Source: Dokdonella immobilis (lineage in GTDB: Bacteria > Pseudomonadota > Gammaproteobacteria > Xanthomonadales > Rhodanobacteraceae). From it: a stretch of 41,861 bases of DNA. The notes under the pieces are model-generated. The model was not told the DNA's origin and made no database searches. It saw nothing but the letters and a program-made list of their open reading frames with translations. The DNA is taken from positions 1 through 41,861 of the forward strand of contig NZ_FOVF01000037.1 of assembly GCF_900115085.1 (NCBI RefSeq). Direction: 5' to 3'. Each line of letters begins with the position of its first letter. The stretch's first letter is position 1. A program made the position numbers and the translations under genes. Shown here piece by piece: positions 1 to 41,861 of this stretch.

Positions 1-247
1 AGAACACCTTGACGTGCTGGGCCGGAATCAGCAGTACGCGGTGCCCCAACGCCTGCAAACGGCGGCCCCAATAATTCGAACTGCCACAAGCCTCCATGGC
101 AATCGAGGTGATCGGGAGCTGGTGGATGAACTGGGTGAATTTGCCTGCCGAAAACCGGCGGTTCGATTTCACTTGGCCTTCGGCATCCAAGACGCAGACC
201 TGATAGCAATTCTTTGCAAGATCGATGGCAACGAGACTAGGATTCAT
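1..247 (-). CDS. IS110-family transposase, N-terminal part (cut by window edge)
   Basis: Reading from the ATG at 247-245 gives 82 residues before the left edge. The start MNPSLVAIDLAKNCYQVCVL is the classic IS110 RuvC-like N-terminus, with the first acidic catalytic residue at D9. The second appears at E52 in the IAMEACGSSNYW block, followed by RLQALGHRVLLIPAQHVK, also typical of the family. IS110 enzymes are DEDD transposases that move a circular intermediate without normal terminal inverted repeats; IS110-group members have been shown to use a bridge RNA transcribed from a non-coding end of the element. A strong Shine-Dalgarno GAGGAGG (262-256) precedes the ATG but lies in the arm of a hairpin. 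The C-terminal catalytic serine domain is outside the window, so intactness cannot be judged. Confidence 0.9.
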   Translation of the reverse strand, partial: MNPSLVAIDLAKNCYQVCVLDAEGQVKSNRRFSAGKFTQFIHQLPITSIAMEACGSSNYWGRRLQALGHRVLLIPAQHVKVF

Positions 248-250
248 GAC

Positions 251-328
251 GGACGCCTCCTCATCTGTGACTGGTCGGTAGTACTTCCAGTCTGGCGCAA
301 CGTGACGCCGTAGGTGAAGGAGGCGTCC
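251..328 (-). ncRNA. Structured leader of the IS110 element; candidate bridge RNA or RBS-sequestering hairpin
   Basis: A perfect 10-bp inverted repeat, GGACGCCTCC at 251-260 and GGAGGCGTCC at 319-328, encloses two smaller hairpins: 269-274 paired with 287-292 (GACTGG/CCAGTC, 12-nt loop) and 294-297 paired with 306-309 (GGCG/CGCC). On the minus strand this multibranched fold ends three bases before the transposase ATG and its 3' arm contains the ribosome binding site. Known IS110-group bridge RNAs lie upstream of the transposase and carry two guide loops. The position and two-loop layout fit, but the guide function is inference, and a simple translation-control hairpin is an equal alternative. 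Confidence 0.5.
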
Positions 329-347
329 ATCTCAACACCCACAAAGT

Positions 348-393
348 TGCCCGACAAAAATTTGCCCGACAAGCGTGCCCGACATGCCCGACA
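348..393. repeat. Four direct copies of TGCCCGACA
   Basis: The 9-mer TGCCCGACA occurs at 348-356, 363-371, 376-384 and 385-393, at centre spacings of 15, 13 and 9 bases. The cluster begins about 20 bases outside the IS110 leader hairpin. It may mark the element end, its target, or protein binding sites; none of these can be decided from this copy alone. Confidence 0.7.
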
Positions 394-964
394 ACCGGGA
401 CACCCATAATTCCGTCCGGCTGCACTCCCCGGCCATGAAGCCTCGCTGACGGGGATATACGACAGCTCAGCCAGTGATCGACCGGCCAAGAATGTCGCTA
501 TTGCGAACCTTTCAAATGAGCATGATGGGGGCTGGGGGGGCTGGCTGACCTTCTTCGGAAATTGGTCTGCCCCGGGCGACCCGATCCTGCGTGAGAAATG
601 CGCGCAAGTGGTCAGGTCGTTTAGAGGTCGCATCAGCCGCTGCGCGCTTCCGATGCCCTTGAGCCAGCCCTGCCCCATCGCCACGACTTTCACGATCAAG
701 GCCAGGGCGGAGCCGCCCGCTCGCCGATAGCTTGTCTCGTTGACCTTTCAGCTCAGCTCTCTCACCGCTGAGCTGCTCTTCTGGACGTCCCGCTTCGCCT
801 CTCGGTGGAATCCGTCCTGGAAAAGGCGATCGGCAGATTACCCACGATGGGCGCGAAGCCTGACAAATGGCACACCCGGAATTCGGCACCGCGACAACAA
901 CAGCGGATTGGGGTCCTGGATCTCGAATCTATGGCCAATCCACGACTTGAGCCGGCTTCTTCTG
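394..964. other. Gap without a recognised gene beside the IS110 element
   Basis: This stretch lies between the IS110 leader and the 3' end of the beta-helix gene. Open frames exist on the minus strand (for example 512-889), but their translations are rich in Arg, Pro and Ser, resemble no family I know, and overlap one another in different frames. A minus-strand segment around 580-700 (reading MGQGWLKGIGSAQRLMRPL) looks slightly more protein-like and could be a remnant of a decayed gene. The motif ACAACCGGGACACCCATAAT at 391-410 belongs to a short dispersed repeat that recurs near 6230. Confidence 0.5.
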
Positions 965-2896
965 CTACTCGAAACTGTCGGCGAAAATCACGTCAACCAG
1001 TGTGGGAGCGGGTTGATAGAGGTGACCCAGCGCCGGACGGCGCGGATCGGTGGCCGGCAATCCAATCGTCGGTCCGGATCCGGTCAGTGCCGTTGTTGCG
1101 GTGACGACGCTGCCGGACTGTGCCGTATCCATGCCGTGCGTATCGCGCCATGCGGACCAGCCCATGTTCATCGGGCCTCCACCGCATTCGGTATCGCGCA
1201 TGGCGCGCGAACTCGTCGTCTCGATCAGGTTGGTGCCGATGTCCAGTTGCGTGTCGAACGCGGCCGGCACGCTGCCGAGACAGGAATGCCACGCATACGG
1301 AGCCTCGCTTCCGCTGCTGACGATGTTGTGGCTGAAGCGGCTTCCAAAGCTGGTCGGGTTGAACACCCCCCAGCTGAAGGTGAGCCCGGCGCCGACGAGC
1401 GTGTTGTGGTGGACATCATGGTTGCGCATATAGCAGGTTTCCTGGAAGCACTGCACTCCGAGGCGCACGCCCGCATTGATCAGGAGGTTGTGATGGATAT
1501 GGACATCGACCGAATTGTATTGCGCCGATACTGCGATACCGCTCGAGGTCGCGTTCGCCGTCGAAAAGGCAATGTAGTTTTCGCGATAGGTGTTCCCCTG
1601 CGAATTGTCCTTGTCATGGATGCCGCCCGAGGTCGCGCCCAAGCGGATCTGGTTGTTCTCGATCAGCGAATCGCCGGCATCGAACAAGGTAAATGCATAG
1701 GCGCCCGAGCTCAGCATCTGGAACGGGCCAAAATCGGAATCCTGCACGATCAGGGCATGGCGCGAGTTGTTTCCCGTATCACCTCGACCATGTACGAAGG
1801 CGGGATTCTCGCTCGGTGCCGATCCTTCACGGCCCTCGACGAAACGCAGATGGCGCAGAACCAGGCCCGGTGTGCTCGGATCGCTGAAGATGCCGTATTG
1901 CTGGACATGACGGATATCGAGACCTTCGAGGCGCGCCCCAGGCAACTGGTCGATGCGGACCGTGATCGAACCCGCGTAGTCCAGATCGATCTCCGGCACT
2001 TCGTCCGGATAGGCGAGGATCGTCTTCGCATGCGTATCGCCGATGATGAAGCCGCCGGTCAGGTAGCTTCCGCGGCGCAACATGATCGCCTGGACGGGGC
2101 TGGTCCGCGGCAAGGCGTAGCCGAGGGTGCGGTACGGCTGGGCGAGACTGCCCCGGCCTGCGCTATCGATCCCATCCTCTGCGACAAAGACAAATGGGGC
2201 GGTCGCCACGTCGATGGCGATGCTGTGCGTCAGCACCTGCTGGGGTGACGCGCTGTCGCGGATCTCGACCTCGATTGCGACCGAGGTCTCTGTTGCAGGA
2301 GTGAACCGCAGTGTGCCATGGCGGAAATCGATCGACACGCTCGAGGGAGGCATCGGTGTCCCCCCCATGGTCACCGCGATGATCCGGAACTCATACGGGA
2401 AGGTGCCACCGACGACGCCGAGCCTCGATTCATACGGCAGGCCGGGATAGGCCATGCCACGCACGGCGGACTCGCCACGCAGCACGCGCAGCGGACCACC
2501 CGGGAGCGTTTCCGGAACGACAACCGACGCACCGGGAATGCTGAGACAACGGATGAACACCGGGGAAGAATCGACCGGTACCGTGGCCGGTGCGAGTTCC
2601 GAAACCGCGCAGACCTGACCCGGTGGTTGGGCGACAACGTCGATGCCAAGAGCCGCCCCCGGCAGCGCCGGCGTGGCAAAGTCAAATTCGTCATTCAAGT
2701 TTGCGGTGAGCAGCTCACCGGCCCGATCCAGTTGCACTTCGGAACCCAGCGCAAGTCCCTCGACGCGCACTACGACCGGTATGGATCCCTGGCGGCCGGT
2801 GGCTCTAACGGTTTCGGCATGAATGGAGTTTGAAACAAGGAACAAGACAAGAAGCAGGACCCGCGATGCGAGCTCGCGTTGGCGTTGCAGCGACAT
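965..2896 (-). CDS. Secreted right-handed parallel beta-helix protein with C-terminal DSFE tag
   Basis: From the ATG at 2896 the product has 643 residues and starts with a good signal peptide (MSLQRQRELASRVLLLVLFL then SNSIHA). An upstream in-frame GTG at 2923 would add nine residues; the ATG is preferred because AAGG sits about nine bases upstream. The N-terminal third looks like Ig-like or cadherin-type beta domains. The middle carries the DG.DS.GRGSLAQPYRTL element that opens many pectate-lyase-like beta-helices, followed by repeated N/H-rich turns (IHHNLLINAG, VHHNTLVGAG, RFSHNIVSSG) of the NosD/PbH1 kind. No catalytic set is recognisable, so a substrate cannot be named; polysaccharide binding or cleavage is a guess. 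The last residues, VDVIFADSFE, match a C-terminal tag seen on exported Xanthomonadales proteins. Confidence 0.85.
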   Translation of the reverse strand: MSLQRQRELASRVLLLVLFLVSNSIHAETVRATGRQGSIPVVVRVEGLALGSEVQLDRAGELLTANLNDEFDFATPALPGAALGIDVVAQPPGQVCAVSELAPATVPVDSSPVFIRCLSIPGASVVVPETLPGGPLRVLRGESAVRGMAYPGLPYESRLGVVGGTFPYEFRIIAVTMGGTPMPPSSVSIDFRHGTLRFTPATETSVAIEVEIRDSASPQQVLTHSIAIDVATAPFVFVAEDGIDSAGRGSLAQPYRTLGYALPRTSPVQAIMLRRGSYLTGGFIIGDTHAKTILAYPDEVPEIDLDYAGSITVRIDQLPGARLEGLDIRHVQQYGIFSDPSTPGLVLRHLRFVEGREGSAPSENPAFVHGRGDTGNNSRHALIVQDSDFGPFQMLSSGAYAFTLFDAGDSLIENNQIRLGATSGGIHDKDNSQGNTYRENYIAFSTANATSSGIAVSAQYNSVDVHIHHNLLINAGVRLGVQCFQETCYMRNHDVHHNTLVGAGLTFSWGVFNPTSFGSRFSHNIVSSGSEAPYAWHSCLGSVPAAFDTQLDIGTNLIETTSSRAMRDTECGGGPMNMGWSAWRDTHGMDTAQSGSVVTATTALTGSGPTIGLPATDPRRPALGHLYQPAPTLVDVIFADSFE

Positions 2897-3104
2897 GGAG
2901 GGCAACCTTGGCTGTGGCGTCACATTGTGCAGAATACCCGATCACCTCGGTCTCTGCCCTTCGTTCCCTGCGCTCTTCGTTACTGTGATCCTTGTCTTGC
3001 AGAAGGGGATGTCCCAATCCCACCGCCCCAACTCCATCACGGTTCGCGTCGCGCCCGGTTGCGTGATTGCGCAGGCGGAAAGATCACCGGGACCGACAGG
3101 GCAA

Positions 3105-4226
3105 TCAGGGCGCAACGTCACCCGCGCGCTCGGCAATGGGGCGGACATCCTGGACCAGCGTGATCAAGGTCTTGCCTGGCTCTTCGATCATGACTTCGTG
3201 AGCGGACTGCTCGAACCAGACCAACTTCTTCTTCGGGGCCTTCACCGTCTTGAACCATTCTGCCGCCAGCTCGGCGGACACGTTGTGGTCGTGACGCCCG
3301 AGAAACAGGAACAAGGGAGTCTTGAGCCTGCGAACGGAGGTCATGTCCAGGGTCAAAACTCCGGCCAGCAGGTGCTCCATCGAGAATTCATTGGCCTTCC
3401 AGATTCCGGCTACGTCATGGTCGGAATACTCCGGCGACAGGGCCATCGCCGCCGCTTCGGCATCACCACCCTGGCGATTGTGAACCATGCCGCCGTAGTG
3501 GTTCAGCCATTTTCGCTGTTGGAAGAGACTGTCGAGCGCAACAGCCTCATCGCCCTGCGCATAGGGGGCGAGCGCTTCGAGTTCAGCCACCGCCTGCGCG
3601 TTTCCGTCCTGTTGCGCCTGCTTCAGGGTCCAGGCCCAACCGCGTCGCTCGCTCTCCGGTGCATTCGAGATCTGCCCGATGCCGATGTATGCATGCAGCC
3701 ACTCCGGCCGGCGCCGTGCCAACTCCAATCCGAGATAGCTGCCCCAGGAATGACCGAGTACGTACACCTTCTTCTTGCCGAACGTCGTGCGCAACCAGGC
3801 CACCATCTCCTCGGCGTCGGCGATCATGCGCTCGCGCGTCATCGTCGGTGCGACCGTCGCCGGATCATTGGCAAGATAGGTCTTGCCAGCGCCGCGCTGG
3901 TCCCATTGGACAACGGTGAAATACTCCTCCCAGCCTCGCTGGAAATACCAGCTGGTCGGCATCGACACCCACCCTGGCCCGCCGTGCAGCATGAGCAGGA
4001 TCGGATTGCGGCGGTCGCTGCCTCGAATCGATACCCACTGGTCGATACCGCCGATGCGGACCTTCTCGAGTCGCTCGACACCGTTGTCGGCGACCACCCG
4101 GCGCAATTCCGCGATGATGTGGGTCGCCTCCGCGCGATCGTGTGGGCCCGGCGGCTCCGCGGCCTGCATGGTTGTACTTGCGCCTGCAATGACGACAGAG
4201 AGAAACCCGAAAATCAGCATTTTCAT
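3105..4226 (-). CDS. Exported alpha/beta hydrolase, prolyl aminopeptidase (S33)-like
   Basis: This 373-residue protein has a signal peptide (about residues 1-23, MKMLIFGFLSVVIAGASTTMQA) and a complete alpha/beta-hydrolase core. The oxyanion motif HGGPG is at 81-85, WDQRGAGKT follows at 108-116, and the nucleophile elbow GHSWGS puts the catalytic serine at 160. The acid is likely the D in LGRHDHNV, and the base the H in EQSAHEVMIEE near the C-terminus. HGGPG with WDQRG is characteristic of proline iminopeptidases of family S33, but exported members with this architecture often act on other esters or amides, so only the fold and catalytic class are firm. It lies 208 bases upstream of the beta-helix gene on the same strand. 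There is no clear terminator between them. Confidence 0.88.
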   Translation of the reverse strand: MKMLIFGFLSVVIAGASTTMQAAEPPGPHDRAEATHIIAELRRVVADNGVERLEKVRIGGIDQWVSIRGSDRRNPILLMLHGGPGWVSMPTSWYFQRGWEEYFTVVQWDQRGAGKTYLANDPATVAPTMTRERMIADAEEMVAWLRTTFGKKKVYVLGHSWGSYLGLELARRRPEWLHAYIGIGQISNAPESERRGWAWTLKQAQQDGNAQAVAELEALAPYAQGDEAVALDSLFQQRKWLNHYGGMVHNRQGGDAEAAAMALSPEYSDHDVAGIWKANEFSMEHLLAGVLTLDMTSVRRLKTPLFLFLGRHDHNVSAELAAEWFKTVKAPKKKLVWFEQSAHEVMIEEPGKTLITLVQDVRPIAERAGDVAP

Positions 4227-4744
4227 CAGCGTCCCAATGTTGTATCAGCGGGGTGGTCGATTTTGTCACGCTGGGCCGCAATTCAAAAACCGCGAGCCGC
4301 AAGGGATTGGCATGACCCACAATCCGCCGCCCATCGCCACCGGGAATTTCAGGCGCTGCGCATCACGGCAGGACCTGCAGCCGAAATTTCGGGACACCCG
4401 CTCTCTCTGCTGTGTCGCGCCGCGTGAATCATCAACTCCCTGCAACTGGATGGGCGCGCTCGGCTCTCGTCGCTGAAGAAGGCCGGAGCACGCCGGCTAC
4501 GGGCACCACGGTCCAACGAGGTAGCCTGAAGCAATCGGCCTGCCCGTGACGCAGGATCCGCTTGGCATTCCGGATGTCCCGATCAGTGCCGCCTTCACCT
4601 CGCCACTCTCGTAGCGACCGGCGTTGCGCCACGTGGACGGGCCATCCATGTCATTGATTCTCCTATGTGTAGGTCATTCGCCTTATGGCCCGGGCGCGGC
4701 GGCGCGAGGACAGTTCGAGCACCATCACTGCCGAGGATTCGCTC
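4227..4744. other. Divergent intergenic region, no gene recognised
   Basis: The region separates the minus-strand hydrolase from the plus-strand cytochrome b gene, so it should hold two outward promoters, but no convincing -35/-10 pair stands out. Short frames here (for example the minus-strand one at 4349-4534) read like Arg/Ser-rich shadow peptide. The phrase CGGGACACCCGC near 4393-4404 resembles the dispersed GGGACACCCAT motif at 398-406, but only over about ten bases. Confidence 0.45.
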
Positions 4745-5485
4745 ATGCGTCCATTGCTCGTCTACGATCTTCCGACCCGCCTCTTTCACTGGATGTTTGC
4801 AGGCTTTTTCATCACGGCGTTTGCCATCGCCAATCTGGTCGACGATGACTCGGCACGCTTTTCGCTGCATATGCTGGCTGGCCTGGGCATGGTGTGCGTG
4901 ATCGCGCTGCGCCTCATCTGGTCCCTGGTCGGGACCCGTCACGCACGGCTCGGCGACCTCGCCTTGAACCCGATGCAGCTGGTGGCCTACTTCAAGGGCA
5001 TGTTCTCCTCCGGCAGCCGGCGCTGGATCGGCCACAATCCAGCATCGAGTTGGGCGGCGGTGGCGATGGTGAGCCTGGGGCTCGGACTCGGCATCACGGG
5101 CTATCTGATGGCCACCGGCGCCGGGAGTGACTGGATCGAGGAGACCCATGAGGTCATGGCCAATGCCTTCCTGGTGATCGTCCTGCTGCACGTCGCCGGC
5201 GTGGTGGCGCACGTGCTGCGACATCGTGACCGCATGGAATCGAGCATGATCACCGGAAGAAAACAGGTGTCTATCGACAATCAGGAATCGGTACCTGCGC
5301 GTCCTGTCGCCGGTTTGGCGTTCGTCCTGGTCACCGCGATCTTCATGGGCTACCTGTCGCAGCACTATGATGCACAAGCGCGCACCCTGGATCTGTTCGG
5401 AACCACGCTGCAGTTGGGCGAAGGCGAGCATGACGCTCCCTCCGGCAACATTGACGATGACGAGGACCACGACGATCGTGACTGA
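4745..5485 (+). CDS. Cytochrome b561-like di-heme membrane protein
   Basis: The product has 246 residues from the ATG at 4745, which has GAGG eight bases upstream; an upstream ATG at 4685 would add a polar tail unlike the family. It starts MRPLLVYDLPTRLFHWMFAG, the usual opening of prokaryotic cytochrome b561/Ni-Fe-hydrogenase-type b subunits. Four or five hydrophobic helices carry candidate axial heme ligands H15, H42, H135 and H149 or H156, and GHNP at 96-99 is a common family motif. Such proteins move electrons between the quinone pool and a partner, often a c-type cytochrome. A last hydrophobic segment (about 187-205) leads to an acidic tail rich in Asp and Glu. The gene overlaps the following LuxR-type regulator by a few bases, which suggests the two act together. 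Confidence 0.88.
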   Translation: MRPLLVYDLPTRLFHWMFAGFFITAFAIANLVDDDSARFSLHMLAGLGMVCVIALRLIWSLVGTRHARLGDLALNPMQLVAYFKGMFSSGSRRWIGHNPASSWAAVAMVSLGLGLGITGYLMATGAGSDWIEETHEVMANAFLVIVLLHVAGVVAHVLRHRDRMESSMITGRKQVSIDNQESVPARPVAGLAFVLVTAIFMGYLSQHYDAQARTLDLFGTTLQLGEGEHDAPSGNIDDDEDHDDRD

Positions 5486-6113
5486 AGGATCCGGCCCAGA
5501 GTCCGCCGTGAAGACGGACGCGGATGATCGAACGCGACGCGGTGGCGATCCGCTCCAGATCGGCGAGCGCGCCGTCATCGCAGGCGTGCTCGCCCTGATT
5601 GCGCTGCTGGCTGGCGTGGATCTGCTGATTGAAGAGCGCCAGGGCGTTGCGTTCTGGCACGTCCTGGTCGAGACCATGGTGGCGGTAGCCGCGTGCTTCG
5701 GTGCATTCCAGCTGCTGCACGGCGCCTGGCGGCTGCGCAAACGCCTCGATGCCCAGGACCGCGATTTCTCGGCCTTCAGGCAGGAAGCCGAGGCGTGGCG
5801 CATGGGGTCAAGGAAATATCTGGACGGCCTGTCCCGCTCGATCGGCCGACAAATGGAGCAGTGGCATCTGTCGGCAGCTGAAATGGAAGTCGCATTCCTT
5901 CTGCTCAAGGGCCTGAGCCTCAAGGAGATCGCTGCCGCGCGTCAAACATCCGAAAAAACCGCGCGCGTCCAGTCCAGTGCGATCTACACAAAGTCGGGAC
6001 TGTCCGGCCGATCGGAGCTGTCGGCCTTCTTCCTCGAGGACCTGCTTCCGCCCGGCAACGCCTCGCCGACCGACTCCACGACCGGCTCGAACATCGGCCC
6101 ACCTGGAAACTGA
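5478..6113 (+). CDS. Membrane-anchored LuxR-type HTH regulator
   Basis: From the GTG at 5478 the protein has 211 residues and overlaps the cytochrome b gene by eight bases. An ATG at 5457 is an alternative that adds seven residues; neither has a good Shine-Dalgarno, so the start is uncertain. Two transmembrane helices (about 32-50 and 60-82) are followed by a charged, probably coiled-coil linker. The C-terminal LuxR/GerE helix-turn-helix reads LSAAEMEVAFLLLKGLSLKE, then IAAARQTSEKTARVQSSAIY, ending in LSGRSELSAFFLEDLL. This LKGLSLKEIA...LSGR.ELSAFFLEDLL signature belongs to a widespread family of small membrane-bound regulators with no receiver domain. With a cytochrome b partner, a redox or membrane signal is a reasonable but untested input. 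Targets are unknown. Confidence 0.85.
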   Translation: MTEGSGPESAVKTDADDRTRRGGDPLQIGERAVIAGVLALIALLAGVDLLIEERQGVAFWHVLVETMVAVAACFGAFQLLHGAWRLRKRLDAQDRDFSAFRQEAEAWRMGSRKYLDGLSRSIGRQMEQWHLSAAEMEVAFLLLKGLSLKEIAAARQTSEKTARVQSSAIYTKSGLSGRSELSAFFLEDLLPPGNASPTDSTTGSNIGPPGN

Positions 6114-6586
6114 CGCGATCTTACCGGCTCGTCGAGACGTGTGGATGAGGGCGGTGTCCAATGGGCGATTCGGAAAGACTCGGGGCATCCACGCTGCGAC
6201 AACCGTTGCGACAACCGATGCAACAACCGGAACGCCCATGATTTCGCCCCGGTGCACCCGTTACAACCTATCGCGTCCCTGGCATGTGCCGGACGAGGAT
6301 GGAATCACTACCGCGCGTGATTCGTTCTTGCTGCAATGCCCGCCGGTGCGTTTGGCCTGATCCCGCGCGGCGAGACCGCGGACGTTGAATTCGGCCTCCA
6401 TGCGGCGGTGATTCACCTCATCGCGGAAGGATTGCTGCATCCGGGTGGACAGGCTCCTGCGTTCGCGCAGTTCGACCTCGCGGGAAGCGGCGAAATGGAC
6501 CTTCAAGACTGCCCTTTCCTGGCTGCCCGTGACTGACCATGAATGTCCTGACCGCTGCCTGTTGGACAGCGGCGCCGATGGGCCGC
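6114..6586. other. Intergenic region with tandem 11-mers, no gene recognised
   Basis: Three near-identical 11-mers, TGCGACAACCG at 6195-6205 and 6207-6217 and TGCAACAACCG at 6219-6229, run at a 12-base period into GAACGCCCATGATTT. The last part resembles the sequence at 385-411. A minus-strand frame at 6261-6593 could be read as a divergent partner of the TetR gene, but its translation matches no family I know and it would start inside the TetR control region. Confidence 0.5.
6195..6244. repeat. Tandem TGCRACAACCG repeats ending in GAACGCCCATGATTT
   Basis: Three copies at a regular 12-base period, the third leading into a segment homologous to positions 385-411 beside the IS110 element (shared skeleton ACAACCGGrACrCCCATrATT). 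This points to a small dispersed intergenic repeat family rather than to coding sequence. Confidence 0.6.
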
Positions 6587-6615
6587 TTGACAAAATAGAC
6601 CGACCGGTCTATTAG
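6587..6615 (+). promoter_or_regulatory. Promoter of the TetR gene with embedded operator
   Basis: TTGACA at 6587-6592 is a perfect -35 box; 17 bases later TATTAG at 6610-6615 is a fair -10. Between and overlapping them lies the perfect palindrome AATAGACCG-AC-CGGTCTATT (6594-6613), two 9-base arms with a 2-base centre. A repressor bound there would cover the whole promoter. The TAGACC...GGTCTA core is the kind of box bound by several TetR-family regulators (NemR- and AcuR-like). The -10 ends only seven bases before the ATG at 6623, so the transcript should be leaderless. Confidence 0.8.
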
Positions 6616-6622
6616 CTTGTCA

Positions 6623-7207
6623 ATGACGCACGTGACCAAACATCAACTGTTGGCGCAGGGCATCGAACTGTTGCTGCGTTGCGGCTACAACGACCTGGGT
6701 ATCTCCGCGCTGCTCGAAGCGACCAACACCCCGAAAGGATCGTTCTACCACCACTTTCGCTCCAAGCAGGACTACGCCCTGCAGGTCATCGACCTCTATA
6801 TGCAGGACGTCCATGCCGGTCTGGAGGAGTGCCTCGGCGAGAGTACCCGACCGCCACTCGAGCGGATCCGTGACTTCTTCGAGGCCAGCGAAGAAAAGTA
6901 TCGGACCCAGGGCTATATGGGTTGCCTGCTCGGTGGCCTGGGGCAGGAACTGTCCGGCATAAACGAAGCTTTCCGTCACAAGGTGGAAGAGTGCCTGGAG
7001 CAGATCGCTGGCCGACTGGCCGTATGCCTCGACGAAGCGAAACAGAGCGGCGATCTGCCAAAAGACGCAAACCCCCGAAAGCTCGCCGAGCTGCTCGTCA
7101 ACTGCTGGGAAGGCGCGGCTCTGCGTACCCGCCTGCGACGCGATCCAAGGCCTCTGCGGGAAATGCTCGATTTCTATTTCCTCGCAGCTGCGGGGTCACA
7201 CGCATGA
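6623..7207 (+). CDS. TetR/AcrR-family transcriptional repressor
   Basis: The 194-residue protein opens with a TetR DNA-binding domain: a first helix around LLAQGIELLLRCGYNDLGIS and the recognition region LLEATNTPKGSFYHHFRSKQDYAL (about residues 27-50). The C-terminal ligand domain is helical and resembles those of TetR_C-type regulators that answer to small electrophiles or lipophilic compounds, with cysteines in MGCLL and ECLE. Autoregulation is strongly suggested by the operator inside its own promoter. The ATG at 6623 is preferred over a TTG at 6617 because the predicted transcript starts at about 6622-6623. The cupin gene 104 bases downstream on the same strand, before a terminator, is the likely co-regulated gene. 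Confidence 0.92.
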   Translation: MTHVTKHQLLAQGIELLLRCGYNDLGISALLEATNTPKGSFYHHFRSKQDYALQVIDLYMQDVHAGLEECLGESTRPPLERIRDFFEASEEKYRTQGYMGCLLGGLGQELSGINEAFRHKVEECLEQIAGRLAVCLDEAKQSGDLPKDANPRKLAELLVNCWEGAALRTRLRRDPRPLREMLDFYFLAAAGSHA

Positions 7208-7311
7208 AATGCCCTGCTTACACCCGGCTCTGTCCTGGTCGGCACCACCATGGGCGAATTTCGTCCCGGTAGCCGGCTCTTTCCGAAGCACACACACGAG
7301 GAGAAGCCACG

Positions 7312-7698
7312 ATGCGAATCCAGAAGAACGATGTCCCCGTTCGAATCAATGTCCCGGGCGCAATTGCTCGCCAGCAGACGAACTTCGGTGATGCCTCAGG
7401 CTACGGAAAAATCAGCGGCGAATACTTTTCGCTGGGCGCAGGCACCGATATCGCGCCCTTGCTCCAGGGCCTCGATGGCGACCTCTGCCAGGCACCGCAT
7501 TGGGGCTACATGCTGCAAGGAAAGCTGATCGTGACCTACGCCGACGGCGAGGAGGAGCCTGTCAGCGGGGGAGATCTTTTCTACTGGCGCCCGGGTCATA
7601 CAGTGAAAGTCGACGAAGATGCCGAAGTGGTCCTGTTCAGCCCGCAGCACGAACATAGCCGCGTAATCAATCATATGCTCGGAAAGATGGGCGGCTGA
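7312..7698 (+). CDS. Small single-domain cupin protein
   Basis: The 128-residue product has the cupin beta-barrel pattern: HWGYMLQGKLIVTYADGEEE for the first conserved motif and GGDLFYWRPGHTVKVDEDAE for the second. The first motif has a single clear histidine rather than the full HxH...E...H set, so metal binding is uncertain. ATG at 7312 is well supported by GAGGAG about nine bases upstream. It follows the TetR gene on the same strand and is closed by a strong terminator. A role in detoxification or small-molecule binding controlled by that repressor is inference. Confidence 0.8.
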   Translation: MRIQKNDVPVRINVPGAIARQQTNFGDASGYGKISGEYFSLGAGTDIAPLLQGLDGDLCQAPHWGYMLQGKLIVTYADGEEEPVSGGDLFYWRPGHTVKVDEDAEVVLFSPQHEHSRVINHMLGKMGG

Positions 7699-7711
7699 AC
7701 GCTGCAAAGGG

Positions 7712-7732
7712 GCCGGCGTTGCCGGCTTTTTT
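7712..7732 (+). terminator. Intrinsic terminator after the cupin gene
   Basis: GCCGGC-GTT-GCCGGC forms a tight 6-bp GC hairpin at 7712-7726 followed directly by six T. It begins 13 bases after the cupin stop codon and closes the TetR-cupin unit. Confidence 0.85.
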
Positions 7733-7885
7733 GCACGACAACCCCGCTGACAACCGCCTACCGGCAATAGCGGGGATTCGCACAACGCAAGGCCGATGCC
7801 TTGCCGGGAGCGATGATGCATGGAATCGAGCGGACGTCGACTGCCTGCTGATCCTTGCGCACGCCCGTCCGCTTCACGCTGCCGG

Positions 7886-8821
7886 TCACGCGGCCGGCGC
7901 GATGAGCATGCCCCGACGTCGTGCCGTGCGCAGCAACAGGAAGACCGCAATCGTCGCCGACAGGATCACCAGCACCGAACTCTCGGGCCCGAATATCCCG
8001 CCCGTCAGCCAGTCGGCCCCGGCATAGCGGCTTTCGAGGGGCGCCATGGCTCGCCAATCTTCGATACCGGAAAGCGGCACGCCGCTGAGCAGGATCGTGA
8101 AATTCCATGCGGCGTGATTGGCGGCCACTACCCACAGGTTGCGTGTGAGGATGAACACGCCGGCCCAGAGCAGGCCGAGCACGATCACCGACACGAGCAT
8201 GGTCGTTGCATCGAGCCTTCCGCCTCCGGTGACGTTTTCCAGATGCGGAACAGCGAATACCACCGCCTGCACCGGCAGCGCGAAAGCCGTTCCCCAGGCA
8301 CGCTCCAGCACCCGGAACAGCAGGCACCGATAGACCAGTTCTTCGAGCATGGCTGCAATTCCGATCAGGGCCGCTGCGCCGAACAGCGCCGCCGAAGGAC
8401 CGCGATAGTGGACCAGTTCGTAGGCGCCAATCGCGAACAGCAGCAGCATAGGAAGTGCGATGAGGGCAGCGCCACCAACGCCCCATGCGAGCAGGCTGAG
8501 CGGCTGCAACCGCAACTCGGTAGCGTCGCGCTTTTCGTGCCAGTGCACGTAGGCCCAATAGCCTGCGATCGCGGCCGTGAAGATGCCCGCGCGCCGGATC
8601 ATGCTGAGCGTCTCGAGGCTCGGATGAGCCGTCGCATCGATCAGCGGAAGCAGGCCCTGCCGGAAGACCACGATCGCTCCGAGAACCATTGCTCCGCCGA
8701 GCAGCAGCGAACCGAGCATTCGTACGGTTGCGCGAACATGCCTCCATGCGCGGGTTGTCTGCTTTGGCGTGACGGCGTGGATTGGATCCGCACGTTCGGG
8801 CGGCGTGGTGTCGTTTCTCAT
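7886..8821 (-). CDS. CPBP-family intramembrane metalloprotease
   Basis: From the ATG at 8821 the protein has 311 residues and about seven to eight hydrophobic helices. The three CPBP/Abi motifs are present: EELVYRCLLF (E160, E161, R165), FAVPH (H193) and NHAAWN (H236, N240). These residues form the metal site of the Rce1-like glutamic/metallo membrane proteases. A longer frame starts at 9088, but the added 89 residues are Arg/Ser-rich and unlike the family. Substrates of bacterial CPBP proteins are mostly unknown; some mature peptides or act in self-immunity to bacteriocins, but no bacteriocin gene is visible nearby. It is transcribed convergently with the cupin unit. Confidence 0.88.
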   Translation of the reverse strand: MRNDTTPPERADPIHAVTPKQTTRAWRHVRATVRMLGSLLLGGAMVLGAIVVFRQGLLPLIDATAHPSLETLSMIRRAGIFTAAIAGYWAYVHWHEKRDATELRLQPLSLLAWGVGGAALIALPMLLLFAIGAYELVHYRGPSAALFGAAALIGIAAMLEELVYRCLLFRVLERAWGTAFALPVQAVVFAVPHLENVTGGGRLDATTMLVSVIVLGLLWAGVFILTRNLWVVAANHAAWNFTILLSGVPLSGIEDWRAMAPLESRYAGADWLTGGIFGPESSVLVILSATIAVFLLLRTARRRGMLIAPAA

Positions 8822-9548
8822 GTGGACCCTGCTCAAGAGCGGACCTGCGAAGGCTCGCGAAGAATCGTACGCACCACCGACCCGGATGCGCGCTTTCGAG
8901 CACTCTGACGAAGACGAGCACGGATTCTCCGATACTCGCGCCTGCAAGCGACGCGCTCCCGCGAAGCCGACCATGCTCCGCATGCTGAGATACATCCCAT
9001 GCGCCGCGGGTTGCGTGCCCGATGGTTTGATCGGCCCTGCTGGCCGATCATGCAGGGATTCCGGTCGTGCGCAACGACCCGGACACACATCCTGTCATTC
9101 GGGACGGTCCGGTTGTGTTGGGTCAGGCTGCGTGCGGTCGCCGCTGCCGCCGAGCCGACACGATGCACTTGAACCCGCCCTGCCCCATGCGCGGCTATCA
9201 CCGGGAGAACGGCGCTGGAGCGGGACAACGATCCGGGCTTCTCCGCAACATCCACCCGGAAAGGCGAGGCGTTCGGGCAGTTCCGACGAACCCGTCCAGA
9301 TCCGACCGCGCCGGAGTTCGCAGGAAGTGCCCATCGAGGCACCCGGCGGTCAACTGCTCCCGCTCGGACAGCGGGAGTTCGGGATCTACCGCCTCCCGAT
9401 GCGCTTCCCGATGGGGCGGGGCCAAGAGGCTTGCTACCCAATGCGTGCCGCCTGCACTCAAGGAGCGTCTGAACCTCCTTGAGACCGATTTCAGCGAGGT
9501 TCATCGCGATGCGATGAAATAGCCGCATGCGAACCAGCGAAGCAGACC
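8822..9548. other. 727-base gap without a recognised gene
   Basis: The gap lies between divergent genes, the CPBP protease (minus) and the lipid kinase (plus). Several open frames overlap here on both strands (for example 9067-9522 plus and 8833-9528 minus). All give Arg/Ser/Pro-rich translations without recognisable motifs, and none has both a good start and an RBS. I see no RNA gene or repeat. Confidence 0.5.
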
Positions 9549-10499
9549 ATGGGTGAGCCGCAAGAGGGGCTCGAATTCGTCATCGTGCTCAACGATGCGT
9601 CGGGCCGCGATTCCGATCAGGACCTGCCCGCACGCATCCGGGCCTGGCTCGGGGAGCGCGGACATCGTGTGCGCGTGCATGGGCTTGATCGGGATGGTGA
9701 TGTCGTCTCGGCCTGCAAGGCTGCCGCCAAAGATGCCAGGCAGCGCAGTGCGATCCTGGTCGCCTGCGGCGGCGACGGCACGATCAATGCCGTTGCGCGG
9801 GAGGCCCTCGATGCTGGGGTGCCGCTGGGCCTGCTGCCGCGCGGGACATTCAACTACTTCGGCCGGGCCCATGGCATTCCATCGGACCTCGAGCCGGCGC
9901 TCGAGATCCTCGTGCGTGAGCCGGCGCGACCGGCCCAGGTCGGGCTCGTCAATGGCCGCCCGTTTCTCGTCAACGCCAGCATCGGCCTTTATCCGGAGCT
10001 GCTCGAAGACCGCGAAGGATGGAAGCGCCGCATCGGGCGGCACCGCGCGGTCGCGATTATTTCCGGGCTCCATACGCTCCTGCGCGATCATCGACTGTGG
10101 TCGATCGAGATCGACGACGGTTCCGGCCGGCGCCGCTTGCGCACGCCGACTCTCGTGGTCGGCAACAATCCTCTGCAGTTCGCGCGCCTCGGGATCGACG
10201 GCGCGGAGCGGATCGGGCGCGACGCGCTGGCTGCCGTGACCCTGCGCGCGATCGGCAAACTCGGCCTGCTTGGACTGACCCTGCGCGGCGCGCTCGGTCG
10301 TCTCGGCGAGGCCGATGATGTCTCGATCCGTCTGGTCCGATCGCTTTCGGTTTCGCTGGGCCGCCCTGGTCGACGCGTCAAGGTGGCACTCGACGGCGAA
10401 ATCACGCGAATGCGCACGCCGCTCGAATTCTCGATCGCGAAGCGACCGTTGCTGGTGCGGGCGCCCCATCCGGCGACCAGCGGGGACGATCCCGGATGA
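9549..10499 (+). CDS. Diacylglycerol/lipid kinase family protein (DAGK catalytic domain)
   Basis: The 316-residue protein has the DAGK_cat layout of the YegS/DgkB/sphingosine-kinase superfamily: FVIVLNDASGR near the N-terminus, the nucleotide-binding CGGDGTIN at 73-80, and LGLLPRGTFNYFGR around 92-105. The family usually has GTxNDFAR; here Asp is replaced by Tyr (GTFNYFG), a variant in the loop that contacts the nucleotide and lipid. A C-terminal beta-sandwich follows, with VNGRPFLVNASIGLYPE at its start. It probably phosphorylates a lipid headgroup or diacylglycerol at the inner membrane; the precise lipid cannot be named. The stop codon overlaps the start of the metallophosphoesterase gene (ATGA), so the two are translationally coupled. 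Confidence 0.88.
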   Translation: MGEPQEGLEFVIVLNDASGRDSDQDLPARIRAWLGERGHRVRVHGLDRDGDVVSACKAAAKDARQRSAILVACGGDGTINAVAREALDAGVPLGLLPRGTFNYFGRAHGIPSDLEPALEILVREPARPAQVGLVNGRPFLVNASIGLYPELLEDREGWKRRIGRHRAVAIISGLHTLLRDHRLWSIEIDDGSGRRRLRTPTLVVGNNPLQFARLGIDGAERIGRDALAAVTLRAIGKLGLLGLTLRGALGRLGEADDVSIRLVRSLSVSLGRPGRRVKVALDGEITRMRTPLEFSIAKRPLLVRAPHPATSGDDPG

Positions 10500-11341
10500 G
10501 GTCGTTCATTCACATGTCCGACACGCACTTCGGCACCGAGGATCCGTCTGTCGTCGAGGCTCTGGTCTCTCTTGTCGCCGCACAACGGCCCGGTCTCGTC
10601 GTGCTCAGTGGCGACGTGACGCAGCGCGCGCGTCGCGGCCAGTTCGAAGCAGCGCAACGCTTCCTGGACCGGCTCGGGCTGCCGACACTCGTGGTCGCCG
10701 GCAACCATGACATACCGCTGTTCAACCTCGTCGCACGCTGGCGCAGCCCGTACGCAGGATTCCGTCGCGCTTTCGGCGACGGTCTCGAACCGGTCCATCG
10801 GGCGCCGGGCCTGCACGTGGTCGGCGTCGATTCGACGACGCCGTGGCGTCACAAGGACGGTGAACTCGATGCGGCGACGATCCGGCGCGCCTGCGAGCGG
10901 CTCGAGGCCTCCGAACCCGGTGTCGTGCGCGTGGTCGTCATGCACCACCCGCTGCTCGCCATCACCGACTCCGACCTTGCGAACCTCGCCCATGGCCATC
11001 GCGAGGCTCTCGGCGCATTCCGTGATTGCGGGGTCGATCTGCTCCTCGGCGGACATATCCACCTGCCCTACGTGCGCCAGGCCCCGGGCCCCGCGCTCGA
11101 TCCCGAGCGACCGTTGTGGATCGTCCAAGCCGGCACGGCCGTCTCGAGGCGAACCCGCGACGGGCATCCAAACTCCGTCCACATCGTCCGCTATGATGCC
11201 GAGCGCTGCCGCGTGGTCGTCGTCGAGCAATGGGACCACGATGCCAGCGAGGGCCGGTTCACTCTGGTGCGCTGCGTGCCGATGACACGGGACAGGAATG
11301 CACGCGGTTCGCTTGGCGGAGCGACGGCGGCCGACGTTTAG
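10496..11341 (+). CDS. Calcineurin-like metallophosphoesterase (CpdA/YfcE-type)
   Basis: All five metal-binding blocks of class III phosphodiesterases are present in this 281-residue protein: MSDTHFG (D9, H11), SGDVTQ (D40), GNHD (N70, H71, D72), VMHHP, and GGHIH near 188-192. The sequence is closest in style to CpdA-like cyclic nucleotide phosphodiesterases and related enzymes, but the motifs alone do not fix the substrate. The start ATG overlaps the stop of the lipid kinase (ATGA). That coupling suggests the pair acts on connected phospholipid or phosphodiester substrates. Confidence 0.88.
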   Translation: MRSFIHMSDTHFGTEDPSVVEALVSLVAAQRPGLVVLSGDVTQRARRGQFEAAQRFLDRLGLPTLVVAGNHDIPLFNLVARWRSPYAGFRRAFGDGLEPVHRAPGLHVVGVDSTTPWRHKDGELDAATIRRACERLEASEPGVVRVVVMHHPLLAITDSDLANLAHGHREALGAFRDCGVDLLLGGHIHLPYVRQAPGPALDPERPLWIVQAGTAVSRRTRDGHPNSVHIVRYDAERCRVVVVEQWDHDASEGRFTLVRCVPMTRDRNARGSLGGATAADV

Positions 11342-11675
11342 ACGCCCCGATCCCGCGGCTCCTGCGAAGCGCCACTCCTGCCAAGCGTCCCTTGTCCTCG
11401 ATTCCTGGGCAGAGTCGAGGTCCACGGATTGGCATTGGGACCTCCCCGCTGGTGTCCGTTCATCCGTCGACAGGCCGTGGACGAACGCGCCTGTGACGAG
11501 CGGTGGAATCGGCGCCCGGATGGCCAGCACGTTGGGGGATCCTGGAACCCGTACCCACCTCGGATCGGTGGGGTGACCATGGTCAGGAAATGGGCAGTGC
11601 CCTGGTTGCGCCTGTCCCTTTCCGGGATGCAATAATCGAAATTCATCCATTCGCCCTTCGCTGCGGAATGCGCTC
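11342..11675. other. Intergenic stretch, nothing recognised
   Basis: This 334-base gap between two plus-strand genes should hold the promoter of the TauE/SafE-type gene. I see no convincing promoter, terminator hairpin or repeat, and the minus-strand frames across it look like shadow translation. Confidence 0.45.
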
Positions 11676-12803
11676 TTGAATCGACCTCGCTCGCGTCTCT
11701 GGATCTGGTTTGGCTGGCTGATTCTGTTCTATTCCGTTTGGGCCTGGCTCGTTTTCGTCGAGGGCGGTTGGCCGGTCGCCAAGGCCCATTGGCCGATGGC
11801 CATGGCGATGGCATTCGGCAGCTATGTCGCCGGTTCGACGCCCATGGGTGGCGGTACCGTGGGTTTCCCCGTCCTCGTGCTGTTTTTCGAACAGCCTGCC
11901 ACGCTCGGGCGCGATTTCAGCTTTGCCGTGCAGGCCATCGGCATGACCAGTGCCAGTATCTTCATCATGGCGCGACGCCAGCCGCTGGCCTGGGTCATGT
12001 TGAAGGGAGCGGCCCTGGGTTCCCTGGTCGGAACGATTTTCGGCATCCTCTTCATCGCGCCGCTGGTGCCATCGCTGTGGATCAAGGTGCTCTTTGCCGT
12101 GGTGTGGGCCAGTTTTGGCGTGCTGCACCTGTACAGAATTGGCGAAATAGCTTCGCATTCCGGAATGACGAGCCCCGGTGAGCAATGGGACTTCCGGGTC
12201 GGTCTCGTCGTCGGCCTGCTGTCCGGGGCTACCGTAGCGGCCGTCACCGGGGTCGGCATCGACATGGTGCTCTATGCGGCGCTCGTCCTGTTGTGCCGCG
12301 CCGACCTGAAGATTGCGATCCCGACCTCGGTGGTCATCATGGCCTTCACCTCGTTGATCGGGATCGCCTTCAAGAACATGTTCACCGGCGTCGAGGCTGG
12401 CGTCTACGAGAACTGGCTGGCTGCGGCGCCGGTCGTGGCCCTCGGCGCCCCGCTCGGCGCCTTCGCGGTTGGGCTGATCGGGCGCAAACCGACACTCCTG
12501 TTCGTCGCCGTCCTCTGCGTGGGTCAATTCGTCTGGACCTGCTACGCGGAACGCATGGCCCTCGGCGGCATGGGCATGGCACTGGCCGTGGCCGCCGTGG
12601 TGCTGGCCTTGTTCGGGCTCGAGCGTCTTCGGGCCTGGGGGAAGGTTCTCGGCAGGGAATCGCCCGGACGCGCGCCACATTTCATTTCGGACCTCGATGC
12701 GCCCCACGCCATGCTGGCGGATACCGAAAAAGGCAGTGCCGTGAAAGCTCCGGCAGACGCAACCGCAACCGGAACGCCCACGAAGTGCGCCGCTGAGCCT
12801 TGA
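11676..12803 (+). CDS. TauE/SafE-family membrane transporter
   Basis: The 375-residue protein has eight or so hydrophobic helices in two halves. The first half carries the family signature SYVAGSTPMGGGTVGFPVLVL and the second VGLLSGATVAAVTGVGIDMVLY. TauE/SafE proteins export sulfite or small organosulfur or carboxylate anions. The first codon is TTG at 11676; no in-frame ATG lies upstream before a stop, and the first helix begins almost at once, so this start is plausible. The last 60 residues are hydrophilic and low in complexity. No sulfur-metabolism gene lies next to it, so the substrate is open. Confidence 0.87.
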   Translation: MNRPRSRLWIWFGWLILFYSVWAWLVFVEGGWPVAKAHWPMAMAMAFGSYVAGSTPMGGGTVGFPVLVLFFEQPATLGRDFSFAVQAIGMTSASIFIMARRQPLAWVMLKGAALGSLVGTIFGILFIAPLVPSLWIKVLFAVVWASFGVLHLYRIGEIASHSGMTSPGEQWDFRVGLVVGLLSGATVAAVTGVGIDMVLYAALVLLCRADLKIAIPTSVVIMAFTSLIGIAFKNMFTGVEAGVYENWLAAAPVVALGAPLGAFAVGLIGRKPTLLFVAVLCVGQFVWTCYAERMALGGMGMALAVAAVVLALFGLERLRAWGKVLGRESPGRAPHFISDLDAPHAMLADTEKGSAVKAPADATATGTPTKCAAEP

Positions 12804-13089
12804 TCGGGACACCGGAGCGAGCGCGAGCGCAACCGGCGCAGCCACGCAATATCCACACCGTGACCCGGGGTCGGTCGACGGCGGAGACGGGCTCCAGGAA
12901 GTCTGCGACTCGGAGCGCGGGGAATCGACGGAATCATGGATGTCCCACTTCCCGCAATTCCCGGGATGGCTCCCGCCATCAGACCAGGCACCCGGCTTCG
13001 CGGATGACGCGCCACTGACCAATGGGACATGGCGCCGCTCGCTCCGGGTGCTATGAAAGCTGCCGGGTCGCAAATGAGGTCCTGCCGCC

Positions 13090-15159
13090 GTGCCGAACAT
13101 CACCCGCCGACAATTCCTGGCCGTTGCCGCCGCGATCGGAGCAGAGCTGGCCTGGAGCCGCCAGGCCCCGGCCGCTTCGAAAGTGACGTGGCATGAGCGG
13201 CGCGATCTGTATGCCGAAGGCGTGGCCTCCGCCGAGCCGGATTCCGACAGCGTGATCCTGTGGACGCGGCGGCCATTCGCGAATGCCGAGCGCGGGCGTC
13301 TCACCGTGGAAGTGGCCGAGGACGCCGCGTTCACGCGCGTGTTGAGCCAACGAGCGGTCACGGTGCTGGCGGAATCGGACTGGACCTGCCGCGTGCTCGC
13401 GGCGGGCCTCGCGCCGGCGACGGAATACTGGTATCGCTTCACCGACGATGAAGGCAACGGCAGTCGTATTGGCCGAACCCTCACGGCACCGCGTGAGCGC
13501 GACGGGCGCCCGGTCCGCTTCGCCTTCGTCTCGTGCCAGTCGGTCAACGAGGGTGCGCAGAACGCCTACCGCCGCATGATCCACGAAGACGAAAAGGCGC
13601 CACGTTCCGCGCAGCTTGGTTTCGTCCTGCATCTGGGCGACTTCATCTACGAGGTCGTGGAGTACCCCGACGAGATCAAGACCCGCTACGACCGCACCAT
13701 CTACGACATTGGCCGCATTCCGGATTCGCGCAAGGTCCTGGATTTCCATGTACCGACCACGCTCGAGGGGTATCGCCACGTCTACCGCGCCTACCTGCGC
13801 GATCCGGACATCCAGGATGCGCGCGCACGTTTCCCGTTCGTCTGCATGTGGGACAACCACGAGTTCTCCTGGCTGGGCTGGCAAGGCCACATCCGCTATC
13901 CGGGAGAAGCCGAACCGGCGCAGGCGCTGAAGGTGGCGGCCAACCAGGCCTGGTTCGAGTACATTCCGGCGCGCATCAAGAAGGCCTCGGGACCGGGGCT
14001 CGATCGCTTCGACGCGCCGAAGGTCGTCAACGCGCCGATCGAGACCTACGACGAGAACGGCCTCGGCGTCGAGCCGAACAACCTCAAGGCCATCGAAAGC
14101 CTGATCGCCTATCGCGCCTATCGCTATGGCCGGCACGTCGAACTCGTCATCACCGATCGCTTCAGCTTCCGTATGCGCGATCCGACCGACCGACCGGAAG
14201 CCTCGACCCTGGGCAGTGCGGATTTCCTCGGCATGTTTCCCGAGGAAGCCATGCGCATCATCGACGGCGGCAGGGCCTACGCGGATGGCAAACCGCCGCA
14301 AAACCTGTCGGACGGAATCGTCAGCATCCCCAACTTCCGCAAGGATGAAGCGCCGGTCACGATTCTCGGCAAGACGCAGAAAGCCTGGTTCAAGAAGACG
14401 CTCGCCCACTCACGGGCGACCTGGAAGATCTGGGCGGCGACCGGCGGCACGCTGGACTGGCGCGCCGATCCGCAGAACCTTCCGGAGGGCCTCGGCAAAC
14501 CCTGGCCGGTCAGCGGCTATGCCGGATTCGGCGGCGACGACTTCGGCACGGCCTACCACGAACGCGCCGAACTGTACGACTTCGTCCGCGATCAGCGCAT
14601 CACCGGTTTCGCCGTCGTGTCGGGGGATCGTCACAGCTTCTGGGCCGGCTATGCCGCCAAGGCCCTGCCGCCAAGGGACTTCGAGCCGGTCGGCATCGCC
14701 TTTGTCACCGGGTCGATATCGGCGCCCGGCATGGTCGAAGCGCAGGAGCACAAACTGAGGAAGGATCATCCGCTGCGGCCGTTGTTCCTGGCCGAGGCAC
14801 CCGGCCAGCAGCGCACGCAGGCGACGGTCAACCTGACCTTGCACCGCGGTGTGCGCAGTGCGCTCGAGTACGCAAAGTCCGGCGACCTCGCCGCCGCCAA
14901 GGCGCTGACCAATCCGGACCTGTCGCCGCATCTCGAATTCATCGACATGGGCGGCCATGGCTATTCCGTGGTCAGCGCATCCGCCGAAGCCATGCAGACC
15001 GAGTTCGTCTGCATACCACGCCCCATTCGCCGCTCGACATCGCCCGACGGGGGCGAACTGCGCTATCGGGTCGTACACACGGCAAACCTCTGGAAAAGCG
15101 GAGAAAAACCCCGGCTCGAACAGAAGGTGCTCGAAGGCGATGCGGAGTTGTCGACCTGA
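13090..15159 (+). CDS. phoD: Tat-exported PhoD-like alkaline phosphatase/phosphodiesterase
   Basis: The 689-residue product starts at GTG with a twin-arginine signal, NITRRQFLAVAAAIGAEL, and a cleavage region near APAAS. A fibronectin-like N-terminal domain (about 40-145) is followed by the PhoD metallophosphatase core: FAFVSCQSVNEG, HLGDFIYE with the first metal Asp, WDNHEFS, and VVSGDRHSFWAGY. These are the Fe/Ca-binding blocks of the PhoD family, which releases phosphate from mono- and diesters and teichoic acids outside the cytoplasm. It is longer than B. subtilis PhoD because of an extended C-terminus. Neighbours show no pho-regulon gene, and I saw no clear Pho box upstream. Confidence 0.9.
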   Translation: MPNITRRQFLAVAAAIGAELAWSRQAPAASKVTWHERRDLYAEGVASAEPDSDSVILWTRRPFANAERGRLTVEVAEDAAFTRVLSQRAVTVLAESDWTCRVLAAGLAPATEYWYRFTDDEGNGSRIGRTLTAPRERDGRPVRFAFVSCQSVNEGAQNAYRRMIHEDEKAPRSAQLGFVLHLGDFIYEVVEYPDEIKTRYDRTIYDIGRIPDSRKVLDFHVPTTLEGYRHVYRAYLRDPDIQDARARFPFVCMWDNHEFSWLGWQGHIRYPGEAEPAQALKVAANQAWFEYIPARIKKASGPGLDRFDAPKVVNAPIETYDENGLGVEPNNLKAIESLIAYRAYRYGRHVELVITDRFSFRMRDPTDRPEASTLGSADFLGMFPEEAMRIIDGGRAYADGKPPQNLSDGIVSIPNFRKDEAPVTILGKTQKAWFKKTLAHSRATWKIWAATGGTLDWRADPQNLPEGLGKPWPVSGYAGFGGDDFGTAYHERAELYDFVRDQRITGFAVVSGDRHSFWAGYAAKALPPRDFEPVGIAFVTGSISAPGMVEAQEHKLRKDHPLRPLFLAEAPGQQRTQATVNLTLHRGVRSALEYAKSGDLAAAKALTNPDLSPHLEFIDMGGHGYSVVSASAEAMQTEFVCIPRPIRRSTSPDGGELRYRVVHTANLWKSGEKPRLEQKVLEGDAELST

Positions 15160-15210
15160 GGCATCGATGAGAGCCGGCAGGCCGGCATCGTCACGGCGGG
15201 ACGACTGGTT

Positions 15211-15381
15211 CTAGAGCACAGCCACGCCGAACACGATGGCAAGCACGGCCAGCGCGAGCAGGGCGAGGAAGATCATGAAGATGATCTTGGCGATGCCGGC
15301 GGTGGCACCGGAGATTCCGGAGAATCCGAGCGCACCGGAGATCAGCGAGATGATTCCGAAAATGATGGCCAACTTGAGCAT
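15211..15381 (-). CDS. DUF1328 small membrane protein (YtjA-like)
   Basis: The 56-residue peptide [20 protein letters not shown]... consists of two hydrophobic helices with the G-rich turn [20 protein letters not shown] that defines DUF1328. An AAAGGGAG ribosome site eight bases before the ATG at 15381 decides this start over a longer frame beginning at 15525. Members are abundant, stress-responsive inner-membrane peptides of unknown molecular role. The gene is convergent with phoD, and the stop codons are about 50 bases apart. Confidence 0.9.
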
Positions 15382-15488
15382 GTAGAGAACTCCCTTTGAA
15401 TGGCGGCATGCGTGCGACGACGGCTGCCGGGGCGCGAATCTGGAACTTCTTCCAGCGTCGCGACGAGATGTGCAGGGATTCTTACATG

Positions 15489-15515
15489 GCAAAACGGTGT
15501 GGGAAGCCGTTTTGC
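15489..15515 (-). terminator. Hairpin between sulfotransferase-like and DUF1328 genes
   Basis: GCAAAACGG (489-497) and CCGTTTTGC (507-515) form a perfect 9-bp stem with a 9-base loop. It lies about 120 bases after the sulfotransferase stop and before the DUF1328 gene, both on the minus strand. The T-run is inside the arm rather than after it, so termination is plausible but not certain. Confidence 0.5.
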
Positions 15516-15634
15516 TGGCAGTCATTCAGGTCTCGGCATGCAAACGACCACGGCATCCGCTCCGCGCAACGGACACACGGACATGCCGATGCCCAGCTCC
15601 GCGCTGCGCGGAATGAGTCGCGACTCCGTGCGAA

Positions 15635-16486
15635 CTATGCCAGCAAGGAATCGAAATCGGCGCTGGGGTAGTACGCGAGCCTGCGCCTCACGGCGGCGAC
15701 CTGTGCCTGGCTGAGGCGTTGCAAGCCTAGACCCGGTTCGCCGCTTCCACGGCTGATCGAACTCGATTCGCCAATGTGGTTCGCCCCCAGCAGGGCAGGA
15801 TCGAGCCGCGGTTCGATGCCGCCGATCTGCCGGACGATTCGCGAGATCTCGCCGTGCTTGTCCCGGAGGAGATCCTCGTAGCGAACGAAGACGGGATCGA
15901 TGACGTTCGCGCGGGCGTAGTTCTGCCACGACACGTGGAAGTTGAGGTACCAGGGCAGCGCAAAATCGATCACGAAGTCGATCAGGCGTTCGTCATCGAG
16001 ACCGGCAACGTCCTCGGTCAGCCATGCAAAGGAATAGCCGCTCATGCCCATCCCGAGTTCGGGCAGTTCGCATTTCCTGCGCAGGTCCCTGGCCAGGCTT
16101 TCGATCGAGTCGAACAGGTTCCTGGTCAGCAGGATCGGTCGAATGCCGAACAGGTTCAGCAATTGCACGTTGTGCGGCGTGCCCTTGGTATGCAACTGGC
16201 TGACCGCCCCGCAGGCCGTGGCCGTCACCAGCGCCGGCAGGTAAAGATCGTGCTCGTTACTCGAGTAGGCATAGCACAGCGGCATCAACGGCAGGTCCAG
16301 CGTTCGGGCGAGCACGCTGGCGAGAAACGTCGAGCCGGATTTGGGTGTCGCGATGACCGCGTAGACCGGATAGCGATCCGGCACGATGCTCTCGACCTGC
16401 GCTGCCGTGACCGCCTTTCGTTCGGCGGCATTGCCCAGCGTGGTGGCCACATAGGGCTCGAGATGGATCGGTTTTACGGGTTGCAC
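15635..16486 (-). CDS. Sulfotransferase-fold protein
   Basis: The 283-residue protein has the PAPS-binding P-loop TPKSGSTFLAS (K49-T53), the 3'-phosphate-binding segment LLTRNLFDSIESLARDL with Arg and Ser at the expected places, and FVRYEDLLRD. It therefore belongs to the sulfotransferase superfamily and probably moves sulfate from PAPS to an unknown acceptor. An in-frame TGA lies two codons upstream, so the GTG at 16486 is the first possible start; AAGGAG precedes it by about ten bases. No PAPS-synthesis, nodulation-type or glycan genes accompany it, so the acceptor cannot be guessed. Confidence 0.85.
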   Translation of the reverse strand: MQPVKPIHLEPYVATTLGNAAERKAVTAAQVESIVPDRYPVYAVIATPKSGSTFLASVLARTLDLPLMPLCYAYSSNEHDLYLPALVTATACGAVSQLHTKGTPHNVQLLNLFGIRPILLTRNLFDSIESLARDLRRKCELPELGMGMSGYSFAWLTEDVAGLDDERLIDFVIDFALPWYLNFHVSWQNYARANVIDPVFVRYEDLLRDKHGEISRIVRQIGGIEPRLDPALLGANHIGESSSISRGSGEPGLGLQRLSQAQVAAVRRRLAYYPSADFDSLLA

Positions 16487-16697
16487 AGGTCACATGCTCC
16501 TTCGAGGTGTCGGGTCACGGGCGTCGTCTCGCGAGCAGGACGACCGCAGTCCCGCGCGCATTCGGGAACTCCGGGGACACCGACTCGTGCCCGATTCAAG
16601 TGTTCTCTCGTAGCCTGCGTGTCCCGACGCCCGCCGCGGATCCGTCATAGCCCCATTCCCGAGCCCGTAGCGGATGGCACCCGAGGAGGCGCACGCT

Positions 16698-17129
16698 TCA
16701 GGCCTTGCGCCATACCAGCCAGGCCGACAGGATCACGGCAAGGATCAGGGTGGCGATGTGGAACCCGGTGAGATTGGCCCAGGCTACCGCCGTGGCCATG
16801 TCGCGACCCATGGTCAGCAAGGTTTCGCGCATTGGAATGCCGAGGAATGAAGCCACACGTGCGGCCGCCAGCAGGTAGCCGGCATAGGCGCAGGCGACGA
16901 TCGTGCTGAAGGCCGCGATCAGGGCCCCGCTCAGGCGATGGCCGAAGCCCTGTCGGCGCAGCACCCACGCGATGAACGCGGCGACGGCGAAGGCGACGCC
17001 GATCAGGTCGAAGCGCAGATAGAGTTGCAGCACGCACCAGACCGCGCCGGCGGCAAGTGCGCACATCAGGGCCGTGGCGATGCCGAGGAAAAGGTTCGCC
17101 GATGGTTTTCCGTGGACCTCAGCGGACAT
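16698..17129 (-). CDS. Four-helix inner-membrane protein of unknown function
   Basis: From the ATG at 17129 the product has 143 residues with four strongly hydrophobic segments (ATALMCALAAGAVWCVLQLY, then LIGVAFAVAAFIAWVL, then ALIAAFSTIVACAYAGYLLA, then TGFHIATLILAVILSAWLVW). A TTG three codons upstream is the only longer start. I recognise no family motif. The single helix-rich layout with conserved-looking GHRLSGALIA and VASFLGIPMRETLL segments suggests a genuine conserved hypothetical rather than a shadow. It lies upstream of the sulfotransferase gene on the same strand, 211 bases away. Confidence 0.7.
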   Translation of the reverse strand: MSAEVHGKPSANLFLGIATALMCALAAGAVWCVLQLYLRFDLIGVAFAVAAFIAWVLRRQGFGHRLSGALIAAFSTIVACAYAGYLLAAARVASFLGIPMRETLLTMGRDMATAVAWANLTGFHIATLILAVILSAWLVWRKA

Positions 17130-17315
17130 CGACGGCAACAGCGCGGTTACAGATCGGGAAGTGGCTCATCAGGAAGCGTGCCGGAACGAAGGGTTGCGCG
17201 ATGATACCGGCCGACACCACTTCGCGTAACCGCCAGAAGTCGCGGGGGACGATCATTGCGCAAGTGTCGGTTTTGCAGGCTGCAAGTCGGTGGGTTGAGG
17301 TCCTTGCGAGACTGT

Positions 17316-17395
17316 CCTTCGACTTCGCTGCGCTACGTTCAGGACGAACGGGGTGCGGGCCTTCGACTTCGCTGGGCTGTGCCCAGGACAAACAG
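17316..17395. repeat. Two direct copies of a 36-base intergenic repeat
   Basis: Copy one is at 17316-17351 and copy two at 17360-17395. Both begin CCTTCGACTTCGCTG and share about 29 of 36 bases, with AGGAC-AAC near the end. This TTCGACTTCGCT...CAGGAC type of sequence is a very common dispersed intergenic repeat in Proteobacteria; I know it from many genomes but cannot count copies here. Confidence 0.8.
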
Positions 17396-17417
17396 GTCGA
17401 TGGGGGCTCGCTGTTCC

Positions 17418-17463
17418 TGCTCCCGCCAGACGGAGAAGCACCCGATTGGGAGCGTCAGCGCGG
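17418..17463. repeat. CTCCCGCC...GAGAAGCAC intergenic repeat, copy A
   Basis: A 46-base unit homologous to 20452-20500, with the shared skeleton TCCCGCC, GAGAAGCACnCGrTT and GAGCrTyAGCGCGG. The palindromic head is damaged in this copy (CTCCCGCCAGACGGAG) and intact in the other. Confidence 0.7.
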
Positions 17464-17505
17464 ATCCGTTCTCTCGTCAGCGCGTGGGGGCCGCATGACA
17501 TGCGC

Positions 17506-18177
17506 TCACGCCGCCCTCTCTTTCTCCGCTCCGGTTGCGAACAGACGCTGGACTGAACCGGGAACCGGTACACCCGGAGCGGCGTCGTCGGCGGCAACCG
17601 GTTCGGCGTAGTGCGGACTGATTGGCACCACGCCCGACCATACCGCCAGGTCTCTGTCCGCAGGATCGTCCTTCGGTCCACCGCTGCGAACCTTCGCGCT
17701 GGCGTCTTCGATGGTAAATCTCAGCAAGGCGGTGGCGGCCAGTTCATTCTTGTCGGCCGGTCGTGATTCGGCGGCACGTCCCGGAATCAGGGCATCGACG
17801 AATCGCGCGAAGATGGCGGCCTTTTCGGTCGGATCGACGACTGCAACGGCCTTGCCGAAAGCGACCACGGAGCGGTAGTTCATCGAGTGGTGGAAATGCG
17901 AACGCGCCAGGACCAGGCCATCGACGTGGGTCACGCACAGGCAGGTGGCAATGCCCTCGCCCACCGTCTTCATCAGGCGGCTGGCGATCGAGCCGTGCAG
18001 GTAGATCGATTCGCCTTCGCGCGCGTACAGCATCGGTATGACGAAGGGTTGTCCGGCCGGATCGGCAAACGATACGTGCGCCACCCAACCCGCATCGAGG
18101 ATGGCGTGGATGGTCGGCGCATCATAGTGGCCGCGCTGGGCGACGCGCCGGACCTTGTGACGGACGTGCTTGGGCAT
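17506..18177 (-). CDS. Pyridoxamine 5'-phosphate oxidase-family FMN-binding protein
   Basis: The 223-residue protein folds as an FMN split barrel. Recognisable parts are AHVSFADPAGQPFVIPMLYA, then YLHGSIASRLMKTVGEGIATCLCVTHVDGL, then SMNYRSVVAFGKA, and a C-terminal region ending DLAVWSGVVPISPHYAEPV. This is the subgroup often annotated as PNPOx-like or FMN-binding flavin protein, not the PdxH enzyme itself. It is transcribed away from a MocR/PdxR-type regulator, with 97 bases between the start codons. Such pairs usually respond to vitamin B6 status or to amino-acid-derived PLP adducts. Confidence 0.85.
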   Translation of the reverse strand: MPKHVRHKVRRVAQRGHYDAPTIHAILDAGWVAHVSFADPAGQPFVIPMLYAREGESIYLHGSIASRLMKTVGEGIATCLCVTHVDGLVLARSHFHHSMNYRSVVAFGKAVAVVDPTEKAAIFARFVDALIPGRAAESRPADKNELAATALLRFTIEDASAKVRSGGPKDDPADRDLAVWSGVVPISPHYAEPVAADDAAPGVPVPGSVQRLFATGAEKERAA

Positions 18178-18227
18178 GGCTGGAACCTTCGATGGTGCGA
18201 CTTGACGAACGCATCATGTCAGGTGAA

Positions 18228-18273
18228 ATTGGCCCCTTCGAGTACCAACCCCTGATGATTCAATAGGACCAAT
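18228..18273. promoter_or_regulatory. Candidate MocR operator in the divergent region
   Basis: ATTGGCCC (18228-18235) and GGACCAAT (18266-18273) form an inverted repeat with seven of eight matching positions, 30 bases apart, directly before the MocR start codon. An additional ACCAAC lies between them. AGGA at 18265-18268 doubles as the ribosome site of the regulator gene, so a bound regulator would also mask its own initiation region. Binding is inferred, not shown. Confidence 0.5.
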
Positions 18274-18274
18274 C

Positions 18275-19720
18275 ATGTACGTGGAACTGGATGGGCAGGG
18301 TCCACGCTACGCGCAGCTGATCCGCTCGCTGAAGTCGGCCATCCTCGAAGTGCGCCTCGCGCCCGGCTCGCGCGTGCCGGCCAGCCGCAACCTGGCCAAT
18401 GAGCTCGGCATTTCGCGCAACACCGTGCTGGCCGCCTACGAACAGCTGCAGGCCGAGGGCTTCCTGCATGCGCGGGTCGGCTCGGGCAGCTACGTGGCCG
18501 ATATCGGCAACCGCCTGCCCGCGCCGCCCAGGGTCGGCGTCGTGCCGGTCGCACCGCTGTCGGACTATGCGCGCCGCGCCCTCAATGCCAGCGATGGCGC
18601 GTTCGTGCCGGGCCATGAGCACAAGGGCCTGCGCTACAACCTCCAGTATGGCGTGCCGCTGACCAATCCGGCCCTGGCCAGTGCCTGGCGCCGCGAGATC
18701 AACCGCGCCGTCGAGCGCGCCGAGTTCGACTACCCCGACGCGCAAGGCCTGCCGGCCCTGCGTGAACAGATCTGCGACTACCTGGCCCGCCGGCGCGGCG
18801 TGACCGCCTCGGCCGACGACGTGCTGGTCATCTCGGGGACGCAGCAAGCCTTTGCACTGGCATCGCGGGCGCTGCTCGACGACGGCGACTCGGTGGTGCT
18901 CGAGGATCCCCACTATCGCGGCGCGCGGCAGATCTTCGCTGCCTATGGGGCTCGCGTGCGTGGCGTGCGTGTCGATGACGAGGGTCTCGTTCCCTCTGCC
19001 CTGCCGAACCAGGCGCGGCTCGCCGTGGTGACGCCCTCGCATCAATTCCCGACCGGCGCCTTGCTGCCCCTGGCCCGACGCATGGAACTGCTCGAGTGGG
19101 CCGCACGGCAGCACTGCTGGATCATCGAGGACGACTACGACGGCGAATTCCGCTTCGGCGGACGACCCTTGGCCGCGCTGAAATCGCTCGATCGCGACGG
19201 GCGCGTCATCTACATCGGCAGCTATTCGAAAACGCTGTTTCCGGCACTCCGGCTGGGCTACATGGTCCTGCCGGCCTCGCTGCGCGAGGCATTTCGCGCG
19301 GCGAAATGGCTGGAAGATCGCGGCAGCAATACCCTGGAACAGGCCGCACTCGCGCATTTCATGGCCACTGGCGGTTTCGAGCGGCACTTGCGCCGAGCGG
19401 CACAGAGTCTGCGTGCGCGCCGGGCGGCGATGCTGGCTGGCCTGCGCAAGCACGCCGGCGAGGCGCTCGAAGTGGTCGACTCGAACGCCGGCATGCATCT
19501 GACCGCCTGGCTCAGGTCCGGCACCCACGCCGATTGCGAGCGGCTGGCCGCGCATGCGCGCGAACGCGGGCTGGGTCTCTACACGGTGGCGCCATATTCG
19601 CTGCGCACCGCGGCACGGCCCGGGCTGCTGCTGGGCTACGCCGGATTGCCACCGGCCGACATCGAAGCGGCCCTGCGCCTGCTGGGTCGCTGCCTGCGCG
19701 AGACCGGGTTGCTGGCTTGA
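18275..19720 (+). CDS. MocR/PdxR-type regulator: GntR HTH fused to a PLP aminotransferase domain
   Basis: The 481-residue protein has a GntR winged helix at about 1-75 (YAQLIRSLKSAILEVRLAPG, RVPASRNLANELGISRNTVL) joined to a fold-type I aminotransferase domain. The PLP-binding lysine is K319 in YIGSYSKTLFPALRLGY. DPHYRGARQ, VTPSHQFPTG and DDYDGEFRF are further marks of the MocR group. Such proteins sense PLP or a PLP-amino-acid adduct through the dead aminotransferase domain. The divergent PNPOx-family gene is the obvious target. The ATG at 18275 has AGGA six bases upstream. Confidence 0.93.
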   Translation: MYVELDGQGPRYAQLIRSLKSAILEVRLAPGSRVPASRNLANELGISRNTVLAAYEQLQAEGFLHARVGSGSYVADIGNRLPAPPRVGVVPVAPLSDYARRALNASDGAFVPGHEHKGLRYNLQYGVPLTNPALASAWRREINRAVERAEFDYPDAQGLPALREQICDYLARRRGVTASADDVLVISGTQQAFALASRALLDDGDSVVLEDPHYRGARQIFAAYGARVRGVRVDDEGLVPSALPNQARLAVVTPSHQFPTGALLPLARRMELLEWAARQHCWIIEDDYDGEFRFGGRPLAALKSLDRDGRVIYIGSYSKTLFPALRLGYMVLPASLREAFRAAKWLEDRGSNTLEQAALAHFMATGGFERHLRRAAQSLRARRAAMLAGLRKHAGEALEVVDSNAGMHLTAWLRSGTHADCERLAAHARERGLGLYTVAPYSLRTAARPGLLLGYAGLPPADIEAALRLLGRCLRETGLLA

Positions 19721-19815
19721 TCGCGAGGGCGGCGCCCCGATATCTCTGCGTAATCAACGCCAAGGCCTCATAATGGCCGGCCAACGCCGATGAAATTGCC
19801 GAAGACTGTCTCGAC

Positions 19816-20373
19816 ATGAGTGGCTATAGCTCAACCTCAGAACCGGTCCGCTTCGAGCGCGACTGCCCGGCGGTGATGGTGCCGCAGGGCGACAGCGTGA
19901 CCCTGCCCGCCGGACAGGCGGGCTACATCACCCAGGCGCTCGGCGGCAGCTTCACGGTCTTCGTCGACGGCAACCTGTTCCGCATCGCCGGATGCGACGC
20001 CGACGCGATCGGCAAGACACCGCCGGCGCCGCTCGAGCTGCCGCCCGATGCCGCCGACGCCGATGTCGAGAAACTGGTCTGGTCGCAATTGCGCACCTGT
20101 TTCGATCCCGAGATTCCGATCGATATCGTCGAGCTTGGCCTGGTCTACGACTGCGATCTCGAAAAGACCGAGGATGGCCAGCGCAAGGTCAACGTGCGCA
20201 TGACCCTGACCGCACCGGGCTGTGGCATGGGCGAGATCCTCGTCGAGGACGTGCGCAGCAAACTCGAGATGATTCCGACCGTCAGCGAGGCCGACGTCGA
20301 CCTCGTGTTCGACCCGCCGTGGAATCACAGCATGATGTCGGACGCGGCGAAGCTTGAAACGGGGATGTTTTAG
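19816..20373 (+). CDS. sufT: Putative Fe-S cluster assembly protein SufT
   Basis: The 185-residue product has an N-terminal region typical of SufT (FERDCPAVMVPQGDSVTLPA, GQAGYITQALGGSFTVFVDG) and a C-terminal MIP18/DUF59 domain. The domain signatures are FDPEIPIDIVELGLVYDCDL and TLTAPGCGMGEILVEDV, the cysteine of the second being the conserved one. SufT proteins help mature Fe-S proteins and are usually in or near suf operons; here no other suf gene is visible. It lies 95 bases after the MocR gene and is convergent with gyrA. Confidence 0.92.
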   Translation: MSGYSSTSEPVRFERDCPAVMVPQGDSVTLPAGQAGYITQALGGSFTVFVDGNLFRIAGCDADAIGKTPPAPLELPPDAADADVEKLVWSQLRTCFDPEIPIDIVELGLVYDCDLEKTEDGQRKVNVRMTLTAPGCGMGEILVEDVRSKLEMIPTVSEADVDLVFDPPWNHSMMSDAAKLETGMF

Positions 20374-20451
20374 ACGCGGTGTCGGAGTTGCCTGGCGGGA
20401 TCCGTTCCCGCTGTCCGATGCCCTGCCGACGGCGATGACCGAGGCTTGCCT

Positions 20452-20500
20452 TGCTTTTCCCGCCGGCGGGAGAAGCACTCGGTTATGAGCATTAGCGCGG
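20452..20500. repeat. CTTTTCCCGCC/GGCGGGAGAAG palindromic intergenic repeat, copy B
   Basis: CTTTTCCCGCC (20454-20464) and GGCGGGAGAAG (20465-20475) pair over eleven positions with one G-T wobble, followed by CACTCGGTTATGAGC and ATTAGCGCGG shared with 17418-17463. The same palindrome type occurs at the right edge of the window (41820-41844). Confidence 0.75.
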
Positions 20501-20503
20501 TTT

Positions 20504-20524
20504 CCCTCTCCCCTCGGGAGAGGG
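20504..20524. terminator. Perfect hairpin between sufT and gyrA
   Basis: CCCTCTCCC-CTC-GGGAGAGGG is a perfect 9-bp stem with a 3-base loop, followed by TGGCCCGCAGGGTCGGGTGAGGG. It is a widespread intergenic palindrome and sits between convergent genes, where it can serve as a transcription barrier for both. There is no T-run. Confidence 0.55.
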
Positions 20525-20592
20525 TGGCCCGCAGGGTCGGGTGAGGGTTCGGACTTGCCGCTGGTCTGGTTATCCCGTGCCGCGCATGCCCT

Positions 20593-20614
20593 GCCCCTCC
20601 CAGATGAGAGGGGC
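20593..20614 (-). terminator. Hairpin just after gyrA
   Basis: GCCCCTC (593-599) and GAGGGGC (608-614) form a 7-bp stem with an 8-base loop, ten bases beyond the gyrA stop codon on the minus strand. It is a possible terminator without a T-run. Confidence 0.45.
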
Positions 20615-20623
20615 GGGCCGGGC

Positions 20624-23257
20624 TTATTCCGCGGCAGCAGGTGGCTCGCCGGGCGGCGTTTCGAGTTCGCCGGAGATGGGCGCGGTGCCTCCGAGGTCGG
20701 CGTCGCTGGCGTCGTCATCCGGTGACTCGTCGTCGATCGCGTCGAGGCGGACCAGGCCGACCAGGTTCTCATCCTCGGGTAGACGGATCAGGGTCACGCC
20801 CTGGGTATTGCGGCCGACCTTGGCAACCTCGGCGGCGCGTGTGCGGACCAGGGTGCCCTGGTTCGAGATCAGCATCAGTTCGTGTTCTTCGGTGATCTGC
20901 ACGGCCCCGACCAGGGCGCCGTTGCGTTCCGAGCACTGGATGCCAATGACACCCTGGGTGCCGCGACCCTTGCGCGGATACTCGGCCAGTTCCGTGCGCT
21001 TGCCGTAGCCGCGTGCGGTGGCGGTGAGGATGTCGCCATCACCATCGCGCACGATCAGGCTGACCACCTTTTCGCCCTTGGCCAGGCGCATGCCGCGCAC
21101 GCCGGTGGCGGTGCGGCCGGTCGAGCGCACGGTGTTCTCGTCGAAGCGCACGGTCTTGCCGTTCGAAGCGAACAGCAGGATGTCGCTTTCGCCGTTGGTC
21201 ATCTGCACGTCGACCAGGGCATCGTCGTCGGCAAGGCCGATTGCGATCTTGCCCTTCTGCAACTGGTAGGCGTACTCGGTCAGCGGCGTCTTCTTGACCG
21301 TGCCGTTCTCGGTCGCGAAGAACACGAACATATCCTCGGAATATTCGTGCACCGGCAGGATCGCCTGGACCTTCTCGCCTTCCTGCAAGGGCAGCAGGTT
21401 GACGATCGGCTTGCCGCGCGCGTTCGGGCCGGCATCGGGCATCTGGTAGACCTTGAGCCAGTACACACGGCCGGTGCTGGTGAAGGTCAGCAGGGTGTCG
21501 TGGGTATTGGCGATCCACAGGTGCTCGACGAAATCCTCGTCCTTCAGCGCCGAGGCCGAGCGGCCCTTGCCACCACGCCTCTGCGCACGATAGATGCTTG
21601 CCGGCTGGCGCTTGGCATAGCCGGTATGCGACAGCGTGACGACGACGTCCTCGGGCTCGATCAGGTCGAGCATGTCGAGCTCGTCGAGGTTGGCCTGGAT
21701 CACGGTGCGTCGCGCGTCGCCGAACTCTTCCTTCAGCGAAACCAGTTCCTCGCGGATGACCGCCAGCAGACGGGCCGGATCCTCGAGGATCTCGATCAGG
21801 GCGAGGATCGTCTTCAGCAACTCCTTGTATTCGTCGGTGAGCTTTTCCTGCTCGAGACCGGTCAGGCGGCTCAGGCGCATTTCGAGGATCTGCTGGGCCT
21901 GCGTCTCCGAAAGCTGGTAGCCGTCCTCGCCGAGGCCGACGCCCGCATCGAGCTTCTCGGGCTTCGACACATCGGCGCCAGAGGCCGACAACAGCGAGCG
22001 GACCAGGCCCGGCTCCCAGCGCCGCGCCAGCATGCGCTGCTTGGCTTCGTCGCTCGAGGCGGAGGTCTTGATCAGCTCGATCATCTCGTCGATGTTGGCC
22101 AGCGCGACGGTCAGGCCTTCGAGGATGTGGGCGCGATCGCGGGCCTTGCGCAGATCGAAGATCGTGCGCCGGGTGACCACTTCGCGGCGATGGCGGATGA
22201 ACGCCTCGAGGATCTCGCGCAGGCCGAGCGTGCGCGGCTGGCCGTCGACCAGGGCGACCATGTTGATGCCGAAGGTCACCTGCAACTGGGTCTGCTGGTA
22301 GAGGTTGTTGAGCAGGACGTCGCCCATGGCGTCCTTGCGCACCTCGATGACCACGCGCATGCCGTCCTTGTCGGACTCGTCACGCAGCTCGGAGATGCCC
22401 TCGATCTTCTTTTCCTTGACCAGCTCGGCGATCTTCTCGATCAGGCGTGCCTTGTTCACCTGGAACGGCAATTCGCTGACGATGATGGTCTCGCGGCCAT
22501 TGGCCTCGACTTCGACCTCGGCCTTGGCCCGCACGAGGATGCGGCCACGCCCGGTGCGGTAGGCCTCGACGATGCCGGCCGAGCCGTTGATGATGCCGGC
22601 AGTCGGGAAATCCGGCCCCGGCACGATCTGCATGAGGTCCTCGAACGAGAGATCGGGATCGTCGATCAGGGCGATGCAGGCGCCGAGTACCTCGGAAAGA
22701 TTGTGTGGCGGCACGTTGGTCGCCATGCCGACGGCGATGCCGGCCGAGCCGTTGACGAGCAGGTTCGGAATGCGCGCCGGCAGTACGCTCGGCTCGAGTT
22801 CCTTCTCGTCGTAGTTGGGCTGGAAATCGACGGTTTCCTTGTCGATGTCGGCGAGGAGTTCGGAACTGAGCCGGTGCAGGCGGCACTCGGTGTAGCGCAT
22901 CGCCGCGGCGTTGTCGCCATCGACCGAGCCGAAGTTGCCCTGGCCGTCGATGAGCATGTAGCGCATCGAGAAGTCCTGCGCCATGCGCACGAGGGCGTCG
23001 TAGATCGACGAATCGCCATGCGGATGGTACTTGCCCATGACGTCGCCGACCACGCGCGCGCACTTGACGAAGGGCCGGTTCCAGACCGTGCTCGACTCCT
23101 GCATCGCGTACAGAATGCGTCGATGCACGGGCTTGAGGCCATCGCGCACATCGGGCAAGGCACGCCCGACGATGACGCTCATCGCGTAGTCGAGATAGCT
23201 CTGCCGGACCTCGTCTTCGATATTGACGCGTATGACTTCTTTGGCGAACTCAGCCAT
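20624..23257 (-). CDS. gyrA: DNA gyrase subunit A
   Basis: The 877-residue product is close to the E. coli length (875) and aligns without gaps through the breakage-reunion domain. The catalytic tyrosine is Y122 in AAAMRYTE. The quinolone-resistance region [10 protein letters not shown] (H78-D87) keeps Ser83 and Asp87, the sensitive state. The GyrA box QRRGGKG, needed to wrap DNA, starts the C-terminal beta-pinwheel, whose blades follow ([37 protein letters not shown] and others). The tail is acidic and Pro/Glu-rich. With GyrB it makes a heterotetramer that introduces negative supercoils. The start ATG has GGAAG about nine bases upstream. Confidence 0.99.
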
Positions 23258-23498
23258 TGAGTATTTCTTCCATACAAATCAGGAATTTACGATCGCTGCC
23301 ATGATCGCTTCTTGACGCCGGATTGGCCGCGGCGAAAACACGAAATATTACCACGAAATGACCTGCCCTGGCTGGTTTTGCCGGGGGCCGGGCGACGCCG
23401 AATTCCACGTGCGGACAGGGCGCCGGCGCGAGCGACCGGCCCGGGGACAAGGAATGGCCGCGCGGAACCCGCCCGCTGCCGCCGCAGGAGCCCGTCAG

Positions 23499-23891
23499 TC
23501 AGTCCGCGCGATGCCGGTAGATCCAGAATCGCGATGCGGAGAAGTTGACCGCGAATCCGCCGAGCGAACCGATCGCGACGCCGAGGGCCGGCAGGCGATG
23601 GACCAGGGCGTAGTGGTAGACCAGCCACGAATAGATCGAAAAATTGACCGCGAATCCACCGCACATCGCGAGCACGTAGCGCGACCATTCTCCGAACCGC
23701 CCGTAGTGCCTGACTCCGCGAAAGGTGAACCGGCGGTTGAACAACCAGGTGGCCGTGGCGGCGGCGAGAAACGAGAGCAGGCGCGACGCATAGCGGTTGG
23801 CATCGAACGCCGACACGAGGAACTGGACGAGCCCGGCATCGACCAGGAAACCGATGAAGCCGCCAACGCAGAACAGGACGACCTGGCGCAT
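23499..23891 (-). CDS. GtrA-family membrane protein
   Basis: The 130-residue protein has four transmembrane helices and the GtrA pattern: FCVGGFIGFLVDAGLVQFLV at the start, then FLAAATATWLFNRRFTFRG, then GGFAVNFSIYSWLVYHYALV and GGFAVNFSASRFWIYRH at the end. The NRRFTF and N-F...R-W pairs are the conserved halves of the family. GtrA-like proteins flip or help transfer lipid-linked sugars such as bactoprenol-glucose. No glycosyltransferase partner lies next to it. It sits between mtnA and gyrA on the same strand, 61 bases after mtnA. Confidence 0.9.
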   Translation of the reverse strand: MRQVVLFCVGGFIGFLVDAGLVQFLVSAFDANRYASRLLSFLAAATATWLFNRRFTFRGVRHYGRFGEWSRYVLAMCGGFAVNFSIYSWLVYHYALVHRLPALGVAIGSLGGFAVNFSASRFWIYRHRAD

Positions 23892-23952
23892 GCCGGCTGC
23901 CGTCAGTGCTGTGAGCCGGATCGGTGCGAGGGCACGTCTGGCCGCCGTCGGC

Positions 23953-24969
23953 TCAAGCGAACAGCGCCCGCATCGAATTCCCGTCGGGATGCTCGATCAC
24001 GCCGCGTTCGGTGACGATGGCGTCGATCAGGCCGGCCGGGGTGACGTCGAACACGGGATTCCAGGCGACGGCGCCTTCGACCACGGTGCGCTGGCCGGCA
24101 TGCGAGAGCAATTCGTGCGGGTCGCGCATCTCGATCTCGATGTCGGCGCCCGACGCGGTGGCCATGTCGACGGTCGAGGCCGGCGCCACGACCATGAACT
24201 TGACGCCGTGATGGCGGGCGACGATGGCGAGTTGGTAGGTGCCGATCTTGTTGGCGACGTCCCCGTTCGCCGCAATGCGGTCGGCGCCGACCACGACCCA
24301 CTGCACCTGTCCGGATTTCATCAGGTGGGCGGCCGCAGAATCCGAGACCAGGGTCGCCGCAATGGCATCGTGCCCGAGTTCCCACATGGTCAGCCGCGCC
24401 CCCTGCAGCCACGGTCGCGTCTCTCCCGCGAACACGCGGGTGATGGCGCCGCTGCTGACGCCGGCGCGGATCACGCCAAGCGCGGTGCCGTAGCCGGCGG
24501 TGGCCAGCGACCCGGTGTTGCAATGGGTGAGTACACCGACGTTCTCGCCAAGCAGGCCCGCGCCGAGTGCACCCATGTGCCGGTTGGCGGCCAGGTCCTC
24601 GTCCTGGATGCGCTGCGCTTCGGCTTCGAGTGCTTGCGGGTCGGCGTCGGTCGCCGCTGCTCGCTGCATGCGGTCAAGCGCCCACATCAGGTTGACCGCG
24701 GTCGGTCTCGCCGCGCGCAGGAGCGGCAAGGCAGAGTCGATGGCATTGCGTCCGCGCCGGGCGGCGAGGACCACGCCCCAGGCCGCGGCAATGCCGATCG
24801 CCGGCGCCCCGCGCACGACCAGGTCACGGATGGCCTGGGCGACTTCTTCGGGGGTCGTGCAATCGAGGTAGTCCTCGGCGAATGGCAGCTTGCGCTGGTC
24901 GAGCAGGCGCAGGCGATCGCCGCGCCAGAGCACGGAGCGGACAGTGTCGTGGGCGTTGGTATCGTTCAT
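23953..24969 (-). CDS. mtnA: S-methyl-5-thioribose-1-phosphate isomerase (methionine salvage)
   Basis: The 338-residue enzyme converts methylthioribose-1-phosphate to methylthioribulose-1-phosphate. Family marks are [15 protein letters not shown] (52-65), [18 protein letters not shown] with the catalytic cysteine C150, and [19 protein letters not shown] with the catalytic aspartate D230. Length and motif spacing are standard, so the gene looks intact. No other salvage gene is in the window. Position upstream of gyrA on the same strand is a pattern I recall from xanthomonads. No SAM riboswitch is evident in the 129-base upstream gap. Confidence 0.97.
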
Positions 24970-25059
24970 GCCGACAGGATAACCGAGTGTCGACCCGCGT
25001 CAGAACTGCGGCGTCTCGTGGCCGGGTCCAATCCCGGCAAGCAGGCCCTGGGCGAGCCT

Positions 25060-25091
25060 GCGGGGGGTTCGACGCTCGCCGAAACCCCCGC
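25060..25091 (-). terminator. Hairpin after the Ig-like secreted protein gene
   Basis: GCGGGGGGTTCG (25060-25071) and CGAAACCCCCGC (25080-25091) pair over twelve positions with one mismatch and an 8-base loop. It begins eight bases past the stop codon of the gene ending at 25099, in the right place to end its transcript before mtnA. No T-run follows. Confidence 0.55.
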
Positions 25092-25098
25092 GGAGCGA

Positions 25099-27165
25099 TC
25101 AATGCGGCACGCCGGAGACCTGGATCGTCTGCAGGGCGTCGAATGGACGCTCGAGTTCGAAGCCCTCGCCGACCACGAGCAGGCGGTCGGCATCCGGCCT
25201 GTCGCCGCCATCGACCAGGCCGATACCAGCCTGCATCGCCGAGGGCTCAAGCAGGACCTGCGACCAGGAGGCCGGCTGGCCAGGGCTTGAAACGCTGAGC
25301 AAGGCGACTCTCGATTGACCGGCGAAGACGAGCGCGAGCGCGAAGCGGTCGCCGCTCGCGGTCGCCCCCTTGGCGACGGTCATGACGGGTCCGAACGGCA
25401 CGCTGTCGAGATCGATCACGAGGTCATTGCCGGCATCCAGCACGGCCAACGGCACTGCGTTTCCAGCGAGGTGGCCGGCGCCGGAGTCGCCAGCCTCGAA
25501 ACCGAAGCGCGAGAGCACCACGGGGGTGCTCGAGATTGCCAGATTGTCTTGTGGGCTGATGTCGTCGGAACAGCTGGCCTCGGCCCGGAAGTCGATGGTG
25601 TCGCCGGCATCCTCGGCCACCGTCGCGGAAAAAACGAAGATTGCGCTGCTGCCGACCGGAAGCTCGAGGTCCGCCTCGATGCCGCCATCGCCGGCGGCCG
25701 GACAGACGGCCTCGTTGATCGCAAGGCAGGTCCAATGCGCCGACCCCGCCGCATAGCCCACGGGCACCGGTATCGATACCGAGACCGGACCGGCGGCAAC
25801 CGAACCTGCGTTGCTGATCACGACGACATGCTCCTGGGTGTCACCATAGGTCACGGAGTCCACCTGGGTGGCCACCGCCAGCGCGATTTCCGCTGGCTCC
25901 ATCGCGGTCGCATCGACGGTCACGGCACTCGCATAGGAGCCGGGCACCTGGATCGAAAGCGTGTTGCTGCCGGGCGTCGTGCCGAGCGTCCAGGTTGCCG
26001 CAGACGCAAGTCCTTCAGAATCGCTGATCACACTCGATTCACTGACGCTACCGCCGCCCAGGCCGACCAGAAATTCCACGTTCGCACCTGCCACGGGCGC
26101 ACCACCGGCATCGATGACGCGAACCACGGGCGCAATCGGAACCGCCTCGCCAACCAGCGCGGTCTGGCCGTCGCCAGCGATGACGATCAGCGTTGCCGGC
26201 GCACTGACCACTTCTACTGCTCCGCTGGCACTCGCATACTCGGTGCCGCTGTCGACGCCGATCGCCCTGACCTGGATCTGGTAGCTGCCGACGACATCGA
26301 ACTTCGGATGCATGCCGATGACAGCCGATGCCCCAGGCAGGAGTGCGGCGATCGTATCCGGTCCGGTAGTACCGCAGAGGTTGCTGCCGCAATTCGAAAG
26401 CGGCACGGCCACGAAGACACCGGCATCCGGCGCGGTTTCAACGTCGATCGTGACCGTGCCTTCCACGACTTGCTGTTGCGAAGCTATTTCAAACTGAAGC
26501 ATGACGGACTCGGGGATCGCACCGCTGCCGGCATTGACCAGGGTCGATGCGAAGCCGCTGGCCTCGACGCCACGGTCGATGCTGGCCGGCCCATCAAGAT
26601 CGAGGGATGCATCTGGCGCCACCACGGTCTGGTCGAGACTCTCGCTGGCGTAGAAATTGTGCGAATGGACTCCGACCACGCTCAGTCTGACCGTGAACTG
26701 GCCGATCCGGTTGAACGTGAAGCGCCAGGCGGTGGATTCGTCATAGTCGGCGCCGATCGGAAAACCCTCGACGTCGCCGAGTTCCGCGCACAGGTCGGTC
26801 CAGCAACTTGTGGTCGACAGGATCTGGTAGTCGCCCGAGCCTGGCGTCGTTTCGAACTCGACCGTCACGTCCCCGGGCACCAGGGCTTCGTCGCCAAAGA
26901 TATCGACCTGGATGCGGACCGTGTCCTCGACCTCGATCGGGTTGGCATGGGTCACCCTCATCTGATACCCAGGGGTGGCCACGCCGCGATCCGGGCTCGC
27001 CGGACCCGTGAATGTCATGCGGACGTCCTTGCCGCTGCGGATCACCTCACCGCCACCCTTCGCCACGGCCGGAGCCGAAGCGATGAGAAGCAGGAACATC
27101 ATCGACAACCCGGCCGCCAGGAGCCGCTTCGCCAGGGCATGGAAGGAACTGGTCAGGATATTCAT
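25099..27165 (-). CDS. Large secreted protein with two tandem beta modules, an Ig-like and a DUF11-like domain
   Basis: From the ATG at 27165 (AGGA upstream) the product has 688 residues. A signal peptide ends near APAVA (residue 35). Two tandem modules, about 54-183 and 192-320, are clearly related: both begin GPAS-DRGV, both carry a close cysteine pair (C121/C126 and C259/C264), and both end in a FTVRLSVVGVHSHNFYAS / YQIQVRAIGVDSGTEYAS block. A bacterial Ig-like (invasin-type) domain covers about 321-420 and a DUF11-like domain about 425-550. RFGFEAGD at 553-560 resembles the C-terminal tag of other exported proteins here but is followed by about 130 more residues. Surface adhesion or matrix function is inference. 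An ATG at 27177 is a possible alternative start. Confidence 0.8.
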   Translation of the reverse strand: MNILTSSFHALAKRLLAAGLSMMFLLLIASAPAVAKGGGEVIRSGKDVRMTFTGPASPDRGVATPGYQMRVTHANPIEVEDTVRIQVDIFGDEALVPGDVTVEFETTPGSGDYQILSTTSCWTDLCAELGDVEGFPIGADYDESTAWRFTFNRIGQFTVRLSVVGVHSHNFYASESLDQTVVAPDASLDLDGPASIDRGVEASGFASTLVNAGSGAIPESVMLQFEIASQQQVVEGTVTIDVETAPDAGVFVAVPLSNCGSNLCGTTGPDTIAALLPGASAVIGMHPKFDVVGSYQIQVRAIGVDSGTEYASASGAVEVVSAPATLIVIAGDGQTALVGEAVPIAPVVRVIDAGGAPVAGANVEFLVGLGGGSVSESSVISDSEGLASAATWTLGTTPGSNTLSIQVPGSYASAVTVDATAMEPAEIALAVATQVDSVTYGDTQEHVVVISNAGSVAAGPVSVSIPVPVGYAAGSAHWTCLAINEAVCPAAGDGGIEADLELPVGSSAIFVFSATVAEDAGDTIDFRAEASCSDDISPQDNLAISSTPVVLSRFGFEAGDSGAGHLAGNAVPLAVLDAGNDLVIDLDSVPFGPVMTVAKGATASGDRFALALVFAGQSRVALLSVSSPGQPASWSQVLLEPSAMQAGIGLVDGGDRPDADRLLVVGEGFELERPFDALQTIQVSGVPH

Positions 27166-27618
27166 TGTGATCCTCATGATCGTTTGTCCGCCAAGCGCGT
27201 GATTCCCCTTCACCGCGACGACTTCGCGGGGACGAACCAGGGTCTGCATCGTCGAGTACCGGAAAAGGAATCCCGGATCGATGCGCTCTGTACTGAGCAA
27301 TGCGCGGGCCAGTGCGCGGCAGGCTTGTGATCGGATCGACACAACCGCGACTGCGGAATGATGAATTCGTGACGAATGCACGCTATGTGCATAATCCCAT
27401 TCAGCTGACGCCTCGGCTCCTCGTGAACCGTGTCACGCTATTCGGGAAGCCGCGATTCGGGCGCTGGCAGGCATGACGGTTTGCGTTCGTCCGAAGTCGA
27501 CAGGAAATATGTGAGCGCATCGACACTTCGCCCGAGCGCGAACGAACCGGCCAGGTATCGATGGGTAACGGGGCACTTGAACGGGATGCGCTATCCGTGG
27601 CGACGCGGCGGCGCATCT
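27166..27618. other. Gap upstream of the secreted protein gene and downstream of recD
   Basis: This 453-base stretch should contain the promoter of the secreted-protein gene and the end of the recCBD transcript. I see no gene, no convincing terminator and no repeat. The region near 27370-27400 is AT-richer than its surroundings (TATGTGCATAATCCC), a reasonable place for a promoter. Confidence 0.45.
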
Positions 27619-29415
27619 TCAGTCGAGCAGATCGAGACCGTTGATGCGACGGGTGCGTCGGGCAAGTGCGGCGCCGATGACCTCGCGGCTGGCGTGGATA
27701 CGCAGTTGCGAACGCGCCCGACTGGCGGCGGTATAGAGCCATTCGCGGGTCAGCAGCGGATGCGGCTGCTCGGGCAGCACCAGTTCGACCGTGTCGAACT
27801 CCGAGCCCTGCGCCTTGTGCACGGTCATGGCGTAGGCGCTGTCGTGGGCCGGCAATTGCGCCGGCAGCAAGGCGTGCACGTCACCATCGCGGCGGGCAAA
27901 CCAGGCGCGCAGCGGTGACTCGGGCCGTTCACGGAAAAAGACCCCGACGTCACCGTTGTAGAGGCCGAGCGCATGGTGGTTGCTGGTGACCAGGATCGGC
28001 CGGCCGTGCACGAACTCGCGTTCGCCCACCGCGCCGTGCAAGGCGTTGGCAACGGTGCGGTTCAATCCGGAAACGCCTTGCGGTCCTTCGCGCAGGGCGC
28101 ACAGGATCCGGTAACGGCCGAGCGCCTCGAGGGCCGCGGCCGGCGTTTCGGCCTCGGCGAGCACGCGATAGCTGTCGTGCAACTGGCGCCGCACCGCGCT
28201 CGCATCGATACGCCACGGCGCTTCCGACCAGACGATGTCGGCGCTGTCGCCGAGGATGTCGAAAACCGCCCCGGCATCCCCGGTACGGATCGCGCGGACC
28301 AGCCGGGCGATGCCCGAGGCGCCGCCGAAGCGGCGCGGCCGCTCGAGGCGGACGATGCGTTCGGCGAGCGCGCCGCGGTCGTCGCCAGCGGCCACGCGCT
28401 CGCCACTGGCCTGTCCGATCCAGCGCGCCGTTTCATCGGCGAAGCGGTTGTCCGTGTTGCAGGCCGCCAGGGCCGCGAGCACGGCGCCGTTCTCGACCGC
28501 CGGCAACTGGTCCGGATCGCCGAGCAGGACCAGGCGGCATTCGGGCTTCAGCGCACGCAACAATTTGGCCATCAGCGGCAGGTCGACCATCGAGCACTCG
28601 TCGACGACCAGCACGTCGAGATCGAGCGGACGCGCGCTATCGCGCATCGGTTGCACCGATTGGGCGTGGAAGCCAAGCAGCCGGTGCAGTGTCATCGCCT
28701 CGGACGGCAGGTCGGCGCGCTGCGCGTCGCTCAACGGCAGGCTGCGCAGGCCGAGCTGCACCGATTCGCTGAGTCGCTGCGCGGCCTTGCCGGTCGGTGC
28801 AGCCAGGGCCATGCGCAGCGGCGCGTCGGCGAAGTGCCGGACCAACGCGAGTACGCGCAGGGCGGTGAAGGTCTTGCCGGTGCCGGGACCGCCGCAGATG
28901 ACGGTCAGCGGCGCGCGCAAGGCTGTCGCCGCTGCGACCCGTTGCCAGTCGATCTCGCCGTGGTCGGCGGATGGCAACAGGGCGTCGAGCGCCGCGGCCA
29001 CATCGACGGCAGGCGGCAGGCCGGCAACCGCGAGTGCGCGCGCACGCAGCGCCGCCTCGATCTCGCGCTCGTAGCGCCAGTATCGCCGCAGCCAGGCGCG
29101 GCGACCCTCGACGACGATCGGTGCCTGGCTGTCTGCCGGTCCGATGAAGGGCGCCTCGGGCCAATCGCCTGCGCGCAGCTGCGCGTGCCAGGCGAGAATA
29201 CGACGCTCACGAGCCGTGCTCTCGCCGGGGCTCGACCAATCGTCGAGCAAATCCGGCGTGAAGCAGCTGTGCCCGCGTGCGGTCGCCCAGCTGGCCAGGG
29301 CGGCCAGATGCAGGGCCGCCTCGTCGCTGCCCGGCCAGATCGAGCGAAACGCTTCGATGAGGGCGGCATCGAGCGCACTGAATCCGTCCTCGCGAATGTC
29401 GTCGAAGGCATTCAT
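27619..29415 (-). CDS. recD: Exodeoxyribonuclease V subunit alpha (RecD helicase)
   Basis: The 598-residue protein is a superfamily 1B 5'-3' helicase, the fast motor of RecBCD. Motif I is CGGPGTGKTFTALRVL, the Walker B region VLVVDECSMVDLPLMAKLL, motif III LLGDPDQLPAVENGAVL, and motif VI region YAMTVHKAQGSEFDTVELVL followed by REWLYTAASRAR. Length is very close to E. coli RecD (608). The ATG at 29415 overlaps the recB stop (ATGA), so translation is coupled; a start six codons upstream at 29433 lies inside recB. Confidence 0.97.
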   Translation of the reverse strand: MNAFDDIREDGFSALDAALIEAFRSIWPGSDEAALHLAALASWATARGHSCFTPDLLDDWSSPGESTARERRILAWHAQLRAGDWPEAPFIGPADSQAPIVVEGRRAWLRRYWRYEREIEAALRARALAVAGLPPAVDVAAALDALLPSADHGEIDWQRVAAATALRAPLTVICGGPGTGKTFTALRVLALVRHFADAPLRMALAAPTGKAAQRLSESVQLGLRSLPLSDAQRADLPSEAMTLHRLLGFHAQSVQPMRDSARPLDLDVLVVDECSMVDLPLMAKLLRALKPECRLVLLGDPDQLPAVENGAVLAALAACNTDNRFADETARWIGQASGERVAAGDDRGALAERIVRLERPRRFGGASGIARLVRAIRTGDAGAVFDILGDSADIVWSEAPWRIDASAVRRQLHDSYRVLAEAETPAAALEALGRYRILCALREGPQGVSGLNRTVANALHGAVGEREFVHGRPILVTSNHHALGLYNGDVGVFFRERPESPLRAWFARRDGDVHALLPAQLPAHDSAYAMTVHKAQGSEFDTVELVLPEQPHPLLTREWLYTAASRARSQLRIHASREVIGAALARRTRRINGLDLLD

Positions 29416-32400
29416 GACCGGTCTCCGTCGCACCAGGCATCGAGCGCGTCGACCAGCGCTGCGGGCGGGCGGTCGTGGTGGATGCCGGCGGCATCACCCT
29501 CGCGCATGCCGCGCACGAACAGGTACAGGGCGCCGCCGACGTGATGCTCGTAGTCGTAGGCAGCGCCGAGGCGCGTGCGCAGGAAGCGCTGCAGGGCGAC
29601 CAGATAGATCAGGTATTGCAGGTCGTAGTCGCTGGCGCGGATCGCCGCCGGCAATCGTTCGGGCGCATAGTCTCCGCGCGAGGAGCCGAGCAGGTTGGTC
29701 TTGTAGTCGACCACGTAGTAGCGGCCCTGCCAGCGCAGGACCAGGTCGATGAAGCCGGTCATCAGACCGCGTATGCCGGAACGACGCGAGACCAGCTCGC
29801 CGCGTTCGCGCGCATGCGCGGGATGCCCAGCCAGCAGTTCCTCGAACACTTCGAGTCGTGCCCCGCCGAGCGGAAACAGGAACTCGAGTTCGGCCAGGAA
29901 CTCGCCACGCTCAAGGGCCATCAGGCGCAGTCCCGATCCGGCAACCAACTCGCTGCGCACGCTGGCGCGGGCGATCGCCGCAATGGTCTCGACATCCTCG
30001 CCGACATAGCCGTGGTCGCCGCAGATACGGGCGAGATCGGCTGGCACGCCGGGCTCGGCCAGCACCTCGAAAGCCACCTCCTCGAAGACCTGATGCACGC
30101 AGTTGCCGAAATCCGCGCCGCGCGGCCATTGCGGCACCGGATCGAGCACGGGCGACGGCGACGGCGCCACGGCCGCCGCGCTGGTCTCGTCATGGTCGGC
30201 GACCGGCGCATGCTGGCCGCCGCCAAACAGGCGGCTGTAGCTCGACGTTTCAAGGCCGCGCTCGATGCGGCCATGGAACTCGGCGACGACCCGTTTCCCG
30301 GTTTCGACGGCCTCGGCCAGCGGCTCGACCGGCGGCGCGTCGGGAGCCAGCGTCTCGAGGCGGATGCAGTGGCCGGAGCGGGCCACCAGGGCTTCGAGCG
30401 CCGCATCGATGCGGTCGAGCTGCTCGCCGAGTCGATCGAGCATGACCGGGCCTTGCATGTCCGGTGTGCGAAACCACAACCACGCGTACGGACCGACAAG
30501 GCTCGTGCTGAAGCGGCCGGTGTTGGCCCAGGCCCAGGCCAGCCAGACCCGATGCCGCGCCCGGGTGATGGCGACATAGGCAAGACGCAGGCTTTCGGCA
30601 AACTGCTCATCGCGCTGGGCCAGCGCATGCGCGTGCCATTGCGGGCCGCCGATATCGATGCGCAGCTCGTCGCCGGCATGCCAGGCCACGGCTTCGTCGG
30701 CCTGCGTCAGCGAATCGAGCCGCTTCCAGAACGTGGCCATGGCAAACGGCGCAAAGACCACGTCGTACTGCAGGCCCTTGCTCCGATGCACGGTCAGCAC
30801 CTGCACCGCACTTGCGTCATCGGCAGGTCGCAGCTGTTCGGCATGGCCGGCGCCGCGCTGCTCGTCCGCCTCGGCGCGACGCTGGCCGAGCCAGTGCAGC
30901 AGTTCGCCCGGGGTCGCACGCCGCGCCGATTCCTGCTGCAGCAGTTCGGCCAGATGCAGCAGGTTGGTGACCCGACGGCGACCGTCCCAGCGCGGCAGCA
31001 GGCGCACGGCAGCGGCCTGCACGCAATGCGCGATCGCCGCATAGGGTCCGGCGTCGAGCCAACGCTGGCGCAGCAAGGCGATCCGGGCGAGCTGGCTTTC
31101 CCACTGGCCGAGATCCTGTTGCGCTTCAAGCAAGGCCTGCAGGTCGTAGCCGAGCAGTTCGGTGGCCAGTGCCGCGCGCACGCGCGCCGCGTCGGCCGGT
31201 GCATCGAGGGCGGCCAGCAGGCGCTCGACCTCGAGCGCCTCCGCGCTGGCGTAGATGCTCGCCGCGCTGAGATAGTCGCAGGCGATATTCCACTGCGCCA
31301 GTTGCCGCGCCGCCTGTTCGGCCTGACGATTGCTCTGCACGAGCACGGCCATGCTTGGCGGCTGGCATTCGCGCTTGCGTGCCTCGCTGAGGATGCCGCG
31401 AATCTCGGCGCACACGGCGGCCAGCACGCGCTCGCTGAATGCCGGGGTCGTCCACGGCTTGCGCTTGTCCTTCTCGATGCGGTCGGGCAAACGCCATACG
31501 GTCAGGGGCGCAGCCGTGGCCAACCAGTGCGCCGAGGTCTCCCTGGCGCTCGGATAGCGGGCCGGCTCGAAGCCGATGAAGTCGACCAGGAACGGATCCT
31601 CGACACCGTCGAAGATCGCGTTAGCGGCGGCGATCAGCGGCGCGTCGGAGCGCCAGTTGTCGCGCAGCGTGTGACGGTTGGCGCCGGCATCGCGGGCCGC
31701 CGCGTGATACGTGTGGATATCGCCACCGCGAAAGCGGTAGATGGCCTGCTTCGGATCGCCGATCAGCATCAGCACGGCATCCTCGCGGGCCGCATGGATG
31801 CGCTTCAGGATCGCGTACTGCAGGGTATCGGTGTCCTGGAACTCGTCGACCAGCAGGGCCGGAATGTCGGTGGCGATCGCCTGCGCCAGGCGTGCGCCGT
31901 CGGCGCCTTCGAGGTGCGCGTGCAGGAGACCGATCAGATCGTCGAAGCCGAGCCGGCGCAGACGCTCGCGGCGTGCAGCCAGTCCCTCGCGAACGAAGGC
32001 GATGGCCGCACCGGTGAAGCGCGCCAGCAGTGCATTGCGCAGCGTTTGCGCAGCCGCCTGCACGGCCTCGACACAGGCCGACACCGCGGCAAGCTCGGCC
32101 GGTGGCCTCCAGCCGGCCTTTCTTGCCTTCTCCGACACGGCGTCGGCAATCGCGCTGGCGGCAAGCGCATCCAGAGCGCCGATGTCGACCTCGACCGCGG
32201 CATCGGCGCAGGCACGCACACAGCGTTGCATCGAGGCAACCCCGAGCGGCGTCGCCTGCGCCGACTTCAGCGTCTTTTGCGCAATGGCTTCCTGCAGCTG
32301 CTGCAGCGCGATGGCCACCTGCCCCTGGGCGAACAGGCGGCGCCAGTCGTCGAGATGGCGTTCAAGGGCGCGGCGCGACTGCTCGACCCAGGCTGGCGCA

Positions 32401-33023
32401 TCGAGCGGGTCGATCCGAGTGGCCGGCAAGGCCAGCACCTGCGAACGTAGCAGGTCGGTGGCGAAGGCTTCCGGCGTGTCCCAGCGATCGAGCACGGCGT
32501 CGACCGCCGCGTCGGCTTCGGCGACCACGTGGCGACGCCAGAAGTCGCGCACGAGCTCATGGGCGGCCTCGTTGCCGGCGTCGTTGTCGAGTTCGAAGAA
32601 CGGCAGGCCCATCGCGAAGGCATGCTCGGCCAGCAGTTGCCGGCACAGCCCATGCAGGGTCGATACGCGCGCCTCGTCGAAGCCAACCAGTGCCGCCGAC
32701 AATGCGTCAATCGCAGCCCGCAGCGAAGTCATGTCGCCACGATGCATTTCGAGGATTCGATCGAGTTCGTCGGGATGCTCTGGTGCAGTCCCCTCCAGCC
32801 GCGAAATCGCCTCGGCAATGCGCCCACGCAAGCGTCCGCGCAGTTCGCGCGTCGCCGCATCGGTAAAGGTCACCACAGCAATCTCGCGCACGCTCAGGTT
32901 GCGTTCGAGCAGCAGGCGCAGATAGATCAGGGCGATGTTGAAGGTCTTGCCGGTGCCGGCGCTGGCTTCGATCAGGTGCTGCCCATCGAGCGCAAGTGTC
33001 GTGGCGTCGAGTTCGCGGCTCAC
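29412..33023 (-). CDS. recB: Exodeoxyribonuclease V subunit beta (RecB helicase-nuclease)
   Basis: The 1203-residue protein has the complete RecB layout. The N-terminal UvrD-type helicase shows LIEASAGTGKTFNIALIYLR (Walker A) and LLVDEFQDTDTLQYAI (Walker B), with LMLIGDPKQAIYRFRGGDI after it. The C-terminal RecB nuclease has MTGFIDLVLRW and YYVVDYKTNLLG, placing the catalytic D1106 and K1108 (E. coli D1080, K1082). It translocates 3'-5', degrades DNA ends and, after Chi, loads RecA. The GTG start at 33023 overlaps the recC stop (GTGA), and its own stop overlaps recD (ATGA). Confidence 0.98.
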   Translation of the reverse strand: MSRELDATTLALDGQHLIEASAGTGKTFNIALIYLRLLLERNLSVREIAVVTFTDAATRELRGRLRGRIAEAISRLEGTAPEHPDELDRILEMHRGDMTSLRAAIDALSAALVGFDEARVSTLHGLCRQLLAEHAFAMGLPFFELDNDAGNEAAHELVRDFWRRHVVAEADAAVDAVLDRWDTPEAFATDLLRSQVLALPATRIDPLDAPAWVEQSRRALERHLDDWRRLFAQGQVAIALQQLQEAIAQKTLKSAQATPLGVASMQRCVRACADAAVEVDIGALDALAASAIADAVSEKARKAGWRPPAELAAVSACVEAVQAAAQTLRNALLARFTGAAIAFVREGLAARRERLRRLGFDDLIGLLHAHLEGADGARLAQAIATDIPALLVDEFQDTDTLQYAILKRIHAAREDAVLMLIGDPKQAIYRFRGGDIHTYHAAARDAGANRHTLRDNWRSDAPLIAAANAIFDGVEDPFLVDFIGFEPARYPSARETSAHWLATAAPLTVWRLPDRIEKDKRKPWTTPAFSERVLAAVCAEIRGILSEARKRECQPPSMAVLVQSNRQAEQAARQLAQWNIACDYLSAASIYASAEALEVERLLAALDAPADAARVRAALATELLGYDLQALLEAQQDLGQWESQLARIALLRQRWLDAGPYAAIAHCVQAAAVRLLPRWDGRRRVTNLLHLAELLQQESARRATPGELLHWLGQRRAEADEQRGAGHAEQLRPADDASAVQVLTVHRSKGLQYDVVFAPFAMATFWKRLDSLTQADEAVAWHAGDELRIDIGGPQWHAHALAQRDEQFAESLRLAYVAITRARHRVWLAWAWANTGRFSTSLVGPYAWLWFRTPDMQGPVMLDRLGEQLDRIDAALEALVARSGHCIRLETLAPDAPPVEPLAEAVETGKRVVAEFHGRIERGLETSSYSRLFGGGQHAPVADHDETSAAAVAPSPSPVLDPVPQWPRGADFGNCVHQVFEEVAFEVLAEPGVPADLARICGDHGYVGEDVETIAAIARASVRSELVAGSGLRLMALERGEFLAELEFLFPLGGARLEVFEELLAGHPAHARERGELVSRRSGIRGLMTGFIDLVLRWQGRYYVVDYKTNLLGSSRGDYAPERLPAAIRASDYDLQYLIYLVALQRFLRTRLGAAYDYEHHVGGALYLFVRGMREGDAAGIHHDRPPAALVDALDAWCDGDRS

Positions 33024-36000
33024 GAGCGGACTTCCTCGACAACGCCGTAAAGCGGCACGAACAGCTCCCGCGCGAAGGCCTCGAAGACCTCGCCGAGGAT
33101 CGACTCGTCGCGATGGCGGGCGAACAGCCGATGGTGCGGATCGGCGCTTTCCGGAAAGTCGCCCTCGGACCAGATGGCGTGGGCCGCCCGTCGCGCCTGG
33201 TCCTCGTCTCCCCGACGCTGGAAGGTGGCGGCAAACGCTTCGGCGCTGCGCCGGAAGGCTGGCAAGGCCTGGCGCAAGCCGCGATCGCGCCAGGCCAGCA
33301 GGTCACGAACCCATGTCCCCGGCTGGCCGAGCGAACCGAGCCGGAACGCCTCCAGCTGTCCCTTGGCGAAGCCGATCGCGAACGCCGGCAGGTTTGTCTC
33401 CGTGCTCCCGAGCAGGGCGCGCTCGAGCGCGAGGCGGGCCAGGTCGATGCCGCGGATCCGGCCCGGTCGGGCGAGCAGCAGGGCCGGATGGCCGTCCGCG
33501 GTGCTCACCCGATGGCGGACCATGCCGGTCAGGCGCACACGCAGATCGTCGAACCCGATGCTGCGGGCTTCAGCCACGTCCGCGTCGAACGGGCCGCCCA
33601 GCAGATGCTGCGCCTTCAGCTCGAGTGCCGCGACCTGCTCGACCAGTTCTTCCCAGGACTGCGCGCCGACCGTGCCAAGCGGAAACCGCCCTTCGCGCTG
33701 GACGCGATGCAGATTCGGTCGTGATGGCGTTGGTCCGAGCAGGCGGTCGGCCAGTTGGTAGCGGCCGAGCCGGTCGAGCGTGAATGCCTCGATATCCTCG
33801 TCGCGCTCGGCCTCGACCATGTCCAACGGCAGTTGCTGGCGAAAGTAGGCGCGCACAGGATGGGCGAGCCAGGCGAGCAGCACATCGATGTCGAGGTCCG
33901 TCCATTCGTTCGCCGGCGCAATCTCGATGGCCTGCAGGTCCTGCAGCGTGGCCGGCAGCCCACCCGCCGGCACGAACGGCGCAGGTTCGATCCAGCCCCC
34001 GCCCTGCAGCCGCGCCGCGCTCCACCAGCGCTGGTCGTAGCTCGGCGAGGGCGAACCGGCGCGAAAACATTCGGCCGCGAACGGATGCATCGGATGCCGA
34101 CGAAGGATGGCGGCGCGTGCCTCGGGCCATGCCTGCGCGCCATAGGCGGCCGCGAGAAAACCGGTCAGTTCCTCGACCAGGGGCGAAGGTGGGTTCGCCG
34201 CACCGGTCCTTGCGTCACGATCGACGTGGCTGAGAATGAACACATCGCGCGCGGCGATCAGGCTTTCGAGGAACAGGAATCGATCGTCCTCGCGGATGCT
34301 GCGGTCGCCGGCGCGCGGATATCGGCGCATCAGGTTGAAACCGGCCGGCGCCTGCCGGCGTGGAAACTCGCCGGCATCGAGGCCGAGCACGCAGACCACC
34401 CGGTGCGGGACGTTGCGCATCGGCACCATGCCGCAGAAGGTGATACCGAAGCGGCCACCGCGCGAGGCGCGTGGCGCGGCGATCTGCGCATCGAGTGCGC
34501 TGCGCACGACGGCGAAATCCAGCGTCTCGTCGCCGAGCCAACGTGAGGCCTCGTTGCCGAGCGCGGCGATCGCCTCGCGCAGGTCGCCGATCGCCGCGGT
34601 CTCCAGTGGATCGCCGCCTTCGCCGTCGAACAGCGCTTCGAGCCGCTCGATCAGCCAGCGTTTCCAATTCCCGGCGCTGCGCGGCGTGGCAAGGCCGGTG
34701 CGCGTGCGCGCGAGCGCATCGACGAAACGGGCGAACTCGCCGAGCCATTGGGCCGGGCTGCCTTCGACATTGCTCGCCGGCACCACATCGGCCAGCATCA
34801 CCGCGTCGTCGCCGAGCGCATGGCCGAGCAGCAGCCGGTTGAAGCCGAAGCGCCAGGTGGTTTCTTCGATCGCCGCGGCGCCGAGCGCGGCGCGGAAATC
34901 GGCATCGAGGCCCCAGCGGATGCCACTGTCGGCGATCCAGGTGCGCAGCCAGTCCTGGGCTTCGCCATCGAGCTCGAAACGGCGCGCGATCGCCGGTTCG
35001 GCGAGGAAGCCGAGGATCTCGCTGACCGCGAAGCGGCTTTCGCCGAGGGCGAGGATGCGGGCGAAGGCATCGATCAGCGGGTGGGTCGCGCGCAGGGCGA
35101 CATCGCTGATGCGGTACGGAATCGCCAGCGGATCGTCGCGGTCGCCGAACACGGCCGCGACGAAGGGCACGTACTCCTCGATGCGCGGCGACATGACCAC
35201 GATGTCGTGCGGCTTGAGATCATCGAGCGTCTCGAACAGGCGCAGCAGCGCATCGCGCAGGACTTCGACTTCGCGGCGCCGGCTCGGGCAGCCGTGCACC
35301 TGCAGTGATGGCACCGTGTCGACCGGCGGCGGCGGGGCATGGTCCGGATCGAGCAGGAGGATGCCGGTCTGCAGCCAGCCGAGCAGCCCGGTCGATGGCG
35401 GCGCCGCAAAGGCGTCATCGTCGTGGACCACCAGCTCGGGCGCGTGGATGGCCTTGAGGTATTCGCGGCCAATGCCGCCCCACGATGCGAGCAAGGGATG
35501 GCCAGACTCGAGGTGCGCCTCGTCCTCGCGCCGGCCATGGTGGTTCCACAAGCGGCGCTGGCGGACCTGCTCGCGCGCCGAGACGATCTCGCCCCAGTAG
35601 TCGAGGCAGGGGTTGGGCTGATAGAAGCGCAGCGGCACGCGTTGGGCCAGGCCCAGGAAGAACTCGAGCAGGAGCGGCGGCAGATGGGCCGCGCCGAAGA
35701 TGCTGAGGCCGCGTTCGAGGCGGGCCGGGACCGGCGCGCCATCGAGCAGGCTGCGCAGGACCTCCTGCATGAGGCTGGCGCGATCGGCCTCGTCGACCCC
35801 CGCGGCCAGTGCGCGCCAGAGATCGGCCTGCCAGCGCTCGTCGGTATCATCGAGAACGAGGCGCGCGCGTTGCCAGGCGCGAATCCAGTTCGGCCGGGCC
35901 ATCGTGTATTCATCGAAGGTCTGGGCCAGGGTGGCGGCGAGCTGGTGGCGCTGGCGCGGCTCGCCGGCGGCACCGAGGTAATGGCGGACGGGACCGAATT

Positions 36001-36325
36001 CGGCCCGCTGAGCACAGGCCGGCAGTGCCGCGTAGATGCGCCAGCTCAGCGCCTCGCGCGAAAACGCCGATTCGCGCGGCAAACGCTCGGAGACTTCGCG
36101 CAGCACCTCCCAGGCAAACGTCGAGGGCAGCGGAAACTCGACGTTGGCGGCGATGCCGCAGCGCGCGGCGATGCGTTCCTGCAACCAGCGGCCAAGGGCC
36201 GGATGCGCGACGACAACGACGTGCGGGCGCAGTGGATCATCGTTGCCCGCGCTGGCGAGATCGTCGATCAGGCGATCGGCGAGCAGCTCGAGCCGGTTTC
36301 CATGGATGAATTGCGCTGCCTGCAT
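33020..36325 (-). CDS. recC: Exodeoxyribonuclease V subunit gamma (RecC)
   Basis: The 1101-residue protein is the Chi-scanning subunit, an inactivated helicase-nuclease that channels the 3' strand. The start at 36325, MQAAQFIHGNRLELLADRL, matches the position of E. coli RecC (VYHSNRLDVL), and GIAANVEFPLPSTFAWEVL matches its GIAANIDFPLPASFIW. Longer in-frame starts reach 36499 but add a non-conserved Arg-rich tail. Other family marks are the LHGCPSRRREVEVLRDALL type segment (VHGCPSRRREVEVLRDALLR), VVMSPRIEEYVPFVAAVF and FCGMVPMRNVPHRVVCVLGL. It is the first gene of recC-recB-recD and overlaps recB by GTGA. Confidence 0.97.
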   Translation of the reverse strand: MQAAQFIHGNRLELLADRLIDDLASAGNDDPLRPHVVVVAHPALGRWLQERIAARCGIAANVEFPLPSTFAWEVLREVSERLPRESAFSREALSWRIYAALPACAQRAEFGPVRHYLGAAGEPRQRHQLAATLAQTFDEYTMARPNWIRAWQRARLVLDDTDERWQADLWRALAAGVDEADRASLMQEVLRSLLDGAPVPARLERGLSIFGAAHLPPLLLEFFLGLAQRVPLRFYQPNPCLDYWGEIVSAREQVRQRRLWNHHGRREDEAHLESGHPLLASWGGIGREYLKAIHAPELVVHDDDAFAAPPSTGLLGWLQTGILLLDPDHAPPPPVDTVPSLQVHGCPSRRREVEVLRDALLRLFETLDDLKPHDIVVMSPRIEEYVPFVAAVFGDRDDPLAIPYRISDVALRATHPLIDAFARILALGESRFAVSEILGFLAEPAIARRFELDGEAQDWLRTWIADSGIRWGLDADFRAALGAAAIEETTWRFGFNRLLLGHALGDDAVMLADVVPASNVEGSPAQWLGEFARFVDALARTRTGLATPRSAGNWKRWLIERLEALFDGEGGDPLETAAIGDLREAIAALGNEASRWLGDETLDFAVVRSALDAQIAAPRASRGGRFGITFCGMVPMRNVPHRVVCVLGLDAGEFPRRQAPAGFNLMRRYPRAGDRSIREDDRFLFLESLIAARDVFILSHVDRDARTGAANPPSPLVEELTGFLAAAYGAQAWPEARAAILRRHPMHPFAAECFRAGSPSPSYDQRWWSAARLQGGGWIEPAPFVPAGGLPATLQDLQAIEIAPANEWTDLDIDVLLAWLAHPVRAYFRQQLPLDMVEAERDEDIEAFTLDRLGRYQLADRLLGPTPSRPNLHRVQREGRFPLGTVGAQSWEELVEQVAALELKAQHLLGGPFDADVAEARSIGFDDLRVRLTGMVRHRVSTADGHPALLLARPGRIRGIDLARLALERALLGSTETNLPAFAIGFAKGQLEAFRLGSLGQPGTWVRDLLAWRDRGLRQALPAFRRSAEAFAATFQRRGDEDQARRAAHAIWSEGDFPESADPHHRLFARHRDESILGEVFEAFARELFVPLYGVVEEVRS

Positions 36326-36478
36326 GCCCTGCCTGCCCGACTCCCGGATAAACGAGTTTGCCATGCGCCGCGAACTCGCGCCCGAGGGCCGGCTACACTG
36401 GCGTCCCGGATTTGAGCGCCGACGATTCGCAAAACCTGCGAATCGCCCGCCGTATCGCCATATCGAACCAAGCTGACG

Positions 36479-37909
36479 ATGCCCGCCTCCCGTTTCCAAG
36501 CCGTCGCGTTGACGCTGGCCGCACTGGCAGCGGAATCGGCCACGGCCACGACACCGACCTACGAAGCGGAACCGGTGCTCGGCGCGACCACGCTCGTGCG
36601 ACCCGCGTTGATGTCAGGCCCGGGCTTCGAAGTCGATCCGCATGTCGAGATCCGCGGCTACATGGCGCACTTCACCCTCGACACGCCGGTCGGTCCGCTG
36701 CAGGCTGAAAGCGTCGAGATCCTCGCCGATCGCATCGCCGAACTGCCGGCCCTCGAGGCGCTCGACAAGGTCAGCCAGTCCGACGCATTTCTCGGCGCGG
36801 CCGGCGACTCGGCGCAGCAGACGGCGCGCGGCATCGGCCAGGTCTTGCGCCATCCGATCGCCACGCTGAAAGGTATTCCGGCTGGCGTCGCCCGCTACTT
36901 CGGCAAGCGCATCGGCAAGTTCGGCCGCCAAGCGCAATCGTTGTCCGATCGTACCGCGCGCGAATTCGGCAGCAGCGGCAATCCGTATCCGCGCGCCGAC
37001 GGGCCGATGACCGAAGCGCGCGCCATCGATCGCCGCGAAGCGGCGGCGCGCGATCCGGCCAGCGGCAAGGCCTGGTACGAGCGCGCCGGCGCCGAGGCCG
37101 GGCGCGAACTCAAACGCCAGGTCAAGTATGGCCAGGTCCGCCGCGAACTGGCCGAACGGCTCGGTATCGATCCCTACACGAGCAATCCCTATCTCGCCGA
37201 GCGCCTCGACCAACTGGCCTGGGCCGGATCCGGCGGCCGCTTCGTCGCCAGCACCGCGATCGGCTCGATCGGCGGCGTCGGCGGACTCGCCGTGGCCTAC
37301 GGCGGCCGGCTCAATGAAATCGTCTGGAAACTCGACCCGGAACAGATTCGCGAGCGCAATGCGCGACTGCTGAAACGGCATTGCCACGACGAACTGCTGA
37401 TGCGCGAGTTCCTGCGCCGCGGCGTCTTCACGCCAACCCTGCAGACCGCCCTGGTCGACGCGCTCGACGCGCTGCAACCGCGCAGCGGTGGCGATGCCCT
37501 GCTCGAACTCGCCATGTCGGTGCACTCCGAACTCGAGGCCCGCTACCTGGTCAATTCGCTGGCCCTGGTCGTCGATCGGCTCGGCCCGCGTGCGCACGGC
37601 GGCACGCTGGTCATCGTCGGCGCCGGCCTCGCCTACGACAGCAACGACGGCGAACGCCTGCTGCCGCTACCGGTCGACTATCTGGCCTGGACCGACGAAG
37701 TGGCCGGGTTCATCGACCGCGGCGACTTCCGCGACCCGCGCAAGACCGTGGCCATCACCGGCACGGCCACGCCGCGCAGCCTGCGCGAACTGACCGAGCG
37801 TGGCTGGAGCATCGAAACGGGATTGCGCGGGAACGAGGAGAACCTCGCCCTGGCCGGGCCGGATCGCAGCTGCCGGCCCGTTCCGGACGAGACCACAAGC
37901 CACTGCTGA
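36479..37909 (+). CDS. Exported protein of unknown function, divergent from recC
   Basis: The 476-residue protein starts with a short signal peptide (MPASRFQAVALTLAALAAES then ATA). The mature part has an alpha-helical, charged region (about 80-220), a glycine-rich stretch near 255-275 (SGGRFVASTAIGSIGGVGGL, possibly a membrane hairpin), and a C-terminal segment HGGTLVIVGAGLAYDSNDGE that reads like a Rossmann-type turn. I know no named family for it; homologues seem likely in Xanthomonadales because the frame is long with consistent amino-acid use. It shares a 153-base intergenic region with recC, and a regulatory link to repair is possible but unsupported. Confidence 0.75.
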   Translation: MPASRFQAVALTLAALAAESATATTPTYEAEPVLGATTLVRPALMSGPGFEVDPHVEIRGYMAHFTLDTPVGPLQAESVEILADRIAELPALEALDKVSQSDAFLGAAGDSAQQTARGIGQVLRHPIATLKGIPAGVARYFGKRIGKFGRQAQSLSDRTAREFGSSGNPYPRADGPMTEARAIDRREAAARDPASGKAWYERAGAEAGRELKRQVKYGQVRRELAERLGIDPYTSNPYLAERLDQLAWAGSGGRFVASTAIGSIGGVGGLAVAYGGRLNEIVWKLDPEQIRERNARLLKRHCHDELLMREFLRRGVFTPTLQTALVDALDALQPRSGGDALLELAMSVHSELEARYLVNSLALVVDRLGPRAHGGTLVIVGAGLAYDSNDGERLLPLPVDYLAWTDEVAGFIDRGDFRDPRKTVAITGTATPRSLRELTERGWSIETGLRGNEENLALAGPDRSCRPVPDETTSHC

Positions 37910-37912
37910 GCG

Positions 37913-37959
37913 GCGGCTGTCCAGCGTCGGCAACGCTCCCGACCTGCGACAACAGCCGC
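37913..37959. terminator. Hairpin between convergent genes
   Basis: GCGGCTGT (37913-37920) and ACAGCCGC (37952-37959) form an 8-bp outer stem, with AGCGT (37923-37927) and ACGCT (37933-37937) forming an inner one. The structure fills the 54-base gap between the stop codons of two convergent genes, so it may end both transcripts. There is no T-run. Confidence 0.45.
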
Positions 37960-37963
37960 GCCT

Positions 37964-38698
37964 TCAGCGCCGCCTGCGCACCGACGTCGGCGCCGGCACC
38001 GGGCCCGCCCGCTTCGGTGCCGGCCTGGTCCGATTCGCAGCCAGCCAGATCCGGTGCCGCGCACCCTTGTTGCCATGCGCGCGCACCGTCACCTCATCGA
38101 CCTCGAAGCCGACCTGGCGCAGGCGCTCGACGAATTTCCGGTCCGGATGTGCCGACCAGACAGCGAGCACGCCGTGGCCACGCAGCGCAGCCTTCGCTGC
38201 CGCGAGTCCCGGCACCGAATACAGCCAGTCGTTGCCGGCCTGGGTCAGTCCGTCCGGACCGTTGTCGACATCGAGCAGGATCGCATCGAATGCGCCGCGT
38301 GCGGCGCGGATCAGCGCGCCCACATCGGCTTCGACGAGGTCCACGCGTGGATCATCGAGCGGCCTGCCGGCATGGGCGCCGAGCGGACCGTGATTCCAGC
38401 GCACGACCTCGGGCACGAGTTCGGCGACCTGCAGCCGGGCCGTCGCTCCCAGTATTTTCAGCGCCTCGGCCAGGGTGAAGCCCATGCCGAGCCCGCCGAT
38501 CAGGATGCGCGGACTGGCCACGGCGGCGATCCGCTCGCAGGCGATCCGCGCCAGCGCGTCTTCCGAACCATGCATGCGCGTCGACATGAGATCGCCGCCG
38601 CCGGCGATCTTGATCGAAAAATGTTCGCCATCCTCGAACAGGCGCAGCTCGCCGCCGCCCGGCACCTGCGCGGTTTCGAGCAGGCCGAAGCGCTTCAT
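37964..38698 (-). CDS. Spermidine synthase-like (class I SAM) methyltransferase-fold protein
   Basis: From the ATG at 38698 the protein has 244 residues. The SAM-type Rossmann core is visible as ILIGGLGMGFTLAEAL (motif I), LQVAELVPEVVRWN (acidic end of strand 2), DPRVDLVEADVGALI, and FDAILLDVDNGPDGL. The LDVDNGPD segment resembles the spermidine-synthase-like family, but the polyamine-binding residues are not evident, so the name describes the fold only. A longer frame to 38755 abuts the upstream gene; this shorter start, MKRFGLLETAQVPGGGELRL, fits the family better. It follows the deiminase-family gene on the same strand by 57 bases and is probably co-transcribed. Confidence 0.83.
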   Translation of the reverse strand: MKRFGLLETAQVPGGGELRLFEDGEHFSIKIAGGGDLMSTRMHGSEDALARIACERIAAVASPRILIGGLGMGFTLAEALKILGATARLQVAELVPEVVRWNHGPLGAHAGRPLDDPRVDLVEADVGALIRAARGAFDAILLDVDNGPDGLTQAGNDWLYSVPGLAAAKAALRGHGVLAVWSAHPDRKFVERLRQVGFEVDEVTVRAHGNKGARHRIWLAANRTRPAPKRAGPVPAPTSVRRRR

Positions 38699-38755
38699 CG
38701 GGCCACGACCATGAACGCTGTGCGCAGGGTGGCGGGCGCGAGCCCGCAGCGGCAC

Positions 38756-39928
38756 TCACTCCGCCGCATCGAATTCATCGCGATAAAGCAGGTCGGGCAT
38801 GTGCATGACGATGCAGTGGATCGCTCCCGCATTGTTGATGATCGAGCTGCAATCGACATCGACGATCGCGTAACCGGGAAGTGCAGCCTGGTAAGCCGCC
38901 AGGGCCTGGGCATTGCGCGTGGTTTCGCCGTCGAAGTGGCAGATCAGGACGACGTTGTTGACGGTGACCGAGTTGGTGTAGGTGTAGTGCGTGCCGCCGC
39001 TGCGCCATCCCGGCGTCCGGTACACCGTGTAGCCACGCCCCTGCATCAGGCTCGCCGTTGCATCCGTGACCGCCTTCGGCACGCCGCCGCCCTCGCCCGC
39101 AGCGTACTCGCCGATCAGGACCTTGGTGTCGCTGAGCGGAAACATCCACATGTCGATGTGCTGGGTCGAGTCGTAGCTGCTCGGGAACGGATCGGTCAGG
39201 GTCACATCGAGCCCTTCGTAGGCCGCGAAGTAATTCCTGATCTGGATTTCGCTCAAGCCGGGGTTCTCGTTGACGATGAGCCGCGTCATGTAGGCATCGC
39301 GCGTGCTGAACAGATGGAAGTTGCCGCCGCCATGGACGAGCGGAAGCGCATAGACCGGCTCACCGAGCTGTGCGCCGAATACCGATGGAAACAGGTTGTC
39401 GTTCGGTCGCGGCCGGTTGTAGGTGTGGTCGACGATCGCGCGCCGGCCGGAGTCGTTGATGAAGCGCGGGCCGTAGTCGCGCATCCACACCGAGTCGGTG
39501 GTCGCGACGATGAAATGCACGTGGTCGAGGTCGGCGCCGCCGCCCTGCAGCACGCTGCTTGCCGAAGCCTGCTGGCTGGCCCCGCTGACCACGACCCAGA
39601 CATCGGACGGCGGCGTAGCCGTGGTCAGCGGCACGACCATCTCGGTCTGCAAGTCGTTGTAGCTGCCCCAGCGGATCAGGATGCCGGCGTTGGCTTCGTA
39701 TTCGGCCTGGGCGCGGACCGGACCGGCCGGCGCGACCCGCGGCTGGTCGGGGACCAGCAGCCTGGGAAGACCCACTTCCCCGGGCGCGAGATTGCGCGGC
39801 AGCCGCACCGGGTCGTCATCGCGGATCGTTGCCAGGTAGGCCGGATCGGCGCGTTTCATGGCTGCGCCGAGATCGGCCATTGCGAACAGGCCGAACAGAA
39901 CGACCCCGATGATTGCGCGTCTGAGCAT
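38756..39928 (-). CDS. Exported peptidylarginine/agmatine deiminase-family enzyme
   Basis: The 390-residue protein has a signal peptide (MLRRAIIGVVLFGLFAMADLGA) and the guanidino-modifying beta/alpha-propeller core. Key blocks are TDSVWMRDYGPRF with the substrate-guanidino-binding Asp, LPLVHGGGNFHLF, TQHIDMWMFPLSD with the catalytic His, and NNAGAIHCIVMHMP with the nucleophilic cysteine C372. Such enzymes hydrolyse arginine residues or agmatine to citrulline derivatives plus ammonia; export fits action on peptides or extracellular agmatine, but the substrate is unproven. The C-terminus DLLYRDEFDAAE resembles the DVIFADSFE tag of the beta-helix protein. AGGGGAG lies nine bases before the ATG. 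Confidence 0.9.
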   Translation of the reverse strand: MLRRAIIGVVLFGLFAMADLGAAMKRADPAYLATIRDDDPVRLPRNLAPGEVGLPRLLVPDQPRVAPAGPVRAQAEYEANAGILIRWGSYNDLQTEMVVPLTTATPPSDVWVVVSGASQQASASSVLQGGGADLDHVHFIVATTDSVWMRDYGPRFINDSGRRAIVDHTYNRPRPNDNLFPSVFGAQLGEPVYALPLVHGGGNFHLFSTRDAYMTRLIVNENPGLSEIQIRNYFAAYEGLDVTLTDPFPSSYDSTQHIDMWMFPLSDTKVLIGEYAAGEGGGVPKAVTDATASLMQGRGYTVYRTPGWRSGGTHYTYTNSVTVNNVVLICHFDGETTRNAQALAAYQAALPGYAIVDVDCSSIINNAGAIHCIVMHMPDLLYRDEFDAAE

Positions 39929-40058
39929 CGCTTGTACTCCCCTGGACCGATGAGCAGTCTAGCGGCCCTGCCGCCTTTCTGCCGCACCCTGCCCGGGTCC
40001 CGGTAGGCTTCGCGGCCGCTTTCGAGGACACTACGCTTCTTTCGCCGAAGAAAACGCC

Positions 40059-41246
40059 ATGGATTCCGCAACCCGCGAACGCCTCGCCAGCGAACTCGAA
40101 TCGATCCGCGAACAGGGCCTGTTCAAGACCGAACGCATCATCGCCACCCCGCAGTCGGCCGCGATCCGCACCACCGACGGGCGCGAAGTGCTGAACTTCT
40201 GCGCCAACAACTACCTCGGCCTGGCCGACAACGCCGAAGTGATCAAGGCGGCCAAGCTGGCCCTCGACACCCACGGCTTCGGCCTCGCCAGCGTGCGCTT
40301 CATCTGCGGCACCCAGGACCTGCACAAGCAGCTCGAGGCGCAGATTTCCGAGTTCTTCGGCACCGAGGACACGATCCTTTACACGAGTTGCTTCGATGCC
40401 AACGGCGGCCTGTTCGAGACGATCCTCGGCGAGCAGGACGCGGTGATTTCGGATGCGCTCAACCATGCCTCGATCATCGACGGCATCCGCCTGTGCAAGG
40501 CCGAACGCCGGCGCTACGCCAACAGCGACATGGCCGAACTCGAAAAGCACCTGGTCGAGACGAAAGACAAGCGCACGCGCCTGATCGCCACCGACGGCGT
40601 GTTCTCGATGGACGGCTACATCGCCAAGCTCGACGAGATCGTCGCCCTGAAGAAGAAATACGGCGCCCTGCTCATGGTCGACGATTCGCACGCGACCGGC
40701 TTCGTCGGCCCGAACGGGCGCGGCTCGGCCGAACTGCACGGCGTCATGGACGAGGTCGATATCTATACCTCGACCCTCGGCAAGGCCCTCGGCGGCGGCT
40801 CCGGCGGCTTCACCACCGGCCGTCGCGAGATCATCGACCTCCTGCGCCAGCGCTCGCGCCCGTACCTGTTTTCGAACACCCTGCCGCCGCCACTGGTCGC
40901 CGCCAGCATCAAGGTCTTCGAGATCCTTTCGCGCTCGAACGCGCTGCGCGACAGGGTCGAAGCGAACGCGAAGCACTTCCGCCAGCGCATGAGCGAAGCC
41001 GGCTTCGACCTGCGCCCCGGCAACCACCCGATCGTCCCGGTCATGCTCTACGACGCCAAGCTCGCCCAGCAGTTCGCCAGCGCCCTGCTCGAGGAAGGCA
41101 TCTACGTGATCGGCTTCTTCTACCCGGTCGTCCCGCAAGGCCAGGCCCGCATCCGCACGCAGATGAGCGCGGCGCATTCGATCGTGCAGATCGATCGGGC
41201 GGTCGATGCCTTCATCAAGGTCGGCAAGCAACTCGGCGTGATCTGA
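40059..41246 (+). CDS. kbl: Glycine C-acetyltransferase (2-amino-3-ketobutyrate CoA ligase)
   Basis: The 395-residue enzyme matches the Kbl length (398 in E. coli) and layout of alpha-oxoamine synthases. It opens the second step of threonine breakdown: 2-amino-3-ketobutyrate plus CoA gives glycine and acetyl-CoA. The PLP lysine is K242 in [16 protein letters not shown], and [20 protein letters not shown] (207-226) holds the Asp and His that bind [17 protein letters not shown] is the usual N-terminal block. The partner threonine dehydrogenase gene (tdh) is not in the window and may lie elsewhere. Confidence 0.97.
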
Positions 41247-41861
41247 TCGCGCTCGGCCACGCACGCGGTGGCAGGCGCGCCCTGCGCCGGGGATTTCGGG
41301 GGTCGCCATGTGGCGTGCGTGCCCGGATGCCCGCGAATGTCGCGGGCTACGTGAATCTCGTGGCGCACAATTCCGCTCGCCGTGGTCCCTGCCGTTCGAC
41401 GGGTTCAGGACAGGCCGGACTTCGTTCGGGCGGGGACCCAGTGACTGTGCTTGTCGCTCTGTTCGGCATCGCTTCGCGGCGCATTCGTGGAGTTAAGAGC
41501 AAAGCTTTCACTCGCCTTCGGCGAGCGAGTCACTTTCTCTTGCGTGGCCAAGAGAAAGTAACCAAAGAGAAGGCCACCCCAATGCAGCGGTCTCCGGGCA
41601 TCCTGCCCTGCGACTTCGCGCAGCGGCTCCGGGGTTGGCTGACAGTCCATCCGTGGACTGGCAGCCAACTGGCTCGCCTCCCTGCGAGCCACCCTGCGGG
41701 CCTTTTCTCCGCCGCTGCGCCACTGCATAGGGGCCCCATTCACTGCGCATCCTGCGCAGCCAAGACGGAGCAGATCCCCGCAAGCATGCAACTGGTCCGT
41801 CGCCGCGGCTCTTGCTCTTCCTTCTCCCGCCAGGCGGGAGAAGGTGCCGCAGGCGGATGAG
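41247..41861. repeat. Mosaic of intergenic palindromes at the right edge
   Basis: No gene is supported here. Six separate hairpins occur within 340 bases: 41511-41525 (CTCGCC/GGCGAG), 41532-41559 (ACTTTCTCTTG/CAAGAGAAAGT, 11 bp), 41643-41660 (CAGTCCA/TGGACTG), 41671-41690 (GGCTCGC/GCGAGCC), 41743-41759 (CTGCGCA/TGCGCAG) and 41820-41844 (CCTTCTCCCGCC/GGCGGGAGAAGG, 12 bp). The open frame running through it reads GQEKVTKEKATP, a phrase I recall from repeat-derived hypothetical proteins in Xanthomonadaceae, so it is probably a repeat and not a gene. Confidence 0.75.

What the first reader, a model, noticed from the sequence alone, without database searches (positions are those of the whole stretch)
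248..328. Folded leader before the IS110 transposase: candidate bridge RNA and translation switch
A perfect 10-bp stem encloses two hairpins and ends three bases from the transposase ATG, with the GGAGG ribosome site inside its 3' arm. IS110-group elements encode a bridge RNA upstream of the transposase with two guide loops; this structure has the right place and layout. If so, the loops (275-286 and 298-305 on the plus strand) would be expected to match target and donor DNA. At 78 bases it is shorter than the best known bridge RNA, so a longer RNA reaching past 328 is possible.
Basis: partly seen in the sequence, partly recalled or inferred. Interest (0 to 1): 0.7.

Follow-up and report, generated by a model that had tools for sequence, protein, structure and literature searches.

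The report
Self-masking leader of a jumping gene
The folded RNA in front of this transposase gene is not the guide ("bridge") RNA, which appears to lie at the other end of the element, but a widely shared structure in which the element's own end repeat pairs with and hides the ribosome-binding site, probably keeping transposase production low.

Summary
On the minus strand a 10-bp stem (251-260/319-328, 14 bp when extended) encloses two hairpins and contains the transposase's GGAGG (z -6.5). The bridge-RNA reading fails. The element is IS1111-like: left end about 90 nt, right end 252 nt, found on other contigs of the same genome. Target-matching segments lie in the right end, not in the leader, here and across 88 relatives. 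The "translation switch" half survives and widens. The stem's 5' arm is the element's subterminal inverted repeat (sTIR-L); its 3' arm is a third inverted copy over the ribosome site. The pairing covaries (matches of 8 nt or more in 51 of 93 own against 11 of 930 foreign pairings). A model of it gave 129 matches in 59 of 299 genomes; 25 of 26 testable fetched loci had an IS110-family transposase beside it. Predicted circle-junction transcripts would start at the stem. Likely role: a translation-limiting leader. It is not universal (no match in IS4321/IS5075), C-A mismatches outnumber G-U, and nothing is tested experimentally.

The parts
1..247 (-). transposase gene, first 82 codons (ATG at 247-245); the rest lies beyond the contig end
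   Evidence: open ORF; Pfam DEDD_Tnp_IS110 E 1.6e-4, 21.9 bits, below its cut-off of 29 for this fragment; aligns with 14 relatives' transposases
248..261 (-). P1 3' arm: third inverted copy of the sTIR, containing the ribosome site AGGAGG (261-256)
318..331 (-). P1 5' arm, overlapping sTIR-L
319..330 (-). sTIR-L (ATGGACGCCTCC); its partner sTIR-R (GGAGGCGTCCAT) is in three other contigs of the same genome
294..309 (-). P2 hairpin (pairs 305-309/294-298), conserved in sequence and covarying in relatives
269..292 (-). P3 hairpin (pairs 287-292/269-274); the matching segment folds more strongly than shuffled in relatives
331..337 (-). 7-bp left terminal extension TGTTGAG, boundary assigned by the IS1111 rule; 337-334 (TGTT) is the left-end part of the predicted circle-junction -10 box TA|TGTT
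   Evidence: rule from PMC11187229 (passage)
326..328 (-). predicted start region of the circle-junction transcript (first bases of P1)
   Evidence: inference from the -10 position
338..341 (-). left half of the target (TGGG), outside the element by the same rule
   Evidence: shared by the copies

Best explanation
The feature is the 5' leader of the transposase mRNA of an IS1111-group element. It folds into a three-way junction: P1 (sTIR-L paired with a third, inverted sTIR-like copy that overlaps the ribosome site and reaches close to the start codon), P2 (conserved GGC..GCC hairpin) and P3. Shown here by computation: the P1 and P2 base pairs are kept through double changes in many relatives, the 3' arm sits on the ribosome site, and the target-matching segments are in the right end. 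Inferred: when the element circularises, the joined ends form a promoter (-35 in the right end, -10 across the junction) whose transcript starts at about the first base of P1, so the mRNA begins with P1 and hides its own ribosome site; transposase translation is thereby kept low, both from the circle and from read-through. What opens it (ribosome competition, transposase or right-end RNA) is unknown.
For: Pair counts on 58 leaders: P1 92.7% of cells paired, 5 of 7 pairs with double changes; both helices together 75 double-change cells against 18.3 +/- 3.3 in shuffles. In 93 complete elements not chosen on P2: own sTIR-L/pre-start duplex -20.8 versus -14.5 kcal/mol with foreign partners, stronger than the foreign mean in 78 of 93 and within the best 5% of foreign pairings in 45 of 93; uninterrupted match of 8 nt or more in 51 of 93 own versus 11 of 930 foreign. 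Of the 63 elements with a copy of 7 nt or more, 57 have it ending -9 to +2 of the start codon. Predicted unpaired probability of the ribosome site 0.22 versus 0.41 with shuffled upstream sequence and 0.43 without the 5' arm; window 0.00 versus 0.28 and 0.36. Best sigma70-like site at the joined ends has its -10 at -2 in 60 of 93, versus 21 of 1860 shuffles and 10 of 93 with the genomic left flank. P2 closes with a U-G pair in 53 of 58, which pairs only in the sense RNA. Precedent: weakening the 5'-UTR structure of ISPpu9, of the IS110/IS492 family, raised a transposase fusion 26-fold (PMC8450116, passages).
Against: In P1, C-A mismatches (16, plus one A-C) outnumber G-U wobbles (7) among 397 cells, not what selection for RNA pairing alone predicts. 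42 of 93 elements have no uninterrupted match of 8 nt; for 27 of 93 more than a fifth of foreign pairings are as strong as their own, among them L017, L018, L020 and L023 of Colwellia and Psychromonas. Only 24 of 93 have predicted ribosome-site accessibility below 0.1 and only 27 of 93 fall at or below 5% of their own shuffles. IS4321 and IS5075 gave no match to the model and ISSba8 a weak one. RNAalifold on its own found P2 but not P1. All structure is predicted.
Confidence: 0.7

Rival explanations
1. The leader is the element's bridge (seek) RNA, with its two hairpin loops reading target and donor DNA.
For: Position upstream of a DEDD transposase and two hairpins; this is where IS110-group elements carry it (PMC11208160, section 12). 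A minority of IS1111-family elements have an upstream or a second long non-coding region (PMC11187229, section 6).
Against: IS1111 layout with a 252-nt right end; target-matching segments found in the right end; the leader's longest match to the target is 4 nt and its two loops match target or donor by at most 4 nt; across 88 elements the leader shows almost no excess match to its own target (4.9 and 5.0 own versus 4.8 foreign) while the right end does (7.4 versus 5.6 for the top-strand complement, 37 of 88 ahead by 2 or more); P2 is nearly the same in elements with different targets.
Confidence: 0.03
2. The third repeat copy acts at DNA level, as an extra binding site for the transposase-guide RNA complex or as a cruciform, and its overlap with the ribosome site is incidental.
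For: The 5' arm is a DNA recombination repeat; C-A mismatches outnumber G-U; the strand also folds as DNA, z -4.9.
Against: sTIR-L and sTIR-R agree almost perfectly (5 of 837 cells not Watson-Crick) while the third copy is looser (36 of 397), so it is not held to the same DNA standard; it is pinned to the start codon; P2 and P3 are folded too; P2 carries a conserved U-G pair.
Confidence: 0.17
3. The stem mainly protects the 5' end of the circle transcript from decay rather than controlling translation.
For: The predicted start lies at the first bases of P1.
Against: Does not explain why the 3' arm lies at the ribosome site in 57 of the 63 elements with a copy of 7 nt or more when any stem would do.
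Confidence: 0.08

Closest known systems
IS1111-group elements (IS1111, ISEc11, ISKpn4, ISPa11) with seekRNA/bridge RNA in the right end
   Same: sTIRs, short left end, long right end, predicted junction promoter, top-strand match 5' of bottom-strand match; junctions compatible with 7-bp left and 3-bp right extensions
   Different: The parts read here (PMC11187229: sections 6-9 and passages; PMC11208160: section 12 and passages) describe no folded leader over the ribosome site at the left end; IS4321/IS5075, also of this group, gave no match
ISPpu9 of Pseudomonas putida (IS110/IS492 family)
   Different: 244-nt UTR, other group, proposed to be opened by an antisense RNA; no sTIR involved in what I read
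IS10, IS50 and IS200 transposase mRNAs
   Same: Low transposase synthesis through RNA-level control (recalled; a discussion passage of PMC8450116 names Hfq or sRNA control for them)
   Different: Other families and structures; in IS10/IS50 the occlusion acts on read-through transcripts (recalled), whereas here the circle transcript would carry it as well

Membership tests
IS1111 group | Subterminal inverted repeats of about 11-13 bp | tested here: met
   ATGGACGCCTCC / GGAGGCGTCCAT, 12 bp, in the same genome
IS1111 group | Terminal extensions of 7 bp left and 3 bp right | tested here: inconclusive
   Junctions of 3 left-end and 3 right-end contigs of this genome fit TGTTGAG and ATA, but shared sequence runs on into TGGG and TGTCCCG, and TGT stands both at the start of the left end and of the right flank, so the exact boundary was assigned by the rule, not measured
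IS1111 group | Short left end, long right end | tested here: met
   about 90 nt (boundary as assigned) versus 252 nt
IS1111 group | DEDD transposase with IS1111-type C-terminus | tested here: inconclusive
   Only 82 codons in the window; Pfam 21.9 bits against a cut-off of 29; the middle of the gene was not found in the assembly
IS1111 group | Promoter formed at the circle junction | tested here: met
   In silico only: TTGACC, 17 nt, TATGTT across the joined ends
Bridge RNA in the left leader | Loops complementary to target and donor | tested here: not met
   At most 4 nt; almost no excess over foreign targets in 88 elements
Bridge/seekRNA in the right end | Two segments matching both target strands, top-strand match first | tested here: met
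   CCGGGACA then GTGGGTGTT; 117 and 4 of 2000 shuffles reach these lengths, so the first alone is weak
Bridge/seekRNA in the right end | RNA bound to the transposase and needed for transposition | not testable with these tools
   needs RNA sequencing and transposition assays
Ribosome-site-occluding mRNA leader | Ribosome site inside a conserved, covarying stem | tested here: met
Ribosome-site-occluding mRNA leader | Disrupting the stem raises translation, restoring it lowers it | not testable with these tools
   needs reporter fusions
Known Rfam families | Match to a curated model | tested here: not met
   No match in the window at gathering cut-offs; nothing at the leader at relaxed E in window 1-700 or in 10 other loci, 9 of which hold a leader region

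The most novel reading that the evidence does not exclude
The repeat is a three-partner RNA switch. In the transposase mRNA sTIR-L can pair either with the third copy (ribosome site hidden) or, with a stronger predicted duplex in 87 of 93 elements, with sTIR-R at the far end of the same transcript or in right-end RNA. A transcript that includes the whole element and its guide RNA would then release the ribosome site, so transposase is made efficiently only when guide RNA and an intact right end are present. The stronger L-R pairing follows from the repeats being DNA repeats anyway, so this is a possibility, not a result.
Probability: 0.1. Interest if true: 0.8.

Novelty: new variant of a known kind. 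Interest (0 to 1): 0.48.

Why it matters
IS1111/IS110 recombinases are being developed as RNA-guided DNA rearrangement tools. A conserved leader that uses the element's own end repeat to mask the transposase ribosome site would mean that end sequence, promoter and translation control are tied together, could explain low natural expression, and warns that folded sequence upstream of the gene is not always the guide RNA. It comes with a covariance model and a simple reporter test.

Tried and rejected
Leader bridge RNA: rejected. Coupled upstream reading frame: in the window the sTIR-L ATG opens a 28-codon frame whose TGA overlaps the transposase ATG, but in 93 relatives that frame is open through to the transposase start in 42, against 45 and 43 for the other two frames, so it is not a conserved feature. 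Known Rfam family: none at the leader. "Only read-through transcripts are masked", as recalled for IS10/IS50: dropped, because the predicted circle transcript also starts with P1. RNAalifold on A3 found P2 only; P1 was then counted as a structure named by me.

Choices and dropped rows: of 74 candidate leaders (72 diverse ones, the window, L015), 58 went into A3 and 16 without a clear P2 were left out by eye before counting. The 93-element tests do not use that choice; 4 of 97 unique leaders fell out for lack of an anchor match, one search used 88 of 93 (short flanks) and the P3 test used 64 of 93. The relatives are related to each other, so counts are not independent events. The uninterrupted target string occurs in the window but no more often than chance (8 against 5.0 with one mismatch allowed).

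Literature: eight searches of an open-licence PMC subset; no leader of this kind was seen in the listings or in the passages and sections I opened. Prosseda 2006 (ISEc11 Pjunc) and Partridge and Hall 2003 (IS4321/IS5075) are not held, and Tetu and Holmes 2008 was not looked up, so an earlier description cannot be excluded.

Full report
What was checked first. The leader at 248-328 reads on the minus strand. The 10-bp stem, the two enclosed hairpins and the ribosome site in the 3' arm are there as described; the fold extends the stem to 14 bp (318-331 with 248-261), with hairpins 294-309 (P2) and 269-292 (P3). Against 200 dinucleotide shuffles the z-score is -6.5. No Rfam family matches the leader.

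Where the element ends. The window starts inside the transposase gene, apparently because copies of the element collapsed in the assembly. Two other contigs of the same genome carry the left end at 100% identity as rounded by the search (337 and 320 aligned bases), and another genome of the genus one at 84%. Comparing flanks, the copies share sequence out to a target half TGGG; by the IS1111 rule of a 7-bp extension (PMC11187229, passage) the left end is placed at window 337, TGTTGAG then ATGGACGCCTCC. A pattern search for the inverted repeat in the own genome gave seven places: the three left ends, one place (C23) without the right-end sequence, and three right ends, C40, C42 and C72. The three right ends show the same sequence after the transposase stop: 252 nt ending in GGAGGCGTCCAT-ATA, then the flank TGTCCCG in 3 of 3. 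Because TGT begins both the left end and the right flank, the boundary is uncertain by up to three bases, but the joined-end sequence is the same either way.

What kind of element. A 12-bp sTIR pair, a left end of about 90 nt and a right end of 252 nt are the IS1111 layout described in PMC11187229 (sections 6-9 and passages seen) and PMC11208160 (section 12 and passages seen). Of 124 relatives with a complete transposase and at least 100 nt after it, 110 had an inverted left/right match scoring 9 or more and 103 were kept as sTIR-bearing elements. In this group the guide RNA is usually in the right end, with exceptions (PMC11187229, section 6).

Where the guides are. In this element the right end contains CCGGGACA, the complement of the right target half, and downstream GTGGGTGTT, the left target half plus the element's first bases, in the order reported for ISEc11 (PMC11187229, section 9). 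117 and 4 of 2000 shuffles reach matches of these lengths, so the first alone is weak. Over 88 relatives with both flanks, the longest match of the right end to the complement of its own target averaged 7.4 nt against 5.6 for foreign targets, ahead by 2 or more in 37 of 88; for the identical strand 6.7 against 5.6 (17 of 88). For the leader the values were 4.9 and 5.0 against 4.8 (4 and 5 of 88). The bridge-RNA reading of the leader is therefore rejected.

What the leader is. Relatives were gathered from genomes, plasmids and viral contigs: 179 unique upstream regions, 103 complete elements, 97 unique leaders, 93 with an anchored sTIR-L. In many, the region just before the start codon is a third inverted copy of the element's own sTIR. 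The copy follows the sTIR as it changes: GGACTCC/GGAGTCC, GGATGGCTCC/GGAGCCATCC, GGAACGGCCC/GGGGCCGTTCC and so on. On 58 aligned leaders (58 of 74; 16 without a clear P2 left out) P1 has 92.7% of cells paired and 5 of 7 pairs with double changes; P2 has 97.2% and 2 of 5; 75 double-change cells in all against 18.3 +/- 3.3 in shuffles; sliding the partner by 1 to 3 columns drops pairing from 94.6% to 23-50%. Without any selection on P2, the sTIR-L to pre-start duplex of the 93 elements averages -20.8 kcal/mol against -14.5 for foreign partners (78 of 93 better than the foreign mean), and 51 of 93 have an uninterrupted match of 8 nt or more against 11 of 930 foreign pairings. Among the 63 with a copy of 7 nt or more anywhere from the left end to 150 nt into the gene, 57 have it ending between -9 and +2 of the start codon. 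The segment after P2 folds at -6.8 kcal/mol against -3.1 shuffled (64 of 93 tested; first paired base 1-2 nt after P2 in 38 of 64), so a third helix P3 is likely.

How widespread. A covariance model from the 58 leaders matched 141 of 180 sources searched (83 of the 122 not used to build it, some of them close to ones that were), counting forward matches at E up to 0.05; the five other matches were the reverse strand of the same places. It also matched three other places in the same genome next to IS110-family transposases, not in the training set; two of the three scored identically and may be one element in two copies. A search of 299 genomes of the phylum with the model alone gave 129 matches in 59 genomes (my sum of the table; at most 14 candidates were scored per genome, so a lower bound). 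Of 29 loci fetched from these, 25 had an IS110-family transposase after the match: 24 within about 20 nt and one (L229) about 58 nt on. Of the four others, three (L226, L232, L233) have 4 to 37 nt left on their contig and one (L228) has room but no hit, so 25 of 26 testable. Several of these loci are the same places as earlier ones. On the alignment of those matches, which is fitted to the model and includes one reverse-strand row, pairing is 94.9% with 60 double-change cells against 19.4. The leader is not universal: IS4321 and IS5075 gave no match and ISSba8 a weak one, and 39 of the 180 sources gave none, some of them without a left end on the contig.

How it probably works. Joining right end and left end in silico, the best sigma70-like site has its -10 box starting two bases before the junction in 60 of 93 elements, against 21 of 1860 shuffles and 10 of 93 when the genomic left flank replaces the right end. 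In this element it is TTGACC, 17 nt, TATGTT. The expected transcript start, about seven bases after the -10, is at the first bases of P1. The mRNA would then begin with P1 and have its ribosome site paired. Predicted unpaired probability of the ribosome site is 0.22 on average, 0.43 without the 5' arm and 0.41 with shuffled upstream sequence (both p < 1e-11, paired Wilcoxon, relatedness ignored); in the window 0.00 against 0.36 and 0.28. Mutational support for such a mechanism exists for another DEDD element, ISPpu9, where weakening the 5'-UTR structure raised a fusion 26-fold (PMC8450116, passages). The inference that P1 limits transposase translation here is not tested by experiment.

Results against this reading. 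C-A mismatches in P1 (16, plus one A-C) exceed G-U pairs (7). In L017, L018, L020 and L023 (Colwellia, Psychromonas) the ungapped duplex is weak, and for L017 and L018 the ribosome site is no less accessible than in shuffles. Only 24 of 93 have accessibility below 0.1 and 27 of 93 fall at or below 5% of their shuffles. A DNA-level role of the third copy remains possible, though it is held less strictly than sTIR-R (36 of 397 cells not Watson-Crick, against 5 of 837).

Comparison and novelty. It works like other transposase-limiting mRNA leaders; the differences are that one arm is the recombination repeat itself and that the structure is shared across many IS1111 elements of the phylum. I saw no description in eight searches of an open-licence library, but key older papers are not held, so I rate it a new variant of a known kind, with moderate interest.

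Noticed in passing
window 343-393: Short direct repeats of AAAGTTGCCCGACAA (343-372) and TGCCCGACA (376-393) just outside the left end of the element, next to the insertion site.
   Followed up: partly
window 396-405 and 4390-4399, minus strand: Uninterrupted target-like GGGTGTCCCG, one copy close to the insertion; with one mismatch allowed the count in the window (8) is not above chance (mean 5.0).
   Followed up: partly
G000:C24:92234-92333, C50:10695-10794, C45:853-934 (loci L011, L012, L010): Three other places in the same genome with an IS110-family transposase carry the same leader; the first two score identically.
   Followed up: partly
L057:2454-2499 (-) and 2672-2717 (+): Two copies of Acido-Lenti-1 RNA (RF01687) in opposite orientation, upstream of that element's left end.
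   Followed up: no
window 244-330, minus strand: 28-codon frame from the sTIR-L ATG whose TGA overlaps the transposase ATG; not conserved in relatives.
   Followed up: yes
L246 and L248, about 235-297: IS4321 and IS5075 have a shorter left end with no match to the leader model; by eye only CTCC/GGAG and, in L248, GATGG/CCATC could pair.
   Followed up: partly
window 1 (contig end): The contig breaks inside the transposase; three left ends and three right ends of the element lie on different contigs of this assembly.
   Followed up: partly
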